Positions 1 through 64,000 of a DNA stretch of 64,000 nt are shown here, one piece after another (the first letter of the stretch is position 1; the number at the start of each line of letters is the position of its first letter). Under the pieces are notes generated by a model. The model was not told the origin of the DNA. It worked only from the letters and a program-made list of their open reading frames with translations, and did not search any database. Source of the stretch: Herbidospora sakaeratensis (GTDB lineage: Bacteria > Actinomycetota > Actinomycetes > Streptosporangiales > Streptosporangiaceae). The stretch spans positions 133,950-197,949 of the forward strand of contig NZ_BBXC01000018.1 in assembly GCF_001570525.1 (NCBI RefSeq). The letters run 5' to 3'. The position numbers were made by a program, and so were the translations under genes.

Positions 1-73
1 GCGTCAGTGTGGCGCGGGTCTGGTCTCGTCTGGAGCGCTCTACCATGGGCGGGTGCCTGTGGGAGAGTCCGGT

Positions 74-541
74 ATGAACCTGTCCCGGCGTGCCCTCCTG
101 GGTGCCGGGGCCGGCCTGGTGCTGGTGGGTTGCGCGAAGGGCCAGGAGGCCGCGTCACCGGCGGCTTCGCCCTCCCCCGATCCGCACGCCGCGCTGCTGG
201 CCGGGCTCATCGGCGGCAAGGAGAAGCTGGTCGCGCTCTACCAGCAGGCTGCGCTGTCCAACACGAAGCTGGCGCCGGTGCTGCAGCCGTTCCAGCAGCG
301 CCACCTGGCCCATCTGGCGGCCCTGCGCAGACATCTGACCGAACCCGGTTCCCCCGCCGCGACCCCGACCCCCGTGGTCAACCCGGAGGTGACCGTGGAA
401 GCGCTCAAAGAGGCCGAGCGGGCCGCGGCGGCCGAGCGGCCCGAGCAGGCCGCCGCCGCCAAGCCCGTCGTGGCGCAGCTGGTGGCCAGCATGGGGGCCT
501 GTGAGGCCGTCCACGCCCAGGCTCTCGGGCGGCTGAAGTGA
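74..541 (+). CDS. Secreted lipoprotein of unknown function, upstream of DUF4439 gene
   Basis: A 155-residue protein. The N-terminus has a twin-arginine-like start (NLSRRALL), a hydrophobic stretch and a lipobox LVGC with the lipidated Cys at residue 20, so it should be a membrane-anchored lipoprotein outside the cytoplasm. The rest is Ala/Pro/Glu-rich and helical, with no recognised catalytic motif. ATG at 74 is chosen because GGGAGAG lies 7 bases before it; an upstream in-frame ATG at 53 would put extra residues before the signal. Its stop overlaps the next start (GTGA), so the two genes are translationally coupled, which suggests a joint role with the ferritin-like partner. The function is unknown. 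Confidence 0.75.
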   Translation: MNLSRRALLGAGAGLVLVGCAKGQEAASPAASPSPDPHAALLAGLIGGKEKLVALYQQAALSNTKLAPVLQPFQQRHLAHLAALRRHLTEPGSPAATPTPVVNPEVTVEALKEAERAAAAERPEQAAAAKPVVAQLVASMGACEAVHAQALGRLK

Positions 542-1077
542 GCGCCTCCGTCGCGCTCTCGAAGGCGCTGGCCGCCGAGCACGCCGCCGTGTACGCCTAC
601 GGCGTCATCGGCGCCAAGACGAGCGGCGCGCTCCGGGTCCGCGCCACGACCGGCTTCGACGCCCACCGGGCCCGCCGCGACCAGTTGCGCGCCCTGATGC
701 GCCGCCGGGGCGAGACCCCGGCCGAGCCGGGCACCTACCAGCTGCCCTTCGAGGTGACCACGGCCGCCCAGGCGGCCCGGCTGGCGGCCTACGTCGAGGA
801 GCGCGTCTGCGCCGCCTACGTGGAACTGTCGGCCGACACCGACCCGGGGCTGCGGCGGCTGGCGGTGCTGGCGACCCAGGAGGCGGCCGTACGCGGCTTC
901 GGCTGGCAACCGCAGATCACCGCCTTCCCGGGCATGCCGGGCCTCGACCACGCGGTCTCCAGCCCCGCCGTGACCGAACCCACGCCCATGAAGCCGAGCT
1001 CGGGCGAGCCGCGGCAGCCTCAGGAGTCGACGGCCCCGGCGATGCTCCCCGCACCGGGACCCGCCCCGACGCCCTGA
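538..1077 (+). CDS. Ferritin-like DUF4439 domain protein
   Basis: A 179-residue protein that resembles the DUF4439 ferritin-like family, a helical-bundle fold common in actinobacteria near proS, rimP and nusA. Helical segments with conserved Glu/His include AAEHAAVYAYGV near the start, FDAHRARRDQL, and VEERVCAAYVEL. The last 50 residues are Pro-rich and probably disordered. No signal peptide is visible, although the partner lipoprotein is exported. It starts with a GTG inside the upstream stop (GTGA overlap). Metal binding is a family inference, not shown here. Confidence 0.8.
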   Translation: MSASVALSKALAAEHAAVYAYGVIGAKTSGALRVRATTGFDAHRARRDQLRALMRRRGETPAEPGTYQLPFEVTTAAQAARLAAYVEERVCAAYVELSADTDPGLRRLAVLATQEAAVRGFGWQPQITAFPGMPGLDHAVSSPAVTEPTPMKPSSGEPRQPQESTAPAMLPAPGPAPTP

Positions 1078-1198
1078 GGCCGGGCAGCCTGACGACCCGT
1101 GCGCGGGGCTGAAAGCGTCACCGCGGCACTGTCGCCGGAGCACCCCGATTCATGAACGTTTCCGTTTATTCCCGATTTCTCGGGTAGTTCAGGACGTC

Positions 1199-1384
1199 AT
1201 GAGTTGGGGCTTCCGAAAGACGATCAAGATCGGTCCGTTCCGGATCAATTTCTCGCGCGGCGGAGTCGGCCACAGCGTCGGCAAGGGTGGCGTGCGGTAC
1301 ACGAAGCGCGCCGACGGTGGAAAGCAGGTCAGCGTCGACCTGCCCGGTGGGTTCTCCTGGCGGCGGTCGTTGAGGCGCCGCTAG
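1199..1384 (+). CDS. Small DUF4236 protein
   Basis: A 61-residue basic protein with the DUF4236 signature: GFRKTIKIGPFRINFSRGG, then GVGHSVGKGGVRYTKR. Family members have this short beta-rich N-terminal block, often alone in actinobacteria, and no biochemical role is established. AGGA precedes the ATG by 4 bases. The gene stands alone and a strong hairpin follows its stop. The family assignment is firm and the function unknown. Confidence 0.8.
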   Translation: MSWGFRKTIKIGPFRINFSRGGVGHSVGKGGVRYTKRADGGKQVSVDLPGGFSWRRSLRRR

Positions 1385-1395
1385 ATCGGATAGCT

Positions 1396-1417
1396 CCCCT
1401 CCGCGCGAGCGGAGGGG
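1396..1417 (+). terminator. Terminator hairpin after the DUF4236 gene
   Basis: CCCCTCCGC and GCGGAGGGG form a perfect 9-bp stem with a GCGA tetraloop 12 bases after the DUF4236 stop. There is no T-tract, as is usual in high-GC actinobacteria. Confidence 0.7.
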
Positions 1418-1425
1418 GCGTGAGC

Positions 1426-1465
1426 GGGCGGTTCGTCACACTCCCCCCATAGTGACGAGCCGCCC
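1426..1465 (-). terminator. Terminator hairpin downstream of proS
   Basis: Two 14-base arms (1426-1439 and 1452-1465) pair with one non-Watson-Crick position around a 12-base loop, 17 bases beyond the proS stop. With the hairpin at 1396-1417 it separates two converging genes. Confidence 0.7.
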
Positions 1466-1482
1466 CTCGCTGTGTCGGCGGG

Positions 1483-3222
1483 CTAGGCGCAGGCCTCGAC
1501 GACCTTCTGGACGGCCTCGCCGAGCGGGATCTCGGCCCGCTCGCCCGAGGCGCGGTCGCGGAGCTCGACCACGCCGGTGGCCACGCCCCGGCCGACGATC
1601 AGCACAGTCGGGAGGCCGAGCAGTTCGCTGTCCTTGAACTTCACGCCCGGGGAGACCTGGGGCCGGTCGTCGAGGAGCACGCGCAGGCCCTTGGCCTCCA
1701 GCTCCTCGGCGATCTGCGTGGCGATCTCGATCTGGTTCTCCTTGCCGGTGCCGACGATGTGCACGTCGGCGGGCGCGACCTCGCGGGGCCAGGCCAGGCC
1801 GAGGGCGTCGTGGCGCTGTTCGGCCATCACGGCCACGGCGCGCGAGACGCCCACGCCGTAGGAGCCCATGGTGATGCGGATCGGCTTGCCGTCGGGGCCG
1901 AGGGCGTCGAGCTGGGCGGCGTCGGCGTACTTGCGGCCGAGCTGGAAGATGTGGCCGATCTCGATGCCGCGGTCGATCGACAGGTCGCTGCCGCAGACGG
2001 GGCAGGCGTCGCCGGCGCGGATCTCGGCGGCCTCGATCGTGCCGTCGGCGATGAAGTCGCGGCCGGCCACCACGTGGGCGGCGTGCTTGCCGGGCTCGTT
2101 GGCGCCGGTCACCCACGTGCTGCCGTCGACCACGCGGGGGTCGACCAGGTAGCGGATGCCGAGCTCCTTGAGGACCTGCGGGCCGATGTAGCCGCGCACG
2201 AGACCGGGGTGCCTGGCGAAGTCGCCCGCCTCGAAGATGGCCGGCTCGCCGGGGGCCAGCGCTGCCTCCAGTCGCTTGAAGTCGACCTCGCGGTCGCCGG
2301 GCACGCCGATGACCAGGGTCTCGGGCTCCTTCACGCCGGGCGTGACGACCTTGACGACCACGTTCTTGAGCGTGTCGGCCGCGGTGATCTGGAGGCCGTG
2401 GTGCTCGTTCATGTAGGCGACGAGCGTGTCGATGGTCGGCGTGTCGGGGGTGTCGAGCACCGTCAGGGCCGCGCGCTCGCCGGTGAAGGCCGCGGGGGCG
2501 GGGGTGGTGACGGCCTCGGCGTTGGCGGCGTAGCCGCAGGTGCGGCAGGCCACGAAGGTGTCTTCTCCGGTGGGGGCGGGGGCGAGGAACTCCTCGGAGG
2601 CCGAGCCGCCCATGGCGCCGGAGGTCGCGAAGCAGATCTTCACGTCGATGCCGAGGCGCTCGAAGATCCTGATGTACGCCGCCCGGTGGTTCTCGTAGCT
2701 GCGCTTGAGGCCCTCGTCGTCGAGGTCGAAGGAGTAGGAGTCCTTCATCACGAACTCGCGGCCGCGCAGGATGCCGGCGCGGGGACGGGCCTCGTCGCGG
2801 TACTTGGTCTGGATCTGGTAGAGCGTGACCGGATAGTCCTTGTAGGAGGAGTATTCGCCCTTCACCATGTCGGTGAACATCTCCTCGTGGGTGGGCCCGA
2901 GGAGGTAGTCGTTGCCCTTGCGGTCCTTCAGCCGGAACAGCGTGTCGCCGTATTCGGTCCAGCGGCCGGTGGCCTCGTAGAAGTCGCGGGGCAGCAGGGC
3001 GGGGAAGAGCACCTCCTGGCCGCCCATGGCGTTCATCTCCTCGCGGACGACCTTGGCGACGTTCTCCAGGACGATCTTGCCCAGGGGCAGCCAGGAGTAG
3101 ATGCCGGGGGCGACGCGGCGCACGTACCCGGCCCTGACCAGGAGCTTGTGGCTCGGGACTTCGGCGTCCGCCGGATCCTCACGCAGGGTGCGCAGGAACA
3201 GGGTCGACATCCGCAGAAGCAC
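1483..3222 (-). CDS. proS: Prolyl-tRNA synthetase (bacterial type with editing domain)
   Basis: A 579-residue class II synthetase that attaches proline to tRNA-Pro. The N-terminus ([17 protein letters not shown], then [13 protein letters not shown]) is characteristic. Motif 2 lies in [20 protein letters not shown] YbaK-like insertion at about residues 235-390 should clear misacylated Ala-tRNA-Pro. The C-terminal anticodon-binding domain contains [22 protein letters not shown] at 3222 is chosen because GAGGAG lies 5 bases before it; the next Met, at 3210, is a worse fit to that RBS. It is a single-gene unit with its own terminator. Housekeeping, high confidence. Confidence 0.96.
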
Positions 3223-3269
3223 GGCTACTCCTCGATAGGGCTGCTGTAGTCGTAAAAGGCTACCGAGAA

Positions 3270-3926
3270 TCAGAGCGCCTGAAGCACCAACCCGTATCCG
3301 GCGCTGTAGGCGAGTCCGATCACGGCGCCGTAGACCCGGTCGCCGAGGCGGCGGCGGAACAGCAGCAGGAAGCCGGCCCACAACACCGCCGAGGTGGTGA
3401 GGGCGTAGGGCCACTCGTCCGACAGGACCAGCAGTTCCTCGGCGGTCATCGACAGCAGCACGCCCGCGGTGAGGCCGTAGCAGACGCCGCCGACGCGGTC
3501 GCACCGGGTCGCGCCGTAGCCCAGGGGGCCCAGCAGCGCGATGATGGCCAGGCCCACGACGATGCCGCCGGGCGCGGTGCCGAGCCCGGCGAAGGGCGCG
3601 TCGTGGTGGATCGCCGAGCCGGCGGTGATCTGGCCGACCAGCGCCCCGAACGCGGCCATGCAGCTGTTGAGTAAGGCCCAGCCGAACCCCGCCGCGCCCG
3701 CCCCGACGATGACGGCGAGCACCATGATCATGTACGGGTCGTACACGGCCATGATCCAGAAGGGCGCGGCGCCGGCGAGCCCTGCGCCGATGAATCCCAC
3801 CAGTGCGCCGCCGACCAGCGCCGCCACCAGATACCACTGGCTGCGCCGATCGCGCCGGTCAAGTGCGATGAATTCCTGTTCAGGGCCAAGTGGGCCGTGT
3901 TTGCTCCGACTGAAAGCCCAGACCAT
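3270..3926 (-). CDS. Multi-pass membrane protein of unknown function
   Basis: A 218-residue protein with about six hydrophobic segments (for example [56 protein letters not shown]) and a charged cytosolic N-terminus. I do not recognise the family. GGGGGA precedes the ATG. One leucine (about residue 86, plus-strand bases 3672-3674) is encoded by TTA, a rare codon in such genomes. It is located behind proS, with 47 bases between them, but probably has its own promoter. Confidence 0.7.
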
Positions 3927-3985
3927 CGATTCCCCCGAGCGATGTCCGCGTACAGCACTTTCAGTCTATAAGCGGACAAAGAGGA

Positions 3986-4408
3986 TCACCCGCCCAGGAG
4001 CTCCTCCCACGGCTGGCGCGATCCGGTGCGCCGCGACGGGTCGAGGGCCTCGGAAAGACGCCACACGCCGGGGCGGGCGCGCATGCGGTCGAGCCCGAGC
4101 GGGTCGATGGCCCGCAGGTCGAAGCTGACGCCCATCACGTCGAGGCGGGCGCACAGCGGGGTCACCGGAGCGAGCGGGCCGACCAGCGGGCCGGGGAAAC
4201 CCGGCTCGCGCACCCGCTCGATGAGCAGGTCGGCGACCTCGGTGGCGAAGGGGCCCTCGCGCCACTCGATCTCCCAGCCGTCGGTCCCGGGCCACCAGCC
4301 CAGGTCGCGGCAGGTCTCCATCATCTCGGGCTCGGTCGCGAAGGCGGCCATCACGCGGCCGAAGGCCTCGTAGCGCCGCGCGCCGATCTCGTCGCGGTGG
4401 AATCTCAT
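3986..4408 (-). CDS. Hypothetical protein, 140 residues
   Basis: Soluble acidic protein starting MRFHRDEIGARRYEAFGRV. It has Trp-rich patches (DLGWWPGTDGWEIEW) and no recognised domain, signal or membrane segment. The ATG at 4408 is tentative because the upstream purine-rich GGGAG is about 17 bases away; the open frame continues to 4498, but that extension is basic and unlike the rest. No function can be assigned. Confidence 0.55.
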   Translation of the reverse strand: MRFHRDEIGARRYEAFGRVMAAFATEPEMMETCRDLGWWPGTDGWEIEWREGPFATEVADLLIERVREPGFPGPLVGPLAPVTPLCARLDVMGVSFDLRAIDPLGLDRMRARPGVWRLSEALDPSRRTGSRQPWEELLGG

Positions 4409-4605
4409 GTCGGGGAGCGTTTCATCTCCCGTGCCATCCGCACCCGGATTTACGCCGGTGCGCCGTCGCCGTTTCCCCGCTCCGCCCACGAGGTCCAACT
4501 GTGATCGCGGAACAGATGTGGCGCAACCCCCAATATCGCACTGGCTACCCGGCCCCGGATGGGTAAAGAATCCGGAGAGCGGCTTCTTTGCAAGGAGGCA
4601 TCCCC

Positions 4606-5898
4606 GTGGCGCTGCGTGTCGCTGTGGTGGGCTCCGGCCCGGCCGGGATCTACACCGCCGAAGCTCTGACCAAGCAGTCCCCCGGCCCGGTCGAGGTCGA
4701 CGTCCTGGAGCGCCTGCCCACGCCCTACGGGCTGGTGCGGTACGGAGTGGCGCCCGACCACACCTCGATCAAGTCGATCGCGTCCTACCTGCGCCGGGTC
4801 CTGGAGGCCCCGGGGGTGCGGTTCCTCGGCGGCGTCGAGCTCGGCCTCGACCTGTCCGTCGACGACCTGCTGACCTGCTACGACGCGGTGGTCTACTGCA
4901 CCGGGGCGATGGTCGACCGCAGGATGGGCGTACCGGGGGAGGATCTGCCCGGGAGCGTGGCGGCCACCGACTTCGTGAACTGGTACTGCGGCCATCCCGA
5001 CGCCCCCGACTTCACCCTCGACGCCGAGGACGTGGTGGTGATCGGGGTCGGCAACGTCGCGGTCGACGTGGTCCGGATCCTGGCCAAGACCGCCGACGAG
5101 CTGCGCTCCACCGACGTGCCCCACAACGTGCTGACCGCGCTGGCCGAGTCGAAGGTCAAGCGGGTGCACATGGTGGGCCGGCGCGGGGCCCAGCACGCCA
5201 AGTTCACCCTCAAGGAGCTGCGCGAGCTCGGCGACCTGCTGAACGCCGACATCCTGACCTTCCCCCACGAGGTGGCCTGCGACGACCTGACCGAGCTGAC
5301 CCGCCAGATCAGGGGCAACGTCGACGTGCTCCAGTCGTGGTCGGCGCGGGTGCCGGAGAACCGGCCCCGCCGCCTGGAGGTGCGTTTCTGGCTGCGGCCC
5401 GTCGAGATCCTCGGCGTCTCCCACGTCGAGGGGGTACGCCTGGAGCGCACCCGGCTCGACGGCCGGCGCGTCGTGGGCACGGGCGAGTTCGAGACGATCC
5501 CCGCCGACATGGTGCTGCGCTCGGTCGGCTACCAGAGCGTGGCCCTGCCCAGCGTGCCGTTCTCCGAGGAGACCATGACCGTGCCCAACGTGGCCGGCAA
5601 GGTGCGCGACCGCGAGTTCGTCGCGGGCTGGCTGAAGCGCGGCCCGACCGGGGTGATCGGCACCAACAAGTCCGACGCCGCCGAGACCGTCCGCACCCTG
5701 CTGGCCGCGGTGACCGAGAGCCCTCGGGAGGTGCGCGTCGACGACCTGCTGCGGGAGCGCGGCGTGCGGCCGATCACCTATCCCGACTGGCTGGCGATCG
5801 AGCAGGCCGAGGAGAAGCTGGCCCGCACCCTCGACCGGGGCGAACGGGTCAAGCTGGTGGGGCGGGCGGCCATGCTGGAGGCGATCGGCCGGAGCTGA
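4606..5898 (+). CDS. fprA: FprA-type ferredoxin/adrenodoxin NADP+ reductase
   Basis: A 430-residue flavoprotein that moves electrons between NADPH and ferredoxins through FAD. The FAD-binding GSGPAG sits at residues 9-14, followed by the family block YGLVRYGVAPDH. A second nucleotide fold carries GVGNVAVDVVRI near residue 150 and VGRRG near 190; GPTGVIGTNKSDA closes the FAD site near residue 350. GTG at 4606 is chosen because AAGGAGG lies 8 bases upstream; a TTG at 4588 would include that RBS in the coding region. Likely partners are P450s or ferredoxins elsewhere. Confidence 0.93.
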   Translation: MALRVAVVGSGPAGIYTAEALTKQSPGPVEVDVLERLPTPYGLVRYGVAPDHTSIKSIASYLRRVLEAPGVRFLGGVELGLDLSVDDLLTCYDAVVYCTGAMVDRRMGVPGEDLPGSVAATDFVNWYCGHPDAPDFTLDAEDVVVIGVGNVAVDVVRILAKTADELRSTDVPHNVLTALAESKVKRVHMVGRRGAQHAKFTLKELRELGDLLNADILTFPHEVACDDLTELTRQIRGNVDVLQSWSARVPENRPRRLEVRFWLRPVEILGVSHVEGVRLERTRLDGRRVVGTGEFETIPADMVLRSVGYQSVALPSVPFSEETMTVPNVAGKVRDREFVAGWLKRGPTGVIGTNKSDAAETVRTLLAAVTESPREVRVDDLLRERGVRPITYPDWLAIEQAEEKLARTLDRGERVKLVGRAAMLEAIGRS

Positions 5899-5909
5899 TC
5901 GGCGGGGGT

Positions 5910-5915
5910 TAGGGT
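5910..5915 (+). promoter_or_regulatory. -10 box of a leaderless promoter (DUF6986 gene)
   Basis: TAGGGT, a perfect actinobacterial -10, ends 6 bases before the GTG at 5922, and no ribosome binding site is present. Transcription probably starts at the start codon. Confidence 0.6.
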
Positions 5916-5921
5916 CGGTTC

Positions 5922-7055
5922 GTGGAGATCAACGTCGCGGGCTTCGACAACGTCCACCGGACCCAGCAGGCGCGGTTCCCGGTCAGGGAGATCGCCTGGC
6001 AGCCGGTCCACACGGTCTACGTGCCGGCGAACCTGCTGACCGCCTCGACGGTCGCCGACTGGGGCGCGGAAGCGGCCCGGCTGCTCGCGCTGACCACGCC
6101 CGAGGAGTTCGCCGAGCTGTTCGGCGGCGACGTCCACGACCGGGTGGCGCGCACGCTGGCCCGAGAGCCGATCCAGGACCTGCGCGTCGACTTCGAGGAC
6201 GGCTACACCGGTGCCGACGAGGACGCCGACGTGCTGCGGGCCGCCGAGGCGGTGGCGGCCATGCCGGCCCTCCCCCGGCGCTGGGGTCTGCGCGTCAAGT
6301 CGTTCGCCGACGGCGACCCGGGGCGGTCGTTGCGCACCCTGCGCAGCTTCCTGGCGCGGGTCGCCGAGCTCAGGGGCGGGCTGCCCGACGGCTTCGTGAT
6401 CACCTTCCCCAAGGTGCTGATGGAGTCCTACCTGGGCATGTTCGCCCGCGCGCTGGCCGAGCTCGAACACGACCTCGGCCTGCCGACGCTGGGCTTCGAG
6501 ATGCAGGTCGAGGCCCCGCAGACGATCCTGTTCCTCCAGCGCTCCCCCGACCTGGTGGCCAACCTGCGCGGGCGGTTGCGGGCGGCCCACTTCGGCGTCT
6601 TCGACTACACCGCCGCCTGCGGCCTGCCGCCCCACGAGCAGCGGCTCGACCATCCGGCCTGCGACCACGCCCGCCACGTCATGCAGACGGTGCTGCACCC
6701 CGAGGGCGTCGAGCTCTCCGACGGCTCGCTGGCCGCCGCGCCCGCCTCGGGGTCCAAGGCCGACGTGCTGGCCCTGTGGCGGCGGCACGCCGAGACGGTG
6801 CGCCACTCTCTGGCCCACGGCTACTACCAGGGCTGGGACATGCACCCCTCCCACCTGGTCAGCCGCTTCGCGGTGGTCTACGCCCACCATCTGGCGACCT
6901 ACGACGAATACCGGGCGAGGGTGCGCGCCTGGCAGGCGAGCCGCCAGGAGGGCGGGGTGCTCGACGAGCCCGCCACCATCAAGACCCTGGTCGCGGCGCT
7001 GCGCCGGGCCGATCTCGCACTGGGACTTGACAGCGCTTCGACAGAAAACCTATAA
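5922..7055 (+). CDS. DUF6986 protein, CitE/HpcH aldolase-like
   Basis: A 377-residue protein matching the actinobacterial DUF6986 family, distantly related to HpcH/HpaI aldolases and citrate lyase beta subunits. Landmarks in order: QPVHTVYVPANLL, the acidic metal-binding block LRVDFEDGYTG (near residue 90), FVITFPKVLMES, GFEMQVEAPQTIL, FGVFDYTAACGL and VELSDGS. A divalent-metal-dependent C-C lyase activity on an acyl-CoA or keto acid is a fold-level inference; the substrate is unknown. Start and promoter fit leaderless expression. Its last codons overlap the promoter of the Hsp20 gene. Confidence 0.75.
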   Translation: MEINVAGFDNVHRTQQARFPVREIAWQPVHTVYVPANLLTASTVADWGAEAARLLALTTPEEFAELFGGDVHDRVARTLAREPIQDLRVDFEDGYTGADEDADVLRAAEAVAAMPALPRRWGLRVKSFADGDPGRSLRTLRSFLARVAELRGGLPDGFVITFPKVLMESYLGMFARALAELEHDLGLPTLGFEMQVEAPQTILFLQRSPDLVANLRGRLRAAHFGVFDYTAACGLPPHEQRLDHPACDHARHVMQTVLHPEGVELSDGSLAAAPASGSKADVLALWRRHAETVRHSLAHGYYQGWDMHPSHLVSRFAVVYAHHLATYDEYRARVRAWQASRQEGGVLDEPATIKTLVAALRRADLALGLDSASTENL

Positions 7056-7056
7056 C
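7027..7056 (+). promoter_or_regulatory. Sigma-70 type promoter for hsp20
   Basis: TTGACA (7027-7032) and TATAAC (7051-7056) are separated by 18 bases. The element overlaps the 3' end of the DUF6986 gene and points at Hsp20. Nearly consensus for a housekeeping sigma factor. Confidence 0.7.
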
Positions 7057-7070
7057 TCTGCTTGTAGGTT
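7047..7070. promoter_or_regulatory. Inverted repeat over the hsp20 -10 box, candidate HspR-like operator
   Basis: AACCTATAA and TTGTAGGTT are 9-base arms (8 of 9 pair) around a 6-base spacer. The repeat covers the -10 and start region, a repressor position. It is not the canonical HAIR sequence of HspR. Binding by the MerR-family protein encoded at 7588 is inferred. Confidence 0.5.
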
Positions 7071-7139
7071 CTCTCTCTGACAGGAGACAGGTTGACGGGA
7101 GCCCACAGGGGCCTCCCGGATCTTCGGAGGTGATGCGCG

Positions 7140-7571
7140 ATGTTGCTGACGTCGATCGACCCGTTCGTGCAGGAGTTCGAGCGGCAGTTCAGTCAGCTGA
7201 CCCGGCAGTACACGAAGGACGAGACCACCGCGGTCATGCCGATGGACGGCATCCGCCGCGCCGACGACGTGGTCCTCCGCTTCGACCTTCCCGGCATCGA
7301 CCCCGGCTCGGTCGAGGTCACCGTCGACCGGGGCGTGCTGACCGTCTCGGCCCGCCGCTCGGAGGAGTACGCCGAGGGCGAGCGCCTGTTCGTGCGGGAA
7401 CGGGTCATGGGCGCCTTCACCCGGCGGGTCTACCTCTCGGAGCACCTCGACGCGGAGGCCATCGAGGCCGCCTACGACAACGGCGTGCTCGCGGTGCGCA
7501 TCCCGGTGCTGGAGAAGGCCAAGCCGCGCAAGATCGTGATCAGCACCGGCCACCGGGCCATCGACGGCTGA
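7140..7571 (+). CDS. Hsp20/alpha-crystallin small heat shock protein
   Basis: A 143-residue chaperone that holds unfolding proteins in oligomers without using ATP. The alpha-crystallin domain runs from about residue 40 (DDVVLRFDLPGIDPGSVEVTV) to GVLAVRIPVLEKAKP near residue 130, including the conserved GxL (GVL) and a C-terminal IPV-type motif. GGAGG lies upstream of the ATG. It is followed 16 bases later by a MerR/HspR-like regulator and has a strong promoter with an overlapping inverted repeat, so heat-induced derepression is likely. Confidence 0.93.
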   Translation: MLLTSIDPFVQEFERQFSQLTRQYTKDETTAVMPMDGIRRADDVVLRFDLPGIDPGSVEVTVDRGVLTVSARRSEEYAEGERLFVRERVMGAFTRRVYLSEHLDAEAIEAAYDNGVLAVRIPVLEKAKPRKIVISTGHRAIDG

Positions 7572-7587
7572 ACGGGAAAGGGGGCGG

Positions 7588-7935
7588 ATGAGCGCCGAAC
7601 TGCCAGGGGCCTACCCGGTCGGCCTGTCGGCCATGGACGACGAGTTCGCCCCCATGTTCAGCGTGGGGCAGGTCGCCTCGATGCTGGAGGTGCAGCAGGC
7701 GTTCCTGCGCCGCATCGACCAGCAGCAGGTGGTCTCGCCCCAGCGGTCGGCCGGCGGCCAGCGCCGCTACAGCCGCCACGACATCGGCCAGATCCGGCAG
7801 GTGGTCGTCCTGATGGGCGAGGGCATGACCCTGGCGGCCGTCCGCCGGATCATCGAGCTCGAGTTCGAGGTCATCCGGCTGCGCCGCGAGCGCGACGAGC
7901 TCCTGGCCCGCCTGCGCCGCCTAAGCGTCGAGTAG
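7588..7935 (+). CDS. MerR-family, HspR-like regulator
   Basis: A 115-residue protein with a MerR-type winged helix: FSVGQVASMLEVQQAFLRRI followed by the wing SAGGQRRYSRHD. The short C-terminal helix lacks cysteines for metal or redox sensing, as in HspR proteins. Its operon position behind Hsp20 suggests autoregulation of the heat-shock pair. The last 15 bases overlap the end of cutC on the other strand. Confidence 0.85.
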   Translation: MSAELPGAYPVGLSAMDDEFAPMFSVGQVASMLEVQQAFLRRIDQQQVVSPQRSAGGQRRYSRHDIGQIRQVVVLMGEGMTLAAVRRIIELEFEVIRLRRERDELLARLRRLSVE

Positions 7936-8598
7936 CGCGCGCCAGCGGGCCACCCGCCGGGGGTCGACCGCCGACAACCACGACTCGCGGGCCGCGCTGC
8001 CGATGTGGAACGCCTTGATGCCGTAGTCGAGCAGCACCGGCACGTGGTCGAACGACAACCCTCCCCCGGCCATGATCAGCGCCGCGTCGCCCGCCTCGGC
8101 CCGGGTGCGCAGCACCGGCAGCCCCTCGCCCACCCCGCGCGGGGAGCCGGAGGTCAGGATCGTGGCCAGGTTGGGCAGCAGCCGCACGGCCCGCCAGCCC
8201 GCCTGGACGTCGGCCGCGTGGTCGACCGCGCGGTGGAAGGTCCACGGCAGCGGCGCGGCCGCGTGGATCAGCGCCTCGGTGGCCGCCAGGTCGACGGCTC
8301 CCTCGGCGGTCAGGAAACCGAAGACGAAACCGGCCGCGCCGGCCTCGGCCATCTCACGCACCTGGGCGCGCAACCGGGCCAGTTCCTCGTCGCCCGCGGT
8401 GAAACCGGCGTCGAGCCGGACCATCACCATCTGCGGCAACGTGCACTTCTCGGCGATCGCGGCGACCGTCTCCGCCGGCGGGGTGAGCCCGCCGGCGGAC
8501 ATGTCGGCCACGACCTCAAGGCGATCCGCGCCGCCCTCTTCTGCGGCCACGGCGTCGCGCACGTCGAGCGCGATGACTTCAAGCAACGGTCCGGTCAT
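7921..8598 (-). CDS. cutC: CutC family protein
   Basis: A 225-residue TIM-barrel protein of the CutC family, historically linked to copper homeostasis though the reaction is unresolved. Motifs: LEVIALDVRDAVAAEEGGADRLEV at the N-terminus (family EGGADRIEL), GGLTPPAETV, MVMVRLDAGFT, GFVFGFLTAEG, TFHRAVDH near residue 125 and ILTSGSPRGVGEG. It is complete for the family, tail-to-tail with the MerR gene. Confidence 0.9.
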   Translation of the reverse strand: MTGPLLEVIALDVRDAVAAEEGGADRLEVVADMSAGGLTPPAETVAAIAEKCTLPQMVMVRLDAGFTAGDEELARLRAQVREMAEAGAAGFVFGFLTAEGAVDLAATEALIHAAAPLPWTFHRAVDHAADVQAGWRAVRLLPNLATILTSGSPRGVGEGLPVLRTRAEAGDAALIMAGGGLSFDHVPVLLDYGIKAFHIGSAARESWLSAVDPRRVARWRALLDA

Positions 8599-8630
8599 GG
8601 GGGAACAGTAGCGGGTCCCATCGCGCCTCT

Positions 8631-9227
8631 TCAGTGGGTCAGCAGGACCTTTCCGGCCGCGGTCAGGTCGCGCACCCGCGCCTCGGCACGGCCGCCGCGC
8701 AGTCCCGCCGGCCGCTCGAACAACGCCCCCGACGCGCGGTGCGGGAGGTCGACCGTGCGGACGTGCCGGAAGCGCTGCCCCAGGTAGTAGCCCTGGAGCC
8801 GGGTGTTCTCCTTGGAGCAGTCGAGCCGCACGTGCCGCCGCCCGGCCGCCAGGGCCCGCAGGCCGGCCCAGTCGAGCAGCACCTCGCCGAGTCCCCGGCC
8901 CGAGTGGGCCCGGTTCACCGCGAGCTTGTGGACGTAGAACGCCGATTCCGGACGGTCGGCCGCTGTCCAGAACTCGGCGTCGGCGTGGTCGTCCAGGGCC
9001 ATCACGGCGGCCGTTTCGTCATCGACGGTCAGGACGTAGAGGACTCCCTCCTCAACGAGAGGGGCGATGCGCGCGGCCGGGAAACCGCCGCTCGGCCACT
9101 GGCGGACACCGAGACCGTCGAGCCACCGCGCCGCGTCCGCGAGAAGAGTGAGCACGTCGGGAAGGTCGGCGGCGTCCGCCCGGCGGAGCACAAGTTCTGC
9201 GGAGAGGTTGAGGGTGTCGATGCGCAT
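8631..9227 (-). CDS. GNAT-family N-acetyltransferase
   Basis: A 198-residue protein with the GNAT acetyl-CoA loop in the segment VHKLAVNRAHSGRGLGEVLL (about residues 105-125) and the late strand VRLDCSKENTRLQGYYLGQRF. The substrate cannot be told from sequence. ATG at 9227 is chosen for GAAGGG 6-7 bases upstream; the open frame extends to 9296, but that extension lacks an RBS. It has no clear partner genes. Confidence 0.82.
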   Translation of the reverse strand: MRIDTLNLSAELVLRRADAADLPDVLTLLADAARWLDGLGVRQWPSGGFPAARIAPLVEEGVLYVLTVDDETAAVMALDDHADAEFWTAADRPESAFYVHKLAVNRAHSGRGLGEVLLDWAGLRALAAGRRHVRLDCSKENTRLQGYYLGQRFRHVRTVDLPHRASGALFERPAGLRGGRAEARVRDLTAAGKVLLTH

Positions 9228-9558
9228 GGGGGATCCCTTCGTTGCTGCGGGTTTACGTGTGATTACTGAGAGTGACCAATTAGGTGCGCAGGGCATCCGT
9301 CGCCCCTAAAGCGCGACCTGATTGGACGAAATGGGAGGGGGCTAACAGCCCGCGCGCCTCTTCGGCGGATTCACGGCGCGAGCCACAGCCGGCCTTCGGC
9401 CGCCCGCGTCTCGCTAACGGCCTCGCGTCAGAAGGCAGGCCTGATACCTGCGGTGGCGGCGTTTGACGCACAGGCGAGCGCCGCCCCGAGCGCGGCCCGG
9501 GGGGCGCTCGCGGCGCGACCACAGGTGAGACGGTCCTAGATGGACGGCCTGAGTTCGG
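9228..9558. other. Non-coding gap with hairpins
   Basis: 331 bases with no convincing gene. It holds a small perfect hairpin, CGGCC-TTC-GGCCG at 9390-9402, a weaker GCAGG/CCTGC repeat near 9435, and the large hairpin listed at 9474-9511. The short open frames here have arbitrary Arg/Pro-rich products. Confidence 0.5.
9474..9511 (-). terminator. Large hairpin downstream of the GntR gene
   Basis: GCGAGCGCC (9474-9482) pairs perfectly with GGCGCTCGC (9503-9511), with a further CCCC/GGGG stem inside. It lies 47 bases past the GntR stop and could terminate that transcript. No T-tract. Confidence 0.5.
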
Positions 9559-10314
9559 TCAATGACGTTCCAGCTCGTACCTGATCAGATGCTTGTCGGC
9601 GGGGAGCACCGACACGGCGACCCGGACGGGTGCTTCGTCAGGGTCGTACCCGACACGGACATAGACGACAACTGGTGTACCGGGTTCTAGCTGTAGACGT
9701 GTCGATTCATCCGGAGTTGGCATACGTGCCGAAATATCGTCGACAAAGCGGACCTGGGGGTGCCCCAGCTCCTCGAGAACCCGGTTGGCCCCGCGGGTGA
9801 TGTTGCCGGGACGCACGATCTCGGAGTCGGCGACCAGCCTGAGCGGGTAGTAGGAGTCGTTCGTGTTGTACGGCTGCCCGTCCACGTACCGCAGCCGCCG
9901 GCGCACCACGGTGAGGGCGTCGTCCTCGACGAGTTCGAGGCGGGTGGCGACGTCGTGGGGCGGCTGCACGATCTGCACTTCTATGTTCTGCTCGGCCACC
10001 CGCCCCTCGGAGGTGACGGCGTGCACGAAGGCGTCGAAGCGCGGGAAGTCGCCGCCGAGGGGTAACAGCTCGTCCTGCGGGCGCATCAGCAGGGGGCGGC
10101 GTTCGCGCACGAAGGTGCCGCGCCGGCGCATGCGGAGGATGAGGCCCTCGTTCTCCAGCTCACCCAGGGCCAGGCGGACCGTGTTGCGGCTGACCTGATG
10201 GCCGTCCATGAGCTCGGTCTCGGTGGGGATCTGATCACCCGGGCGGAACTCACCCGAGTAGATGGCCTTCCGGAGTTCGGCGGCCACCTGCTGGTAGAGC
10301 GACGATCGTGCCAT
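9559..10314 (-). CDS. GntR/HutC-family regulator with UTRA domain
   Basis: A 251-residue regulator. The winged helix spans residues 1-70 (SLYQQVAAELRKAIYSGEF, then TETELMDGHQVSRNTVRLAL and RRRGTFV). A UTRA effector-binding domain follows (LTVVRRRLRYVDGQPY, then a C-terminal sheet with TPVVVYVRVGYDP). The effector is unknown; HutC-type proteins sense sugars, amino acids or intermediates. One Leu (QDELLPL) uses a TTA codon. Three TTGGNACAA boxes lie in the divergent gap towards the small gene at 10449, so both genes are likely controlled by it. Confidence 0.88.
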   Translation of the reverse strand: MARSSLYQQVAAELRKAIYSGEFRPGDQIPTETELMDGHQVSRNTVRLALGELENEGLILRMRRRGTFVRERRPLLMRPQDELLPLGGDFPRFDAFVHAVTSEGRVAEQNIEVQIVQPPHDVATRLELVEDDALTVVRRRLRYVDGQPYNTNDSYYPLRLVADSEIVRPGNITRGANRVLEELGHPQVRFVDDISARMPTPDESTRLQLEPGTPVVVYVRVGYDPDEAPVRVAVSVLPADKHLIRYELERH

Positions 10315-10333
10315 CTTTCCTCAATCCACCCTT

Positions 10334-10425
10334 TTGTGCCAACAAATCTAGACGATCTCGGTCTAACTTGGAACAACCACTTGACCCCACGGCGTGAGCG
10401 CCGCATTATCCAAACGTTGGTACAA
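10334..10425. promoter_or_regulatory. Three TTGGNACAA boxes between GntR gene and small ORF
   Basis: TTGTGCCAA at 10334-10342 (reverse complement TTGGCACAA), TTGGAACAA at 10368-10376 and TTGGTACAA at 10417-10425. They are near-palindromic 9-mers that vary only at the centre, as expected of operators for a dimeric GntR protein. A plus-strand promoter (TTGACC at 10381, 17-base spacer, CATTAT at 10404) lies between the second and third box. Confidence 0.6.
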
Positions 10426-10448
10426 ATCCATCCAATGGGGGTGGGCCG

Positions 10449-10763
10449 GTGTTGGCGGTCCGTTCGGGTAGGCCCTACCTGCCCTGGCGCGATCCCTGTG
10501 AGGCGACGCGACTCCTGAGGTACGCGCTGCATCGTCAGGGCTTCACCCACACCTACCAGAGCAACGGAAATGGGATGTCCGTTCTGTCGGTATCGGCCGA
10601 TCTGACTGTTTGGTGCAAGCACGGGTCGTTCGTCTGGAATGAGGATGGTCACGAGATGACACATCCGTCCGACGACCCGGTGGGCGCGGCCCGGTTGATC
10701 CAACGCCACTACCGCGCACCGCTCGAAGAAGACGACGGTGCCCCAGTGACTCCGCGCGATTAG
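10449..10763 (+). CDS. Small conserved-looking hypothetical protein
   Basis: A 104-residue protein with no signal or membrane segment. It is rich in His/Trp in the core (YALHRQGFTHTYQSNGNG, then LTVWCKHGSFVWNEDG) and acidic at the C-terminus. I do not recognise it. GTG at 10449 follows a G-rich stretch (GGGGGTGGG). It is divergent from the GntR gene, shares its operator-like boxes and ends before a hairpin, which suggests it is the direct target of that regulator. Confidence 0.65.
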   Translation: MLAVRSGRPYLPWRDPCEATRLLRYALHRQGFTHTYQSNGNGMSVLSVSADLTVWCKHGSFVWNEDGHEMTHPSDDPVGAARLIQRHYRAPLEEDDGAPVTPRD

Positions 10764-11125
10764 CGGCGCCTACGACCCCATCCCTCGCCGGGGTCGTCGG
10801 CATCCTCGCCGCGCCGCGCGGAGCGGTGCGTGTCCTGGCGGGTCCCCCACGCCCGCCAGGACACGCCACCGTTAATCCCCTGTTGACCGCGCCGACCGGC
10901 GAAGGCCCCCCGTGACCTGCCGGGACCGTTCCAAGACGGTATTTCGGCCGACGCGCCATTGTCATTCGGCCGTGTCAGAAGTTCACATACTTAACTTCTC
11001 TACAGAAGTTCTCGCTAGCTATAGTTCACGCTGCGATAACGCCACCCTTGTGCGCATGTCATGAAACTTCATGACGCTTGGCACGTACCAATCCGCGATC
11101 ACCAGGCACAAGCCGTGGGGGACGA
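10764..11125. other. Intergenic region with two hairpins and a repeat-rich promoter
   Basis: No gene seen. ACGACCCC/GGGGTCGT (10772-10797) is a terminator-like hairpin for the small gene. A 15-bp perfect stem (10828-10842 with 10852-10866, loop 9) follows. Near 10977-11025 the sequence turns AT-rich and holds three AGAAGTT half-sites in alternating orientation and a TATAGT box, probably the promoter of the gtrA operon. Confidence 0.55.
10977..11025 (+). promoter_or_regulatory. AGAAGTT/AACTTCT repeats and -10 box upstream of gtrA operon
   Basis: AGAAGTT at 10977-10983, AACTTCT at 10993-10999 and AGAAGTT at 11004-11010 form two overlapping inverted repeats. TATAGT at 11020-11025 is a good -10. 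The arrangement suggests a dimeric regulator bound at or just above the -35 region. Confidence 0.5.
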
Positions 11126-11548
11126 GTGGCGATTGTTCCGGATTATCACTTACGTGTGGTGCGATTTCTCCTGGTGGGTGGTTTCTGCTTCGGAGTCCAG
11201 TACCTCGCGATGACCGCAATGGCATCGGCCGGCGTCCCGTGGACCCCCGCCGATGCCATCGGTTTTCTGCTGTCAGCCCAGCTCAACTTCGTGTTGAGCT
11301 CGAAGTTCACCTGGGGGGACCGCCGCTTCCCGCTCACCGTCAAGAGGTGGTCGAGCTACAACGGCACCGCGCTCCTGTCGCTGGCCGTCAACACCGGCGT
11401 TTTCGCCCTAGTACATCCATTTCTGCCAACTCTCATTTCAGCTGCGACCGGTGTCCTAATCGGCACGATTGTCACCTATCTCATATGTGACAAGTTCGTA
11501 TTCGCCACCCGTGAGAAGGCCCGAGAGAAGGCCGAGGCCCTCGCGTGA
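11126..11548 (+). CDS. GtrA-family membrane protein
   Basis: A 140-residue protein with four predicted membrane helices (RFLLVGGFCFGVQYLAM, GFLLSAQLNFVLSSKFTW, ALLSLAVNTGVFALV, ATGVLIGTIVTYLICDKFVF). The SSKFTW and DKFVF turns are typical of GtrA proteins, thought to help flip or hold polyprenyl-phosphate sugars. GTG at 11126 is chosen for GGGGGA just upstream. Leu9 is a TTA codon. It overlaps the next gene by GTGA and opens the polysaccharide operon. Confidence 0.88.
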   Translation: MAIVPDYHLRVVRFLLVGGFCFGVQYLAMTAMASAGVPWTPADAIGFLLSAQLNFVLSSKFTWGDRRFPLTVKRWSSYNGTALLSLAVNTGVFALVHPFLPTLISAATGVLIGTIVTYLICDKFVFATREKAREKAEALA

Positions 11549-13845
11549 CCCTCGAGATTCCCAGCGCGCCCCCCCGAGCCGCGCGCTTATACACCGAAGG
11601 CGTGACCGTCGTCATGCCGGCGTTCAACGAAGAGGAGAACCTGGCGGCGACGGTCGAGGACTTCCTCACCACGCTGGCCGGCATGGAGCACCGGATCGTC
11701 GTCGTCAACGACGGCTCCCCCGACGGGACCGGACGGGTGCTCGACGAGCTCGCCGAGCGCCACCCCGGCCGGGTCATCGCGGTGCACCACCAGGTCAACC
11801 AGGGGTACGGCGGCGCGGTCCGCACCGGCATCGCGGCCGCCCTCGACCAGACCGACATGCGGCGCATCCTGCTCACCGACTCCGACGGCCAGTTCAGGGC
11901 CGAGGACCTGCTGACCTTCCTCCAGGTGCAGCGCGACGAGCGCGCCGACGGAGTGATCGGCTACCGCAAGCACCGCGCCGACCCGTTCGTGCGCACGGTC
12001 AACGCGTGGATCTGGACCCAGCTGAACCGGGTGCTGCTGCGCACCCGCAGCCGTGACGTCGACTGCGCCTACAAGCTGCTCGACCGCAAGCTCCTGGACG
12101 ACCTGACGCTGACCGGCGAAGCCGCCGCGATCTCGCCGGAGCTGCTCGCCAAGATCGGCGCGGGCCACACGCGCATCGTCGAACACCCGGTCAACCACTA
12201 CCCGCGCCAGCACGGCCACCAGACCGGCGCGTCGATCAGGGTCATCCTGCGCTCGCTCACCAGCCTCGCCGGCGTCTACCGCGACCTGGTCAGAGACGGC
12301 CTCAAGTGGCGCCGCACCCGCCGGGCGCTCACCCCCGACGACCCGCTGCTCGCCGTGGTGACCGGCCTCGCGGCCGTCCTGTCGGTCGTGGCGGCGGTCT
12401 ACTACTTCAACCAGGGCGTGGTCCTCAGCTACAAGGACGCGGTCTCGCACGTCCTGATCGCGGCCCGCGTGGTCGACAGCCCGACCGCGGGCGTCGCCCA
12501 GCTCGGCGGCGTGTGGCTGCCGTTGCCGCACGTCCTGGCGGTGCCGTTCGTGTGGATCGAGTGGTTCTACACGACGGGCATGGCCTCCAGCATCGTCTCG
12601 ATGATCTCGTTCGTCATCACGGTGCGGTACCTGTACAAGATCGCCGACGGCATGGCGGGCACCCGCTGGGCCGGCGTCGCGGCGGCCGCGGTGTTCGCGC
12701 TGAACACCAACGCGCTCTACCTGCAGGCCACCCCGATGACCGAGTCGCTGCTGTTCGCGTGCATCGCGGGCGCGGTCTACCACCTGCAGGAGTGGTGCCG
12801 GACCGGACGCTACGGCCAGATCGCCCTCTCCTCGATGTGGACCGTTCTCGCGACGCTGACCCGGTACGAGGGCTGGGTGCTGTGCCTTGCGGTCACCTGC
12901 GTCGTGGGCTACACCGCGCTGCGCCGGTGGCGCGGCTACACCCACATCGAGGCGAACCTGATCTTCTTCTCGGTGATCGCCTACAGCGGCATCGCGGCCT
13001 GGTGCGGCTGGAACTGGATCATCTTCGGCAACCCGCTCTACTGGCAGGTCGGCGAGTACGCCAAACCGTCTCTCTGGGTGACCGCCGGCGACCAGACCGT
13101 CGGCGACATCGTCGTTTCGGCCCAGACCTACCTGATCGCGATGGCCGACGACGTCGGCTACGTGACGCTGGGCCTCGCGGCGCTGGGCGTGATCCTCTAC
13201 TTCGCCCGCCACCGCATCCACGCGGCCACGCTGGCGCCGTACGCGCTGCTCGGGTTCCTGCCGTTCTACATCTTCACCCTGTACGCCGGGCAGCGCCCGC
13301 TGCACGTCGCCGAGATCCACGGCGACCTCTACAACGTGCGGTTCGGCATGGTGATGGCGCTGGGCGCGGCGGTGTTCGCGGGCTTCCTGGTGGCGTACGT
13401 CAAGCAGGCGCGGCCGTTCGTGGCGGTCGCCGTGGCGGCCACGGTGCTGGCGGTGCCGGGCACCAAGACGCTGGAGGAGCCGGTGGCCTACCTCAACTCC
13501 CCCGGCGGGCGCATCGACGTCGGCTCGGCCACCTGGCTGAAGCAGAACTACGACGGCGGCCGGGTGCTCATGCAGAACTTCGGCAACGAGCTCGTCACCT
13601 TCCAGTCGCAGCTGCCCCTCGGGGAGATCATCTACGAGGGTTCGTTCCGGATGTGGGAACCGGCGCTGGCCGACCCCGTCACGAGCAAGGTGCGCTGGAT
13701 CTACATGCGCTCGTCGCGGGGCTCGGAGGACGGCGTCTACACGTCGCTGCACAACACCCGGGTCCTCAACGAGAACTACCAGCTCCTCTACCAGGACGCC
13801 GACCGCCTGATCTACCGCGCCATCCGAACGGAGCCCGTGCGATGA
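11545..13845 (+). CDS. GT2 glycosyltransferase fused to a polytopic GT-C-like membrane domain
   Basis: A 766-residue protein. Residues 20-240 are a GT-A fold similar to dolichyl/polyprenyl-phosphate mannose synthases: VVMPAFNEEENLAATVE, VVNDGSPDGT, the metal-binding LLTDSDGQF and SRDVDCAYKLLDR. From about residue 265 on there are some ten membrane helices, as in PMT/GT39-like lipid-linked sugar transferases, then a soluble extracellular tail. One protein could therefore both make a lipid-linked sugar and use it outside; this is inference. GTG start in a GTGA overlap; Leu15 is TTA. It ends with ATGA coupling to the next gene. Confidence 0.85.
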   Translation: MTLEIPSAPPRAARLYTEGVTVVMPAFNEEENLAATVEDFLTTLAGMEHRIVVVNDGSPDGTGRVLDELAERHPGRVIAVHHQVNQGYGGAVRTGIAAALDQTDMRRILLTDSDGQFRAEDLLTFLQVQRDERADGVIGYRKHRADPFVRTVNAWIWTQLNRVLLRTRSRDVDCAYKLLDRKLLDDLTLTGEAAAISPELLAKIGAGHTRIVEHPVNHYPRQHGHQTGASIRVILRSLTSLAGVYRDLVRDGLKWRRTRRALTPDDPLLAVVTGLAAVLSVVAAVYYFNQGVVLSYKDAVSHVLIAARVVDSPTAGVAQLGGVWLPLPHVLAVPFVWIEWFYTTGMASSIVSMISFVITVRYLYKIADGMAGTRWAGVAAAAVFALNTNALYLQATPMTESLLFACIAGAVYHLQEWCRTGRYGQIALSSMWTVLATLTRYEGWVLCLAVTCVVGYTALRRWRGYTHIEANLIFFSVIAYSGIAAWCGWNWIIFGNPLYWQVGEYAKPSLWVTAGDQTVGDIVVSAQTYLIAMADDVGYVTLGLAALGVILYFARHRIHAATLAPYALLGFLPFYIFTLYAGQRPLHVAEIHGDLYNVRFGMVMALGAAVFAGFLVAYVKQARPFVAVAVAATVLAVPGTKTLEEPVAYLNSPGGRIDVGSATWLKQNYDGGRVLMQNFGNELVTFQSQLPLGEIIYEGSFRMWEPALADPVTSKVRWIYMRSSRGSEDGVYTSLHNTRVLNENYQLLYQDADRLIYRAIRTEPVR

Positions 13846-15317
13846 GCACCACCGCCGTCATCCCCGACGAACTGAGCGCGCGCCGGCTGCTCAGCCGTGG
13901 CCAGGCGGTCACCGGCACGCTGGTGATCGCCCTGCTGGCCGGGGCGCTGGCGCTGCACGTCGTCACCGGCTGGGGCCCCGGCCCCATCTGGTACGGCCAG
14001 GCCGCCGTCGCCATCGTCACCGCGATCTACGTCGCCGTCATCGCCTTCAAGCTGGCCATGGTGTTCGGCGCGTGGGGCTCGCCGGTGCTCCGGTTCGAGC
14101 CCTCCGACATCGACACCATCCCGCGCGACGCGCTGCCCCTCTACACCGTCCTGGTGCCGCTGCACCGGGAGGCGGAGGTGCTGCCGTTCCTGATCAAGCG
14201 GTTGTCCCAGATGGACTACCCGGCCGACAAGCTGCAGATCCTGCTGCTGATCGAGGAGGACGACGACGCCACCCGCGGCGCGCTGGCCGCCGTCGACCTG
14301 CTGCCGCAGTTCGAGGTCGTGATCATCCCCCACTCCAACCCGAAGACGAAGCCGAAGGCGTGCAACGTCGGGCTGGAGAAGGCGCGCGGCGAGTTCTGCG
14401 TCATCTACGACGCCGAGGACCGGCCCGACCCCGACCAGCTGCGCAAGTCGGTGCTGGCGTTCCGGCTGCTGGCCGACCGCGTGGTGTGCGTGCAGGCCGA
14501 GCTCCAGTACTGGAACCCGTGGACGAACTGGCTCACCCAGTGCTTCGCGGCCGAGTACGCCACCAACTTCTCCCTGTCGCTGCGCGGCCTCGACCGGCAC
14601 CGGCTGGCCATCCCGCTGGGCGGCACGTCCAACCACTTCCGCACCGACGCGCTGCGCGCGCTGGGCGGCTGGGACGCCTACAACGTCACCGAGGACGCCG
14701 ACCTCGGCATCCGCATCGCCCGGCGCGGCTGGGACGTGCGCATGATGGTGTCGGTCACCGAGGAGGAGGCCAACAGCCACCTGGGCAACTGGGTGCGGCA
14801 GCGGTCGCGGTGGATCAAGGGCTACATCCAGACCTGGCTGGTGCACACCCGCCACCCGGTCAAGCTCTGGCGCGAGCTCGGCACCCGCCGCTGGATCGCC
14901 TTCCACCTGACGCTCGGGTTCTCCACGTTCACCACGCTCGTCAACCCGTTCTTCTGGCTGATGACGCTGGTCTACGTCTTCACCGGCACGCAGTACATCG
15001 AGGCGCTGTTCCCGGCCGTGGTGCTCTACCTCGGCGTGCTGACGATGATCCTCGGCAACTTCCTGATGATGTACTGCCTGATGACCGGCTGCATGGAGCG
15101 GGGGCTGCACCGCGCGGTCAGGGCGATGCTCACCGTCCCGCTCTACTGGGGCCTGATGAGCGTCGCGGCCTACAAGGCGTTCTTCCAGCTGCTGCGCCCC
15201 TCGCGCCGGCACTACTGGGAGCTCACCGAGCACGGCCTGGTCGACCACGCGTCGGCCCACGAGGACGAGACCGCCACCCGGCCCGCTCCGGCCCCTTTGC
15301 CGGCCCTCACCGACTAG
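13842..15317 (+). CDS. Processive-type GT2 membrane glycosyltransferase (cellulose synthase-like)
   Basis: A 491-residue protein with two N-terminal helices (residues 25-75), a cytosolic GT2 domain and C-terminal membrane helices. The processive GT2 residues are all present: an early acidic pair in LLLIEEDDDATRGAL, the DxD-like YDAEDRPDPDQ, the base region NVTEDADLGIRIAR, and the QRSRW motif (WVRQRSRWIKG). It resembles XagB/BcsA-like synthases, so it probably extrudes a linear glycan from nucleotide sugars. No PilZ domain is visible. Translationally coupled to the preceding gene. Confidence 0.88.
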   Translation: MSTTAVIPDELSARRLLSRGQAVTGTLVIALLAGALALHVVTGWGPGPIWYGQAAVAIVTAIYVAVIAFKLAMVFGAWGSPVLRFEPSDIDTIPRDALPLYTVLVPLHREAEVLPFLIKRLSQMDYPADKLQILLLIEEDDDATRGALAAVDLLPQFEVVIIPHSNPKTKPKACNVGLEKARGEFCVIYDAEDRPDPDQLRKSVLAFRLLADRVVCVQAELQYWNPWTNWLTQCFAAEYATNFSLSLRGLDRHRLAIPLGGTSNHFRTDALRALGGWDAYNVTEDADLGIRIARRGWDVRMMVSVTEEEANSHLGNWVRQRSRWIKGYIQTWLVHTRHPVKLWRELGTRRWIAFHLTLGFSTFTTLVNPFFWLMTLVYVFTGTQYIEALFPAVVLYLGVLTMILGNFLMMYCLMTGCMERGLHRAVRAMLTVPLYWGLMSVAAYKAFFQLLRPSRRHYWELTEHGLVDHASAHEDETATRPAPAPLPALTD

Positions 15318-15325
15318 GCACCACC

Positions 15326-18300
15326 ATGCGCACCCTCACCGCGTTACTGCTCCTCGTCGTGCTCGTCGTCGTGCCCGCGCCGGCGGCGCAGGCCGCGCCG
15401 CCGGTCGAGTTCGACAAGACCCTGCTCGCCGACGGCCTCGACATGCCGACGGCCTTCCGGTTCGCGCCGGACGGCCGCATCCTCATCGGCGAGAAGAACG
15501 GCGCCATCAAGCTGATCAAGAACGGCGTGCTCCAGACCACGCCGATGATCACCCTGCCGACGGCCAACGCCGACGAGCGCGGCCTGCTCGGGCTGGAGCT
15601 CGACCCCGACTTCGCCACCAACCACCACGTCTACGTCGCCTACACCCGCAGCGACAACTTCAACCGGCTGAGCCGCTTCACCGTCACCGGCGACACCATC
15701 GCCGCGGCCTCGGAGCTGGTGCTCGTCCAGTCGAACCAGCAGTCGAACGTGTTCCACCACGGCGGCGAGCTGCGTTTCCTCCCGGACGGCAAGCTGTACT
15801 GGTCGCTGGGGATGAACACCTACAACCCCAACTCCCAGAACCTCGGCACGCCGCACGGCAAGATCCTGCGCGTCAACAAGGACGGCACGATCCCGCCGGA
15901 CAACCCGTTCGCGACCACCCCGGGCGCCGAGCGGGCCATCTGGGCCTACGGGCTGCGCAACCCGTTCCGGTGGGACGTGGTGCCGAACGGACCCAACGCC
16001 GGGAAGATCCTCACCGGCGACGTCGGCGGCTCGGAGTGGGAGGAGATCAACCTCGTCGAGAAGGGCGGCAACTACGGCTGGCCCCTCGCCGAGGGCTTCT
16101 GCGCCGGATGCGGCTACGCCAACCCGGTCTACACCTACCCGCACACCGCTCCCCCGGCCGCGGCCGGGTCGGTGACCTCGCTGGAGATCTACACCGGGGG
16201 CACGTTCCCGGAGGAGTACGACAACGCGGTCTTCTTCGCCGACTACACGCTCGGGTTCATCAAGTACCTGAAGATGGACGAGGAGTTCAAGAGCGTCATC
16301 TCGGTCAACGACTTCGACCTGAACGCCGGCACGCCGGTGCAGCTCTCGACCGGGCCCGACGGGAACCTCTACCAGCTCGACATCTACCCGGGCGCGTTCT
16401 ACAAGATCGCCCCCTCGGGCGGCAACCGCGCGCCGGTGGCCAAGGCGGCGGCCACGCCCTCCGACGGCCTCGGGCCGCTGGAGGTGCACTTCTCGTCGCT
16501 GGGGTCGGGCGACCCCGACGAGGGCGACGAGGTGACGTACCTGTGGGACTTCAAGGACGGCACGACCTCGACCGAGGCGAGCCCGACCCACACGTACACG
16601 ACCAACGGCACCTATGACGTCACGCTGACCGTCAGCGACGGCGCGAAGTCGACGCAGGCCGCGGTCAAGGTCACCGTCGGCAACCGGCGGCCGACCGGCA
16701 CGATCACCGCGCCGGTCTCGCTGGCTACGTACGACGCCGGCGACGTCATCACCTACGCGGCCACCGGCGTCGACCCCGAGGACGGCACGCTGCCGGCCTC
16801 GGCGTTCTCGTGGTCGGTGATCTTCCACCACGCCGACCACGTGCACCCGTTCCTCGGGCCGGTCAACGGCGTGCGCGGCGGCACGTTCACCATCCCGCGC
16901 GTCGCCGACAACGTCGCCACGACCTGGTATCGGGTGCAGCTCACGGTGACCGACGCGGGCGGGCTCCAGCACACGTCGTTCGTCGACGTGAAACCCAACC
17001 TGGTCGAGCTGACCTTCACCTCCGACCCGCTCGGGCCGACGTACACGGTCGACGGCGTGCCGTTCACCGGGACCAAGGTGGAGCAGGCGGTCGTGGGGGT
17101 CGAGCGGGTGCTGAGCGCCCCGGCGACCCAGTTCTGGAACGGCAAGCAGTACGCCTGGCAGGGCTGGTCGGACGAGGGCGAGATCACCCACACGATCATC
17201 ACCCCCGGCGAGGACGCCACCTACGGGGCCGACTTCCTGGAGCTGACCCAGCCCCCGGCCCCGTGGGCCAGCGCCGACATCGGCCCGCGCACCGTCGCCG
17301 GGACCACCTACTACGACGCCGGGTCGTTCACGATCAAGGGCGGCGGCAACGACGTCTGGGACCAGACCGACGAGTTCCGGTACGTCTTCCAGCCGCTCCA
17401 GGGCGACGGCACCGTCATCGCCAAGCTCACCGAGCAGACCAACACCCACCCGTGGGCCAAGGCCGGCGTCATGATCAAGGAGTCGGCCACCCCGATGGCT
17501 CCCTACGCGGCCGTGGCCCTGACGCCCGAGAACGGCATGCACTTCCAGTACGACTTCCAGGGCGACGGCGGCGGCTACCCGTCGCTGGGCGGCTGGATGA
17601 AGCTGACCCGGACCGGCGACGTGTTCACCGCCTACCGCTCCGCGGACGGCGTGGTGTGGACGGCGATCGGCACCACCACGCTCCCGATGGCCGCCCAGGC
17701 GACCATCGGCCTGTGGGTCAGCTCCCACGACATGACCGCGCTGAGCGAGGCGGTCTTCGAGAACGTGCAGGTCACCCAGGGCTCGACGGTCGGCCCGGTG
17801 CCGTCGCCGTGGACCCGCGTGGACGTCGACGGCGCGACCCCGGCGGGCTCGGCCACCTACGACACGGCGACCGGGACGTACACGGTCAACGGCGGCGGCA
17901 CCGACGTGTGGGCCGACACCGAGGAGCACTCGTTCCTCAACCGCCCGCTGACCGGCGACGGCTCGATCACCGCGCGCGTCACCTCGCAGTCGGAGACCGC
18001 GCCGTGGGCGAAGGCGGGCCTGATGATCAGGGGCCCGTCGTCCTACGCCGACCTGTTCGTCACGCCCGAGAACGGCATGCACTTCCAGACCTCCGACCCG
18101 TCGTCGGTGGTCGGCGGCCCGTTCGTCTTCCCCGACGCGTGGGTCCGGCTGACCCGAGAAGGCGACGTGATCAAGGCGTTCCGGTCGCCCGACGGGGAGA
18201 ACTGGACCCCGGTCGGCCAGCACACCCTGCCCGGCCTGCCCGAGACGGTCTCGGCGGGCCTGTTCGTGACCGCCCACCGCGACGGCACCGTCCTGGGCAC

Positions 18301-19420
18301 CGCGACGTTCGACCACGTGACGTTCGAGTCGGCCGACGACAACGGCCTCCCGGCGTTGTGGACGGGCGGCGACGTGGGCAATCCGGTGCTGCCCGGCTCG
18401 TCCGGGGAGCTCGGCGGCGTGTTCACCGTCACGGCCGGCGGCGACGACGTGTGGGGCGCGACCGACCAGATGCACTTCGTGCGCCGCTCCCTGACCGGCG
18501 ACGGCACCATCGTCGCCCGGGTGAACGCGCTGACCCGCGCCGAGGCGTGGACCAAGGCGGGCGTCATGTTCAAGGAGACGACCGTGTCGGGCTCGCCGTA
18601 CGCGGCGTTGCTGCTGAGCGCCGACCACGGCGTCCACCTGCAGACGACGGGCGAGCACGACGTGACCGGCTCCGACCTGGAGACCCCGGACGTGTGGCTG
18701 AAGCTGGTCCGCGCCGGGAACACGTTCACCGCCTTCGACTCCGACGACGGCGTGACCTGGACCCGCATCGGCGCCCGGACCGTGACGATGGCCGCCGCGG
18801 CGCAGGTCGGCCTGTTCGCCGTCTCCCACGACGGCAGCCAGACGACCACGGCGACGTTCTCCGACGTGACCGTGACACCGGCGAACACGACCGGCCTACC
18901 GGCCGGCTGGAACTCCGTCGACGTGGGCGGCCCCGCCCTGGCCGGCACCGCCAGCGTCAACGGGAGGACCTTCACCGTCTCCGGCGCGGGCGGCGACGTG
19001 TGGGGCACGGCCGACCAGATGCACTACGTCTACCGCGACCTCCCGGCGAACGGCACGATCGTGGCCCGCGTGATCAGCCAGGAGAACACCGACGACTGGG
19101 CCAAGTCGGGCTTGATGATCAAGTCTGCCGCGACGGCGCTGTCGCCGTACTCCGGGGTGTTCCTGACCCCGGCGCACGGGATCCACCAGCAGGCGAACTT
19201 CAACTCCGACGCGGACGGCGGAGCCGCCACGGCACCCGTGTGGCTGCGGGTGTCCCGGGTGGGGTCGACGGTGACCACCTACCGGTCGGCGAACGGCGAA
19301 GACTGGACGGCGATCGGCACGGCGACCATCGCCGGGCCGGCGACGATCGGGCTCTTCGTCTGCTCCCATGAGGCGGGACAGCTCAACACGACGGTCTTCG
19401 ACCAGGTGCTGGTGAGCTGA
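15326..19420 (+). CDS. Secreted PQQ/GSDH-like sugar dehydrogenase with PKD and four lectin-like repeats
   Basis: A 1,364-residue exported protein. A signal peptide ending AAQAAP is followed by a six-bladed glucose/sorbosone-dehydrogenase propeller (about 30-365), with RGLLGLELDPDF, HHGGELRFLPDGKLYW and GDVGGSEWEEINLVEKGGNYGW. A PKD domain follows (about 375-450; YLWDFKDGTTST), an Ig-like part, a 75-residue TVDGVPF...YGADF module, then four repeats of about 175 residues (from about 17251, 17803, 18346 and 18893) each with GGxDVW, a G(D)GT/S segment, WxKxGxM and a late DGxxWTxxG. The repeats resemble DUF1349/concanavalin-like modules. Leu7 is a TTA codon. It may oxidise or bind the glycan made by its operon. 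Confidence 0.85.
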   Translation: MRTLTALLLLVVLVVVPAPAAQAAPPVEFDKTLLADGLDMPTAFRFAPDGRILIGEKNGAIKLIKNGVLQTTPMITLPTANADERGLLGLELDPDFATNHHVYVAYTRSDNFNRLSRFTVTGDTIAAASELVLVQSNQQSNVFHHGGELRFLPDGKLYWSLGMNTYNPNSQNLGTPHGKILRVNKDGTIPPDNPFATTPGAERAIWAYGLRNPFRWDVVPNGPNAGKILTGDVGGSEWEEINLVEKGGNYGWPLAEGFCAGCGYANPVYTYPHTAPPAAAGSVTSLEIYTGGTFPEEYDNAVFFADYTLGFIKYLKMDEEFKSVISVNDFDLNAGTPVQLSTGPDGNLYQLDIYPGAFYKIAPSGGNRAPVAKAAATPSDGLGPLEVHFSSLGSGDPDEGDEVTYLWDFKDGTTSTEASPTHTYTTNGTYDVTLTVSDGAKSTQAAVKVTVGNRRPTGTITAPVSLATYDAGDVITYAATGVDPEDGTLPASAFSWSVIFHHADHVHPFLGPVNGVRGGTFTIPRVADNVATTWYRVQLTVTDAGGLQHTSFVDVKPNLVELTFTSDPLGPTYTVDGVPFTGTKVEQAVVGVERVLSAPATQFWNGKQYAWQGWSDEGEITHTIITPGEDATYGADFLELTQPPAPWASADIGPRTVAGTTYYDAGSFTIKGGGNDVWDQTDEFRYVFQPLQGDGTVIAKLTEQTNTHPWAKAGVMIKESATPMAPYAAVALTPENGMHFQYDFQGDGGGYPSLGGWMKLTRTGDVFTAYRSADGVVWTAIGTTTLPMAAQATIGLWVSSHDMTALSEAVFENVQVTQGSTVGPVPSPWTRVDVDGATPAGSATYDTATGTYTVNGGGTDVWADTEEHSFLNRPLTGDGSITARVTSQSETAPWAKAGLMIRGPSSYADLFVTPENGMHFQTSDPSSVVGGPFVFPDAWVRLTREGDVIKAFRSPDGENWTPVGQHTLPGLPETVSAGLFVTAHRDGTVLGTATFDHVTFESADDNGLPALWTGGDVGNPVLPGSSGELGGVFTVTAGGDDVWGATDQMHFVRRSLTGDGTIVARVNALTRAEAWTKAGVMFKETTVSGSPYAALLLSADHGVHLQTTGEHDVTGSDLETPDVWLKLVRAGNTFTAFDSDDGVTWTRIGARTVTMAAAAQVGLFAVSHDGSQTTTATFSDVTVTPANTTGLPAGWNSVDVGGPALAGTASVNGRTFTVSGAGGDVWGTADQMHYVYRDLPANGTIVARVISQENTDDWAKSGLMIKSAATALSPYSGVFLTPAHGIHQQANFNSDADGGAATAPVWLRVSRVGSTVTTYRSANGEDWTAIGTATIAGPATIGLFVCSHEAGQLNTTVFDQVLVS
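17251..19420 (+). repeat. Four tandem protein-coding repeats (lectin-like domains)
   Basis: Four consecutive units of about 175 codons within the preceding gene share GG(G/D)(N/T/D)DVW near the start, WAKAGVM-like and DGVxWTxIG-like segments. The first and second units also share TPENGMHFQ. They have diverged at most positions, so the duplication is old and there is no recent DNA repeat. Confidence 0.8.
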
Positions 19421-19434
19421 ACCGCTCGACATAT

Positions 19435-19468
19435 GCCGGGCGCCTCCCTGCGCGGGGAGGCGCCCGGC
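19435..19468 (+). terminator. Terminator of the polysaccharide operon
   Basis: A perfect 14-bp stem (19435-19448 with 19455-19468) and a 6-base loop starts 14 bases after the stop of the sugar-dehydrogenase-like gene. Confidence 0.85.
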
Positions 19469-19523
19469 CCCTTTCCGGGCCGGTCCGGCGGCGCGGGAAC
19501 GCGGCGCTGACCTGCGGGTTCCG

Positions 19524-19529
19524 TAGTTT
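19524..19529 (+). promoter_or_regulatory. -10 box, leaderless start of the degenerate epimerase gene
   Basis: TAGTTT lies 6 bases before the ATG at 19536. The block GCGGGAAC-N18-TTCCGTAG (19493-19526) recurs with identical spacing before the intact paralogue, so the promoters were duplicated with the genes. Confidence 0.55.
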
Positions 19530-19535
19530 TCTGGC

Positions 19536-20462
19536 ATGCGAGTTCTCGTCACAGGAGGAGCCGGGTTCATCGGCTCCCACATCGTCGCCGCGCTCACCGC
19601 CGCCGGTCACGAACCCGTTCTCGGTGCGGACCCGCGTGGTGTCGACGCCGTCTGCCATCAGGCCGACGTCGTCGGCGGCTTCGCGGACGCGCCCGCGATG
19701 GTGGCGGGCAACAACCACGCCACCGCCGTGTTGCTGAAGGCCATGGCCGAGGCGAAGGTCCTGCGGCTGGTACAGGCCGGGTCGGTGGCGGTCTACGGCG
19801 AGGGCCGCCACCACTGCCCCTCCCACGGCGTGGTCCACCCCGGCCCCCGGGAGGTCGCCGACCTCGCGGCCGGCAGGTTCGAACCGTGCTGCCCGTGGTG
19901 CGGGACCGAGCTGCGCCCAGGTTTGACCGGGGAGGACTCCCCCACCCGCCCCTGCGACGTGCACGCCGCCACCAAGCTCGCGCGGGAACACCTCGCCGCC
20001 TCCTGGGCCCGCGCCACCGGCGGCACCGCGATCACGCTGCGCTACCACGACGTCTACGGAGCGGGCGACCTCCCTGCCCAGGTCATGGAGGACGGTCGCC
20101 AGCGGCGCGACTTCGTGCACGTCAAGGACGTGGCGGCGGCGAATCTGCGGGCGCTGGAGGCCGATCGGCCCAGAGGGAGCCATTCGGCGTACAACACCGG
20201 CAGTGGCGAGCCCCGGACGGTGGGAGAGATGGCGGCGGCGGTGGCCGTCGCGGCGGGGCGGCCCCGGCCGGTGGCGAGCGGGGAGTTCCGGCTCGGGGAC
20301 GTGCGGCACATCACCGCCGACTCGGCGCGGTTGCGGCGGGAGCTCGGCTGGGCGCCCCGGGTGCGCTTCGCCGACGGGGTGGCCGAGTTCCGGCGGGCCG
20401 GGGGCCGGTGTGAGCCGGCGTTCCTGCTCGGTCATCCGGCGTTCGGGTTCGTGCGGGTGTGA
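19536..20462 (+). pseudogene. Degenerate NAD-dependent epimerase paralogue
   Basis: An intact 308-codon frame that is a damaged copy of the next gene. The first 75 or so bases are almost identical, including the TGGAGFIGSH Rossmann loop. After HEPV, about 31 residues are gone relative to the paralogue, including the acidic residue that holds the NAD ribose and the GDVRD strand. The catalytic YxxxK reads HAATK, so Tyr is replaced by His. About 20 residues of the substrate region (TPYAGVASFF in the paralogue) are missing too. Cys pairs HHCP and CCPWC are kept. No frameshift or stop, so it is either decaying in frame or a pseudo-enzyme; a normal epimerase activity is unlikely. Confidence 0.65.
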
Positions 20463-20513
20463 CGGAACCCTTACGGCCCGGCGCGGGAACACCCTCCGGG
20501 GCGTGGTCTTCCG

Positions 20514-20519
20514 TAGCGT
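20514..20519 (+). promoter_or_regulatory. -10 box, leaderless start of the intact epimerase gene
   Basis: TAGCGT lies 7 bases before the ATG at 20527, with no RBS. The upstream block GCGGGAAC-N18-TTCCGTAG (20483-20516) matches the paralogue's promoter. Confidence 0.55.
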
Positions 20520-20526
20520 CCCTGAC

Positions 20527-21585
20527 ATGCGAGTTCTCGTCACAGGAGGAGCCGGGTTCATCGGCTCGCACATCGTCGCCGCGCTCACCGCCGCCGGTCA
20601 CGAGCCGATCGTGTACGACGCCCTGCTGCCCGCCGCCCATCCCCGGGAGCCCGAGATCCCGGACGCCGTGTTCGTCCGGGGCGACGTCCGCGACGCCGGA
20701 GCGCTCAGGGCCGCCCTCACGGGGGTCGACGCGGTCTGCCACCAGGCCGCGATGGTCGGGCTGGGGTCCGACTTCGGCGACGCGCCCGACTACGTGTCGT
20801 GCAACGACCACGGCACCGCCGTGCTGCTGTCGGTCATGGCCGAGCTCGGGGTGTCCCGGCTGGTGCAGGCGGGCTCCATGGTCGTGTACGGCGAAGGCCG
20901 TTACGTCTGCCCGGGCCACGGCGTCGTGCGGCCCGGGCCCCGCGACGTCGCCGACCTCGACGCCGGGCGGTTCGAGCCGCGCTGCCCGCTCTGCGGCGCG
21001 GAGATGGCCCCCGGCCTGGTCACCGAGGACGCGCCCGTCGACCCGCGCAACGTCTACGCCGCCACCAAGCTCGCCCAGGAGCACCTGGCCGCCGCGTGGG
21101 CGCGGGCGACCGGCGGGCGCGCGGTGTCGCTGCGCTACCACAACGTCTACGGGCCCGGCATGCCGCGCGACACCCCCTACGCGGGGGTGGCGTCGTTCTT
21201 CCGGTCGGCGCTGGAGCGCGGGGAGGCGCCCCGGGTGTTCGAGGACGGCGGGCAGCGCCGCGACTTCGTGCACGTCAGGGATGTGGCCATGGCCAACCTG
21301 GCCGCGCTCGGCGCGGTCGGCGACCTGCCCGGGGGGCGGCACGCCGCGTACAACGCCGGGAGCGGCCACCCCCACACCGTGGGCGAGATGGCGGCCGCGC
21401 TGGCGACCGCGTTCGGCGGGCCGATGCCGGTCGTGACCGGGGAGTACCGGCTGGGCGACGTGCGGCACATCACGGCCGACTCCGCGCGGCTGCGCCGTGA
21501 CCTGGGCTGGAAGCCCTCGGTCGTGTTCGCCGACGGGGTGGTGGAGTTCGCCCGCGCGCCTCTCAGGTCACCAGCGGCAGGGTGA
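20527..21585 (+). CDS. NAD-dependent epimerase/dehydratase, dTDP-L-rhamnose 4-epimerase-like
   Basis: A 352-residue extended SDR enzyme. Residues 7-13 give TGGAGFIG for NAD binding, GDVRDAGALRAAL follows, the catalytic Ser lies in VQAGSMVVYGEG, and YAATK holds Tyr/Lys. Between them an insertion with VCPGHG and RCPLCG could bind zinc; this Cys-bearing insert is typical of the actinobacterial branch usually annotated as dTDP-rhamnose 4-epimerase. It likely inverts a nucleotide-sugar hydroxyl for the neighbouring glycosyltransferases. Its end overlaps the histidine kinase gene tail-to-tail by 23 bases. Confidence 0.85.
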   Translation: MRVLVTGGAGFIGSHIVAALTAAGHEPIVYDALLPAAHPREPEIPDAVFVRGDVRDAGALRAALTGVDAVCHQAAMVGLGSDFGDAPDYVSCNDHGTAVLLSVMAELGVSRLVQAGSMVVYGEGRYVCPGHGVVRPGPRDVADLDAGRFEPRCPLCGAEMAPGLVTEDAPVDPRNVYAATKLAQEHLAAAWARATGGRAVSLRYHNVYGPGMPRDTPYAGVASFFRSALERGEAPRVFEDGGQRRDFVHVRDVAMANLAALGAVGDLPGGRHAAYNAGSGHPHTVGEMAAALATAFGGPMPVVTGEYRLGDVRHITADSARLRRDLGWKPSVVFADGVVEFARAPLRSPAAG

Positions 21586-22672
21586 CCTCGAACCGGCAGC
21601 CGCCGGGCACGTTCCGGACGTCGGCCCGGCCCGCGTGGGCCTCGACGATGCCCCGGACGATCGCCAGCCCGAGCCCCGCCCCGGCGGGCGGGGTGCGGGC
21701 GGCGGAGCCGCGCCAGCCGGTGTCGAACACCCTCGGCAGGTCGTCGGCGGGGATGCCGCCGCAGCCGTCGGTCACGGCCAGCACCGCGTGGCCGTCGTGG
21801 CGGGCCGCGCTGACCGCGACCGTGCCGTCGGCCGGGGTGTGCCTGATCGCGTTGACGAGCAGGTTGGCCAGCACCCGGGTCATCTCCTTGCCGTCGACCT
21901 CGACCGGGACGTGGTCGAGGTCGTCGCCGACCAGGCGGACGCCGCGTTCCTCGGCCAGCGGGGCGGCGCCGAGCAGCGCGTCGGCGGCCAGGTCGCGCAG
22001 CGACATCCGGGCCGGTACGGGCAGGAACGCCCCCGCCTGGACGCGCGACAACTCGAACAGGTCGCCGACCATCGTGGTCAGCCGGTCGACCTCGGCGCGG
22101 ATCTGCCGGTGGTAGCGGGCGGGGTCGTCGGCGACGCCGTCCTCCAGCGCCTCGGCCATGGCGCGCAGGCCGGTCAGCGGGGTGCGCAGGTCGTGGGAGA
22201 TCCAGGCGACCAGTTCGCGGCGGGAGGTCTCCAGGGCCCGTTCGCGCGCCCGGGAGGCGGCCAGCTTCTCGCTGGTGGCGGCCAGTTCCCTGGCCAGTCC
22301 GGCGAGTTCGGCGGTCGCGGGCGTCTCGGGGGGGGCGAAGTCGCCGCCGTCGCCGAAGTCGCGGGCGGCGCGGGCCAGGTCGTGGCTGCGGGCCACCACC
22401 CAGCGGCCCAGCAGCAGCGCGGTCGCCAGCGACACCACGGCGGCCATCGTGATGACGAGGGTCACCACGGTCAGGTCGTGGGGCGACAGGAACATCGCCC
22501 AGGCCACGGCGAGGGTGCCGGCCAGCATCGCGGTCACCGCGACGACCGCGACCACGGCCAGGGAGACCGTCACCGACCGGTGGCGCAGCGGCATCAGCAC
22601 GGCCGCGCCCAGGAGGCCGGCGGCGACCGCGCCGCCGAACGCGAACAGGGCGATGAGCAGCAGGTCCCTCAT
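21563..22672 (-). CDS. Sensor histidine kinase
   Basis: A 369-residue membrane kinase. Three to four N-terminal helices (residues 5-85) with very short loops leave no sizeable extracellular sensor domain. A linker/HAMP-like region follows, then the H-box WISHDLRTPLTGLRAM with the phospho-His, the N-box ANLLVNAIRHT, the G1 box VTDGCGGIP and G2 GAGLGLAIV. ATG at 22672 has GGGAGAGG upstream and overlaps the response regulator stop (ATGA). Likely an intramembrane-sensing kinase for envelope or lipid state, which suits the glyco-cluster around it. Confidence 0.92.
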   Translation of the reverse strand: MRDLLLIALFAFGGAVAAGLLGAAVLMPLRHRSVTVSLAVVAVVAVTAMLAGTLAVAWAMFLSPHDLTVVTLVITMAAVVSLATALLLGRWVVARSHDLARAARDFGDGGDFAPPETPATAELAGLARELAATSEKLAASRARERALETSRRELVAWISHDLRTPLTGLRAMAEALEDGVADDPARYHRQIRAEVDRLTTMVGDLFELSRVQAGAFLPVPARMSLRDLAADALLGAAPLAEERGVRLVGDDLDHVPVEVDGKEMTRVLANLLVNAIRHTPADGTVAVSAARHDGHAVLAVTDGCGGIPADDLPRVFDTGWRGSAARTPPAGAGLGLAIVRGIVEAHAGRADVRNVPGGCRFEVTLPLVT

Positions 22673-23355
22673 CGGGCCTCTCCCGGGTCGAAGCGGTAGC
22701 CCACACCCCAGACGGTGTGGATGAGCCGGGGCCGGGCCGGATCGTCCTCGATCTTCCCGCGCAGTCTCCTGACGTGGACGGTCACCGTCGACAGGTCGCC
22801 GAAGTCCCAGCCCCACACCTCGCGCATCAGGCTCTCGCGGGTGTGCGCCCGGTGGGGGTGGGCCAGGAAGTGGGCCAGCAGATCGAACTCGCGCAACGTC
22901 AGGGTCAGCTCCACGCCGTCCTTCTGGGCGCGGTGGGTCGCCGGGTCGACGGTCAGCCCGGCCGCCCGCAGCGGGCCGGGCGGCCCCGGCCGGCCCGCCC
23001 GGCTGCGGCGCAGCACCGACTCGACGCGCAGCACCAGCTCACGCGGGCTGAACGGTTTGGTCACGTAGTCGTCGGCGCCCGTCTCCAGGCCGGCGATGCG
23101 GTCGTCCTCCTCGCCCCGCGCGGTCAGCATGATCACCGGCACCGCGCTGGCCGCGCGCAGGCGGCGGCACACCTCCAGCCCGTCGAGGCCGGGCAACATC
23201 AGGTCGAGCACGACCAGGTCGGGGCCGCCGCGCAGCGCCAGGTCGAGCCCGGCGGGGCCGTCGGCGGCCCGGTCGACGGTGTGCCCGGCGACGCGCAGGT
23301 AGTCGGCCACGACGCCGGCGACGGTCGGGTCGTCCTCCACGACCAGGATCCTCAT
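22669..23355 (-). CDS. OmpR-family response regulator
   Basis: A 228-residue regulator: receiver with ILVVEDDP, phospho-acceptor Asp in VVLDLMLPGLDG and Lys in YVTKPFSPREL, then a winged helix ending STVTVHVRRLRGKIE and HTVWGVGYRF. It forms an operon with the kinase. The start at 23355 (MRILVVEDD) matches the family; an upstream Met at 23385 is possible but adds unconserved residues. It diverges from the GT2 operon, so that operon is a probable target. Confidence 0.92.
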   Translation of the reverse strand: MRILVVEDDPTVAGVVADYLRVAGHTVDRAADGPAGLDLALRGGPDLVVLDLMLPGLDGLEVCRRLRAASAVPVIMLTARGEEDDRIAGLETGADDYVTKPFSPRELVLRVESVLRRSRAGRPGPPGPLRAAGLTVDPATHRAQKDGVELTLTLREFDLLAHFLAHPHRAHTRESLMREVWGWDFGDLSTVTVHVRRLRGKIEDDPARPRLIHTVWGVGYRFDPGEAR

Positions 23356-23444
23356 GAGCCCAGCCTGGCACCGAAGAGCATGCATATCGGACGGCGTCCG
23401 CGTTTCGTAAGGACTCAATGGCCGTCTTCCGGCCCGGTCCTTCC

Positions 23445-23450
23445 TACGGT
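23445..23450 (+). promoter_or_regulatory. -10 box, leaderless start of the GT2 operon
   Basis: TACGGT ends 6 bases before the GTG at 23457. This supports the GTG as start over the in-frame ATG at 23418, which has AAGGA only 4 bases before it. Confidence 0.5.
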
Positions 23451-23456
23451 GGCAGG

Positions 23457-24125
23457 GTGATCGAAAAATCCGTGGACGTCGTGCTGCCCTGCCTGAACGA
23501 GGCTGAAGCCCTGCCGTGGGTCCTGGAGCGGATCCCGCCGGGCTGGCGGGCGCTGGTCGTGGACAACGGCTCGACCGACGGGTCGGCGGAGATCGCCCGC
23601 TCGCTCGGCGCGACCGTGGTGGCCGAATCCCGGCGCGGGTTCGGGGCGGCCTGTCACGCCGGGCTGCTGGCGGCCGAGGCCGACGTCGTCTGTTTCTGCG
23701 ACTGCGACGCGTCGCTCGATCCGGGGCTGCTGACGGAGTTCGTCCAGCTGCTCTCCGAAGGCGACGACCTGGTGCTGGGGCGGCGGCGGCCGCAGTCGCG
23801 GGGGGTGTGGCCCGCGCACGCGCGGGCCGGGAACTGGGCGTTGTCGAAGATGGTGCGGCGGCGGACCGGCCTGCGGCTGCACGACCTCGGCCCGCTGCGG
23901 GCCGCGCGGCGGGAGGCCCTGCTCAAGCTCGACCTGACCGACCGGCGCAGCGGATATCCGCTCCAGATGGTGGTCAGGGCCGCCGACGCCGGGTGGCGGG
24001 TGCGCGAGATCGACGTGCCCTACCTGCCGCGCAGCGGGAAGTCGAAGGTCACCGGTACCTGGAAGGGAACGTTCCAGGCGGTCCTGGACATGCGCAAGGT
24101 GCTGCGCGAGGGAGCCGCCCGATGA
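23457..24125 (+). CDS. GT2-family glycosyltransferase
   Basis: A 222-residue GT-A enzyme without membrane helices. It shows VVLPCLNEAEALPWVLE, VVDNGSTDGSAE, the metal-binding FCDCDASLDP in place of a plain DxD, and LHDLGPLRAARREALL. It resembles polyprenyl-phosphate sugar synthases. It is the first gene of a three-gene run with ATGA overlaps (GT2, TIGR04282, methyltransferase), a set that recurs in actinomycetes with a molybdopterin oxidoreductase. The sugar and acceptor are unknown. Confidence 0.85.
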   Translation: MIEKSVDVVLPCLNEAEALPWVLERIPPGWRALVVDNGSTDGSAEIARSLGATVVAESRRGFGAACHAGLLAAEADVVCFCDCDASLDPGLLTEFVQLLSEGDDLVLGRRRPQSRGVWPAHARAGNWALSKMVRRRTGLRLHDLGPLRAARREALLKLDLTDRRSGYPLQMVVRAADAGWRVREIDVPYLPRSGKSKVTGTWKGTFQAVLDMRKVLREGAAR

Positions 24126-24748
24126 CGACCCTCCTGGTGATCGCCAAGCAGCCGGTGCCCGGCCGGGTCAAGACCCGGCTGACCCCGCCGTTCACGCCCG
24201 GGGAGGCCGCCGCGCTGGCCGAGGCGGCGCTCGCCGACACCCTGACGGCGGTGCTCGCCACCCCCGCCGACCGGCACGTGCTGGTCCTCGACGGCGCTCC
24301 GGGCCCGTGGACGCCGCCCGGCTTCGAGATCCGCCCCCAGTGCGGCGGCGGCCTCGACGAACGCCTGGCCGCCGCGTTCGCCGCCTGCGCCGGCCCGGCG
24401 CTGCTGATCGGCATGGACACCCCGCAGGTCACGCCCGACCTGCTCGAACCGGCGCTCGACTTCACCGGGTGCGACGCCTGGTTCGGCCCCGCCGACGACG
24501 GCGGCTTCTGGGCGCTCGGCCTGGCCGACCCCGACCCGGCGCTGCTGCTCGGCGTGCCCATGTCGGTCCCGGAGACGGGGGCCGCCCAGCGGGCCCGGCT
24601 GCGCGGCAAGGGCCTGACGGTCGCCGACCTGCCGGCCCTGCGCGACGTCGACACCGCCGACGACGCCCTGCTGGTGGCCGCCCAGGCGCCGTGGAGCGCC
24701 TTCGCCGACCTGCACGCCCGCCTGGCGCTGCGGACGCCGGCCCGATGA
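24122..24748 (+). CDS. TIGR04282/DUF2064 glycosyltransferase-like protein
   Basis: A 208-residue nucleotidyl/glycosyltransferase-fold protein. It shows LLVIAKQPVPGRVKTRLTP, the family start for nucleotide binding, LIGMDTPQVTPDLL (DxP replaces the classical DxD) and FGPADDGGFWALGL. Families of this kind (TIGR04282) were named from arsenosugar clusters, but here there is no arsenic gene. A 4-base overlap at each side couples it to the GT2 and methyltransferase genes. Confidence 0.87.
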   Translation: MTTLLVIAKQPVPGRVKTRLTPPFTPGEAAALAEAALADTLTAVLATPADRHVLVLDGAPGPWTPPGFEIRPQCGGGLDERLAAAFAACAGPALLIGMDTPQVTPDLLEPALDFTGCDAWFGPADDGGFWALGLADPDPALLLGVPMSVPETGAAQRARLRGKGLTVADLPALRDVDTADDALLVAAQAPWSAFADLHARLALRTPAR

Positions 24749-25452
24749 CGGCCTGGCTCGACGACCCCTACACCGTGGCGTTGCGGAACGGGCGCGGCCC
24801 GCTGTTCCTGCGGCGGGCCGACGGCGGGCTGCTGCCGCTTGAGGTGGACCGCTGGTGCGCGGGGGCGGACGCCGCCGACCGGTCGGTGCTGGCCCGCTGC
24901 CGGGGCGCGGTCCTGGACGTCGGCTGCGGCCCCGGCCGCCTGGTCGAGGCCCTGGCCGGGCAGGGCCGCCGCATCCTCGGCGTGGACGTCAGCCCGGCGG
25001 CCGTCCGCAGCACCCGCGGCCGGGGCGGCATGGCCCTGTGCCGGTCGGTGTTCGAGCCGCTGCCCGCCGAGGGCCGCTGGACGACGGCCCTGCTCATCGA
25101 CGGCAACGTCGGCATCGGCGGCGACCCGGCGGCCCTGCTGACCCGGATGGCCGACGTCGTGGCCCCCCACGGCCTGCTGATCGCCGAAGCCGACCCCGAG
25201 GACGTCGACGAACGCCACGAGGTGGTCCTGGACGACGGCCGCGGCGGCGCCGGCCCCGCCTTCCCCTGGGCCCGGGCGGGCCGGGCCGCGCTCCGCCGCC
25301 ACGCCGAGCGGGCGGGCTGGACGCGGGTCGCGGAGTGGACGGTGACCGGCCGCCACTTCGTGGAACTGGCTCAGCGCCGGCGGCGCAGCAGCACCAGCAC
25401 GACCGCGACGACGGCCACCGCCGCCAGGCAGATCAGCAGGTTGCGCGGGTAG
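24745..25452 (+). CDS. Class I SAM-dependent methyltransferase
   Basis: A 235-residue protein. The SAM-binding motif I is AVLDVGCGPGRLVEAL (about residues 53-68), followed by ILGVDVSPAAV and LLIDGNVGIGGDP. The last 25 or so residues after HFVELAQ are low-complexity Ser/Thr/Ala/Arg and lie antisense to the next minus-strand gene, an unusually long tail-to-tail overlap of 82 bases; the functional protein may end near 25370. The substrate is unknown, but is probably the product of the coupled glycosyltransferases. Confidence 0.82.
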   Translation: MTAWLDDPYTVALRNGRGPLFLRRADGGLLPLEVDRWCAGADAADRSVLARCRGAVLDVGCGPGRLVEALAGQGRRILGVDVSPAAVRSTRGRGGMALCRSVFEPLPAEGRWTTALLIDGNVGIGGDPAALLTRMADVVAPHGLLIAEADPEDVDERHEVVLDDGRGGAGPAFPWARAGRAALRRHAERAGWTRVAEWTVTGRHFVELAQRRRRSSTSTTATTATAARQISRLRG

Positions 25453-25742
25453 TCCTGGACCAGCACGGTCGGGTTGGGCGAGGGTCCCGGCCGCAGCAGC
25501 GCCGGGATCGTGATCAGCACCAGCCCGCCCATCGTGATCAGCGCGCCGCGCACCACGGCCCGGTCGGGCAGCCGGGCCACCAGCAGGCCGGTGACCAGCA
25601 CGATCGGGCCGATCAGCACGTCGTGCAGCGCGATGGCCCCGGCGAACCAGACGACCACCCCGAGCAGGCCCGGCAGCGGCAGCAGGAAGAACAGGCCCAC
25701 GCCGATGAGGAAGACCCCGGCCGCGCCCACCGCGATTCTCAT
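25371..25742 (-). CDS. Small membrane protein coupled to the molybdopterin oxidoreductase
   Basis: A 123-residue protein with about four hydrophobic helices (VGAAGVFLIGVGLFFLLPLPGL starts the first) and a basic C-terminus RRRR. No family recognised. ATG at 25742 overlaps the oxidoreductase stop by ATGA, so both are co-translated; it may assist that membrane enzyme. Confidence 0.75.
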   Translation of the reverse strand: MRIAVGAAGVFLIGVGLFFLLPLPGLLGVVVWFAGAIALHDVLIGPIVLVTGLLVARLPDRAVVRGALITMGGLVLITIPALLRPGPSPNPTVLVQDYPRNLLICLAAVAVVAVVLVLLRRRR

Positions 25743-26857
25743 ACCGCCTCCAGCCGGGACACCCACTTGGTCTGCAGCACGCCGGGCCGGTTCGGGGCGA
25801 TGATCCGCGCCGGGTAGCCGTGGTCGAGCGAGAGCACCTCGTCGTTGAGGCGCAGCGCGAGCAGGGTGGACGGGTCGTCGGCGTACTGGGCGGGCATCTC
25901 CATGACCCGGTAGTAGCCCCAGACCTCCAGCGACTCCACCCGCACGGCGGTGCCGGGCGGCGCGCCCGCGCGGGCCAGCAGGTCGCGGATCGGCACCCCG
26001 CTCCACCACGCGTCGGCGCTCCAGCCCTCGACGCAGGCGATCGGGAGCCGCACCCGCCGCTGCGGCAGCGCTTCGAGCTCGGCCAGGGTGATGCGGTAGG
26101 GCTTCGGCCCGGCGACCTCCAGCGCCCAGCCCTCGGACGAGGCGTAGGTGACCTGCGCGGCGGCGGCCGTGCGGTTGATCGGCATGCCCTGGGTCGCGAC
26201 GTCCGGGCTGCGCGGCGCGAGCAGGTCGAAGCCCCGCAGCGCCGACAGCGACTGCCCGACCGTGGTCAGCGTGACCGCGCCCACGGCCGCGCCGACCCCC
26301 GCGAGCAGGGCCCGCCGGTCGGCCGCGTCGACGTCGGCCTTCTTCTTCCGCCAGTTCTCCCTGATCAGCGGCGCCTTGACGGCCAGGTGCAGGAGCAGCG
26401 AACCGGCCACGATCCAGGCGACGGCGTAGTGGGTCTGGGTGAACGAGAACGGCCACGGATACCACTGGAGGATGTTGATCAGGCCGGTGAACAGCTCGAA
26501 CACGGTGGCCGCCACCAGCAGCGCGATCGACAGCCGCTCCACGAGATGGGGCAGCGACCGGAACGCCGGCCAGGTGAACAACCTCGGGTAGACCGCCCAC
26601 AACTTCGCCATCACCAGCACGATCGCCGCCAGCCCCGACGCGACGTGCAGCCCCTGCGTGAGGCGGTAGCCCCAGGCCGGCCGGACCGGCAGCAGGCCGG
26701 TCATCCAGCCCGGCGGATGCTGGAGCACGTGGCTGATCAGCCCGGTCAGGAAGCAGACCACGACGGCCGACCCGAGCCACCGGCCGATCGCGACAGCCGT
26801 CCGCGCGTCGTGCAACCGGCCCCTGAACTGCGGAAGCGTGGGATTCATGGATCCCAT
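25739..26857 (-). CDS. Membrane-anchored molybdopterin-dependent oxidoreductase (sulfite oxidase-type domain)
   Basis: A protein of about 372 residues. Four or five membrane helices (residues 25-165) with His residues suitable for haem (GLISHVLQH, GLHVASG, THYAVAW, LLLHLAVK) resemble a cytochrome b561-like anchor. The C-terminal half is an oxidoreductase molybdopterin-binding fold: ITLAELEALPQRRVRLPIACVEGWSADAWWSG with the putative Mo-ligand Cys, then DHGYPARIIAPNRPGVLQTKWV. The electron path may run from the Mo site to the quinone pool. Start uncertain: Met at 26857 or 26848. Confidence 0.85.
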   Translation of the reverse strand: MGSMNPTLPQFRGRLHDARTAVAIGRWLGSAVVVCFLTGLISHVLQHPPGWMTGLLPVRPAWGYRLTQGLHVASGLAAIVLVMAKLWAVYPRLFTWPAFRSLPHLVERLSIALLVAATVFELFTGLINILQWYPWPFSFTQTHYAVAWIVAGSLLLHLAVKAPLIRENWRKKKADVDAADRRALLAGVGAAVGAVTLTTVGQSLSALRGFDLLAPRSPDVATQGMPINRTAAAAQVTYASSEGWALEVAGPKPYRITLAELEALPQRRVRLPIACVEGWSADAWWSGVPIRDLLARAGAPPGTAVRVESLEVWGYYRVMEMPAQYADDPSTLLALRLNDEVLSLDHGYPARIIAPNRPGVLQTKWVSRLEAV

Positions 26858-26962
26858 GCAATCGTGCCGGAGGCCCATAGGCGGGGCTACGACACCTTAC
26901 GAATCACGGACGTCCGGCCCGGCGGCCGGTTCCCGGGCCCGCATCGCTGAGACCCTGACCTG

Positions 26963-28270
26963 GTGAAACTCACCGTCGCCCTGCTGACCGCCCTGGTGGC
27001 CGCGCTGGCCGTCGCCGTCACCCGCCGCGGCCAGCTGGCCGACCCCGCCGGGCTGATCGGCTGGTACGCGGTCTGCTGGGCGCTGTTCGCGGCGGCGGCG
27101 TGGTCGCTGCGGCGGGTGCCACCGGGGCGGGCGGCCGCGCTGGTGGTGGCGGGCGGGCTCGTGGCAGGCGCCGTCGGGCTGCTGGACGTCCCGCGCACCA
27201 GCACCGACTCCTACCGCTACGCCTGGGACGGGCGGGTCCAGGCGGCAGGCGTCTCGCCCTATGACCACCCGCCGATCGCCGAGGAGCTGGCCGGGCTGCG
27301 CGACGACTGGTTGTTCCTCGACGGCCCCGTGTGCGAGACGGCCTACATGTCGTGGTTGTGGGGCGGCGGCTGCACCCGCATCAACCGGCCGAGGGTGCCG
27401 ACCATCTATCCCCCGGTGTCGGAGGCGTACTTCCTGGCCGTGCACACCCTGTCGCCGCCGGGTTCCCGGCACAAGCCGCTGCAGGCGGGCGGCCTGCTGC
27501 TGGCGATGGCGACCACGTTGCTGCTGGTGCGGCTGGCCGGGCCCCGGGGGGCGTGCCTGTGGGCGTGGTGCCCGGCGGTGCCGATCGAGGCGGTCAACAA
27601 CGCCCACGCCGACGCGCTGTCGGTGTTCCTGGCGGTCGGCGCGCTCGGCCTGCTGACCCGGCGGCGCGCCGCCGGGGGCGCGCTGCTCGGCGGGGCCGTC
27701 GCCGCGAAGTTCCTGCCCGCCGTCCTGCTTCCCGGGGCGCTTTCGGGTGTACGCCGCCCGCGCGACGCCATGACCGTCCTGGGGCCCGCCCTGCTGGTGG
27801 CGGTCCTCGCCTATCTCCCCTACGTGCTGACGTCGAAGGCGTCGGTGTTCGGCTACCTGGGCGGTTACGCGTCGGAGGAGGGCTACGCGGCCGGGTCGGA
27901 CGGGCGGTACGGGCTGGTCCGGCTGCTGGTGCCCGACGTCTGGGCGTTGCCGGTGGTCGTGCTGCTGCTGGGGGCCGTGGCGGCGTACACCATCTGGAGG
28001 GGCGACCCCGCGCGGCCCTGGCAGGGCGGGCTGGTCGTGACCGGCGTCGCGTTCCTGCTGCTCACGCCCGGCTACTCCTGGTACGCCCTGCTGCTGGTCG
28101 CCCTGGTCGCCCTCGACGGGCGCTGGGAGTGGCTCGGCGTGGCCGCCGCCGGGGCCGTGGCCTACGTGACCGGCCTCGGCGTGGCCGCCTACGCGCTGGC
28201 CGCGCTGACGGTGCTCGTCGGCTGGTCGGTGCGGACCCGGGCCCGCACCGACCCCGCCCTTACCTACTGA
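26963..28270 (+). CDS. GT87/DUF2029-type polyprenol-phosphate-sugar transferase
   Basis: A 435-residue protein with about ten membrane helices. The first extracellular loop holds STDSYRYAWDGRVQAAGVSPYDHPP, whose acidic residues match the catalytic loop of lipid-linked mannosyltransferases, and TIYPPVSEAYF follows. Such enzymes take mannose or another sugar from polyprenyl phosphate outside the membrane, which fits the GT2 at 23457 as donor synthase. GTG start at 26963 without a clear RBS. Divergent from the molybdopterin oxidoreductase. Confidence 0.83.
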   Translation: MKLTVALLTALVAALAVAVTRRGQLADPAGLIGWYAVCWALFAAAAWSLRRVPPGRAAALVVAGGLVAGAVGLLDVPRTSTDSYRYAWDGRVQAAGVSPYDHPPIAEELAGLRDDWLFLDGPVCETAYMSWLWGGGCTRINRPRVPTIYPPVSEAYFLAVHTLSPPGSRHKPLQAGGLLLAMATTLLLVRLAGPRGACLWAWCPAVPIEAVNNAHADALSVFLAVGALGLLTRRRAAGGALLGGAVAAKFLPAVLLPGALSGVRRPRDAMTVLGPALLVAVLAYLPYVLTSKASVFGYLGGYASEEGYAAGSDGRYGLVRLLVPDVWALPVVVLLLGAVAAYTIWRGDPARPWQGGLVVTGVAFLLLTPGYSWYALLLVALVALDGRWEWLGVAAAGAVAYVTGLGVAAYALAALTVLVGWSVRTRARTDPALTY

Positions 28271-29094
28271 GCCAGCGCCTCCCGCAGCGACACGGGCGGC
28301 CGGCCGAGCAGCTTCGCCAGGTCGTCGCCCGAGGTCGCCAGGTTCCCTTCGGCGATCCCGAGGTCGATGCCGACCACGAAGTCGGCGACCTCGTCGGGCA
28401 GGCCCGCGCCCTTGAGGACCTCCCGGTACTGCTCGCCGGTCAGCGGCGCGTAGCCGACCGTTGTCCCGGTGACCTCGGTGACGACCTCGGCCAGGGTGGC
28501 CAGGGTGAAGACCTCGGCCGCCAGTTCGTACACCTGCCGCTCCGGCCCCTGGGTGAGCACCGCCGCGGCGGCGTCGGCGAGGTCGGCGCGGGCCGCCCCG
28601 CCGATCGGCCCGTCGCCGGCCGCCCCCGCGATCCCGTGTTCGAGGTAGGTCGGCAACTGGCCGGTGTAGACCTCGTAGTAGAAGCCGTTGCGCAGGAAGA
28701 CCGACCGCAGCCCCGACTCGGTCAGCAGCTTCTCGGTGGCCCGGTGGTCGTGGGCCAGGTCCATCGTGGAGGTGGCCGCGTTCAGGATGCTCGTGTACGC
28801 CACCAGCTCCACCCCCGCCTCGACGGCCGCCGCCACGACGTTGGCGTGCTGCGTGAGCCGCCGCCCCGGCTCCGACCCCGACACGAACAGCAGCTTGCCC
28901 GCCCCCGCGAAGGCGTCGCGCAGCGCGCCGGGGTCGTCGTAGTCGGCCTTCCGGATCTCCACGCCCAGGTCGGCGGCCTTCTCGATCTGGCGTCCGATCC
29001 CCCGGATCTCCCCGGCGGGCACGCCGCGGCGGATGAGGCTCTCGATGGCGAGCCGGCCGAAGGGTCCGGTGGCGCCGGTGACGACGTAGGTCAT
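28264..29094 (-). CDS. NmrA/QorB-like NAD(P)H-binding protein
   Basis: A 276-residue atypical SDR. VVTGATGPFGRLAIE gives the NADP-binding loop, KADYDDPGALRDAF and LLFVSGSEPGRR follow, and no YxxxK is present, as in QorB and NmrA proteins. QorB members reduce quinones. ATG at 29094 is preferred for GAGGGAG 4 bases upstream. It is divergent from a HxlR regulator, a common pairing in quinone/aldehyde stress response. Confidence 0.85.
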   Translation of the reverse strand: MTYVVTGATGPFGRLAIESLIRRGVPAGEIRGIGRQIEKAADLGVEIRKADYDDPGALRDAFAGAGKLLFVSGSEPGRRLTQHANVVAAAVEAGVELVAYTSILNAATSTMDLAHDHRATEKLLTESGLRSVFLRNGFYYEVYTGQLPTYLEHGIAGAAGDGPIGGAARADLADAAAAVLTQGPERQVYELAAEVFTLATLAEVVTEVTGTTVGYAPLTGEQYREVLKGAGLPDEVADFVVGIDLGIAEGNLATSGDDLAKLLGRPPVSLREALAQ

Positions 29095-29106
29095 CTCGCT
29101 CCCTCT

Positions 29107-29122
29107 CATTACGATGTAACGG
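29107..29122. promoter_or_regulatory. TTAC-GAT-GTAA palindrome between qorB-like and HxlR genes
   Basis: TTACGATGTAA at 29109-29119 is an 11-base near-perfect palindrome immediately upstream of the reductase RBS. It could be an operator for the divergent HxlR protein; the evidence is position and symmetry only. Confidence 0.35.
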
Positions 29123-29206
29123 AGGCAACAGGGCAGGTCAGGTCATGCTTCCCCATCGATAGCGGGCACCTTGAAGTGCAGTACTCACCTGGAGGATAGT
29201 GAGCAG

Positions 29207-29575
29207 GTGGACAGCCTGAGAGACTGCGCGAGCCGCCAGGTGCTCGACCGGATCGGCGACGCGTGGAGCGTGCTGATCGTGACCCACCTGCGCGGCGGCC
29301 CGCTGCGCTTCACCGAGTTGTCCCGCAAGATCGACGGCGTCACCCCGAAGATGCTCACCCAGACCCTGCGCGGCCTCGAACGCGACGGCCTGGTGACCCG
29401 CACCGTCCACGCGGTGGTGCCGCCCCGGGTCGACTACGAGCTGACCCCGCTCGGCCGCAGCCTCGAAGGCGTCGTCGACGCCATCACGGCCTGGGCCGAC
29501 ACGCACATCGGCGACGTCCTGACCGCCCGGGGTTCCTACGACTCGAAGCCGTCGACGGCGAAGAACCCGTCGTGA
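29207..29575 (+). CDS. HxlR-family transcriptional regulator
   Basis: A 122-residue winged-helix protein with the family start LRDCASRQVLDRIGDAWSVLIV, whose Cys is the usual redox or aldehyde sensor, and RFTELSRKIDGVTPKMLTQTLRGLERDGLVTR as the DNA-reading part. GTG at 29207 with GGAGGA about 10 bases upstream gives a family-length protein; a TTG at 29171 is possible. Probably represses the divergent reductase and itself. The last 40 bases overlap a lipoprotein gene on the other strand. Confidence 0.88.
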   Translation: MDSLRDCASRQVLDRIGDAWSVLIVTHLRGGPLRFTELSRKIDGVTPKMLTQTLRGLERDGLVTRTVHAVVPPRVDYELTPLGRSLEGVVDAITAWADTHIGDVLTARGSYDSKPSTAKNPS

Positions 29576-29988
29576 GCGCCACATCCGGTGGCGATTTCGG
29601 CCCCCGCGAGCCATGACCCGCCCTGCTTGAAGGCGTCGCCGTCGAGGATCTCGCCCTTCCCCGGCACCCGCACCCCGCGCCGCCCGTCCGCCGCGCGGAC
29701 GGGCGTGGTGTCCTTCGGCCAGACGGGCACGACGGTCTTGTCGCGGGTCACCGCGACGAGGCACGACTCGTTCTCCAGCCACGTCAGGCGGGCTTTCAGC
29801 GAACCCAGATTCGCCGGTTCCAGGTCGTGGACGACAATGGCCGGATCGGAGCCGATATGGCAGAAGAACGACGTACACGAAAGCGCTGAATTCGGGCGCT
29901 CTATGGGCGCTTCCACGGCGGAATCAGCGGCGCTACAGGCCGAGATGCCCATGACGCAGGCGAATGCGACAATTGTTGTCGGCCTCAT
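29536..29988 (-). CDS. Small lipoprotein of unknown function
   Basis: A 150-residue protein with a signal peptide and lipobox (VMGISAC, Cys17), so it is lipid-anchored outside. Four further cysteines (CTSFFC, SCLVAV, TGCG) could form disulfides. No recognised domain. GGGGGGCG precedes the ATG at 29988. Confidence 0.7.
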   Translation of the reverse strand: MRPTTIVAFACVMGISACSAADSAVEAPIERPNSALSCTSFFCHIGSDPAIVVHDLEPANLGSLKARLTWLENESCLVAVTRDKTVVPVWPKDTTPVRAADGRRGVRVPGKGEILDGDAFKQGGSWLAGAEIATGCGAHDGFFAVDGFES

Positions 29989-30192
29989 GAAAGCGCCCCC
30001 CGACGGTTCGATTAGCGCCACCTTAACGGGCGGCGCGTCGAATGCGGCCGATATCCAAAGCAGGCCGTGACACGGTGGTGGCTGACCGCAAAGGTCTCAA
30101 TTCCAGCATTCCGCGTGAAATACGGACGCCCACTGCTTACGCTCTGTCCGCACCGGATCGAGTGCACGGACCGGCAAGGGGCAGCGGAGTCC

Positions 30193-32082
30193 ATGAGTCC
30201 TCCAGGCGATTCAGCGCACGGCGCCAACCCCTGGTTGGCGCCGCTCTTCGCGCTGCTGGGCTCCCTCACCGAGGTCGCGCAGGCGGTGACCGGCGACGAG
30301 ATCGCCGCGCGCTGGCTCATTCGCGCCGCCGTCGCCGTCATCGTGCTCGGCGCGATCCGCCACGCGCTCCGGGGCCGGCTCGCCCGCTGGCGGCCGAGCT
30401 TCGGCGGCAGGCTCGCCACGGCGACCGCGTCCACGCGACGGCTGGGCTCGGCCCTCTGGCCCTGGTTGCGCATGCTCGCCATCGGCATCGCCGCCGGAGG
30501 CGCCGTGCTCGCCCTGTGGGTGCTGGCCTCGGCCGGGTGGCGGCTGCTCCAGGCGCATCTCGGACAGTGCCCGATGCCCCGGGAGATCATCGTCAGCGTG
30601 CCGTCGTACGACGTCGCCCGGTTCGAGGACCTGACGGACGCGTTCACCCGGGCCCGCGCCACGGGCCGGTGCGCCGGCACCCGGATGAAGGTCGTCGCCT
30701 CGCCGCCCATCGCCGGTCTGGCGGCCGCGTCACGCAACGGCTGGCGCACCCCCGACGGGCAACGGCTGATCGGCCCGCGGCCCGACCTGCTGGTCGTCGA
30801 GAGCCGGGAGATCGCGAACATGCTCGACGTGGCGACGGGGAACGGGCTCGTCGAGGACGTGGGGCAGATCGCGTACACGGAGATCGTGGTCGGGGTCACC
30901 GAACCCCTGCGCAACCAGGTCGAACGGGACACGCGGGGAGCCGGCCTCGAATCGGTGCTCCGGTTCTTCACCGAGGACGACCGCAACTTCGTCCGGCCCG
31001 ACCCGCTGATCAGCGGCGCGGGACTGCTGGCCACCGTCGGCCTCGACTCTCACCGCGTCTTTCCCGACCTCGAATCGGCCGAGGACCGGATGCGGACTCT
31101 GCCGGAGGAGATGGGCGACGCGTTCTGGAACGACCAGGCGAACCCCGTTTCCCTGCTGTGCAACCTGCAGCGCGATTTCGACCCCCGGCGGAACAACCTG
31201 CTGCGCCGGTCGGCGTTTCTGGCGCCCCGCCACCTGATCGAGGATTACAACCGCCGCACCGCGCGATTCTGCGCCGAGGGCGACCGGGGCGACGGCCGGT
31301 TGTGGATTCCCGAGATCCCGCCGCTGGCCGTTCTCGACTATCACGCGATCAGGCTCGCCTGGCCCGATCGCGACAGCCCCGAACGGGTCACGGTGGTGCA
31401 CGACCTGGCCGACTGGTTGCGAACGCAGGACGTGCTGCCCGGAAGCGAACCCCGGCGGCAGGCCGCCAAGGCCCGGCCGACCGGCGCGGCCGGCGAACTG
31501 GCCCGCGCGATCGAGACGATCAGAGGACGGGAACAGCGGCTCGACGTGGCCCTGGTGCTCGACGGGTCGGGCTCGATGCAGCGGCACCTGCCGGTGGCGG
31601 TGCGGTCGGTCAAGGAGATCGTCGACGCGCTGCGGCCCACCGACCAGGTCTCCGTGGACATCGCGCGCCGGCCCTCGCGCCAGGGACCGCCGCAGGTCTA
31701 CCCGGCCTACCCCCTCGACACCGTCGGCGCGCAGGGCGAACAGGTCGTGCAGTACCTGGGCCAGTGGACCCCGCGCGACTGGGACCTCGACGTGGCCGAG
31801 ACCATCGCGCGCATGAGGAACCGGACCATGCACGTGCTGGTGATCGTGACCGACACCAGCATGGGCAAGCAGGCCGATCTGCGGCGCATCACCGCCGAGG
31901 TCATCGGCAACGCCGCCGAGATCCCGAGCGACGCGCCCGTCTACATCGTCAACACCGGCGACGACGACTGCCCGCCCGCGCTGCGTCCCGACGCCGGCCT
32001 CGGCGACAGCGGCGCCTTCTGCGTCGACGCCGCCGGCCTCGACGTCACCACGGCCCTCGACCGGCTCAGGGAGCCCTCATGA
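30193..32082 (+). CDS. Membrane protein with binding-protein-like region and VWA domain
   Basis: A 629-residue protein. Membrane segments lie near residues 45-65 and 93-115 (IGIAAGGAVLALWVLASAGW). The next part, from EIIVSVPSYDVARFEDLTDAF to the middle, resembles an extracellular solute-binding fold. A von Willebrand A domain begins near residue 450 with the MIDAS motif VLDGSGSMQ and ends TDTSMGKQ...NTGDDD. VWA domains bind proteins through a metal ion. The gene overlaps the next by ATGA. I know of no assigned function for this pair. Confidence 0.75.
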   Translation: MSPPGDSAHGANPWLAPLFALLGSLTEVAQAVTGDEIAARWLIRAAVAVIVLGAIRHALRGRLARWRPSFGGRLATATASTRRLGSALWPWLRMLAIGIAAGGAVLALWVLASAGWRLLQAHLGQCPMPREIIVSVPSYDVARFEDLTDAFTRARATGRCAGTRMKVVASPPIAGLAAASRNGWRTPDGQRLIGPRPDLLVVESREIANMLDVATGNGLVEDVGQIAYTEIVVGVTEPLRNQVERDTRGAGLESVLRFFTEDDRNFVRPDPLISGAGLLATVGLDSHRVFPDLESAEDRMRTLPEEMGDAFWNDQANPVSLLCNLQRDFDPRRNNLLRRSAFLAPRHLIEDYNRRTARFCAEGDRGDGRLWIPEIPPLAVLDYHAIRLAWPDRDSPERVTVVHDLADWLRTQDVLPGSEPRRQAAKARPTGAAGELARAIETIRGREQRLDVALVLDGSGSMQRHLPVAVRSVKEIVDALRPTDQVSVDIARRPSRQGPPQVYPAYPLDTVGAQGEQVVQYLGQWTPRDWDLDVAETIARMRNRTMHVLVIVTDTSMGKQADLRRITAEVIGNAAEIPSDAPVYIVNTGDDDCPPALRPDAGLGDSGAFCVDAAGLDVTTALDRLREPS

Positions 32083-33434
32083 CCGGCCGCCGACGGCTGC
32101 TCTGGCCGTTGATCATCGGGTTCCTGGTCCCCCTCGCCTTCGGCTGGTCGAGCCTGACCTCGGCCCCCGCCCCCGATTGCGAAGGCGACCCCAACGAGGT
32201 GATCGTGGGCGCGGGCTACGACGACAGCATGGACCGCTCACAACGAAGCGTGGTCGACGCCTGGAACGAGAACGGCTACCGGGCGCGGTTCGTCGAGATC
32301 TCCCGGATCCCCGACGACGCCAGAGCCGAGATGGCCGCCACCGACCCCGACGGCGGCTGCCCCTACGACGTCCTCGTCCAGGACGTCGCGCATCTGGCCG
32401 AATCCGTGGAGAAGGGCACGGCCTCCCCCGTCGAACTGCCCCGCCCGGCCGCCGAGTTCATGGCCAGATCGGTCGCCGCCGGCCAGATCGCCGGAGTGCA
32501 GTACGGCGTCCCGTTCGCCGCCGACGTCCCCCTCGCCTACGCGATGGGCCCGGCCGACGCCCTCATCGCACGCATCTGGGGCGACGACCGGTCGGCCGCG
32601 AAACCCCCGGGCCAGGCGCTGACCCAGCTGACGAACTACGAGGGCGCGATGGTCAACCTCATCGAGGCGATCGGCCCCGAGGTCGTGCCGCTGCTCTCCG
32701 ACCCGGGCGCCATGCCCGACGGCGCGACACTGCACCGGATCGTCGGCCCCCGCCTGGAGTCGTGGCGGACCGCGCTGACGACCGGCCTGATCGACGGCGA
32801 CTCCACCGCCCACTCCGAGAGCCGCACCCTGCAGGCCTTCCGCGCCGCCTCCCGGTCGGCCCCGGTGGTCATGCGCCACTGGCCGTCGGTCTTCCGCGCC
32901 CTGTGGCTCGACCGCCGCTTCCGCGACGCCGACGGCAAGCTCACCTTCTCCTACCGCCCGCTCCCCCGGGGCGGCGTCCTCGGCGGCTCACTGCTGGTCA
33001 TCTCCCCGAAGGCCCGCAACCGCGCCGCCGCCGAACGCCTGGTCGACCATCTGACGCAACCGGCGGTCCAGGCGAAACTGTTCGCCTGCGGCAGCTACGC
33101 GCCGGTCCTGGGCGCCGCCTACGAGGTGAGCGCCTACGAGACCCGCCGGTACACCGAGGCGCTGACCTGCCTGCGCGGCGACTCGGAGCAGCCCGACACC
33201 CTGGTCGCCGAGTTCGACGACTTCGCCACCACCGTGCGCCGAGCCATGGACGACGCCCTGCTGCGCCCGCAGATCCCCTACTACAGCCGCCTGAGCGAAG
33301 TGTTCCGCACCTGCGCGCTGACGGTCCTGCTCTCGGGCGGCCCCCGTGACCTCGCCTTCTACGACGCGTTCGCCGAGCGCCTCCGGGCCGCGGCGGCGGG
33401 GCGGCTGCCCGAGGAGAACTCGGCCTGCGGCTAG
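32079..33434 (+). CDS. Exported solute-binding-protein-like partner of the VWA protein
   Basis: A 451-residue protein with an N-terminal helix ([18 protein letters not shown]) acting as signal anchor. The body looks like a family 1-type substrate-binding protein ([75 protein letters not shown]) but no permease or ATPase gene is nearby. Coupled by ATGA to the VWA gene, with which it probably forms a surface complex. Confidence 0.75.
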
Positions 33435-33814
33435 TGCGCGATCATGACCCCGGCTGGCTGGCGCTCAAGGACGCCCCGCTCGTGTTGTGCGCGAGTTTCG
33501 TCGTGGCGGAGGCGACGGCCCGGCTGCTGCGCGGCCGCGACGACGTCACCTTCGTGGTCACCGGCGAGGACGGCCGGGCCGACGAGGATTTGGCGTGCGC
33601 GCAGTACCTCGCCCGCAGAGCCGTCGAGGCCGAGACCGACGCCGCCGGATTCCTCCAGCGGGCAGGCCGATCGCGGGCCGCCGCCGAACTGGCGGAGGGG
33701 GTGCGGCAGGGGGTGCATCCCGACGACGTCACCCTCTGCCTGGAACTCGACCGGTTCCCCTTCGCGATGACCGCGAGCACGGAGGACGGGCTCACGGTCC
33801 TGCGCCGTCAGTGA
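33434..33814 (+). pseudogene. Truncated 2-phosphosulfolactate phosphatase (ComB) family remnant
   Basis: A 126-residue frame that matches only the C-terminal part of ComB-family proteins, which are normally about twice as long: [61 protein letters not shown]. The N-terminal catalytic part is absent; the first residues (GWLALKDAP) look like an internal family segment joined directly to the C-terminal part, as after an in-frame deletion. GTG overlaps the upstream stop by one base (TAGTG). A functional phosphatase is unlikely. Confidence 0.6.
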
Positions 33815-35178
33815 TGGAAGCCCATCGCCTTCATGTCCCGGTGCATCGGATGGGGCTGCGCCTCCAGGTCGGGCAGCACCCGCTCCAGATCCGCCAGCAG
33901 CAGATCGGCCAGGTCATGGGTGAACCCGTTCCGCACCACGATCCGCAGCACCGCCAGATCCTCCCGGTCCTTCGGGAACGTGTACGCCGGCACCAGCCAC
34001 CCCCGCTCCCGCAGCCGCCGCGACACGTCGAACACGTCGAAGGCCGTCACGGAGTCGGCCGTCGTGAACGCGAACACCGGCAACTCGTCGCCCCGGGAGA
34101 TGAGCCGGAACACCCCCAGCTCGCCGATCTTCCGCGACAGGTGGGTGGCCACCGCGCGTGAGATCCCCTGGACCTCCTGGTACCCCTGCCGCCCGAGCCG
34201 CAGGAAGTTGTAGTACTGCGCCACCACTTCGGCCCCGGGCCGGGAGAAGTTCAGGGCGAAGGTCGGCATGTCCCCGCCGAGGTAGTTGACCCGGAAGATC
34301 AGCTCCTCCGGCAGGCACGAGGTGTGCCGCCACAACACCCACCCCACCCCGGGATACACCAGCCCGTACTTGTGGCCCGACGTGTTGATCGAGGCCACCC
34401 GGGGCAGCCGGAAGTCCCAGACCAGCCCGGGGTCGAGGAAGGGCGCGATCATCGCCCCCGAGGCGCCGTCGACGTGCACGGGGATGTCCCAGCCGCGCGC
34501 GTCCTGGAGCGCGTCGAGCGCCCCGCAGATGTCGGCCACCGGCTCGTACGACCCGTCGAACGTCGACCCGAGGACCGCGACCACGCCGATGGTGTTCTCG
34601 TCGCAGTACTTCACCGCCTCCTCGGCGGTCAGGTGGAACCGCTCCCCCGACATGGGCACCAGCCGGGGCTCGACCTCCCAGTAGCGGCAGAACTTCTCCC
34701 AGCACACCTGGACGTTGGCCCCCATGACCAGGTTGGGTTTCCCGGGCCCCGACCAGCGGCGTTTCAGCGCCAGGCCGGCCAGCATGCACGCCTCGCTCGA
34801 ACCCGTCGTCGAGGTGCCGATCACGTCGGCGGGTGAGGGGGCGTTCCACAGGTCGGCCAGGATGCAGACGCAGCGCCGTTCGAACTCGGCCGTCTGCGGA
34901 TACTCGTCCTTGTCGATCATGTTCTTGTCGGCGCACTCGGCCATCAGCCGGGCGGCCTGCGGCTCCATCCACGTCGTCACGAACGTGGCCAGGTTGAGCC
35001 GGGCGTTCCCGTCGAGCATCAGTTCGTCGTGGACGAACTGCCACGCCGCCTCGGCGGGCACCGGTGTGTCGAAGAGCCGGTGGGTGGGGGCGGTCAGGTC
35101 GAGACCCAGCGCCGTGACCGGGTTGACCGATCGCGACGCCGGGTGCTTGTGGTGCGCGTGTCCGGAATGCAACGCCAT
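33808..35178 (-). CDS. gadB: Glutamate decarboxylase
   Basis: A 456-residue PLP enzyme that converts glutamate to GABA, consuming a proton. [19 protein letters not shown] and [13 protein letters not shown] hold cofactor-contacting residues, and the Schiff-base lysine is K270 in [14 protein letters not shown]. The length is full for the bacterial family. No antiporter gene is adjacent, so a role in GABA supply to the catabolic genes near 54 kb is as plausible as acid resistance. Confidence 0.94.
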
Positions 35179-35214
35179 GCTCGATGTCTATCAGTCACCG
35201 AGCCGTCACACGGG

Positions 35215-36432
35215 TCAGGCGCGCTCGGCCGCCACCAGCCGCACGCAGACCGCCAGGCCGCTGATCGCCGCCTCCAGCTCCGCCGTGTCGGGGAACGTGG
35301 GGGCGATGCGGATCACCGAGTCGGACGGGTCGTCCCCGTAGGGGTGGGTGGCCCCGGCCGGGGTCAGCGCGATGCCGGCCTCGGCGGCGCGGCGCACGAC
35401 CTCCTTGGCCGTGCCCTCGGGCACCGAGAGCGAGATGAAGTAGCCGCCGAGCGGCGACGACCAGGTCGCCAGGCCCGAGAGCTCCTTCGACAGGATGCGG
35501 TCGACGGTCTCGAACTTGGGCCGGATCAGGTCGGCGTGGGCGCGCATGTGGGCGCGCACGCCGTCTTCGTCGCGCAGGAACTCGACGTGGCGCAGCTGGT
35601 TGACCTTGTCGGCGCCGATCGTGCCCTTGCCCAGGTAGCCGAGGAACCAGGCGATCGTCTCGGGCGAGCCGCCGAAGAACGACACGCCCGAACCGGCCAG
35701 GGTGACCTTCGACGTCGAGCCGAAGACGAACACGCGGTCGGCGTTGCCGGCCTCGGTGGCCAGCGCCAGCAGGTCGGCGAGCTCGGCCTCCTCGTCGAAG
35801 AGGTGGTGGATGGCGTAGGCGTTGTCCCAGAAGATCCGGAAGTCGGGCGCCGCGGTGGTCATGGTGGCCAGCCGCGCGACGGTCTCGGCCGAGTAGGTGG
35901 TGCCGTCGGGGTTGGAGTACTTCGGCACGCACCAGATGCCCTTGATCGCCGGGTCGGCGGCGACGAGGCGCTCGACCTCGTCCATGTCGGGACCGGCGGG
36001 GGTCATCGCGACCGGGATGAGCTCGATGCCGAAGCGCTCGCACAGCGCGAAGTGGCGGTCGTAGCCCGGCACGGGCGCCAGGAAGGCCACCCGCTCCTCG
36101 TCGGCCCACCGCCGGGCGGCGCCGAGCGGCACCCCCAGCAGGCAGTGGACGATCGCGTCGTGCATCAGGGCGAGGCTGGAGTTGCCGCCCACGATGAGCT
36201 GCGAGGCCGGGACCTGGAGGAACCCGCTGAACAGCGCCCGGAGCTCGGCCAGGCCGTTGAGCCCGCCGTAGTTGCGGGTGTCGGTGCCGTCGGCGGAGCG
36301 GTAGGACGTCCCGGGCAGCGAGAGCATCGGGGTGGAAAGATCGAGCTGGGCCGAGGCGGGCTTGCCCCGGGTCAGGTCGAGCTTCAGTCCCCTGGCCTTC
36401 AGCTCCTCGTACTCGGCACGCACGTCGCTCAT
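35215..36432 (-). CDS. Type Ic aspartate aminotransferase-like enzyme
   Basis: A 405-residue fold-type I PLP enzyme of the actinobacterial Asp_aminotransf (PF12897) family. Landmarks are LKLDLTRGKPASAQLDLS at the N-terminus, RNYGGLNGL, VPKYSNPDGTTYS, DNAYAIHH and the PLP lysine in FGSTSKVTLAGSG. It likely interconverts aspartate/2-oxoglutarate and oxaloacetate/glutamate. Thirty-six bases separate it from gadB downstream, so co-transcription is possible. Confidence 0.88.
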   Translation of the reverse strand: MSDVRAEYEELKARGLKLDLTRGKPASAQLDLSTPMLSLPGTSYRSADGTDTRNYGGLNGLAELRALFSGFLQVPASQLIVGGNSSLALMHDAIVHCLLGVPLGAARRWADEERVAFLAPVPGYDRHFALCERFGIELIPVAMTPAGPDMDEVERLVAADPAIKGIWCVPKYSNPDGTTYSAETVARLATMTTAAPDFRIFWDNAYAIHHLFDEEAELADLLALATEAGNADRVFVFGSTSKVTLAGSGVSFFGGSPETIAWFLGYLGKGTIGADKVNQLRHVEFLRDEDGVRAHMRAHADLIRPKFETVDRILSKELSGLATWSSPLGGYFISLSVPEGTAKEVVRRAAEAGIALTPAGATHPYGDDPSDSVIRIAPTFPDTAELEAAISGLAVCVRLVAAERA

Positions 36433-36475
36433 CGCGGGTTCCCTCGGTAGTAATGGGCGGTCAGCGAAAGCTTAG

Positions 36476-37681
36476 TCACCACAACCCGCTCTCCCGCCGC
36501 GAGGTGATCTCCCCGATCCTCGCCAGCGCCTCCCCCACCGGCAGGGCGGCGAGCTTGCGGCCGTCCCGGAGCCGGATCGACACCTCGCCGGCGGCGACCT
36601 CCCGGGACCCGATGATCAGCTGGTACGGCGCCAGCCGCGCCTCCCGGATCCGCGCCCCCAGGCTGCCCTTCTCCGGCCCGGCCAGCTCGGCGCGCAGCCC
36701 GAGACCGGCACAGCGCGAGACGACCGAGTCGGCGAACGCCACCTCGTCCTCCCCGAGGGGCAGCACCACCGCCTGCACCGGCGCGAGCCAGGCCGGGAAC
36801 GCCCCGCCGTGCACCTCGATCAGGTGGGCGACGGCCCGCTCGACGCTGCCGACGATGCTCCGGTGGACCATGACGGGCCGGTGCCGGGCCCCGTCGGGGC
36901 CGGTGTACTCCAGGTCGAACCGGGCGGGCTGGTAGAGGTCGATCTGGACGGTCGACAGGGTCGACTCGCGCCCGAGGTTGTCGGCGATCTGGATGTCGAT
37001 CTTCGGCCCGTAGAAGGCGGCCTCGCCCTCGACGGCCTCGTACTCGACGTCGTGCAGCACCTCGCGGAGCATCTCCCCGGCGCGCTCCCACAGGCCCGGG
37101 ACCGCGACGTACTTCCCGGAGGCGCCCGGGAGCGAGAGCCGGTGGCGCACGGGCTTGATGCCCATGGCGGCGTGGGCGGCGGCGATCAGTTCGAGGGCGG
37201 CGCGGGCCTCCTCGACGGCCTGTTCGGCGGTGCAGAAGATGTGCGCGTCGTTGAGCTGGATGGCGCGTACGCGGGTCAGCCCGCCCAGCACCCCTGACAA
37301 CTCCGACCGGTACATGCCGCCGAGTTCGGCCAGCCGGAGCGGCAGGTCGCGGTAGCTGCGCCCGCGTGCGCGGTAGATCAGCGCGTGGTGCGGGCACAGG
37401 CTGGGCCGCAGCACCACCTGCTCCCCGCCGACCGCCATCGGCGGGTACATGTCGTCGCGGTAGTGGTCCCAGTGGCCGGAGATCTCGTAGAGCTCGCGCT
37501 TGCCCATGATCGGCGAGTAGACGTGCCGGTAGCCGTTGCGTCTCTCGACGTCGCGGACGTAGTCCTCCAGCGCCATCCGGACCGCCGCGCCGTCGGGCAA
37601 CCAGAAGGGCAACCCGGCGCCCATGAGCGGATCGCCGTCGAACAAATCGAGCTCGCGGCCGAGCCTGCGGTGGTCGTACAT
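36476..37681 (-). CDS. thrS: Short threonyl-tRNA synthetase lacking the TGS and editing domains
   Basis: A 401-residue class II synthetase with only the catalytic and anticodon-binding parts of ThrS. It begins YDHRRLGRELDLF, the junction after the editing domain in long ThrS (about 650 residues). Motif 2 is YRSELSGVLGGLTRVR; zinc ligands are Cys in RPSLCPHH, His in NDAHIFC and His in VMVHRSIVGS; motif 3 is GSVERAVAHLIE. Second, short ThrS copies occur in other actinomycetes. Without an editing domain it may mischarge Ser. ATG at 37681 has AAGGGAG 8 bases upstream. An attenuator precedes it. Confidence 0.92.
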   Translation of the reverse strand: MYDHRRLGRELDLFDGDPLMGAGLPFWLPDGAAVRMALEDYVRDVERRNGYRHVYSPIMGKRELYEISGHWDHYRDDMYPPMAVGGEQVVLRPSLCPHHALIYRARGRSYRDLPLRLAELGGMYRSELSGVLGGLTRVRAIQLNDAHIFCTAEQAVEEARAALELIAAAHAAMGIKPVRHRLSLPGASGKYVAVPGLWERAGEMLREVLHDVEYEAVEGEAAFYGPKIDIQIADNLGRESTLSTVQIDLYQPARFDLEYTGPDGARHRPVMVHRSIVGSVERAVAHLIEVHGGAFPAWLAPVQAVVLPLGEDEVAFADSVVSRCAGLGLRAELAGPEKGSLGARIREARLAPYQLIIGSREVAAGEVSIRLRDGRKLAALPVGEALARIGEITSRRESGLW

Positions 37682-37722
37682 GATCGTGTCTCCCTTGGTG
37701 AGAAGGGGGCGCACACGAACAC

Positions 37723-37753
37723 CGAAGCCCGGGGCGGTGCGCCCCGGGCTTCG
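37723..37753 (-). terminator. Attenuator hairpin in the thrS leader
   Basis: A perfect 14-bp stem (CGAAGCCCGGGGCG with its complement) and a 3-base loop, located between the leader peptide and thrS. On the minus strand it is followed by GTGTTCGTGTG, moderately T-rich for this genome. Its stability and its location 42 bases before the thrS start argue for regulated termination. Confidence 0.8.
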
Positions 37754-37767
37754 AAGTAAGGCAGTGG

Positions 37768-37818
37768 TCAGCGCGCCGGGACGGAGTCCGGCGTCGTCGT
37801 CAGATGGGCGCGCTGCAT
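37768..37818 (-). CDS. Thr-codon leader peptide of thrS
   Basis: A 16-residue frame, MQRAHLTTTPDSVPAR, whose residues 7-9 are three consecutive ACG threonine codons. It is located 86 bases before thrS and is followed 14 bases later by the terminator hairpin. A second small hairpin, CGCCGG/CCGGCG (37774-37793), spans its codons after the Thr run. The layout is that of ribosome-mediated attenuation: stalling at Thr codons when charged tRNA-Thr is scarce should prevent termination. It starts with a leaderless-type ATG (TAGCGT box 6 bases upstream). Confidence 0.8.
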   Translation of the reverse strand: MQRAHLTTTPDSVPAR

Positions 37819-37824
37819 ACCCGA

Positions 37825-37830
37825 ACGCTA
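37825..37830 (-). promoter_or_regulatory. -10 box of the thrS leader transcript
   Basis: On the minus strand TAGCGT is followed by 6 bases and the ATG of the leader peptide, so transcription should begin at or near that ATG. No clear -35 is visible. Confidence 0.6.
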
Positions 37831-37964
37831 ACACGAGGGCTCTTCCGAGGTCTCCCAAAATTCCGGCCCCCTCCCACCCGGGGGTCGGCGGCCATCATGC
37901 CCCGCGCGACCGACGTTTCCGCCGAACCGGCCCGCCCCCTGTGGAAAGCCGGTGTTCCGAACAG

Positions 37965-37978
37965 ACCGACCGGTCGGT
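37965..37978. promoter_or_regulatory. 14-bp perfect palindrome in the SDR promoter
   Basis: ACCGACCGGTCGGT lies between the -35 region and the TACCCT -10 box (37978-37983) of the SDR gene. Such GC palindromes are typical TetR-family operators. No regulator gene is adjacent. Confidence 0.6.
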
Positions 37979-37983
37979 ACCCT
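37978..37983 (+). promoter_or_regulatory. -10 box, leaderless start of the SDR gene
   Basis: TACCCT lies 7 bases before the ATG at 37991, with no RBS. The palindrome at 37965-37978 overlaps its first base. Confidence 0.5.
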
Positions 37984-37990
37984 CAGCCTC

Positions 37991-38752
37991 ATGACTCTCT
38001 TCTCGGTCGAAGGCAAGATCGTCGTGGTGACCGGCGGGTCCCGTGGGATCGGGCGGATGATCGCCCAGGGGTTCGTCGACGGCGGCGCGACCGTCTACCT
38101 CACCGCCCGCAAGAAGGACCAGCTGGAGGAGGCCGCCGCCGCGCTGGGGTGCGGCTCGGTGCAGGCCGACCTGTCCACGCGCGAGGGGGTCGAGGCCGTG
38201 CACGACCTGGTCGCCGCCCGTCACGACCGGCTCGACGTGCTGGTCAACAACGCCGGCGCGGCCTGGGGCGCGCCCCTCGACGACTATCCCGATTCGGCCT
38301 TCGACAAGCTCTGGAACATCAACGTCAAGGGCGTCTTCGCGCTGACGCAGCGGTTCCTGCCGCTGCTCAGGAAGGCCGCGAGCCCCGACGACCCGGCCCG
38401 GGTCATCAACATCGGCTCGGTCGACGGCCTGCGCACCCCCGCGATGGAGAGCTACGCCTATTCGGCCACGAAGTCGGCGGTCCACATGCTGACCCGGCAC
38501 CTGGCCGACCGCCTGGCCAAGGAGTCGATCACCGTGAACGCCATCGCCCCCGGCCCGTTCGAGTCGAAGATGATGGCGTTCGTGCTCGACGACCCGCAGG
38601 CCCGCGAGATGGTCGCCGCCAGCGTGCCGCTCGGCCGGATCGGCCGTCCCGACGACATGGCCGGGACGGCGATCTTCCTGGCCTCACGGGCCGGTTCCTA
38701 CCTCACCGGGACCGTCATCCCGGTGGACGGCGGCATCACCGCCCACGGCTAG
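37991..38752 (+). CDS. Short-chain dehydrogenase/reductase (3-oxoacyl-ACP reductase/RhlG-like)
   Basis: A 253-residue classical SDR. TGGSRGIGR (residues 14-22) binds NADP, LVNNAGAAWG follows, the catalytic Ser is in INIGSVDG and Tyr/Lys are in YSATK. The end IPVDGGITAHG is typical of reductases of 3-oxoacyl or rhamnolipid-type substrates. The true substrate cannot be told. The ATG at 37991 fits leaderless expression. Overlaps the ATP-grasp gene tail-to-tail by 4 bases. Confidence 0.88.
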   Translation: MTLFSVEGKIVVVTGGSRGIGRMIAQGFVDGGATVYLTARKKDQLEEAAAALGCGSVQADLSTREGVEAVHDLVAARHDRLDVLVNNAGAAWGAPLDDYPDSAFDKLWNINVKGVFALTQRFLPLLRKAASPDDPARVINIGSVDGLRTPAMESYAYSATKSAVHMLTRHLADRLAKESITVNAIAPGPFESKMMAFVLDDPQAREMVAASVPLGRIGRPDDMAGTAIFLASRAGSYLTGTVIPVDGGITAHG

Positions 38753-39561
38753 GAGAGCATCTCCTTCAGCGCGCGGGCGAAGAAGGCCGGCGCCTCGAGT
38801 TCGGTGTCGAGGTAGAGGAACGGCTCGGTGAGCTCCAGCTCGATCAGCACCGGCTCGCCGCCGGGCATGCGCACGAGGTCGACCCGGGCGTAGAGGAGCG
38901 GCTCGGCCACCTTGCCCAGGATCTCTTCGGCCAGGTCGAACTGGTCGTCGTCGGGGTCGCGCAGGGTGGCCTTGGCCCCGGCGTCGTTGAGGTCGCCGAC
39001 GCCCGCGACCAGCAGCGGGGTGCGCCTGACGGCGTGGCTGAACTGGCCGTTGAAGTAGTGGAGGGACAACTCGCCCTCGTGCTCGACGCTCTCGACGTAG
39101 GGCTGCACCATGATCGGCCGGCCCTGGGCCTCAAGGGAGGCGGCGAACGCGGCGGCCTTCTCGGCGGAGGGGGTGCGGATGGTGTCGCGGGCGCCCGCGG
39201 AGATGGTCGGCTTGACGACGTACTCGGCCCAGTCGGGCAGGGCGAGGGAGCTCCAGTGGGTCGGCACGGTCGGCACGCCCAGGTGCTTCAGGTAGGTCTT
39301 GTCGGTGTTCCAGGCCAGCACCGACGCCGGGTTGAGCACCCGCGTGTGCTGTTCGGCCCGCCAGGCCCAGTCGATGAACTCGTCGCGCCGGCCCACGTAG
39401 TCCCACGGTGAGCGGACCACGGCCGCGTCGAACTCCGACCAGTCGGCCTCGGGGTCGTCCCACCGGACCGGTGCGCCCTCGATCCCCTCGGCGAGCCAGG
39501 CCGAGAGCACGGTCTCGCGTTCCGGATCGGGCCCGTCCCAGGTGACATACGCGGCCTTCAT
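38749..39561 (-). CDS. ATP-grasp domain protein
   Basis: A 270-residue protein similar to RimK/glutathione-synthase-like ATP-grasp enzymes, which join a carboxylate to an amine or thiol using ATP. It shows VVRSPWDYVGRRDEFIDWA, WNTDKTYLKHLGVPTVPTHW, the ATP-lysine block EYVVKPTISAGARDT, MVQPYVESVEHEGELSLHYFNG and metal ligands in LIELELTEPFLYL. Substrates unknown. The ATG at 39561 is preferred because AAGGGGA lies 6 bases upstream; a Met at 39567 abuts that RBS. Confidence 0.8.
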   Translation of the reverse strand: MKAAYVTWDGPDPERETVLSAWLAEGIEGAPVRWDDPEADWSEFDAAVVRSPWDYVGRRDEFIDWAWRAEQHTRVLNPASVLAWNTDKTYLKHLGVPTVPTHWSSLALPDWAEYVVKPTISAGARDTIRTPSAEKAAAFAASLEAQGRPIMVQPYVESVEHEGELSLHYFNGQFSHAVRRTPLLVAGVGDLNDAGAKATLRDPDDDQFDLAEEILGKVAEPLLYARVDLVRMPGGEPVLIELELTEPFLYLDTELEAPAFFARALKEMLS

Positions 39562-39622
39562 CGACATTCCCCTTGCATGTGCGGATGACGTACAAGGACC
39601 CATCATGGCCGCAACGCACGGC

Positions 39623-39661
39623 GGCGCGCGCCGGGCCCGGAAGGAGAGCCCGGCGCGCGCC
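39623..39661 (-). terminator. Terminator after the small secreted protein genes
   Basis: A perfect 14-bp stem (39623-39636 with 39648-39661) with an 11-base loop, 11 bases past the stop at 39673. Ends the two-gene transcript of small secreted proteins. Confidence 0.75.
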
Positions 39662-39672
39662 GGAGTCGACGA

Positions 39673-39933
39673 CTAGTCGTCGAAGCGGTAGGCGAGGCCC
39701 GCCACGCTGTTGCGGGCGGTGACCGAGACACCGTTGATGGTGTTGGAGTTGGTCGACGAACCGCCGCCGATGTTGGTGGCGGCGACGTTGCCGAACACGT
39801 TGCCCGACTGGGCGGAGCCGCGGTTCACGCTGCCGTTGCTGATCCAGGTGTCGGCCTGGGCGGGCGCGGCGGCCAGCAGGGTCGCGCCACAGGCGGCGAG
39901 GACGGCACCGGTCACGGCGAGCTTCTTGAACAT
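39673..39933 (-). CDS. Small secreted Asn/Gly/Ser-rich protein, copy 2
   Basis: An 86-residue precursor with a clear signal peptide (cleavage after AQA). The mature 58 residues share the pattern DTWxxN-xSxNxGSAQSGNxFGxVAAxN-GxGxSTNxNTINGxSxTA with the neighbour. The short, hydrophobic-alternating, Asn/Gly/Ser-rich sequence is reminiscent of self-assembling surface proteins such as chaplins or curlins but matches neither family. No cysteines in the mature part. GAAGGAGA lies 4 bases before the ATG. Confidence 0.75.
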   Translation of the reverse strand: MFKKLAVTGAVLAACGATLLAAAPAQADTWISNGSVNRGSAQSGNVFGNVAATNIGGGSSTNSNTINGVSVTARNSVAGLAYRFDD

Positions 39934-39978
39934 GTTCTCTCCTTCGGGTGGGGTGAGTGCTGGGGACGCGACCGCGGT

Positions 39979-40236
39979 TTACTTGAAGATGTAAACCACG
40001 GTCACGCTGCCGCCAGTGGCGGTAGCGGAGATGCCGTTGATGGTGTTGACGTTCGTCGAACGGCCGGAGCCGGCGTTGCGCGCCGCGACCCAGCCGAAGT
40101 TGTTGCCCGACTGAGCCGAACCGATGTTCGCGCTCCAGTTGTCGGACCACGTGTCGGCGTGGGCCGGGGTGGCGATGAGGCTCGCACCCGCGGCGGCCGC
40201 GAGCATCGCACTGGTCACGCAGATCTTCTTGATCAC
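39979..40236 (-). CDS. Small secreted Asn/Gly/Ser-rich protein, copy 1
   Basis: An 85-residue precursor, paralogue of the next gene downstream, with a signal peptide ending AHA. The mature part carries SAQSGNNFG, VAARN and STNVNTINGISATA. GTG at 40236 is chosen for GAAGGAG 5 bases upstream; the open frame extends to 40302 without another RBS. Only 45 bases and no terminator separate it from the second copy, so the two are likely co-transcribed. A TetR-type palindrome lies upstream. Confidence 0.75.
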   Translation of the reverse strand: MIKKICVTSAMLAAAAGASLIATPAHADTWSDNWSANIGSAQSGNNFGWVAARNAGSGRSTNVNTINGISATATGGSVTVVYIFK

Positions 40237-40270
40237 TACGGCTCCTTCTCGCGCTTTCCTTGACGGTCTG

Positions 40271-40288
40271 TTTGACTGGCCGGTCAAA
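40271..40288. promoter_or_regulatory. TTTGAC/GTCAAA inverted repeat upstream of the secreted protein pair
   Basis: TTTGACTGGCCGGTCAAA is an 18-bp palindrome with one mismatched pair, 35 bases before the GTG of copy 1. It contains a possible minus-strand -35 (TTGACC). Likely an operator, regulator unknown. Confidence 0.5.
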
Positions 40289-40361
40289 GCACTGCCGAGC
40301 ATATAGCTCTGCGTAGTCGATTGATAGCACTCTGTGATCAGAATTTTGGTCTGGAAATGGA

Positions 40362-40393
40362 AACGGCCCCGCGGCTGCGCCCGCGAGGCCGTT
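40362..40393 (-). terminator. Terminator of the GH3 gene
   Basis: 13-base arms (40362-40374 and 40381-40393) pair with one mismatch around CTGCGC. On the minus strand the stem is followed by TTTCCATTTCC, a rare T-rich run here. Fourteen bases after the GH3 stop. Confidence 0.75.
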
Positions 40394-40406
40394 GCTTATG
40401 GGGATT

Positions 40407-41894
40407 TCACGGCAAACGACCGGTCAAGGTCTCGGCCGCCGCCTGACCGCAGACGCGCGACGCGCCGTGTGTCGCGATGTGCACGGAGCCCAGGTCGGTG
40501 CGTCCCGGCAGGCCCATCTCGACCACCACGCCGTCGGGGCGGGCGGCCAGCATGTGGCCGAGGGCGTCCATCTGCCAGGCGTGGCGGTGGGCGTCGCGCA
40601 CGACCACGACCAGCGGGCGGTCGGCGGCCCGGTCGAGGAGGTCGGCGGGCACGCCGTCGGCCAGTTCGGCCTCGCCGAGACGGGTCACCGTGGTGCCGGG
40701 GAGGAGCGCTCCCAACGGCTCGCCGACGCCCCACGGCTGGCCCTTGTCGATGGCCAGGTTGGTGTCGGGCGACAACTCGACGACGTGGGGGGCCGTGCTG
40801 AGCGGCAGGCGGGCGCCGTCGTGGTGGACGACCCTGATCGCGCGGCGGGCGGCGGCCAGGCCGACCGGCCCGCCGTTCAGCACCCGGTCCTGGAGCGGCA
40901 GCCGCCAGGCGGCCAGCTTGGCCACCCGGGCGCACGCCTCGTGCAGGCGGGCCTCCGGCAGCAGGCCGCTCACGACGGCGTCGGCGATCGACTCGCGGAT
41001 GTGGTCGAAGGTCGCCTCGTCGGCGTGCTCGCCGCCGACGCAGATCGAGTCGGCCCCGGCCGCCACCGCGCGGGCGGCCGCGCCGCCGATGCCGTAGACC
41101 TGCGCGACGGCGGCCATCTCGATGGCGTCGGTGATCACCACGCCGTCGAAGCCGAGCTCGCCCCGGAGCAGGTCGGTGAGGATGCGCGGGCTCAGCGTGG
41201 CCGGCATCGCCTCGTCGTACGCCGGCACGACCAGGTGCCCCGTCATGATCGCCCGCACGCCCTCCTCGATGGCAGCGCGGAACGGCCAGAGCTCCACCTC
41301 GTGGAGTTCCTCGCGGGTGACCGCGACGACCGGCAGGCCGTGGTGGGAGTCGACGGCGGTGTCCCCGTGGCCGGGGAAGTGCTTGGCGCAGGCCGCCACG
41401 CCGGCCGACTGCAGGCCCCTGATCCAGGCCGCCGTGTGGCGGGCGACCAGGCCCGGGTCGGCGCCGAACGAGCGCAGCCCGATCACCGGGTTGTCGGGGT
41501 TGGAGTTGACGTCGGCGGCGGGGGCGAAGTTGATCGTCACCCCGGCGGCCGCCAGGTCGTGTCCGACGTCCCTGGCCACCTCCTCGGTGAGATGCACGTC
41601 GTCGACCACGCCGAGGGCGTAGTTGCCGGGGCGGGAGCTGCCCGTACGGGCCTCCAGCCGGGTGACGTCGCCCGCCTCCTCGTCGATGCCGACCAGGAGC
41701 GCGGGGTTCTCCGCGCGCAGCGCGGCCGTGAGGGCCGCCAGCTGGTCCGGCGTGTCGACGTTCCGGGAGAACAAGACCACTCCGGCGAGGCCGTCGGCGA
41801 GACGCCGGCGCAACCAGTCGGGGGGCGAGGTCCCGACGAAGCCGGGGAGGATGACCGAATCAGCCAGACGCAGCAGCTCCGTGCTTCGCGTCAT
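40407..41894 (-). CDS. GH3 beta-N-acetylhexosaminidase (NagZ-like)
   Basis: A 495-residue glycosidase that releases terminal GlcNAc or related residues. The GH3/NagZ motif KHFPGHGDTAVDSH, carrying the His/Asp acid-base pair, is near residue 175. The nucleophile Asp is in VVITDAIEMAAV. A C-terminal domain of about 150 residues follows. No signal peptide, so it acts in the cytosol, probably on recycled muropeptides or imported chito-oligomers. The ATG at 41894 is inside the stop of a 7-codon upstream frame (ATGA), which may deliver ribosomes; a GTG at 41906 is an alternative. Confidence 0.9.
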   Translation of the reverse strand: MTRSTELLRLADSVILPGFVGTSPPDWLRRRLADGLAGVVLFSRNVDTPDQLAALTAALRAENPALLVGIDEEAGDVTRLEARTGSSRPGNYALGVVDDVHLTEEVARDVGHDLAAAGVTINFAPAADVNSNPDNPVIGLRSFGADPGLVARHTAAWIRGLQSAGVAACAKHFPGHGDTAVDSHHGLPVVAVTREELHEVELWPFRAAIEEGVRAIMTGHLVVPAYDEAMPATLSPRILTDLLRGELGFDGVVITDAIEMAAVAQVYGIGGAAARAVAAGADSICVGGEHADEATFDHIRESIADAVVSGLLPEARLHEACARVAKLAAWRLPLQDRVLNGGPVGLAAARRAIRVVHHDGARLPLSTAPHVVELSPDTNLAIDKGQPWGVGEPLGALLPGTTVTRLGEAELADGVPADLLDRAADRPLVVVVRDAHRHAWQMDALGHMLAARPDGVVVEMGLPGRTDLGSVHIATHGASRVCGQAAAETLTGRLP

Positions 41895-41914
41895 GCGGCA
41901 CCGCACTTGGGCAT
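41891..41914 (-). CDS. Leaderless mini-ORF (MPKCGAA) coupled to the GH3 start
   Basis: Seven codons whose ATG lies 6 bases after the -10 box TAGATT and whose TGA overlaps the GH3 ATG as ATGA. The GH3 ATG has no RBS of its own, so termination-reinitiation from this mini-ORF is a plausible way to translate GH3. The peptide itself need not have a function. Confidence 0.45.
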   Translation of the reverse strand: MPKCGAA

Positions 41915-41920
41915 GCCCGA

Positions 41921-41944
41921 AATCTAATAGGAAAGTTTCCTATT
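41921..41944 (-). promoter_or_regulatory. -10 box and 19-bp palindromic operator of the GH3 gene
   Basis: The -10 TAGATT (minus strand, 41921-41926) abuts the perfect palindrome AATAGGAAAGTTTCCTATT at 41926-41944. AT-rich palindromes with GGAAA...TTTCC are typical of ROK (NagC/Mlc-like) repressors of amino-sugar genes. No ROK gene is in the window. Confidence 0.65.
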
Positions 41945-41967
41945 CGCTAGAGGTCTTACCTGCAATT

Positions 41968-43269
41968 TCACAAGTCGATTCGTTCGAGCTTGTTACCGAC
42001 GGCACGGAACGAGGCCGCCGTGGACACCGGGGCGCCGGGGCGGTCGACGTGGGCGACGGCACGGTAGTCGGCCGTGAACTCCTCCATCGAGACGTTCGCG
42101 ACCAGGTAGCCGCGCCGCCCGTCGAAGAACGCCAGATGCGGGTTGCGCTCCAGCGCGTCGTCGCGGACGGCCGGCGGCGCGCTGCTGATGGACGTCGCGA
42201 CGAATTCCACGCCCCTGTCAAGACGGGCCGCCCAGGCGTTGTGGACGTCGCCGCTCAGCACCACGAAGTTCTCCGGCGCGGCGTCGAGGACCTTCTTGCG
42301 GCTCTGCGGGTAGGCGTCCCACGCGTCGGCGCTCGGCGGGGTGCGCGGCGCGAAGAACAGCGCCTGGGCCAGGACGGTCCAGCGGGCCGTGGACGTCTTC
42401 AGCTTGTCGAGCAGCCACGTCGTCTGGGCCGGCCCGAGGATGTCGCCCGCCACGCGGTACTGCCGGGCGTCGGCCACCAGCAGGTCGAGCACCCGGCCGA
42501 ACGGACGCCGCCGGTAGTACTGCATCGCGTCGCCGGCCGGCTTGACGCGGTAGGGCAGGTGCTCGGCGTTGGCCTGGTAGGCGGCCTTCCTGCGCTTCGG
42601 GTCGGCGGTGCGGCCGCCGTAGTTGTTCACCACCTCGTGGTCGTCGGGGACGGTGATCCAGGGCGCGGCGGCGTGGGCGGCCTGCAGGTCGGGGTCGAGG
42701 CGGTAGAGGGCGTAGCGCTCGCGGTAGGCGTTGAGGGTGACGCAGGCGGCGGTCGAATCCTTCAGCGGGCGCACGTAGCGGCCGGGCTCGGGAACGGCGG
42801 GCTTGCCGTACTCGTAGATGTAGTCGCCCAGGTGCAGGACCACGTCGGGGGCGTCGGCGACCAGGTGCTCGTAGGCGGTGAAGTGGCCGTGCTCGTAGCG
42901 CTGGCAGCTGGCCACCGCGATCCTCAGCGGCGCCGTCGAGTCGGGCGCGGGCGCGGTCTTGGTACGGCCCACGCGCGAGGTGTGGCCGTCGGCGCGGAAG
43001 CGGTAGAAGTACACCGAGGCCGGGCGTAAGCCGGTGACCTTGACGTGCACGCTGTGCGCGCCCGCCGGCTGGGCCCTGGTCGTGCCCGAGGCCGTGAGCT
43101 TCGCGAACGTGTCGTCCTCGGCCACCTCCCACCGCACGTCGAACGCGCTCGCGGGCATGCCGCCGCCGTTCAGCGGGTCGGGGGCGAGCCGGGTCCAGAT
43201 GATCACACCGTCGGGCGCGGGCTCCCCCGAGGCGACGCCCAGCGTGAACGGGAATTTGATTTTCGCCAT
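41968..43269 (-). CDS. PhoD-like alkaline phosphatase/phosphodiesterase without signal peptide
   Basis: A 433-residue metallophosphoesterase of the PhoD family. The N-terminal beta domain (FTLGVASGEPAPDGVIIWTRL) is followed by the catalytic part: VASCQRYEHGHF, VLHLGDYIYEYG, ITVPDDHEVVNNYGG and VVLSGDVHNAWAARL hold the metal ligands. Most PhoD proteins are exported by Tat; this one starts directly at the N-terminal domain with no signal. A TTA codon encodes the Leu in VTGLRPA. Shares an operator-bearing gap with the divergent TetR gene. Confidence 0.88.
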   Translation of the reverse strand: MAKIKFPFTLGVASGEPAPDGVIIWTRLAPDPLNGGGMPASAFDVRWEVAEDDTFAKLTASGTTRAQPAGAHSVHVKVTGLRPASVYFYRFRADGHTSRVGRTKTAPAPDSTAPLRIAVASCQRYEHGHFTAYEHLVADAPDVVLHLGDYIYEYGKPAVPEPGRYVRPLKDSTAACVTLNAYRERYALYRLDPDLQAAHAAAPWITVPDDHEVVNNYGGRTADPKRRKAAYQANAEHLPYRVKPAGDAMQYYRRRPFGRVLDLLVADARQYRVAGDILGPAQTTWLLDKLKTSTARWTVLAQALFFAPRTPPSADAWDAYPQSRKKVLDAAPENFVVLSGDVHNAWAARLDRGVEFVATSISSAPPAVRDDALERNPHLAFFDGRRGYLVANVSMEEFTADYRAVAHVDRPGAPVSTAASFRAVGNKLERIDL

Positions 43270-43298
43270 CCTCGATCATCGCCGATTCCGCGCTCTGA

Positions 43299-43324
43299 AT
43301 GGTCCGTCGGCGACAACGGACCAT
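43299..43324. promoter_or_regulatory. 9-bp perfect inverted repeat in the PhoD/TetR gap
   Basis: ATGGTCCGT and ACGGACCAT flank an 8-base spacer. The right arm overlaps the -10 box of the TetR gene. A typical TetR operator, so autoregulation and control of phoD are likely. Confidence 0.65.
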
Positions 43325-43327
43325 AAT
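43322..43327 (+). promoter_or_regulatory. -10 box, leaderless start of the TetR gene
   Basis: CATAAT lies 6 bases before the GTG at 43334; no RBS. Confidence 0.5.
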
Positions 43328-43333
43328 GGGTGG

Positions 43334-43987
43334 GTGAACCAGCGCAAGAGCACCGCGACGGCGCGCAGAACCCACGGGGTGACCGCCTCGGAGCGCCGCG
43401 ACCACCTGGTCAAACTGGCGGCTGAACTGTTCGCGCGCAAGGGCTTCCAGGCCACCACCGTCCGGAACATCGCCGACGAGGCCGGCATCCTGTCCGGCAG
43501 CCTCTACCACCACTTCGACTCCAAGGAGTCGATCGTCGACGAGGTCCTGCGCACGTTCCTCGACGACCTGACCGCGCGCTACCGGGTGATCCTCGACTCG
43601 GGCAAGGGCCCGGCCGAGGTGCTGGCCCAGATGGTGCGCACCGGCTTCGCCACGCTCGAACCCCACCGGGCGGCGATCACCGTCATGCAGAACGACTGGA
43701 ACTACCTGCGCTCGCTGGAGCACCACCGCTTCGACTACCTCGTGAAGGCCGAAGACGAGATCGAGCGCATGTGGCTGGAGCAGATCAAGAAGGGCCAGGC
43801 CACCGGCGAGCTGCGGGCCGACGTCGACCCGAAGCTGACCTACCGCATGCTGCGCGACTCGATCTGGGTGGCGGTGCGCTGGTTCCGTCCGGGCGGGCGG
43901 CTCAACACCACCGCGCTCGCCGACCACTACATCACGGTCCTGTTCGACGGCCTGGCGACCGGAGAGCGGACCAGCCAGCCGGGATGA
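43334..43987 (+). CDS. TetR-family regulator
   Basis: A 217-residue regulator. The helix-turn-helix is AAELFARKGFQATTVRNIADEAGILSGSLYHHFDSKESI, with a C-terminal ligand domain of the TetR_C_33/KstR2-like sort (NDWNYLRSLEHHRFDYLVKAEDEIERMW). KstR2-type proteins sense acyl-CoA thioesters, but the ligand here is unknown. GTG at 43334 follows a leaderless promoter. ATGA overlap couples it to the alkylation-repair-like gene. Confidence 0.87.
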   Translation: MNQRKSTATARRTHGVTASERRDHLVKLAAELFARKGFQATTVRNIADEAGILSGSLYHHFDSKESIVDEVLRTFLDDLTARYRVILDSGKGPAEVLAQMVRTGFATLEPHRAAITVMQNDWNYLRSLEHHRFDYLVKAEDEIERMWLEQIKKGQATGELRADVDPKLTYRMLRDSIWVAVRWFRPGGRLNTTALADHYITVLFDGLATGERTSQPG

Positions 43988-44667
43988 GCCTCGTCGACGC
44001 GGTCCGGGCCGCTCTCGGCGACCTCGCCGACCCGGAGAAGGCGCCGGTGATGCGGGCGTACATGAAGTCGGAGATGCCCTTCCTCGGCGTGCAGAGCGGG
44101 CCGCGGCGGCTGGCGTTGAAGAAGGTGTTCGCCGACCACCGGCTCGACTCCGCGCCGGTGTGGCGGCGGGCCGTGCTCGAACTGTGGCGCGAGGCCAAAT
44201 ACCGCGAGGAGCGCTACGCGGCGGTCGACCTGACGGGCTTCCGCTTCTACCGCCCGTGGCAGACCCTCTACACCCTGCCCATGTACGAGGAGATGATCGT
44301 CACCGGCGCCTGGTGGGACCTGGTCGACGAACTGGCCGTCCACCGCGTGGGCGGTCTGCTGCGGCAGTTCCCCGAGACGATGCGCCCGACGATGCTCGAG
44401 TGGGCCCACGGCCCCGACCTGTGGAAACGGCGCACCGCGATCCTGTCGCAGAACACCTTCAGGGAGCACACCGACAGCGCGCTGCTCTACGCGTGCATCG
44501 AGCCGAGCCTGTCCGACACCGACTTCTTCGCCCGCAAGGCGATCGGGTGGGCGCTGCGTGAGTACGCCAAGACCGACCCGCGCGAGGTCGTGCGCTACGT
44601 CGAGCACCAGGGGCTGAGCGGGTTGTCGCGGCGCGAGGCCCTGAAGAACGTGCCGGGCAACGACTAG
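43984..44667 (+). CDS. AlkD-like DNA alkylation repair protein
   Basis: A 227-residue HEAT-repeat-type DNA glycosylase family protein. Motifs of the AlkD/DNA_alkylation family are RAYMKSEMPFLGVQSGPRR near residue 25, ELWREAKYREERYAAVDL, and WRRTAILSQNT-like KRRTAILSQNTFREHTD followed by DFFARKAIGWALREYAKTDP near residue 185. These proteins excise N3- and N7-alkylated bases by base stacking. Linked by overlap to a TetR gene, an odd but clear pairing. Confidence 0.9.
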   Translation: MSLVDAVRAALGDLADPEKAPVMRAYMKSEMPFLGVQSGPRRLALKKVFADHRLDSAPVWRRAVLELWREAKYREERYAAVDLTGFRFYRPWQTLYTLPMYEEMIVTGAWWDLVDELAVHRVGGLLRQFPETMRPTMLEWAHGPDLWKRRTAILSQNTFREHTDSALLYACIEPSLSDTDFFARKAIGWALREYAKTDPREVVRYVEHQGLSGLSRREALKNVPGND

Positions 44668-44731
44668 CGCGAACCCGATTCGCGTCATCGGGTGAGTGCA
44701 GGGTGATCGGCCCCTAGGAACGGAGCCCCGT

Positions 44732-45319
44732 TTGATCACCCATGGCCCTGACGACGCGGAGGTGATCGAGCGCGCCCGGCGTGATCCGGCCGCCTTCTCC
44801 GTGTTGTTCGACCGGCACGCGCCCGCGCTGCACCGGTACGTGCTGCGCCGTCTCGGTGACTCGCTGGCCGACGACGTCGTGGCCGAGACGTTCCTGACGG
44901 CCTTCCGCCGTCTCGGGCGGTACGACACCGCCCACCGCGACGCCCGCCCCTGGCTGCACGGCATCGCCGCCAACCTCATCGGCCGGCACCGCCGGGCCGA
45001 GCTCAGGGCCTATCTGGCGCTGGCCAGGACCGGCGTCGACGAGGTCGCCGAGAGCTACGCCGACCGGGTCGAGGCCAGGGTGTCGGCCTCGGCGCTGCAC
45101 CGGGAGCTGGCCGAGGCGCTCGCGGTGTTGTCGCCGGGCGACCGCGAGGTGCTGCTGCTGGTCGCCTGGGCCGACCTCAGCTACGAGGAGGTGGCGCGGG
45201 CCCTCGGCATCCCGATCGGCACCGTGCGGTCGCGCCTCCACCGGGCCCGGCGCAAGACCCGCGCGGCCCTGGGCGGGAGCGACCCGTCCGCCGTCCAGGA
45301 GGAGGCCCGCCGTGGATGA
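44732..45319 (+). CDS. ECF-type RNA polymerase sigma factor
   Basis: A 195-residue sigma-70 family protein with region 2 (FSVLFDRHAPALHRYVLRRLGDSLADDVVAETFLTAFR) and region 4 (LSYEEVARALGIPIGTVRSRLHRARRKTR). TTG at 44732 is chosen for GGAG 6 bases upstream; a GTG at 44696 is the alternative. It overlaps the following CU044_5270 gene by 8 bases, a standard pairing in Streptosporangiaceae, where the partner is presumed to be membrane-bound and anti-sigma-like. Confidence 0.9.
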   Translation: MITHGPDDAEVIERARRDPAAFSVLFDRHAPALHRYVLRRLGDSLADDVVAETFLTAFRRLGRYDTAHRDARPWLHGIAANLIGRHRRAELRAYLALARTGVDEVAESYADRVEARVSASALHRELAEALAVLSPGDREVLLLVAWADLSYEEVARALGIPIGTVRSRLHRARRKTRAALGGSDPSAVQEEARRG

Positions 45320-46286
45320 CCTGAAGCTGCTGGGCGAGCTGCGCGCTGACGCCCCGGAGCCCTCCGCCGACCGGCTCGACGCCCTGCGCCCCCGTGCGCC
45401 GCGCCGCCGCCACGTCCGGTTCGTGCCGCCCCTGCTGCTGGTGGCCGCCGCGGCGGGCGTCGCGGTCGTGGTGGTGGGCGGCGTCGGCACGCCGGTCCCG
45501 GACCTGCCGACGACGGCCCGGCCGGTCGTCACCGCCGGGATCCGGCCGATGAACGCGGAGGTGGTGCTGCGGCGGGCCGCCCGGGTGGCCGAGCGTGGCG
45601 CGCCCGTCCCGGCGCCCAGAGACGACCAGTGGGTGTACTGGAAGCTCCTCGTCCAGAACGGCGACGACCCCGCGCCGATCGCCGAGGAGTACTGGATGCG
45701 CTTCGACGGCACCGCGCAGTCCTTCCGCCGCGCGCAGGGCGGGATGGAGCACCTGGCCATCGAGCCGGAACCCGGCGACGACCAGCTCACCCCGCGCGAG
45801 TTCGCGGCCGAGTTCGCCGAGCTGCCCACCGACCCGGCGCGGCTGCTGGACCACGTGAAGAACGATCCGGTCTGGAAGGCGGACGGCGAGCACGAGGACG
45901 CGCGGGCCTTCCGGGTGTTCTCGGTCTTTCTCTACCAGGAGGTTCCACTGCCGCCCAAGCTGAGAGGGGCGATGTTCCGGGCCCTGGCCGAGATCCCGGG
46001 CGTGCGCGTCGACGCCGGGGTCCGCGACGCGGCGGGCCGGACCGGCATCGGCGTGGCCTTCGAGGGGGACGTGCCCGGCTCCGGCGTCCGGCGCGACCTG
46101 AACGGCCAGGTGACGACGCGGTCGTATCTCATCTTCGACGACACGACCTACGAGTTCCTCGGCCGGCGGGAGGAGCGGTTCAAGAATGAGATCCTTGGCA
46201 CGATCTTGGTTCGGGCCGGAACCGAATTCGTCAGCGCCGTGGTCGCGACGGGCGTCGTCGACGAGCCGGGGCAGATCCCCGGATAG
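45312..46286 (+). CDS. CU044_5270 family membrane protein (sigma partner)
   Basis: A 324-residue protein with a cytosolic N-terminus of about 36 residues, one membrane helix (FVPPLLLVAAAAGVAVVVVGG, about residues 37-57) and an extracellular domain. The later part YWKLLVQNG...EEYWMRFDGTAQ and GRTGIGVAFEG...YLIFDDTTYEFLGRREE is the CU044_5270 family pattern. Its GTG overlaps the sigma gene. Anti-sigma action through the short N-terminus is inferred from topology and pairing. Confidence 0.85.
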   Translation: MDDLKLLGELRADAPEPSADRLDALRPRAPRRRHVRFVPPLLLVAAAAGVAVVVVGGVGTPVPDLPTTARPVVTAGIRPMNAEVVLRRAARVAERGAPVPAPRDDQWVYWKLLVQNGDDPAPIAEEYWMRFDGTAQSFRRAQGGMEHLAIEPEPGDDQLTPREFAAEFAELPTDPARLLDHVKNDPVWKADGEHEDARAFRVFSVFLYQEVPLPPKLRGAMFRALAEIPGVRVDAGVRDAAGRTGIGVAFEGDVPGSGVRRDLNGQVTTRSYLIFDDTTYEFLGRREERFKNEILGTILVRAGTEFVSAVVATGVVDEPGQIPG

Positions 46287-46292
46287 GCCGAA

Positions 46293-46323
46293 CGGCTCGC
46301 GCGCCCCGAATGCGCGCGAGCCG
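46293..46323. terminator. Bidirectional terminator between CU044_5270 and GH16 genes
   Basis: CGGCTCGCGCGC and GCGCGCGAGCCG form a perfect 12-bp stem with a 7-base loop in the 55-base gap between converging genes. Confidence 0.8.
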
Positions 46324-46341
46324 TCGCTCAGCCGGGGAGGG

Positions 46342-47754
46342 TCAGCTCGCCGGGACGGTGTCGACCCAGCTCGTGCCCGCGGTGCGGTAGTTGTTCACGC
46401 GCTGGATGACGGTGGCGGGCGCGACCACCTCGTTCTTGGCGTGGTAGAACCAGTCGACCTGCTGGATCCACTGACGCTGGGTGCTGCTGCCGACGAGGCC
46501 GCCGCTGATGAACCACAGGTTGAAGTTCACCGACTGCACGGTCTCCGGGTAGTAGTCGCCGCCGTGGGTGGCGAACAGCTGCCCGTCGATGTAGTACTTG
46601 ATCTCACCGCCGGAGACCTGGAGAACCAGGTCGTGCCAGCCGGCGTAGCTGATGCGGTTGGCGGTGTGGGTGTTGACCGCGAGCCAGGGCTCGTTGCGGT
46701 AGGTCTCCCACGAGGTGGCGTACATGATGTTCGCGGGCTCGCCCCAGCCGCCGTTGGGGAGGTACTCGAAGTCCTGCTCGCTGTAGTTGGGGTCGAGGTC
46801 CTGGTTGAGCGGGGTGATCGTGAAGAAGGTCTGCACGATGTGGTCGCCGTCGGGGCCGGTCGTCGGGGTGTCGGTGAAGAAGACCCGCGCGGCGTAGGTG
46901 CCTTCGAGGAACTTGCGCTGGTGCAGCACCTCCGACTGCTGGGTGCCCGACGAGGTGCCGTCGGTGACCGACTTGAGCTGGAGGGCCTTGTTGCCGCCGC
47001 TCACGGTCGGGAAGGTGACGTTGGACGCCGGCCAGGTCGCGCCGGGGATGCCAGGGCCGCCCTGGTTGGTGCGGATCGTCCAGTTGTGCGCGTTGATGTT
47101 CGGGTCGGTGTGCGAGGAGTAGCTGAAGTCGTCGAACACGACGCCGTTGTTGCCGCCCGGGTTGTTGGGCGAACCCGAAGGAGAGGGCGAGGGAGACGGC
47201 GACGGGCTGGGGTTGCCGCCCGCCGGGGCGTTGCCCCACAACAACGCGCCCGACTGGTAGACGGTGATCTTGTTCCAGTCGGCGTAGGAGGTCTGCGCGC
47301 CGAACGAGTAGTCGTCGCTCTGCGTGATGCGCTGCCAGTCGGCCCGGTAGAACCGCAGCTGCATGTCGCTCGTGGAGGCGCCCGGGGCGAGCGACCCGCT
47401 GGTGAAGCCGATCTCCAGGTAGCGGTCGGCGGTGGCCGTGCCGGGAGAGATCGTGCCGAAGGTGCCGGTGATCGTCGAGCAGCCGACGACCGCCCACGAG
47501 CAGGCGAAGCGGTACTGCTGCGACGCCGAGTCGGCCTTGAAGTAGTAGCGGATCTTGACGGTGTTCAGCGCCACGGTGGTGGTGCCGGTGTTGACCAGGT
47601 TCAGCCAGGGCTCGACCTGGTCGGCCTGGGCGCCCGACGCGCTGGTCTTGTACTGGACCTTGACGGCGGTGGCGGCCTCGGCCGGCAGCGCGACCAGGCC
47701 GATGAGGGCGAGGGCGGACATCAGTCCGCCGGCTAACCACTTCTTGCTGGACAC
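46342..47754 (-). CDS. Secreted CBM3-GH16 glycan hydrolase
   Basis: A 470-residue exported protein. Signal peptide to about residue 28, then a CBM3 module (VKVQYKTSASGAQADQVEPW, YYFKADSASQQYRFACSW, residues 30-175), a Pro-Ser linker, then a concanavalin-fold domain with the GH16 catalytic motif ExDxE in YSEQDFEYLPNGGW (near residue 335). CBM3 binds crystalline cellulose or chitin. The GH16 part probably cuts a beta-glucan or related glycan. GTG at 47754 has AAGGA 5 bases upstream. Leu7 is TTA. Last gene of the hexosaminidase operon, 13 bases after GH20. Confidence 0.87.
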   Translation of the reverse strand: MSSKKWLAGGLMSALALIGLVALPAEAATAVKVQYKTSASGAQADQVEPWLNLVNTGTTTVALNTVKIRYYFKADSASQQYRFACSWAVVGCSTITGTFGTISPGTATADRYLEIGFTSGSLAPGASTSDMQLRFYRADWQRITQSDDYSFGAQTSYADWNKITVYQSGALLWGNAPAGGNPSPSPSPSPSPSGSPNNPGGNNGVVFDDFSYSSHTDPNINAHNWTIRTNQGGPGIPGATWPASNVTFPTVSGGNKALQLKSVTDGTSSGTQQSEVLHQRKFLEGTYAARVFFTDTPTTGPDGDHIVQTFFTITPLNQDLDPNYSEQDFEYLPNGGWGEPANIMYATSWETYRNEPWLAVNTHTANRISYAGWHDLVLQVSGGEIKYYIDGQLFATHGGDYYPETVQSVNFNLWFISGGLVGSSTQRQWIQQVDWFYHAKNEVVAPATVIQRVNNYRTAGTSWVDTVPAS

Positions 47755-47767
47755 ATCTGTCCTTTCT

Positions 47768-49039
47768 TTACGGGATGAGCGGACCCACCGAGACGCCTTG
47801 CGCGGCCAGGCGGGACAGGTGGGGGTCGAGACGGCGCAGGAAGTCGGAGTAGTCGCCCGCCGAACCCCAGGCGACCTCGGCGAAGGCCAGCAACCGGGGG
47901 AAGGCCTGGCGTTCGACGTCGGCCGGGGTCGGCATGTACTCGGTCCAGAGCTGGGCCTGGACGCCGATGATCCCCGGGGCCGACGGGGGCGCGAAGTGGT
48001 AGGTGTTCGACAACGACAACACCCGGTCGGGGAAGAACGGGCCGGCCTCCTGCTCGGGCGGGTAGTCGAGGTAGGTGCGCAGGTGCGGGGCCAGCACCAC
48101 GTCGCGGCCCTCGAGGGCGGCCAGCTCGCCGCTCTCCTCGTCGAGCCAGGTCATGGTGGTGGCGCCGGGGGGACCGTCGGGCTTCTCGTACCAATAGACG
48201 AGCTTGCGGCCCTTCTTCGCCAGGTGCTCGGCCATCCGGGCGGTGATCCAGGCCCGGCACGCGTGCGCGCCCGGCAGGCCGAGTTCGCCGATGCGCTCCT
48301 GGGCCCGCGGGGTGTGCTCCCATTCGGTGTTGCGGCACTCGTCGCCGCCGACGTGGACGTACTCGCCGGGGAACAGGTCGCAGACCTCGTCGAGCACGTG
48401 GTGGAAGAAGGCGATGGTCTCCTCTTCCAGGTTGAGGGTGTGCTCGCTTATCCCCCAGCTGGTCCACACGTCGTAGGACCGCGAGGGGTCGTTGCCGAGT
48501 TCCGGGTAGGCCGCCAGGGCCGCCTGCACGTGCCCCGGCAGGCCGATCTCCGGGACGACGCGGACGAACCGCTCCTGCGCGTACCGGACGATCTCCCGGA
48601 TGTCCTCGTGGGTGTAGTGGTCGCCCGAAACCTCGGTGAGACGCGGGTAACGCCGGATCTCCAGCCGCCAGCCCTGGTCGTCGGTGAGGTGCAGGTGCAG
48701 CACGTTCAGCTTCAGCTCGGCGATCAGGTCGATCAGCCGCAGGATGAACGCCTTGGGCATGAAGTGCCGCGCCACGTCGAGCATCACCCCGCGCCACCCG
48801 AACCGGGGCGCGTCCTCGATCACCCCCTCCGGGAGCCGCTCGCCGAGCTGGCGGAGCGTCTGCCGCCCGTAGTAGGCCCCGGCGGGCCCACCGGACGCCA
48901 GCTCGATGCCGCCCTCGCCGACGGTCAGGCGGTAGCCCTCCTCCGGCAGGCCCGGGTCGGGTCGGTGCCGGACGAGATCCTCGGAGAACGTGACGGAGCC
49001 CCCGAGGACGGCCAGGTCACGTGGCCGCGGAATGATCAC
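47768..49039 (-). CDS. GH20 beta-N-acetylhexosaminidase
   Basis: A 423-residue enzyme releasing GlcNAc/GalNAc by substrate-assisted catalysis. A short N-terminal domain precedes the barrel (WRGVMLDVARHFMP at residue 82); LNVLHLHLTDDQGW and EIGLPGH follow, and the catalytic Asp-Glu pair is D233-E234 in HVGGDECRNTEW. No signal peptide, so it should act in the cytosol on sugars brought in by the coupled ABC importer. It is smaller than exported GH20 enzymes. Confidence 0.93.
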   Translation of the reverse strand: MIIPRPRDLAVLGGSVTFSEDLVRHRPDPGLPEEGYRLTVGEGGIELASGGPAGAYYGRQTLRQLGERLPEGVIEDAPRFGWRGVMLDVARHFMPKAFILRLIDLIAELKLNVLHLHLTDDQGWRLEIRRYPRLTEVSGDHYTHEDIREIVRYAQERFVRVVPEIGLPGHVQAALAAYPELGNDPSRSYDVWTSWGISEHTLNLEEETIAFFHHVLDEVCDLFPGEYVHVGGDECRNTEWEHTPRAQERIGELGLPGAHACRAWITARMAEHLAKKGRKLVYWYEKPDGPPGATTMTWLDEESGELAALEGRDVVLAPHLRTYLDYPPEQEAGPFFPDRVLSLSNTYHFAPPSAPGIIGVQAQLWTEYMPTPADVERQAFPRLLAFAEVAWGSAGDYSDFLRRLDPHLSRLAAQGVSVGPLIP

Positions 49040-49054
49040 GTTGGGTTTCCTTTC

Positions 49055-49876
49055 TCAGCCCTTGACCGCGCCGGCGATGATCCCGGAGGTCACCCGGCGC
49101 TGGAGGATCAGGAAGATCAGCAAGACCGGCAGCATGAAGAGCGTGGCGGCGGCCATGGTGGCGCCCCAGTCGGTGCCGAAGACGTTGGAGAAGGACGAGA
49201 GCCAGACGGGCAGCGTGCGGTCGTCCTGGTTCTTGATGATGAGCGCGTTGGCGAACGCGAACTCGTTCCACGCGGTGATGAAGCCGAACAACGAGGTCGA
49301 CATCAGGCCCGGTGCGAGCAGCGGGAGCACGACCTTGCGGAACGCGGCCGACCGGCTGGCGCCGTCCATCTGGGCGGCCTCCTCCAGTTCCTCCGGGATG
49401 GCCGCGAGGAAGCCGCGCAGGGTGACGATCGTGAAGGGCAGCGTGCTCATGAAGTAGATGAGCGTCAGCATGGAGAGCTTGTCGAGCATGCCGGTGTCGC
49501 GGGCGATGATGAACATCGGGATCAGCAGCGCCTCCCACGGGGCCATCTGCGCGATGAACACCATGAGGATGAACGCCTTGCGGCCGCGCCAGCGCATGCG
49601 GGCCACCGCGAACGCGGCCAGCAGCGCCACGACCAGGCTGAGCAGCACCGCGCCGAGCGACACCAGCAGCGAGTTGCGCCAGAACAGGGCGAAGCCCTCG
49701 GAGCCGATCGCGGTGGCGAAGTGGTCGAGCGTCGGGTGGAGCGGGAGGAACTGCGGGGTGTCGGCCTGGATGTCGCGGGTGGGCTTGAACGCCGTGACGA
49801 CCATCCAGTAGACGGGGAAGACCGAGACGACGAGCACCGACAGGGCGGCGAGCGTGATGGGGAGACGCCTGATCAC
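49055..49876 (-). CDS. ABC sugar permease, MalG/NgcG type
   Basis: A 273-residue permease with six membrane helices and the ATPase-contacting EAA loop EELEEAAQMDGASRSAAFRKVVLPL (near residue 165). Overlaps the upstream permease by 4 bases (ATGA) and ends 15 bases before GH20. No ATPase gene is present in the operon, so a shared MsiK-type ATPase is presumed. Confidence 0.92.
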   Translation of the reverse strand: MIRRLPITLAALSVLVVSVFPVYWMVVTAFKPTRDIQADTPQFLPLHPTLDHFATAIGSEGFALFWRNSLLVSLGAVLLSLVVALLAAFAVARMRWRGRKAFILMVFIAQMAPWEALLIPMFIIARDTGMLDKLSMLTLIYFMSTLPFTIVTLRGFLAAIPEELEEAAQMDGASRSAAFRKVVLPLLAPGLMSTSLFGFITAWNEFAFANALIIKNQDDRTLPVWLSSFSNVFGTDWGATMAAATLFMLPVLLIFLILQRRVTSGIIAGAVKG

Positions 49877-50829
49877 TTGTCCGCTCCCTCGTGCTTGTAC
49901 ATTCGGCGCAGGTGCGGCACCAGCACGACCAGGAGGATCAGCACGGTCAGCGTCGAGATGGCCGAGCCGAGGTCGTATTTGTGCAGCGACTGGGCGACCT
50001 GGTAGGCGTACACCGGCAGGGTGGTGGTCGCGCCGTCAGGGCCGCCCTGGCTGATCGCCCAGATCTGGGCGAAACACTTGAAGACCCAGATGATCTCCAG
50101 CGACGTGATCAGGCCGAACAGCGGCCGGAGCATGGGGAAGGTGACGTCGCGGAAGACCTGCCACCCGGTCGCGCCGTCGATGCGGGCCGCCTCGAACAGC
50201 TCCTGGGGGATGGTGGTCAGGCCGGCGTACAGGGTCAGCGCCGCGAACGGCACCGACTGCCAGACGACGAGCAGCACCATGATGGCGAACGTGGCGGTCC
50301 CGTTCGCGAACCACGTGTAGCCGTCGAACCGGCTGAACCCGATGGTGGTCAGCAACCAGTTGACCACTCCGAGCTTCGACTGGAACAGCCACTGGAAGAT
50401 CGTGGTGGCCGCCAGGACGGGCGTCGCCCAGGTCAGCACCAGCCCCGCCAGGACCGCCAGCCGCAGCCTCTTGCCGAGCCGCGCGACCATCAGCGCGACC
50501 AGGGTGGAGATGACCATGATCAGGACGACGTTGACGCCCGTCCAGACCAGGGTCCTTCTGACGACCGCCCAGAACTCCGCCGAGCCCAGCGCCTCGTGGT
50601 AGTTCTCCAGCCCCACGAACGCGGCCCCGCCCCTGATGAGCTCGCCGGTCCTGAAGTGCTGGAACGAGATGATCACACTGCGGATCAGCGGATAGAACAG
50701 CAGGTAGGCGGTGCCGGCGACGGTCGGGATCACCAGCAGGTACGGCCACAGGGCCGGGAGGCCGCGCCTCCGTCTCGGTGGCGGCGGGGCCGCCGCGGCG
50801 ACGGGCCGCTCGGGAGCCTGCGTGACCAC
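49873..50829 (-). CDS. ABC sugar permease, MalF/NgcF type
   Basis: A 318-residue permease with six helices and EAA loop PQELFEAARIDGATGWQVFRDVTFPMLRP. The first 30 residues are a Pro/Arg-rich cytosolic tail. GTG at 50829 has GAAGGA 5 bases upstream. One hundred bases separate it from the binding protein gene, a common spacing that lets the binding protein be made in excess. Confidence 0.92.
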   Translation of the reverse strand: MVTQAPERPVAAAAPPPPRRRRGLPALWPYLLVIPTVAGTAYLLFYPLIRSVIISFQHFRTGELIRGGAAFVGLENYHEALGSAEFWAVVRRTLVWTGVNVVLIMVISTLVALMVARLGKRLRLAVLAGLVLTWATPVLAATTIFQWLFQSKLGVVNWLLTTIGFSRFDGYTWFANGTATFAIMVLLVVWQSVPFAALTLYAGLTTIPQELFEAARIDGATGWQVFRDVTFPMLRPLFGLITSLEIIWVFKCFAQIWAISQGGPDGATTTLPVYAYQVAQSLHKYDLGSAISTLTVLILLVVLVPHLRRMYKHEGADK

Positions 50830-50930
50830 AGGAGTCCTTCCTTCTCTGTACGAACCGGTCAAGGACGGGCCCGCCCGCGCGACCCCGGGAATTGGGAGAC
50901 GCGGCCGGCACGGACGGGCCCGGGACTGTG

Positions 50931-52199
50931 TCAGGACTTCGTGTTGAGGATGTCGGCGATGACCTGGGACGCCTTGGCGGCCTCGGCCGCGCCGTCGGTG
51001 CCGGTCAGGTAGGTCGTCATGTACTCCTTGATGACGTTCTTGGCCTCGACCGCCGCCCAGTTCGCCGAGTTCGGCGTGGCGTGGCCGTTGGCGGCGCCCT
51101 TGGCCATCGCGGCCGCGCCCTCGCTGGTCAGCACGCCGCCGAGCGAGACCCGGTTCGGCACGTAGGACATCTCGGTGGCCATCGCCGTCTGGAACTTCTC
51201 TCCGGCGAGGGCCTTGATGACCTCGTACGCGAGATCGGGGTTCTTGGACGCCTCGGGGATGATCAGGTCGCTGCCGCCGGTGAAGACGGCGCCGGGCTTG
51301 TCGGCGGTCTTGCCGGGGATCGGGAAGAAGCCGAGCTTGCCGGCCAGGTCGGGGTTGGCCTTCTCGATGGCCACCGCGCCGCCGGGCGAGGAGATGAGCT
51401 GCGCGACGTTGCCCTTGGCGAACACGTCGGCCTGCGGCGGGTTGGCCTCGTCGGAGTCCTTCGGGCCCTCGCCGAGCGCCTGGAGCTGCTTGTAGAAGTC
51501 GATCCCGGCCAGCGCCTGCGGGCTGTCGAGGCCGCCCTTCCACATCCCGCCCTCGTTGAGGGCCAGGTCGCCGCCCTCGTCCCAGATGAACCCGGCCAGG
51601 GTGTACCAGTTCTGGCCCGGCAGGTAGATGCCCTGGTTGCCGTCGGCGTTGAGCTTGGTGGTCACGTCGATCCACTCGTCCCGCGTCGCGGGCGGGGTGG
51701 TCACGCCGGCCTTCTCGAACAGGGCCTTGTTGTAGATGACGACGCGGTTGGCGGCGTACCACGGGATGCCGAACTGCTTGCCGTCGATCTTGCCGGGGTC
51801 GGCGAGGCCGGGCAGCCAGTCGGCCCCCTGGAGCTCGGTGACCTTGTCGGTGAGGTCCTTCACGCCGCCGCTGGCGGCGTACTCGGCGACCTGGGTGTTG
51901 CCGACCTCGATCACGTCGGGGGCGTCGTTGCTGGCCAGGGCGCTGGTGACCTTCTGGCCGATGCCGTCCCACTCCTGGATCTGGACGTCGAGCGTGACCC
52001 CTTGGTGCGCGGCCTCGAAGTCGCGCTCGAAGGTGCCGAGCAGGGCGTCGGACATGCTGTCGCGCATGATCCAGACGGTGAGCGCGGTCGCGGCGGGCGC
52101 GGTGCTGTCAGTGGGCGACTCGGTGGACGAAGAGCCGCATGCGGTGAGCCCGGCGGCGAGCGCCAGGACCGCCGCCGCGGCGAGGAACCGGGGGGCCAT
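50931..52199 (-). CDS. ABC sugar-binding lipoprotein, NgcE-like
   Basis: A 422-residue family 1 solute-binding protein with lipobox LTAC (Cys21) and Ser/Thr-rich spacer. LTVWIMRDSMSDALLGTFERDF, VIEVGNTQVAEYAASGG, FGIPWYAANRVVIYNKALFEKAG and GIYLPGQNWYTLAGFIWDEGG are family features. The adjacent GH20 and DasR-like regulator point to N-acetylglucosamine or chito-oligosaccharides as ligand. First gene of the five-gene operon. Confidence 0.92.
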   Translation of the reverse strand: MAPRFLAAAAVLALAAGLTACGSSSTESPTDSTAPAATALTVWIMRDSMSDALLGTFERDFEAAHQGVTLDVQIQEWDGIGQKVTSALASNDAPDVIEVGNTQVAEYAASGGVKDLTDKVTELQGADWLPGLADPGKIDGKQFGIPWYAANRVVIYNKALFEKAGVTTPPATRDEWIDVTTKLNADGNQGIYLPGQNWYTLAGFIWDEGGDLALNEGGMWKGGLDSPQALAGIDFYKQLQALGEGPKDSDEANPPQADVFAKGNVAQLISSPGGAVAIEKANPDLAGKLGFFPIPGKTADKPGAVFTGGSDLIIPEASKNPDLAYEVIKALAGEKFQTAMATEMSYVPNRVSLGGVLTSEGAAAMAKGAANGHATPNSANWAAVEAKNVIKEYMTTYLTGTDGAAEAAKASQVIADILNTKS

Positions 52200-52209
52200 T
52201 GGTTCTCCC

Positions 52210-52328
52210 AGTGGTCAGATATTGGTAAGCAATCTGCCTGCTGGCGCTAGAGTGGTCTTAACCAGTAGACCCGTCAAGACCCGTTATTCAGTGTTTACAT
52301 TCGACAACTGGTAAGACGCTGGTAAGGT
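52210..52328. promoter_or_regulatory. DasR-like operators and divergent promoters
   Basis: AGTGGTCTTAACCAGT at 52251-52266 matches the dre palindrome of DasR (ACTGGTCTAGACCACT, read on the other strand) at 14 of 16 positions. TGGTAAG half-sites recur at 52223, 52309 and 52320, the last two 11 bases apart, and AGTGGTC at 52210. The last half-site overlaps the -10 box TAAGGT (52323-52328), which lies 7 bases before the GntR GTG. Both directions should be repressed together. Confidence 0.75.
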
Positions 52329-52335
52329 CGGGGAC

Positions 52336-53070
52336 GTGACTGTCAACATGCGGGCGGGGCTGAAGCGCGACCGGGTACGCGACTTCCTGCTCGACTACGT
52401 GGCCGACAAGAAACCCGGCGAGGCCATCCCGTCGGAGCGTGACCTGTGCAAGGAACTGGGCGTCTCCCGCCCGACCCTGCGCGCGGCCATAGACGACCTG
52501 GTGCGCTCGGGCGTCCTGGTCCGCGAACACGGCCGCGGCACCTTCACCGGCCCCCAGCGCGTCACCCAGGCGCTGTCGGCGACCCAGACTGGATCGTTCT
52601 ACGCGCCGCCGGCCGAGGGGAAATGGCTGAGCGCGATCCTGGAGTTCGCCTCGTCACCGGCCGGCCCGCAACTGACCAGCCGCCTGCAGCTCGCGCCCGC
52701 GACGCCCGTCCTGCGGGTGGTGCGCCTGCGCGTCGTCGACGACGCGCCGATGGCGATCGAACGCCTCCACCTGCCCCACGAGCTGGTCGCCGGGCTGCGG
52801 CCGGCCGACATGGAGACGGGGTCGTTCTACAAGGTGCTGCGCGAACGGTTCGGGGTCGACGTGCGCAGCGCGGTGCAGACCATCGAGGCGACGGTGACCG
52901 ACGAGACGGAGGCCGAACTGCTGGGCGTGCCGGAGCACTTCCCGGCGCTGCTGGTGGAGCGCACGACGCGCGACGTGAACGGGCGCATCGTGGAGTTCAC
53001 CCGGTCGATCTACCGGGGCGACCGCTACCGGGTGACCTCGGAGCTCTACTTCGACGCCGAGTCAGGCTGA
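52336..53070 (+). CDS. DasR-like GntR/HutC regulator
   Basis: A 244-residue regulator. The winged helix holds DRVRDFLLDYVADKKPGEAIPSERDLCKELGVSRPTLRAAI in segments and REHGRGTFTGP as wing; the UTRA domain follows (VVRLRVVDDAPMAIERLHLP, FTRSIYRGDRYRVTSELYF). DasR proteins release DNA on binding GlcN-6-P or GlcNAc-6-P; the same effector is inferred here from the operon. The GTG at 52336 fits leaderless expression; Met5 is an alternative. Confidence 0.88.
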   Translation: MTVNMRAGLKRDRVRDFLLDYVADKKPGEAIPSERDLCKELGVSRPTLRAAIDDLVRSGVLVREHGRGTFTGPQRVTQALSATQTGSFYAPPAEGKWLSAILEFASSPAGPQLTSRLQLAPATPVLRVVRLRVVDDAPMAIERLHLPHELVAGLRPADMETGSFYKVLRERFGVDVRSAVQTIEATVTDETEAELLGVPEHFPALLVERTTRDVNGRIVEFTRSIYRGDRYRVTSELYFDAESG

Positions 53071-53886
53071 CGACACGACGGTCGCGACGAAGGCGGGGGC
53101 GTCGTCGAGCCACGGATAGTGCCCGGCCCGGGGCTGCACGACGCAGTCGGCGACGGGGAACAAGCCGGCGAACTCGCGCACCTTGGCGGGGACGCTGTTG
53201 ACGTCGTACTCCCCGGCGACGAGCAGCACCGGCGCGGCCAGCCGGCCGAGCGCCGCGCGGGTCGCGGCCGGGTCGTAGGCGCCCTCGGAGCTGAAGATCC
53301 CGGCCGCCTCCGCGTTGCGCGCCGGGCCTTCGATCGCCGCTCTGGCCGCCGCGTCGTAGCGGCCGTGGAAGAACGGCGTGATCGCCTCGGGGTCGGCCGG
53401 ATGCCCTCCGATCAGCCGTTCCAGGGCTTTTATGGCCTCGGGGTACCAGGGCTCGCCGGCGCGCAGGCGGGCCACGGCGAGCCGGTCCTCTCCCGTCGGG
53501 TCGAGCCCGACCGCGAACAGGCTCGGGGTGACCAGCACCAGGGAGCCGACCGCCTCGGGGTGCGCGGCGGCATACAGGACCGCGAGATTCGCCCCCGCGG
53601 AGTGGCCCAGCAGGGCGATCCGGCCGAGGCCCAGATGGAGGCGGAGCGCCTCCACGTCGGCGACCTGGCGGTCGCAGCGGTACGTCGCCGGATCGGCCGG
53701 GGTCGCCGAGCCTCCGGTGCCGCGCGGGTCGAGGATAACCAGCCGGCGGTGGGCCGGCAGGCCGCCGAGGTCGCCCAGGTAGGCGGCGTCCTGCATCGGC
53801 CCGCCGGGCAGCACGACCAGGGGGTCGCCCTGGCCCGTGACGCGGTAGGACAGGACGGTGCCGTCGAATGCGGAGAACGTGGGCAT
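53062..53886 (-). CDS. Alpha/beta hydrolase (proline iminopeptidase-like)
   Basis: A 274-residue hydrolase. The oxyanion region is VVLPGGPMQDAAYLG, LDPRGTGGSATPADPATYRC is typical of the S33 family, the nucleophile Ser is in LLGHSAGANLAVLYA (about residue 102), the acid in VAGEYDVNS and the His in RAGHYPWLDDAP. Substrate unknown; its ORF is 17 bases after the aldehyde dehydrogenase stop, so it may belong to the polyamine operon. Confidence 0.87.
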   Translation of the reverse strand: MPTFSAFDGTVLSYRVTGQGDPLVVLPGGPMQDAAYLGDLGGLPAHRRLVILDPRGTGGSATPADPATYRCDRQVADVEALRLHLGLGRIALLGHSAGANLAVLYAAAHPEAVGSLVLVTPSLFAVGLDPTGEDRLAVARLRAGEPWYPEAIKALERLIGGHPADPEAITPFFHGRYDAAARAAIEGPARNAEAAGIFSSEGAYDPAATRAALGRLAAPVLLVAGEYDVNSVPAKVREFAGLFPVADCVVQPRAGHYPWLDDAPAFVATVVSSA

Positions 53887-53903
53887 CGAACGTATTTTGC
53901 CAG

Positions 53904-55295
53904 TCAGGCCGGGCGGAAGGAGTCGCGTTCGGCGGGGGCGGCGTGCTTGATCATCAGGTGCCGCGTCACCGAGTACTCCCCCACCGCCTCCTGGCTCATG
54001 TCCTTGCCGAACCCGCTCCCCTTCACCCCGCCGTGCGGGGCTTCGGAGGCGATCGGCAGGTGGTCGTTCACCCAGGTCACCCCCACGTCGAGCCGGTGCG
54101 AGACGCGCAGCGCCCGCGCGACGTCCGACGACCACACCGAGGAGGCCAGCCCGTAGGGCGTGTCGTTGGCCAGCCCGACCGCCTCGTCCTCCCCGTCGAA
54201 GGGCAGGGCGACGAGGACCGGCCCGAAGACCTCGCCCTGCACGATCTCGCTCGACTGGTCGGCGTCGGCCACCAGGGTCGGCGCGTAGTAGTAGCCGGGA
54301 GCGTCGAGCGGGCCGCCCCCACGGACGACCCGGCCCGACGCCCGCGCGACGAAGCCGTGCACCCTGTCCCGGTGCTCGGCGGAGATGAGCGGGCCGATGT
54401 CGGTCCCCTCGGCCCAGGGATCGCCCGGGCGCACTTTCTCCAGCGCGGCCGCGAGGGCGTCCACGGCCTCCGCGTAGCGTGCCCGCTCCACGTAGACCCT
54501 GGTCGCCGCTGTGCAGTCCTGTCCGGTGTTGTACGTGGCCCCCATGGTCACCCCGAAGGCCATGGCCTCCAGGTCGGCGTCGGCGAACACCAGGGCGGGG
54601 GCCTTGCCGCCCAGCTCCAGGTGGACGCGCTTCAGGCCGTCGACCGCGCCGCGCATCACGGCCCTGCCGGTCGCGGTCGAGCCGGTGACGCTCACCATGT
54701 CGACGCCCGGGTCGGTCACGAGGGCCTGGCCGACGTCGCCGCCGCCGGTCACGACGCCGAGCAGCCCTTCGGGCGCGCCCGCCTCGGCCATCAGCTCGGC
54801 CAGGCGCAGGGTGGTGCGCGGGGTGCGCGGGGCGGGCTTGACGACCACGCCGTTGCCGGCCGCGACGGCCGGGCCGACCTTCCAGACGGCCATGATGAAC
54901 GGGAAGTTCCACGGCGCGATCGAGCCGACCACGCCGATGGGCCGCCGGATCAGCACCGAGGTGTAGCCGGCGCTGAGCACGCCCGCGCCGGTGCCGTCGA
55001 GCGAGCGGGCCGCGCCGGCGAAGAAGCGCAGGTTGTCGGCCGCGAAGGGCAGTTCGCCGTCGCGGAAGACCGCCGCGGGCTTGCCGGTCTCCTCGACCTC
55101 CAGGCGGGTCAGCTCGTCGGCGTCGCGTTCGACCAGGTCGGCCAGGCGCAGCAGCACCCGGGCGCGCTCCGACGGGGTCGCCTCGCGCCACTGCTCGAAG
55201 GCGGCCCGCGCCTGGGCGACCTTCGCCGGGACGTCGGTGCTGTCGGGGATGTCCTCGATGACCCGGCCGGTCGCGGGGTTGATCAGAGTCGTCAT
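53904..55295 (-). CDS. Aminobutyraldehyde/aldehyde dehydrogenase
   Basis: A 463-residue NAD-dependent aldehyde dehydrogenase. The NAD site is VSVTGSTATGRAVM, the general base Glu lies in HLELGGKAPALVFADAD and the catalytic Cys in NTGQDCTAATRVYV, a form seen in gamma-aminobutyraldehyde dehydrogenases (PatD/PuuC-like). Together with the FAD oxidase just upstream it would turn putrescine-derived aldehyde into GABA. The start at 55295 (TTLINPATGRVIE) fits the family. Confidence 0.9.
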   Translation of the reverse strand: MTTLINPATGRVIEDIPDSTDVPAKVAQARAAFEQWREATPSERARVLLRLADLVERDADELTRLEVEETGKPAAVFRDGELPFAADNLRFFAGAARSLDGTGAGVLSAGYTSVLIRRPIGVVGSIAPWNFPFIMAVWKVGPAVAAGNGVVVKPAPRTPRTTLRLAELMAEAGAPEGLLGVVTGGGDVGQALVTDPGVDMVSVTGSTATGRAVMRGAVDGLKRVHLELGGKAPALVFADADLEAMAFGVTMGATYNTGQDCTAATRVYVERARYAEAVDALAAALEKVRPGDPWAEGTDIGPLISAEHRDRVHGFVARASGRVVRGGGPLDAPGYYYAPTLVADADQSSEIVQGEVFGPVLVALPFDGEDEAVGLANDTPYGLASSVWSSDVARALRVSHRLDVGVTWVNDHLPIASEAPHGGVKGSGFGKDMSQEAVGEYSVTRHLMIKHAAPAERDSFRPA

Positions 55296-55306
55296 GTGCG
55301 GGTCTT

Positions 55307-56674
55307 CTAACTGTCGAAACCGATGCCGAAGCGGTCGAGCACGCGCAACCACGGGCCGCGCCTGCCCTCGTTCGCGTCGGCGCGGGCCAGGGCCCGGCGG
55401 GTGAACTCGACCACCGGCCACCTGAGGGGCTCGGGCGGGAACGGCACCGGGCGGCGGCGCACCATCGTCAGCCCGGTACGCCGCGTCTCCCGCCGCGCCA
55501 GCAGGTCGAGCCCGGCGAGGGCGCCGAAGCGCGAGGCGCCCACGCCGAGCCCGGTGTAGCCGAGGGCGTAGGCCACCCGGCCGCCGAGGGCGGTGCCGAA
55601 GAACGGGGTGAAGCGGCTGGTCGAGTCGATCAGGCCGCCCCAGCGGTGGGTCGCCCGCACGCCTTCGAGCTGCGGGAACGTCTCCAGCAGATGGCGGGCG
55701 AGCAGGGCGTGGGAGGCGGGGCGCTGGTCGGTGCCGCCGCCCGCGAAGTTGTAGACGGCGTCGTAGCCGCCGAACAGCAGCCGCCCGTCGGCGGTCAGCC
55801 GGTAGTAGTGGAACTGGTTGCCCGCGTCGGTGATGCCCTGCGCCTCGGCCCACCCCAGCGAGGCCCGCCGTTCGGCGTCGAGCGGCTCGGTGACCAGCAC
55901 GTAGTCCCACACCGGCAGCACGTAGTTGCGCAGCCGCCGCAGCGGCGACGGGAACGCGTTGGTCGCGATGAGCACCTGGCGGGCGTCGAACGCGCCGTGG
56001 GGCGTGGGCACGCGTACCGACGAACCGGAGCGTTCCATGCCGGTCACCGGCGTGTGCTCGTAGATCCGCACGCCCAGGTTCTCGGCGACGCGGCGCAGGC
56101 CCCAGGCCAGTTTCACCGGGTCGACGAGGCCGCCGGTGCCGCGCAGCCGGAGTCCGCCCAGGTAGGTGGGCGAGTGGACGTCGGCCCGCATGTCGTCGGC
56201 GTCCAGGAATGTGGCGTCCTCGCCATGGTCCCGGTGGCGCTTTTCGGCGGTCCGCAATTCGGTGACCTGGTGGGGCGCAACGGCGACCGTCGTCTTGCCG
56301 ATCAGCCGCAGGTCGGCGTCGATCTCGTGCCGGGCCACGAAATCGGCGATGGCGGCCAGGTTCTCGCGGCCGATCGCCAGCAGCAGATCGATCTCCCCAG
56401 GCCAGCGGTGCGCGCCGTGCGTCAGGCCGTGGGTGATGGAGTCGGCGATGAAGCCCCCGTTGCGGCCGGTGGCGCCGAACGCGATACGTTCGGCTTCCAC
56501 CAGAACGACGTCGCAGGCGGGGTTTTCTTGTTTGGCCAGCACAGCAGCCCAGAGGCCGGTGAAGCCGCCGCCCACGATCAGCAGGTCGGCCGTCGTGGTC
56601 CCCGTCAGCGGCGGATACGCGGCCGGAGCGGGCCGGTCGGTCCAGAAGACCCGCGGCAGTGCGTCCGTAATCAC
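55307..56674 (-). CDS. FAD-dependent amine oxidase, PuuB-like (DAO family)
   Basis: A 455-residue flavoprotein. DLLIVGGGFTGLWAAVLAKQ (residues 30-50) binds FAD, FGATGRNGGFIADS is the PuuB-type flavin loop, and HRWGGLIDSTSRFTPFFG and YALGYTGLGVGASRFGA are C-terminal family blocks. PuuB oxidises gamma-glutamylputrescine; amine oxidation is the expected role. GTG start has GGAGGGG upstream. Divergent from a TetR gene across a palindrome. Confidence 0.88.
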   Translation of the reverse strand: MITDALPRVFWTDRPAPAAYPPLTGTTTADLLIVGGGFTGLWAAVLAKQENPACDVVLVEAERIAFGATGRNGGFIADSITHGLTHGAHRWPGEIDLLLAIGRENLAAIADFVARHEIDADLRLIGKTTVAVAPHQVTELRTAEKRHRDHGEDATFLDADDMRADVHSPTYLGGLRLRGTGGLVDPVKLAWGLRRVAENLGVRIYEHTPVTGMERSGSSVRVPTPHGAFDARQVLIATNAFPSPLRRLRNYVLPVWDYVLVTEPLDAERRASLGWAEAQGITDAGNQFHYYRLTADGRLLFGGYDAVYNFAGGGTDQRPASHALLARHLLETFPQLEGVRATHRWGGLIDSTSRFTPFFGTALGGRVAYALGYTGLGVGASRFGALAGLDLLARRETRRTGLTMVRRRPVPFPPEPLRWPVVEFTRRALARADANEGRRGPWLRVLDRFGIGFDS

Positions 56675-56696
56675 GATCCCCTCCGACCGATATTTG

Positions 56697-56712
56697 TTGA
56701 ATCGTGATTCAA
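56697..56712. promoter_or_regulatory. TTGAATC-GT-GATTCAA operator between oxidase and TetR genes
   Basis: 7-base perfect arms around GT in a locally AT-rich stretch, 23 bases before the oxidase start. Typical TetR operator position; likely bound by the TetR protein encoded at 56783. Confidence 0.65.
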
Positions 56713-56782
56713 ATACTTATCGAGCAACCACGTCAAGAGCTGCGACACTAGTTGTGAGATCCTCCATACGGGGCGGGGTGCG

Positions 56783-57487
56783 ATGACTCAGCGCAAGAGC
56801 AGGGCAGACCGGCGGGTCGAGCTGATCGACGCGGCCAGGCGCGCGATGATCCAGCACGGTGCCGAGGGCGTCCATCTGAACCAGATCGCAGAAGAGGCGG
56901 GTCTCACGTCGGGTGCGGTGCTCTACCACTACCCCGATCTGCGCGACCTGCTGATCGAGGCCCACCACGCCGGCATGGAGCGCTTCTACGAGCAGCGGGT
57001 CAAGAAGATCAGCGGCATCGCCGACCCGGCCCAGAAGCTCATCACCACGATCCGCTCGGGCCTGCCCGAAGGGCCCGACGACGCGGGCGTGCGCCTGCTG
57101 TGCGAGCTCGGCGGCGCGGCCGGCCGCAACCGCGTCTACGGCACCCTGCTGACCACGCTGTACGACCGCCAGGTGGCGATGTACCAGACCATCCTGGAGA
57201 TCGGCGCCGCCCAGGGTGTCTTCAAGCTGGCCGGCGACTCGGAGCAGATCGCCCGCAACCTGGTCGCCCTCGAAGACGCCTACGGCTACCGCATCATCGC
57301 CCGCCACCACTCGATCGGCCCCGACGAGGCCGTCGGCCTCATCCTCGACTTCGCCCGCATGTCGACCGGCCACCCGCTCAAGGAGACCCCGGCGGCCCGC
57401 CAGAAGACGACCCGAACCCCCCGCCCCAGGAACGGCGGCCCGGCCCGGGGCGCCACCACGACCCCGCCCCAGCAGGACGCCTCCTGA
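56783..57487 (+). CDS. TetR-family regulator of the polyamine genes
   Basis: A 234-residue regulator. Its helix-turn-helix is DAARRAMIQHGAEGVHLNQIAEEAGLTSGAVLYHYPDLRDLLIEA; the ligand domain follows and ends in about 35 disordered Pro/Arg/Thr-rich residues. It is placed between the amine oxidase/aldehyde dehydrogenase operon and the PotABC operon, both on the opposite strand. Ligand not known; a polyamine or its aldehyde is likely. Confidence 0.87.
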   Translation: MTQRKSRADRRVELIDAARRAMIQHGAEGVHLNQIAEEAGLTSGAVLYHYPDLRDLLIEAHHAGMERFYEQRVKKISGIADPAQKLITTIRSGLPEGPDDAGVRLLCELGGAAGRNRVYGTLLTTLYDRQVAMYQTILEIGAAQGVFKLAGDSEQIARNLVALEDAYGYRIIARHHSIGPDEAVGLILDFARMSTGHPLKETPAARQKTTRTPRPRNGGPARGATTTPPQQDAS

Positions 57488-57792
57488 AAGCCGCCTACCC
57501 GGGCGTCGCGCGACGGTGCGACCACGGCCAGACCCCGCATGCGGCCGTAGCCGGAGCAGGGCCCTGGGAGGCGGCCCGAAACGCCGCGGAACGCAACCAA
57601 AGCGCGATGCGGGCACTGAAGCGCCGCCGCCGAGCCGCAGGGTGCGCCTGATCGCCACGCTGATCGCGGCGCCTGCCGGCAGCGGCTCGCACCAGCTGCC
57701 CGGCACGCCGCGCAGGTCGTCGCACTGCCGGAAAACAGCCCGCCGCGTCCCGGAATGACCGGAACGCGGCGGTGGTGGATCTGAAGCCGTCG
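57488..57792. other. Gap between TetR and potA ends
   Basis: 305 bases between converging genes. Open frames here are Arg/Pro-rich without family features, so I see no gene. The main feature is the terminator at 57740-57772. Confidence 0.5.
57740..57772. terminator. Bidirectional terminator between TetR and potA
   Basis: CCGCCGCGT (57740-57748) pairs perfectly with ACGCGGCGG (57764-57772); CCGG/CCGG extends the stem inside after one mismatch. It is placed 20 bases past the potA stop. Confidence 0.75.
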
Positions 57793-58827
57793 TCAGTTCG
57801 CGATGAGGACCGCGTCCTCCGGGCGCCACGTGACGCCCACGACGGTCCCCGGGGTGATGCGGGCCGAGCCCTGCGTCGCCGCCAGGACCTTGCGGCCGAG
57901 GCCGGTGACCTCGACCGCGATGTGCGACACGCCGCCGTAGAAGCTGACGTCGACGACCACGCCCTGCACCATGCCGGGGGTCGGCTCGGTCAGCCTGACC
58001 CGTTCCGGGCGGATCGCCAGCGCCGCCGAGCCGTCGGCCGTGGTCGCCTTCGACGGCAGCGGGCCGAGGCCCTCGGCCGAGAAGACGCCGCCGCGGATCG
58101 CGCCCGTGAACAGGTTGTTCGCGCCGATGAAGTCGGCCACGAAGTAGGTGCGCGGGCGGTCGTAGAGGGTCACGGGGGCGTCGACCTGCTCGACCCGGCC
58201 CTGGTCCATGACCGCGATGCGGTCGGCCAGCGACATGGCCTCCTCCTGGTCGTGGGTGACCACGACGAAGGTGATGCCGACCTCGTGCTGGAGGCGCTTG
58301 AGTTCGAGCTGCATCTCGGCGCGGACCTTCTTGTCCAGGGCCGAGAGGGGCTCGTCCAGGAGCAGCAGGCGGGGGCGCTTGACGATGGCGCGGGCCAGCG
58401 CCACGCGCTGCTGCTGGCCGCCGGACAGCTGCGCCGGACGCCGGTTCGCCATCGGCTCCAGGCCGACCTTCTCCAGCACCTCGCCCACCCGGGCCTTGAT
58501 CTCGGCCCGGGGGAGGTTCTCGCGCTCCAGCCCGTAGGCGACGTTCTTGGCCACCGTCATGTGCGGGAACAGCGCGTACGACTGGAACATCAGGTTGACC
58601 GGCCGCTTGTGCGGGGCCAGTTTGAGCAGGTCGGCGCCGTCGAGGCGGACTCCCCCGTGGTCGGGCGTCTCGAATCCGGCCAGGATGCGCAGCAGCGTCG
58701 TCTTGCCGCAGCCCGACGGGCCGAGCAGGGCGAAGAACTCCCCCTGCTGGATGTCGATCGAGACGTCCGAGAGGGCCGTGACGTTCCCGAACCTCCGGGA
58801 TACCCCCTCGATGGAAAGCAGTGTCAT
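57793..58827 (-). CDS. potA: Spermidine/putrescine ABC transporter ATPase
   Basis: A 344-residue ATPase. Walker A GPSGCGKTT (residues 35-43), Q-loop MFQSYALFPHMT, signature LSGGQQQRVALARA, Walker B LLLLDEPLSALD, switch His in VVVTHDQEEAM; a TOBE domain follows (LAIRPERVRLTEPTPG). FIGANNLF is typical of PotA. It powers import through PotB and PotC. Last gene of the operon, coupled by ATGA to potC. Confidence 0.94.
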   Translation of the reverse strand: MTLLSIEGVSRRFGNVTALSDVSIDIQQGEFFALLGPSGCGKTTLLRILAGFETPDHGGVRLDGADLLKLAPHKRPVNLMFQSYALFPHMTVAKNVAYGLERENLPRAEIKARVGEVLEKVGLEPMANRRPAQLSGGQQQRVALARAIVKRPRLLLLDEPLSALDKKVRAEMQLELKRLQHEVGITFVVVTHDQEEAMSLADRIAVMDQGRVEQVDAPVTLYDRPRTYFVADFIGANNLFTGAIRGGVFSAEGLGPLPSKATTADGSAALAIRPERVRLTEPTPGMVQGVVVDVSFYGGVSHIAVEVTGLGRKVLAATQGSARITPGTVVGVTWRPEDAVLIAN

Positions 58828-59603
58828 TTGAGGGACTCCGTGATTCGGGTCATGCGCTGGACGGCGAGCACCGCGACGACGCTGACGGTCAGCAGGAGGG
58901 TGGCCAGGGCGTTGATGTCGGGGGTCACGCCGAACCTGACCATCGAGTAGATGACGATGGGCAGCGTCGGGTCGGTCGGGCCGGCCGAGAAGAAGGCCAG
59001 CACGAACTCGTCGAGCGAGAACGTGAACGCCAGCAGGGCGCCGGCCGCGATGCCGGGGGCCAGGCCGGGCAGGGTGATGCGGAAGAACGTCTGCAGCGGG
59101 CTCGCGCCGAGGTCGGTCGAGGCCTCTTCGAGCGAGGTGTCCATCGAGGCCAGCCGCACCCTGACGACCACCGCGACCAGCGGGATGCCGAAGGTCAGGT
59201 GGGCCAGCAGGATCGACGTCAGCCCCAGCGTGAAGTCGATCGCGGTGTAGAAGATGAGCAGGCCGATGGCCAGCATCAGCTCGGGCAGGATGGCCGGCAT
59301 CGTGGCGATGGCCTCGATCACCTTCGAGCGGGTGTGCCGGGCCAGGCCGACGGCGAGGAGCGTGCCGACGACCGTCGAGACCACGCAGGTGCCGACCGCG
59401 ACGATGAGGGTGTTGCCGAGCCCCTGGAGGATGGTCTCGTCGCCCGCGAGCTTGCCGTACCAGTCGAGGCTGAAGCCCTCGAAGATGTACGGGTTGTCGC
59501 CCGCGTTGAACGACATGAAGACCACGACCGCGATGGGCACGTAGAAGAACAGGTAGACCAGCCACAGGGGCAGGAAGACGAGACGCGACGACTTCTTACG
59601 CAC
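58824..59603 (-). CDS. potC: Polyamine ABC permease PotC
   Basis: A 259-residue permease with six helices and EAA loop LEEASTDLGASPLQTFFRITLPGL. FFYVPIAVVVFMSFN at the start and AFTFSLDEFVLAFFSAGP near the end are PotC landmarks. GTG start overlaps potB by 8 bases. Confidence 0.93.
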   Translation of the reverse strand: MRKKSSRLVFLPLWLVYLFFYVPIAVVVFMSFNAGDNPYIFEGFSLDWYGKLAGDETILQGLGNTLIVAVGTCVVSTVVGTLLAVGLARHTRSKVIEAIATMPAILPELMLAIGLLIFYTAIDFTLGLTSILLAHLTFGIPLVAVVVRVRLASMDTSLEEASTDLGASPLQTFFRITLPGLAPGIAAGALLAFTFSLDEFVLAFFSAGPTDPTLPIVIYSMVRFGVTPDINALATLLLTVSVVAVLAVQRMTRITESLK

Positions 59604-60450
59604 TTCTCGTCCTCCGCGAGACGACCGCCTGGGCCAGCAGCAGCACCACCGTGACCACGACCATGACCAGCGCGATCGTGGCGCCGAAGGGCCAGTCGCG
59701 GGCCTTGAGGAACTGGTCGCGGATCAGGTTGCCCACCATGATCGCCTTTCCGCCGCCGAGGATCTCCGGCACGACGAAGTTCCCGAAACTGGGCACGAAC
59801 ACGAGCACGGCCCCGATCAGCGCGGACGGCAGCGTCAACGGCAGCGTGACGCTGAAGAACGTGCGGACCGGAGAGGCGCCCAGGTTGGCGCTGGCCTCCC
59901 GCAGGCGCGGGTCGAGCCGCTCGACCGCCGAGTAGATCGGCAGGATCATGAGCGACAGGTAGCCGTAGAGCAGGCCGACGACCACGGTGCCCCGGTTGTA
60001 GAGCAGTTCGAGCGGTTTGTCGATCAGGCCGATGCCGGTGAGCGCCTCGTTGACCAGGCCCGGACCACTGAGCAGGATCGTCCAGGCGTACATCCGGATC
60101 AGGAAGTTCGTCCAGAACGGCAACATGACGGCCAGCAGCGCGATCGTCTTCCACTTCGGCGGAAGCTGCGCGATGGCGTATGCCGTCGGATAGCCGATCA
60201 GCAGTGCCAGCACCGTCACCAGGCCCGCGACGACCAGGCTGTCCTGGATCACGTTCAGGTAGAGCGGCTGGAACAGCCTGCTGAAGTTGGCGGTGGTGAA
60301 CTCGTAGACCACTCCACCGAAACGACCGCGCTGGAAGAACATGGTGCTGAGCATGAGCAGCATCGGCACCACGGCCAGCAGCGTCAACATGATCAGCCCA
60401 GGTCCGAGGAAGATCAACCGCGCGAGGTTCGAACCTCGCCCACGCGACAT
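59596..60450 (-). CDS. potB: Polyamine ABC permease PotB
   Basis: A 284-residue permease with six helices; WTNFLIRMYAWTILLSGPGLVN and the EAA loop LREASANLGASPVRTFFSVTLPLT identify PotB. GRGSNLARLIFLGPG starts the protein. First gene of potBCA; no potD-like binding-protein gene lies before or after it. Confidence 0.93.
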   Translation of the reverse strand: MSRGRGSNLARLIFLGPGLIMLTLLAVVPMLLMLSTMFFQRGRFGGVVYEFTTANFSRLFQPLYLNVIQDSLVVAGLVTVLALLIGYPTAYAIAQLPPKWKTIALLAVMLPFWTNFLIRMYAWTILLSGPGLVNEALTGIGLIDKPLELLYNRGTVVVGLLYGYLSLMILPIYSAVERLDPRLREASANLGASPVRTFFSVTLPLTLPSALIGAVLVFVPSFGNFVVPEILGGGKAIMVGNLIRDQFLKARDWPFGATIALVMVVVTVVLLLAQAVVSRRTRSA

Positions 60451-60572
60451 ACCGGGCCCCCCTTCTGATGTTTGGCGAGTGTTGCAGGAGACATCAAATT
60501 AGACAAGACTGTGCCGCGCGGGGTGAGCTCTGAGTTTGTGTTTCCAGTTGAACCGACATTCAGGAGAGCGCG

Positions 60573-61661
60573 GTGGAGTCCGCAGACTGGGCGTTGCCGG
60601 GGAACGTCGTCCTGCGCCTCGGCGAGGAGCTTGAGGCGGGTCCCGGGGTGACCGAGCAGGTCCTCCGGAACCTGGGCGCCGCACCGGCGCCCTTCGCGGT
60701 GCGCGAGATGCGCCCGCTGCCGGGCTTCCCGGCGGGAGAACGCGCGATCACCGTCGACCAGACCCACCGGTCGGTGGTCGTGGGCGAGAAGGTGATCGTG
60801 AAGTGGTTCCCCCATCCGTCGGAGGGCCCGCATCCCGGCTTGGAGATGCTGACCCACCTGGCCGAGGCGGGGTTCACGCGCACGGCGGAGCCGTACGCGG
60901 CGATCTTCTGCGGGGCGGCGCTGGCCGGGCTGGCCACGGCGTACCTGCCGGGGGCCCGCGACGGCTGGGAGTGGTGCGCCGAGGAGGCCGCCGCCGGGCG
61001 GACCGCCTTCGCGGCGGAGATCGGCGTCCTGGCGGCCGATCTCCACCTGGCGATGGCGACGCCGTCGGAGGTCGTCGCCGAGCCGGTGCGTCTCATGCCG
61101 GCCACCGACGGCTGGTCGGCGCGGGCCGCGCGGGCGCTCGACGAGGCGCTGGCGCTGACGACCGACGAGACCGACGCGGCCTGGCTGGCCGACCACGTCG
61201 CCGACCTGCGGCGCGAGCTCGCGCCGTTGCAGGTGGCCGGCGAGACGCAGGTGATGCGCGTCCACGGTGATCTGCACGTGGGCCAGATCCTCGAATGGGA
61301 GGGGGGCTTCTCGCTGATCGACTTCGACGGCAACCCGACCGTGCCGGACGCGTCGCCCTACCAGCCGGCCGCCCGCGACCTGGCCCAGCTCGTGATCAGC
61401 GTCGAGAACGCCGGGCAGGTCGCGATCAAACGGCGCGGCGCCGACCCCCAGGCGATCTCGGCCTGGGTGTGGGGGGCGCGCGAGGGGCTGGAGCAGGCGT
61501 ACACGAGACGGCTTGAGGAGGCCGGGCGGGCCGACCTGCTCGACCGTTCGCTGCTGCGGCCGTTCGAGGCCGAGCAGTTGTGCCGGGAGCTCATCTACGC
61601 GGGCCGGTTCCTGGAGCGCTGGCGCTACGCCCCCATGGGCGTGCTGCGGACCTGGTTCTGA
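60573..61661 (+). CDS. Glucosamine kinase-like phosphotransferase (maltokinase fold)
   Basis: A 362-residue aminoglycoside-phosphotransferase-fold kinase. The ATP-binding lysine lies in VVGEKVIVKWFPHP, the catalytic loop is MRVHGDLHVGQILEW (near residue 230) and the metal-binding loop SLIDFDGNPTVP. The sequence pattern around HGDLHVGQ is that of maltokinases and the actinobacterial glucosamine kinases. The coupled SIS-domain gene and lack of a trehalose-synthase neighbour favour glucosamine. GTG at 60573 with AGGAG 6 bases upstream. Confidence 0.8.
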   Translation: MESADWALPGNVVLRLGEELEAGPGVTEQVLRNLGAAPAPFAVREMRPLPGFPAGERAITVDQTHRSVVVGEKVIVKWFPHPSEGPHPGLEMLTHLAEAGFTRTAEPYAAIFCGAALAGLATAYLPGARDGWEWCAEEAAAGRTAFAAEIGVLAADLHLAMATPSEVVAEPVRLMPATDGWSARAARALDEALALTTDETDAAWLADHVADLRRELAPLQVAGETQVMRVHGDLHVGQILEWEGGFSLIDFDGNPTVPDASPYQPAARDLAQLVISVENAGQVAIKRRGADPQAISAWVWGAREGLEQAYTRRLEEAGRADLLDRSLLRPFEAEQLCRELIYAGRFLERWRYAPMGVLRTWF

Positions 61662-61673
61662 GAGGCTGCTGAG

Positions 61674-62615
61674 ATGGACGCCGGAAAGTTCCTCGACGAC
61701 CTGCTGAGGAAGCCCGAGTCGCTCGATCGGCTGGCCGCCGCGCTCGACGCGGGCGGCCTGTTCGACGGCGTGCCCGAAGCCGCGCGGCGGGTGCTGTTCC
61801 TGGGCATGGGCAGTTCCCGGTACGCCGCGCGCGTCGCCGCCCTGCGCCTGCGCGCCCTCGGGGTCGACGCCGCCGCCGACTACGCCTCGGCGGGCCTGGG
61901 CTACCCGCCCGACCCGGCGACCCTGGTCGTGGCCATCTCCGCCACCGGGGGCAGCCGCGAGACCCTCGACGCGGTCGCCCGCCACCGGGGCGGGTCGTTC
62001 GTGGCCGCGCTCACCAACAAGGAGGGCTCGCCGATCACCGAGGGCGCCGACCACGTCATCCCGATGCTGGCCGGACCGGAGGAGGGCGGGGTGGCGTGCC
62101 GGACCTTCCAGCACACCCTCGCCCTGCTGCTCGCCCTGAGCGACCGCGGCATGGACGGCTCTCTGGTCAGACGGGCCGCCGAGGCCACGCAGGACCTGCT
62201 CGACCGGCGCGGCGACTGGCTGCCGGGGGTCATGGAACTGCTCGACGGCCCCCACGGCGTCTACACGATCGCCCCGGCCGAGCGCCTGTCGTCGGCCGAC
62301 CAGTCGGCGCTGATGGTGCGCGAGGGGCCGCGCCGCCAGGCCACCGCCTGCGAGACCGGCGACTGGGCCCATGTCGACGTCTACCTCACCAAGACCTACG
62401 ACTACCGCGCCCTGCTGTTCCCCGGCTCGCCCTACGACGGGCAGGCGATGGAGTGGGTCAGGGAACGGGGTTCCACGGTCGTCACCGTCGGCGGCGAGGT
62501 CGCCGGGCAGGCCGGGAGCGTGCGTTACCGGCATGACGACGATCCCGGCGTCGCGCTCCTCACGGAGACGCTCGTGGCCGAGCTGGTCGCCGCGTCGTGG
62601 TGGGCGCACGGGTAG
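61674..62615 (+). CDS. SIS-domain sugar-phosphate isomerase/deaminase-like protein
   Basis: A 313-residue protein with two SIS domains as in the isomerase half of GlmS. The phosphosugar-binding loops are FLGMGSSRYAARVAALRLRAL (residue 41 on), VVAISATGGSRETLDAV and ALTNKEGSPITEGADHV; the second domain includes AERLSSADQSALMVREGPRRQA and ETGDWAHVDVYL. With the kinase 12 bases upstream, it probably converts glucosamine-6-P to fructose-6-P or a related reaction. Confidence 0.83.
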   Translation: MDAGKFLDDLLRKPESLDRLAAALDAGGLFDGVPEAARRVLFLGMGSSRYAARVAALRLRALGVDAAADYASAGLGYPPDPATLVVAISATGGSRETLDAVARHRGGSFVAALTNKEGSPITEGADHVIPMLAGPEEGGVACRTFQHTLALLLALSDRGMDGSLVRRAAEATQDLLDRRGDWLPGVMELLDGPHGVYTIAPAERLSSADQSALMVREGPRRQATACETGDWAHVDVYLTKTYDYRALLFPGSPYDGQAMEWVRERGSTVVTVGGEVAGQAGSVRYRHDDDPGVALLTETLVAELVAASWWAHG

Positions 62616-62689
62616 GAAAGCTACCGGTGTTCCGGCTCCGCCCGGACCCTAAGTGGCTCAATAGTGACATTCCACACCAATTCATAGAG

Positions 62690-62725
62690 GCCCACCGGGG
62701 CGGGGCGCGATCCGTCCCGGTGGGC
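62690..62725 (+). terminator. Terminator of the kinase-SIS operon
   Basis: GCCCACCGGG and CCCGGTGGGC form a perfect 10-bp stem with a 16-base loop, 74 bases past the SIS stop. Confidence 0.65.
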
Positions 62726-62814
62726 ACAAATCACGCTAATCCCGCACGATTTCCCACTCAAGTGCCAGGTGCGGTGATCCGATATTTCGCCATACCGGTG
62801 AGTCTGTTGCGGTT

Positions 62815-62820
62815 TAGGAT
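62815..62820 (+). promoter_or_regulatory. -10 box, leaderless start of the DUF574 methyltransferase
   Basis: TAGGAT, then 6 bases, then the GTG at 62827; no RBS. Confidence 0.6.
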
Positions 62821-62826
62821 CGCGGC

Positions 62827-63645
62827 GTGACCCTCGAAAAGGCACCCCCCGGCGTCGACCCTCTCACGCCGAGTGTGGCCCGGATGTACGACTACTTCCT
62901 CGGCGGCAAGGACCATTTCGCCGTCGACCGCGAGGCCGCGGAGGCGATCAACGCCATCTCGCCCGACGCGAAGGAACTGGCCCGGGCCAACCGCGAGTTC
63001 CTGGGCCGCGCCGTCCGCCACCTGATCGACCGGGGGGTGCGCCAGTTCCTCGACATCGGGGCGGGCCTGCCCACCCGCGACAACGTCCACGAGGTGGCCC
63101 TCCGGCACGCGCCCGACTGCAAGGTCGTGTACGTCGACAACGACCCCATGGTGCTGGTCCACGCCCGTGCGATCCTGGCCGAAGACCCCGGCGTCATCGT
63201 GGCCGAGGGCGACCTGCGCGAGCCCGCCTGGATCCTCGGCGACCCCGACGTGCGGGCCCACCTCGACTTCTCCCAGCCGGTCGCGGTCCTGATGGTCGCG
63301 GTGCTGCACTTCGTCCCCGACGACGAGGAGGTCCGGCGGCACGTCGCCGGCTTCCGCGACGCCCTGGCCCCCGGCAGCCACCTGGTGATCTCCCACATGA
63401 GCCCCGGCGAGGCGGTCGGCGACGACCTGGCGGCCGGCCGGGAGATCTACGCGAAGAGCTCGGCCGGCGGCCTGGCCTTCCGGACCCACGACGAGGTGCT
63501 GGCGCTGTTCGACGGCTTCACCCTCGACGAGCCGGGGCTGGTCGAGATCGCCGACTGGCGTCCCGACGACCCGGTCGCCCGCGAGCTGACGACGGCGTCG
63601 AGCGGGGCGGTCGGGCTCGCCGGAGTGGGCCGGTTGGATAGCTAA
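62827..63645 (+). CDS. SAM-dependent methyltransferase, DUF574/Methyltransf_19 family
   Basis: A 272-residue protein with all landmarks of the actinobacterial family: PSVARMYDYFLGGKDHFAVDRE at the start, ARANREFLGRAVRHL, motif I FLDIGAGLPT, VVYVDNDPMVLVHARAIL, and AVLMVAVLHFVPDDE. Such genes occur in many copies per genome; the methyl acceptor is unknown. Leaderless GTG start. Its stop codon is part of the next gene's -10 box. Confidence 0.93.
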   Translation: MTLEKAPPGVDPLTPSVARMYDYFLGGKDHFAVDREAAEAINAISPDAKELARANREFLGRAVRHLIDRGVRQFLDIGAGLPTRDNVHEVALRHAPDCKVVYVDNDPMVLVHARAILAEDPGVIVAEGDLREPAWILGDPDVRAHLDFSQPVAVLMVAVLHFVPDDEEVRRHVAGFRDALAPGSHLVISHMSPGEAVGDDLAAGREIYAKSSAGGLAFRTHDEVLALFDGFTLDEPGLVEIADWRPDDPVARELTTASSGAVGLAGVGRLDS

Positions 63646-63648
63646 GAT
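63643..63648 (+). promoter_or_regulatory. -10 box, leaderless start of the terminal MerR gene
   Basis: TAAGAT overlaps the methyltransferase stop (TAA) and lies 7 bases before the GTG at 63656. Confidence 0.5.
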
Positions 63649-63655
63649 ATCCAGC

Positions 63656-64000
63656 GTGCGGATCTCCCAGCTCAGCGAAGCGACCGGCGTGCCCATCCCG
63701 ACCATCAAGTACTACCAGCGGGAAGGGCTCCTACCGCCGGGCGAACAGGCCTCCGCGACCCGTTCGGTGTACGGCGCCCCGCACGTGCGGCGGCTCCGCC
63801 TGATCAGAGCCCTGCTCGAAGTGGGCAAACTGCCCATCTCCTCGATCAGGGCCGTGATCGAGGCGGTGGAGGACGAGTCGAAGGGCGTGCACGAGATGCT
63901 CGGCACCGCCCACTACGCGTTGTCGCCAAAGACCGAACCCGAGGACACCGAGGAGTGGGCCGACGCCCGCGCCATGGTCGACGAACTCATCCGCGAACGC
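63656..64000 (+). CDS. MerR-family regulator, 3' end outside the window
   Basis: 115 codons to the window edge with no stop. The N-terminus RISQLSEATGVPIPTIKYYQREGLL is a MerR helix-turn-helix and VYGAPHVRRLRLIRAL the wing/second helix; a dimerisation helix follows (ISSIRAVIEAVEDES). No Cys in the visible part, so metal sensing is not indicated. The GTG start fits leaderless expression. The effector domain may be missing from view. Confidence 0.85.
   Translation, partial: MRISQLSEATGVPIPTIKYYQREGLLPPGEQASATRSVYGAPHVRRLRLIRALLEVGKLPISSIRAVIEAVEDESKGVHEMLGTAHYALSPKTEPEDTEEWADARAMVDELIRER

Follow-up and report, generated by a model that had tools for sequence, protein, structure and literature searches.

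Within the 64,000-nucleotide stretch of Herbidospora sakaeratensis DNA analyzed here (the window), a short gene for threonyl-tRNA synthetase (ThrRS) lies behind a leader that is highly likely to be a ribosome-mediated attenuator controlling this reserve enzyme. The preliminary description had arrived at the same reading. It is the best explanation of the conservation of the leader, of its leaderless promoter and of its mutually exclusive folds.

The leader, the hairpin and the short synthetase

All the elements lie on the minus strand of the window. A −10 element, TAGCGT (37830-37825), is placed six bases 5′ of the ATG of a thrL-like leader ORF of 16 codons (37818..37768) that encodes MQRAHLTTTPDSVPAR followed by a stop. 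The codons are ATG CAG CGC GCC CAT CTG ACG ACG ACG CCG GAC TCC GTC CCG GCG CGC TGA, and the peptide conforms to a conserved M(K/Q)RA..TTTP(E/D).VPAR-stop. The regulatory codons ACG ACG ACG occupy 37800-37792. Codons 2-4 make up segment 1, CAGCGCGCC (37815-37807), which pairs with 37777-37769 in the ribosome-free fold of the whole leader. A small hairpin CGCCGG/CCGGCG (37793-37788 / 37779-37774), read from the letters, lies beyond the Thr run, where the preliminary description had put one. In constrained folding segment 2, CGTCCCGGCGCGCTG (37783-37769), has two alternative partners, segment 1 and segment 3; its pairing with the latter, as CGTCCCGG, gives an antiterminator. Segment 3, CCGGGGCG (37747-37740), lies within the presumed terminator, a hairpin of 14 bp with a 3-base loop formed by segments 3 and 4, CGAAGCCCGGGGCG-CAC-CGCCCCGGGCTTCG (37753-37723). 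Segment 5, CGTGTGCGCCCC (37717-37706), was recognized by covariation and is complementary to the hairpin tip (by eye, GGGGCGCAC plus CG with one bulged U). The Shine-Dalgarno sequence AAGGGAG (37696-37690), also read from the letters, precedes thrS (37681..36476), with its ATG at 37681.

The promoter element, leaderless frame, ACG run, 14-bp hairpin, Shine-Dalgarno sequence and short gene had all been given correctly to the base. The attenuator had also been called complete. The leader, the hairpin and the exclusive folds are indeed present, but there is no U-tract after the hairpin. Rfam covariance models applied to 35000-41000 gave three chance-level matches, none of them at the leader, and a T-box riboswitch or other Rfam family was rejected there for lack of a match.

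The 401 aa product has catalytic and anticodon-binding domains only. It scores 427 bits with TIGR00418 (cut-off 384), and the domain search found PF00587 and PF03129 alone, with TGS and editing domains absent. The protein aligns with solved ThrRS structures over almost its entire length, and with 1nyq over 3-371. In the latter alignment C96, H147 and H273 fall at what we take to be the zinc-ligand positions. The class II core, the Cys/His/His set and the anticodon domain identify it as a threonyl-tRNA synthetase. Its nearest named relatives are from Herbidospora, with 87-95% protein identity. A gene for aspartate aminotransferase type Ic (35215..36432, minus strand; NF053594 607 bits, cut-off 435) begins 43 bases downstream of thrS and is possibly co-transcribed with it. 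Elsewhere in the window, 38749-39567 (minus strand) encodes a protein resembling the D-cycloserine synthetase DcsG, scoring 212 bits, below the 360-bit cut-off.

Concerning purpose, the short ThrRS might be an inhibitor-resistant spare, switched on if the main ThrRS is blocked by an antibiotic. This would be compatible with an attenuator, and we regard it as possible but less likely than not. It is consistent with the occurrence of the short ThrRS beside a full-length ThrRS (two hits in genome G000; locus L001), and there is a precedent, going by reference titles, in an auxiliary TrpRS acting against indolmycin in Streptomyces. Copies of the short gene are broken in several genomes and the enzyme is therefore dispensable; it seems that the spare is lost now and then.

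Conservation and alternative folding of the leader

The short enzyme is encoded at 106 places among 297 genomes of the order to which the window belongs, and in the order listing it is well separated from full-length ThrRS (bit scores of at least 510 compared with about 350 or less). Eighteen of 396 genomes drawn from the phylum match at 1e-108, some in long open frames. Matches occur in 130 of the 295 genomes in the genus of genome G319, with 132 places listed. We take this genus to be Streptomyces because two genomes within it carry the published S. lividans leader peptide.

We examined conservation over 203 loci (L007-L209), including that of the window. The sequence feature expected of an attenuator, a short leader frame whose codon run matches the amino acid handled by the gene behind it, is present in 186 of the 203, as a frame ending TTTP..VPAR-stop or a close variant. 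Relatives in this comparison are not independent; 172 of the 186 leaders are distinct as 205-nt stretches. ACG is found at the three Thr positions in 182, 185 and 186 of the 186 respectively, and CCG GCG CGC TGA is nearly invariant, presumably because this stretch serves as RNA as well as peptide. A TANNNT box lies 5′ of the start in 185 of the 186 leaders (7 nt away in 153 and 6 nt in 32), compared with 2.2% of shuffled upstream sequences; the box was sought 4-8 nt before an in-frame start, several starts being tried for each real leader and only the chosen one in the shuffles. The leader is therefore probably leaderless. A hairpin of at least 6 bp is found 3′ of the stop in 184 of the 186. 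A U-tract is absent after it, 156 of the 184 having 2-4 U in the next ten bases.

The remaining loci are varied. L056 and L170 have the leader with its tail shifted, the sequence of L149 starts 102 bases 5′ of the gene, and at L111 and L112 the leader is absent. L120 and L123-L129 are distant matches, seven of the eight in open frames of 578-669 aa; the long-frame matches are probably full-length thrS. Distant ThrRS genes at L118, L119, L121 and L122 (52-56% identity) are preceded by differing Thr-rich leaderless frames and CCCGG-type hairpins. L122 alone is shown to be short, with 36 residues before the GAGLP motif; L118 holds an internal stop, and the open frames that contain L119 and L121 are longer. 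The link of this type of ThrRS with a Thr leader may be old.

All 20 further loci from the genus of G319 (chosen from the 132 listed places) carry such a leader, although three have two Thr codons in place of three and one ends VPVC. The preliminary description had proposed looking for homologous leaders without the Thr codons or the hairpin and, decayed copies aside, that check did not count against it. Given the conservation in 186 of 203 loci we reject chance or artifact, and the leader is certainly a conserved element.

Constrained folds were calculated for the leaders of L007, L043, L085 and L153 with the ribosome modeled as an unpaired footprint. With a stalled ribosome, and segment 3 out but segment 4 not yet, the 2:3 helix forms in all four with −11.5 to −21.4 kcal/mol; a leader with a short hairpin gives a weaker one (L085, −11.5 and −15.3). 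With the ribosome at the stop codon the four leaders form the 3:4 hairpin once segment 4 is out, and with no ribosome and segment 4 out they form 1:2 plus 3:4. Before segment 4 is out, the ribosome-free L007 and L043 place segment 1 on segment 3 instead of forming 1:2. In the four leaders the computed antiterminator and terminator thus exclude each other, with the position of the ribosome deciding between them. When segment 4 is out, 3:4 is favored even with a stalled ribosome, and the switch must therefore be kinetic.

Alignment A2 was drawn from the 177 leaders whose thrS start could be assigned; thinning by similarity left 74, including that of the window. Helices 1:2 and 3:4 are jointly 94.3% paired in A2 and beat 500 of 500 shuffles on five measures. 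Their two-sided changes all fall in 3:4, where 8 of 13 hairpin pairs change on both sides. The three sub-helices of 1:2 are 98-99% paired in the 74 leaders with one-sided changes only, and RNAalifold chose 1:2 unaided. The 2:3 helix is 93.9% paired and overlaps invariant codons; it is itself invariant and lacks covariation, which therefore neither supports nor opposes it.

In the attenuator that we favor, transcription would start at the leader ATG, in keeping with the −10 spacing here and with RNA-seq reported for the S. lividans homolog (PMC8079986, in part). With ample charged tRNAThr the ribosome would reach the stop codon and cover segment 2, so that the 3:4 hairpin would form and RNA polymerase would presumably stop. 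If ACG-reading charged tRNAThr were short, the ribosome would stall on ACG ACG ACG and cover segment 1, and formation of 2:3 would allow read-through into thrS. Without a ribosome 1:2 would form, and the 3:4 hairpin would again shut the gene. The absence of a U-tract makes intrinsic termination no more than presumed, and it is the main gap in the transcription model.

Unconstrained RNAalifold also pairs the hairpin tip with the element between the hairpin and the Shine-Dalgarno sequence. This 3:5 helix is 93.4% paired, with two-sided changes at six of eight pairs, for example GGCGAGUG with CACUCGCC, GGGCGAACG with CGUUCGCCC and GGGCGCAC with GUGCGCCC. It was reached by 0 of 500 shuffles on four measures and by 2 of 500 on a fifth. 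The downstream elements were also permuted among representatives of the loop classes (one for each of 29 classes, using 182 of the 186 leaders), and the observed fit was never reached in 1000 trials. On this comparative evidence we take the 3:5 helix as real, and it perhaps provides a second, translational layer.

Control might instead lie in translation. The hairpin would then have no terminator role, segment 5 would mask the Shine-Dalgarno sequence, and translation of the leader would pick 3:5 (open) or 5:6 (closed). We consider this unlikely. The missing U-tract, the covariation of 3:5 and the fit of the loop classes to their own downstream elements, which no permutation equaled, would suit it, but 5:6 was rejected as a covarying helix since 45 to 73 of 500 shuffles reach it. 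Predicted accessibility of the Shine-Dalgarno sequence averages 0.25; shuffling the linker raises it to 0.36 and blocking the linker to 0.59. In 131 of 160 leaders the value is below that for a shuffled linker. That too is in line with translational control, yet the leader of the window behaves in the opposite way (0.34 real, 0.21 shuffled), and the 14-bp hairpin would be far stabler than an equilibrium switch needs. The transcriptional and translational levels could act together.

A covariance model, R1, matches 173 of the 297 genomes of the order at 1e-3. It finds the leader of the window, which is one of its 74 training rows, at 2.2e-26. Twenty match places were fetched, ten of them strong ones in genomes without a listed intact short thrS. 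Eight weaker matches (L246-L253) precede full-length thrS and reveal a second class of leader, M...TTTPG..RR..-stop, with its own hairpin. L270 is a ninth locus of this class, which comes from four genera of the order sample (g12, g18, g38 and g43). We rejected a Thr leader as a usual feature of housekeeping thrS: a filter that required a −10 box and a frame of at most 39 residues containing TT found none in L001 and none in 19 of 20 further upstream stretches, the one being L270.

The leader is kept at L237-L242 and L244 ahead of short thrS copies that are deleted, interrupted, frameshifted, shortened or decayed. L238 has an IS605 OrfB transposase gene (Pfam) inside its copy, and L243 ends at a contig edge. 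At L245 (G161, C26:80400-83600) a serine recombinase gene (PF00239, PF07508) directly follows the leader and the remainder of short thrS is about 20 kb away; apparently an element has integrated inside the start of the gene. L236 (G048) has a single open short ThrRS frame with several near-identical repeats (RALRGSDGLPPSTDASGAAPFPSPAIAH) inserted before the conserved PGGKY motif. The weak R1 match L254 (G024, C1:2563100-2566000) has an aromatic-codon-rich leaderless frame, MQRKFWRFYGYRPSGRTVALLALR and stop, followed by a hairpin and then a T run. It is perhaps another attenuator.

Threonine codons of the leader and the gene body

The codon repeated in the leader is nearly absent from the genes that follow it. 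In a first set (whole open genes from 75 of 80 short thrS loci) the Thr codons are ACC 721, ACT 13, ACG 2 and ACA 0, an ACG share of 2/736. A second set (34 of 35 whole short thrS), which includes the gene of the window and shares species with the first, has ACC 316, ACT 6, ACG 1 and ACA 1, and so 1/324. The short thrS of the window has six Thr codons, all ACC and none ACG. By comparison ACG accounts for 1236/3578 = 34.5% of Thr codons in flanking ORFs, which were picked by high GC3 and may include a few wrong frames. Three neighboring genes in the window, taken without an SDR gene whose frame had been misread, have 19/64, and the aspartate aminotransferase gene, with 7/24, is not ACG-poor. 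Codon use for Ala, Pro, Val, Ser, Gly, Leu and Arg in short thrS is close to that of the flanks. Among the amino acids compared the bias is therefore specific to Thr, and a general high-expression bias was rejected as its whole cause.

Full-length thrS without a leader has ACG 38/265 in the homologous region (19 genes of the same order), with 29/157 = 18% in 11 genomes that have the short gene and 9/108 = 8% in 8 genomes that do not. Set against this, the pooled short thrS genes have 3/1060, with a Fisher value of 1.7e-24 that is not a true probability given related sequences. ThrRS genes in general may have some of this decrease in common, because the unattenuated full-length genes (8% and 18%) lie below the flanks (34.5%), four of the 19 have no ACG in the compared region, and the full-length thrS of the window's genome has 1/14. 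The same split is seen in full-length thrS with the second class of leader, where ACG is 2/212 of Thr codons (frames taken from stop to stop, last 690 residues, which may include leader-side bases; L249 and L270 partial). One full-length thrS with a class II leader has ACG 0/9 in the homologous region. The N-terminal counts appear misframed for G111, G229, G273, G008 and G147, and the class II Fisher value based on them was set aside.

Of 53 tRNA hits, 45 were examined, and they include a single gene each for tRNAThr with anticodons CGT, TGT and GGT; in a further two hits the anticodon is unclear. From the sequences, an ACG leader before an ACG-poor body suggests isoacceptor-specific sensing, in which the leader seems to query the ACG-reading tRNA and the body to rely on other tRNAThr. 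The product would be a reserve ThrRS whose ACC- and ACT-using mRNA is read by tRNAThr(GGU) and translatable while ACG stalls, which would account for the bias. We tentatively put forward a joint reading that we find plausible, if not quite probable. The leader ACG codons would sense charging of tRNAThr(CGU), and of UGU by wobble. A body purged of ACG and ACA would use tRNAThr(GGU) alone and could be made while ACG stalls elsewhere, and the 3:5 helix would add translational to transcriptional control.

It is very improbable that translation as such (reinitiation or mRNA protection) is all that the leader ORF contributes, with its Thr codons a mere RNA pairing constraint: the third ACG and the CCG sit in the CGCCGG/CCGGCG hairpin and VPAR-stop overlaps segment 2, so that much of the peptide follows from the RNA, but the first two ACG codons lie in no strong predicted helix of the constrained folds and are kept in almost every leader, the distant L118, L119, L121 and L122 retain Thr runs in otherwise different peptides, and the gene body avoids this same codon.

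Relation to known attenuators

The attenuators of E. coli pheST, a synthetase operon, and of the thr operon use the logic of 1:2, 2:3 and 3:4 helices. Attenuator leaders in proteobacteria have a Shine-Dalgarno sequence and a U-tract, and terminators without a U-tract have been proposed in actinobacteria. Judging from its title, a study by Vecchione and Sello in 2010 reportedly places the gene for an auxiliary antibiotic-resistant TrpRS of Streptomyces under ribosome-mediated transcriptional attenuation, and one by Lopatovskaya et al. in the same year is said to treat attenuation of aminoacyl-tRNA operons. The TrpRS attenuator responds to tryptophan and not threonine, and Trp has one codon, so codon avoidance cannot be asked there.

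Seliverstov et al. 2005 predicted leuS and trpS attenuators in Streptomyces, and also name that of pheST (PMC1262725, in part). Like that of the window, these are of the classical type before actinobacterial synthetase genes. Poly-U tracts are given for their terminators, in the text for trp operons and in a figure legend for leuS, whereas the hairpin in the window is without one. In the available part of that survey no structures are given for other pathways, and thrS is not in its text. Tandem T-boxes lie before thrS in Bacillota and, like the leader described here, would place thrS under RNA control by tRNAThr charging (PMC12452182, in part). T-boxes bind tRNA directly and have no leader peptide, in contrast to the present leader, which has no Rfam match. 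Elf and Ehrenberg 2005 predicted that regulatory codons are those most sensitive to limitation, selective charging being reported as verified for Thr, Leu and Arg tRNAs (PMC1183508, in part). Their work is a model illustrated from E. coli; in the present case the controlled gene avoids the same codon that its leader uses.

The preliminary description had supposed that a Thr attenuator of an actinobacterial thrS was undescribed. That is incorrect, since Droste et al. 2021 include thrL, encoding MKRVRPFLETTPGFVPAR and a stop before S. lividans thrS, when they tabulate attenuators found by RNA-seq (PMC8079986, in part). Other actinobacterial thrS attenuators were found neither by title or abstract start in the literature searched (most subscription journals lying outside it) nor in the available passages of PMC2965389 and PMC12452182. 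The published thrL is transcribed leaderless and called threonine-dependent, and its uridine stretch is noted as missing. The leader of the window belongs to this family. The exact published peptide precedes short thrS in L216 and L220 (2 of the 20 loci read in the genus of G319), where the hairpin is of the same sequence type as that of the window, and the window leader aligns in A2. Thus thrL of S. lividans TK24 resembles the window in having a leaderless Thr leader before thrS and no uridine stretch, although it has two Thr codons where the window leader has three. As excerpted, the account of thrL has one hairpin, with no antiterminator, second helix or codon bias, and neither the codon split nor the second helix is described in the passages of the cited literature.

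With 172 distinct natural variants, what had been a single entry in a Streptomyces reannotation is now seen to be a regulatory RNA that is widespread and can be aligned. The codon split is an unusually clean natural test of the theory of isoacceptors losing charge at different rates. Many soil actinobacteria retain a ThrRS that has no editing domain and seems to be controlled by Thr-tRNA, and this bears on ThrRS inhibitors and mistranslation. Beyond the published thrL, what is new here are the ACG-poor bodies of short thrS, the covarying second helix, and the second class of leader before full-length thrS.
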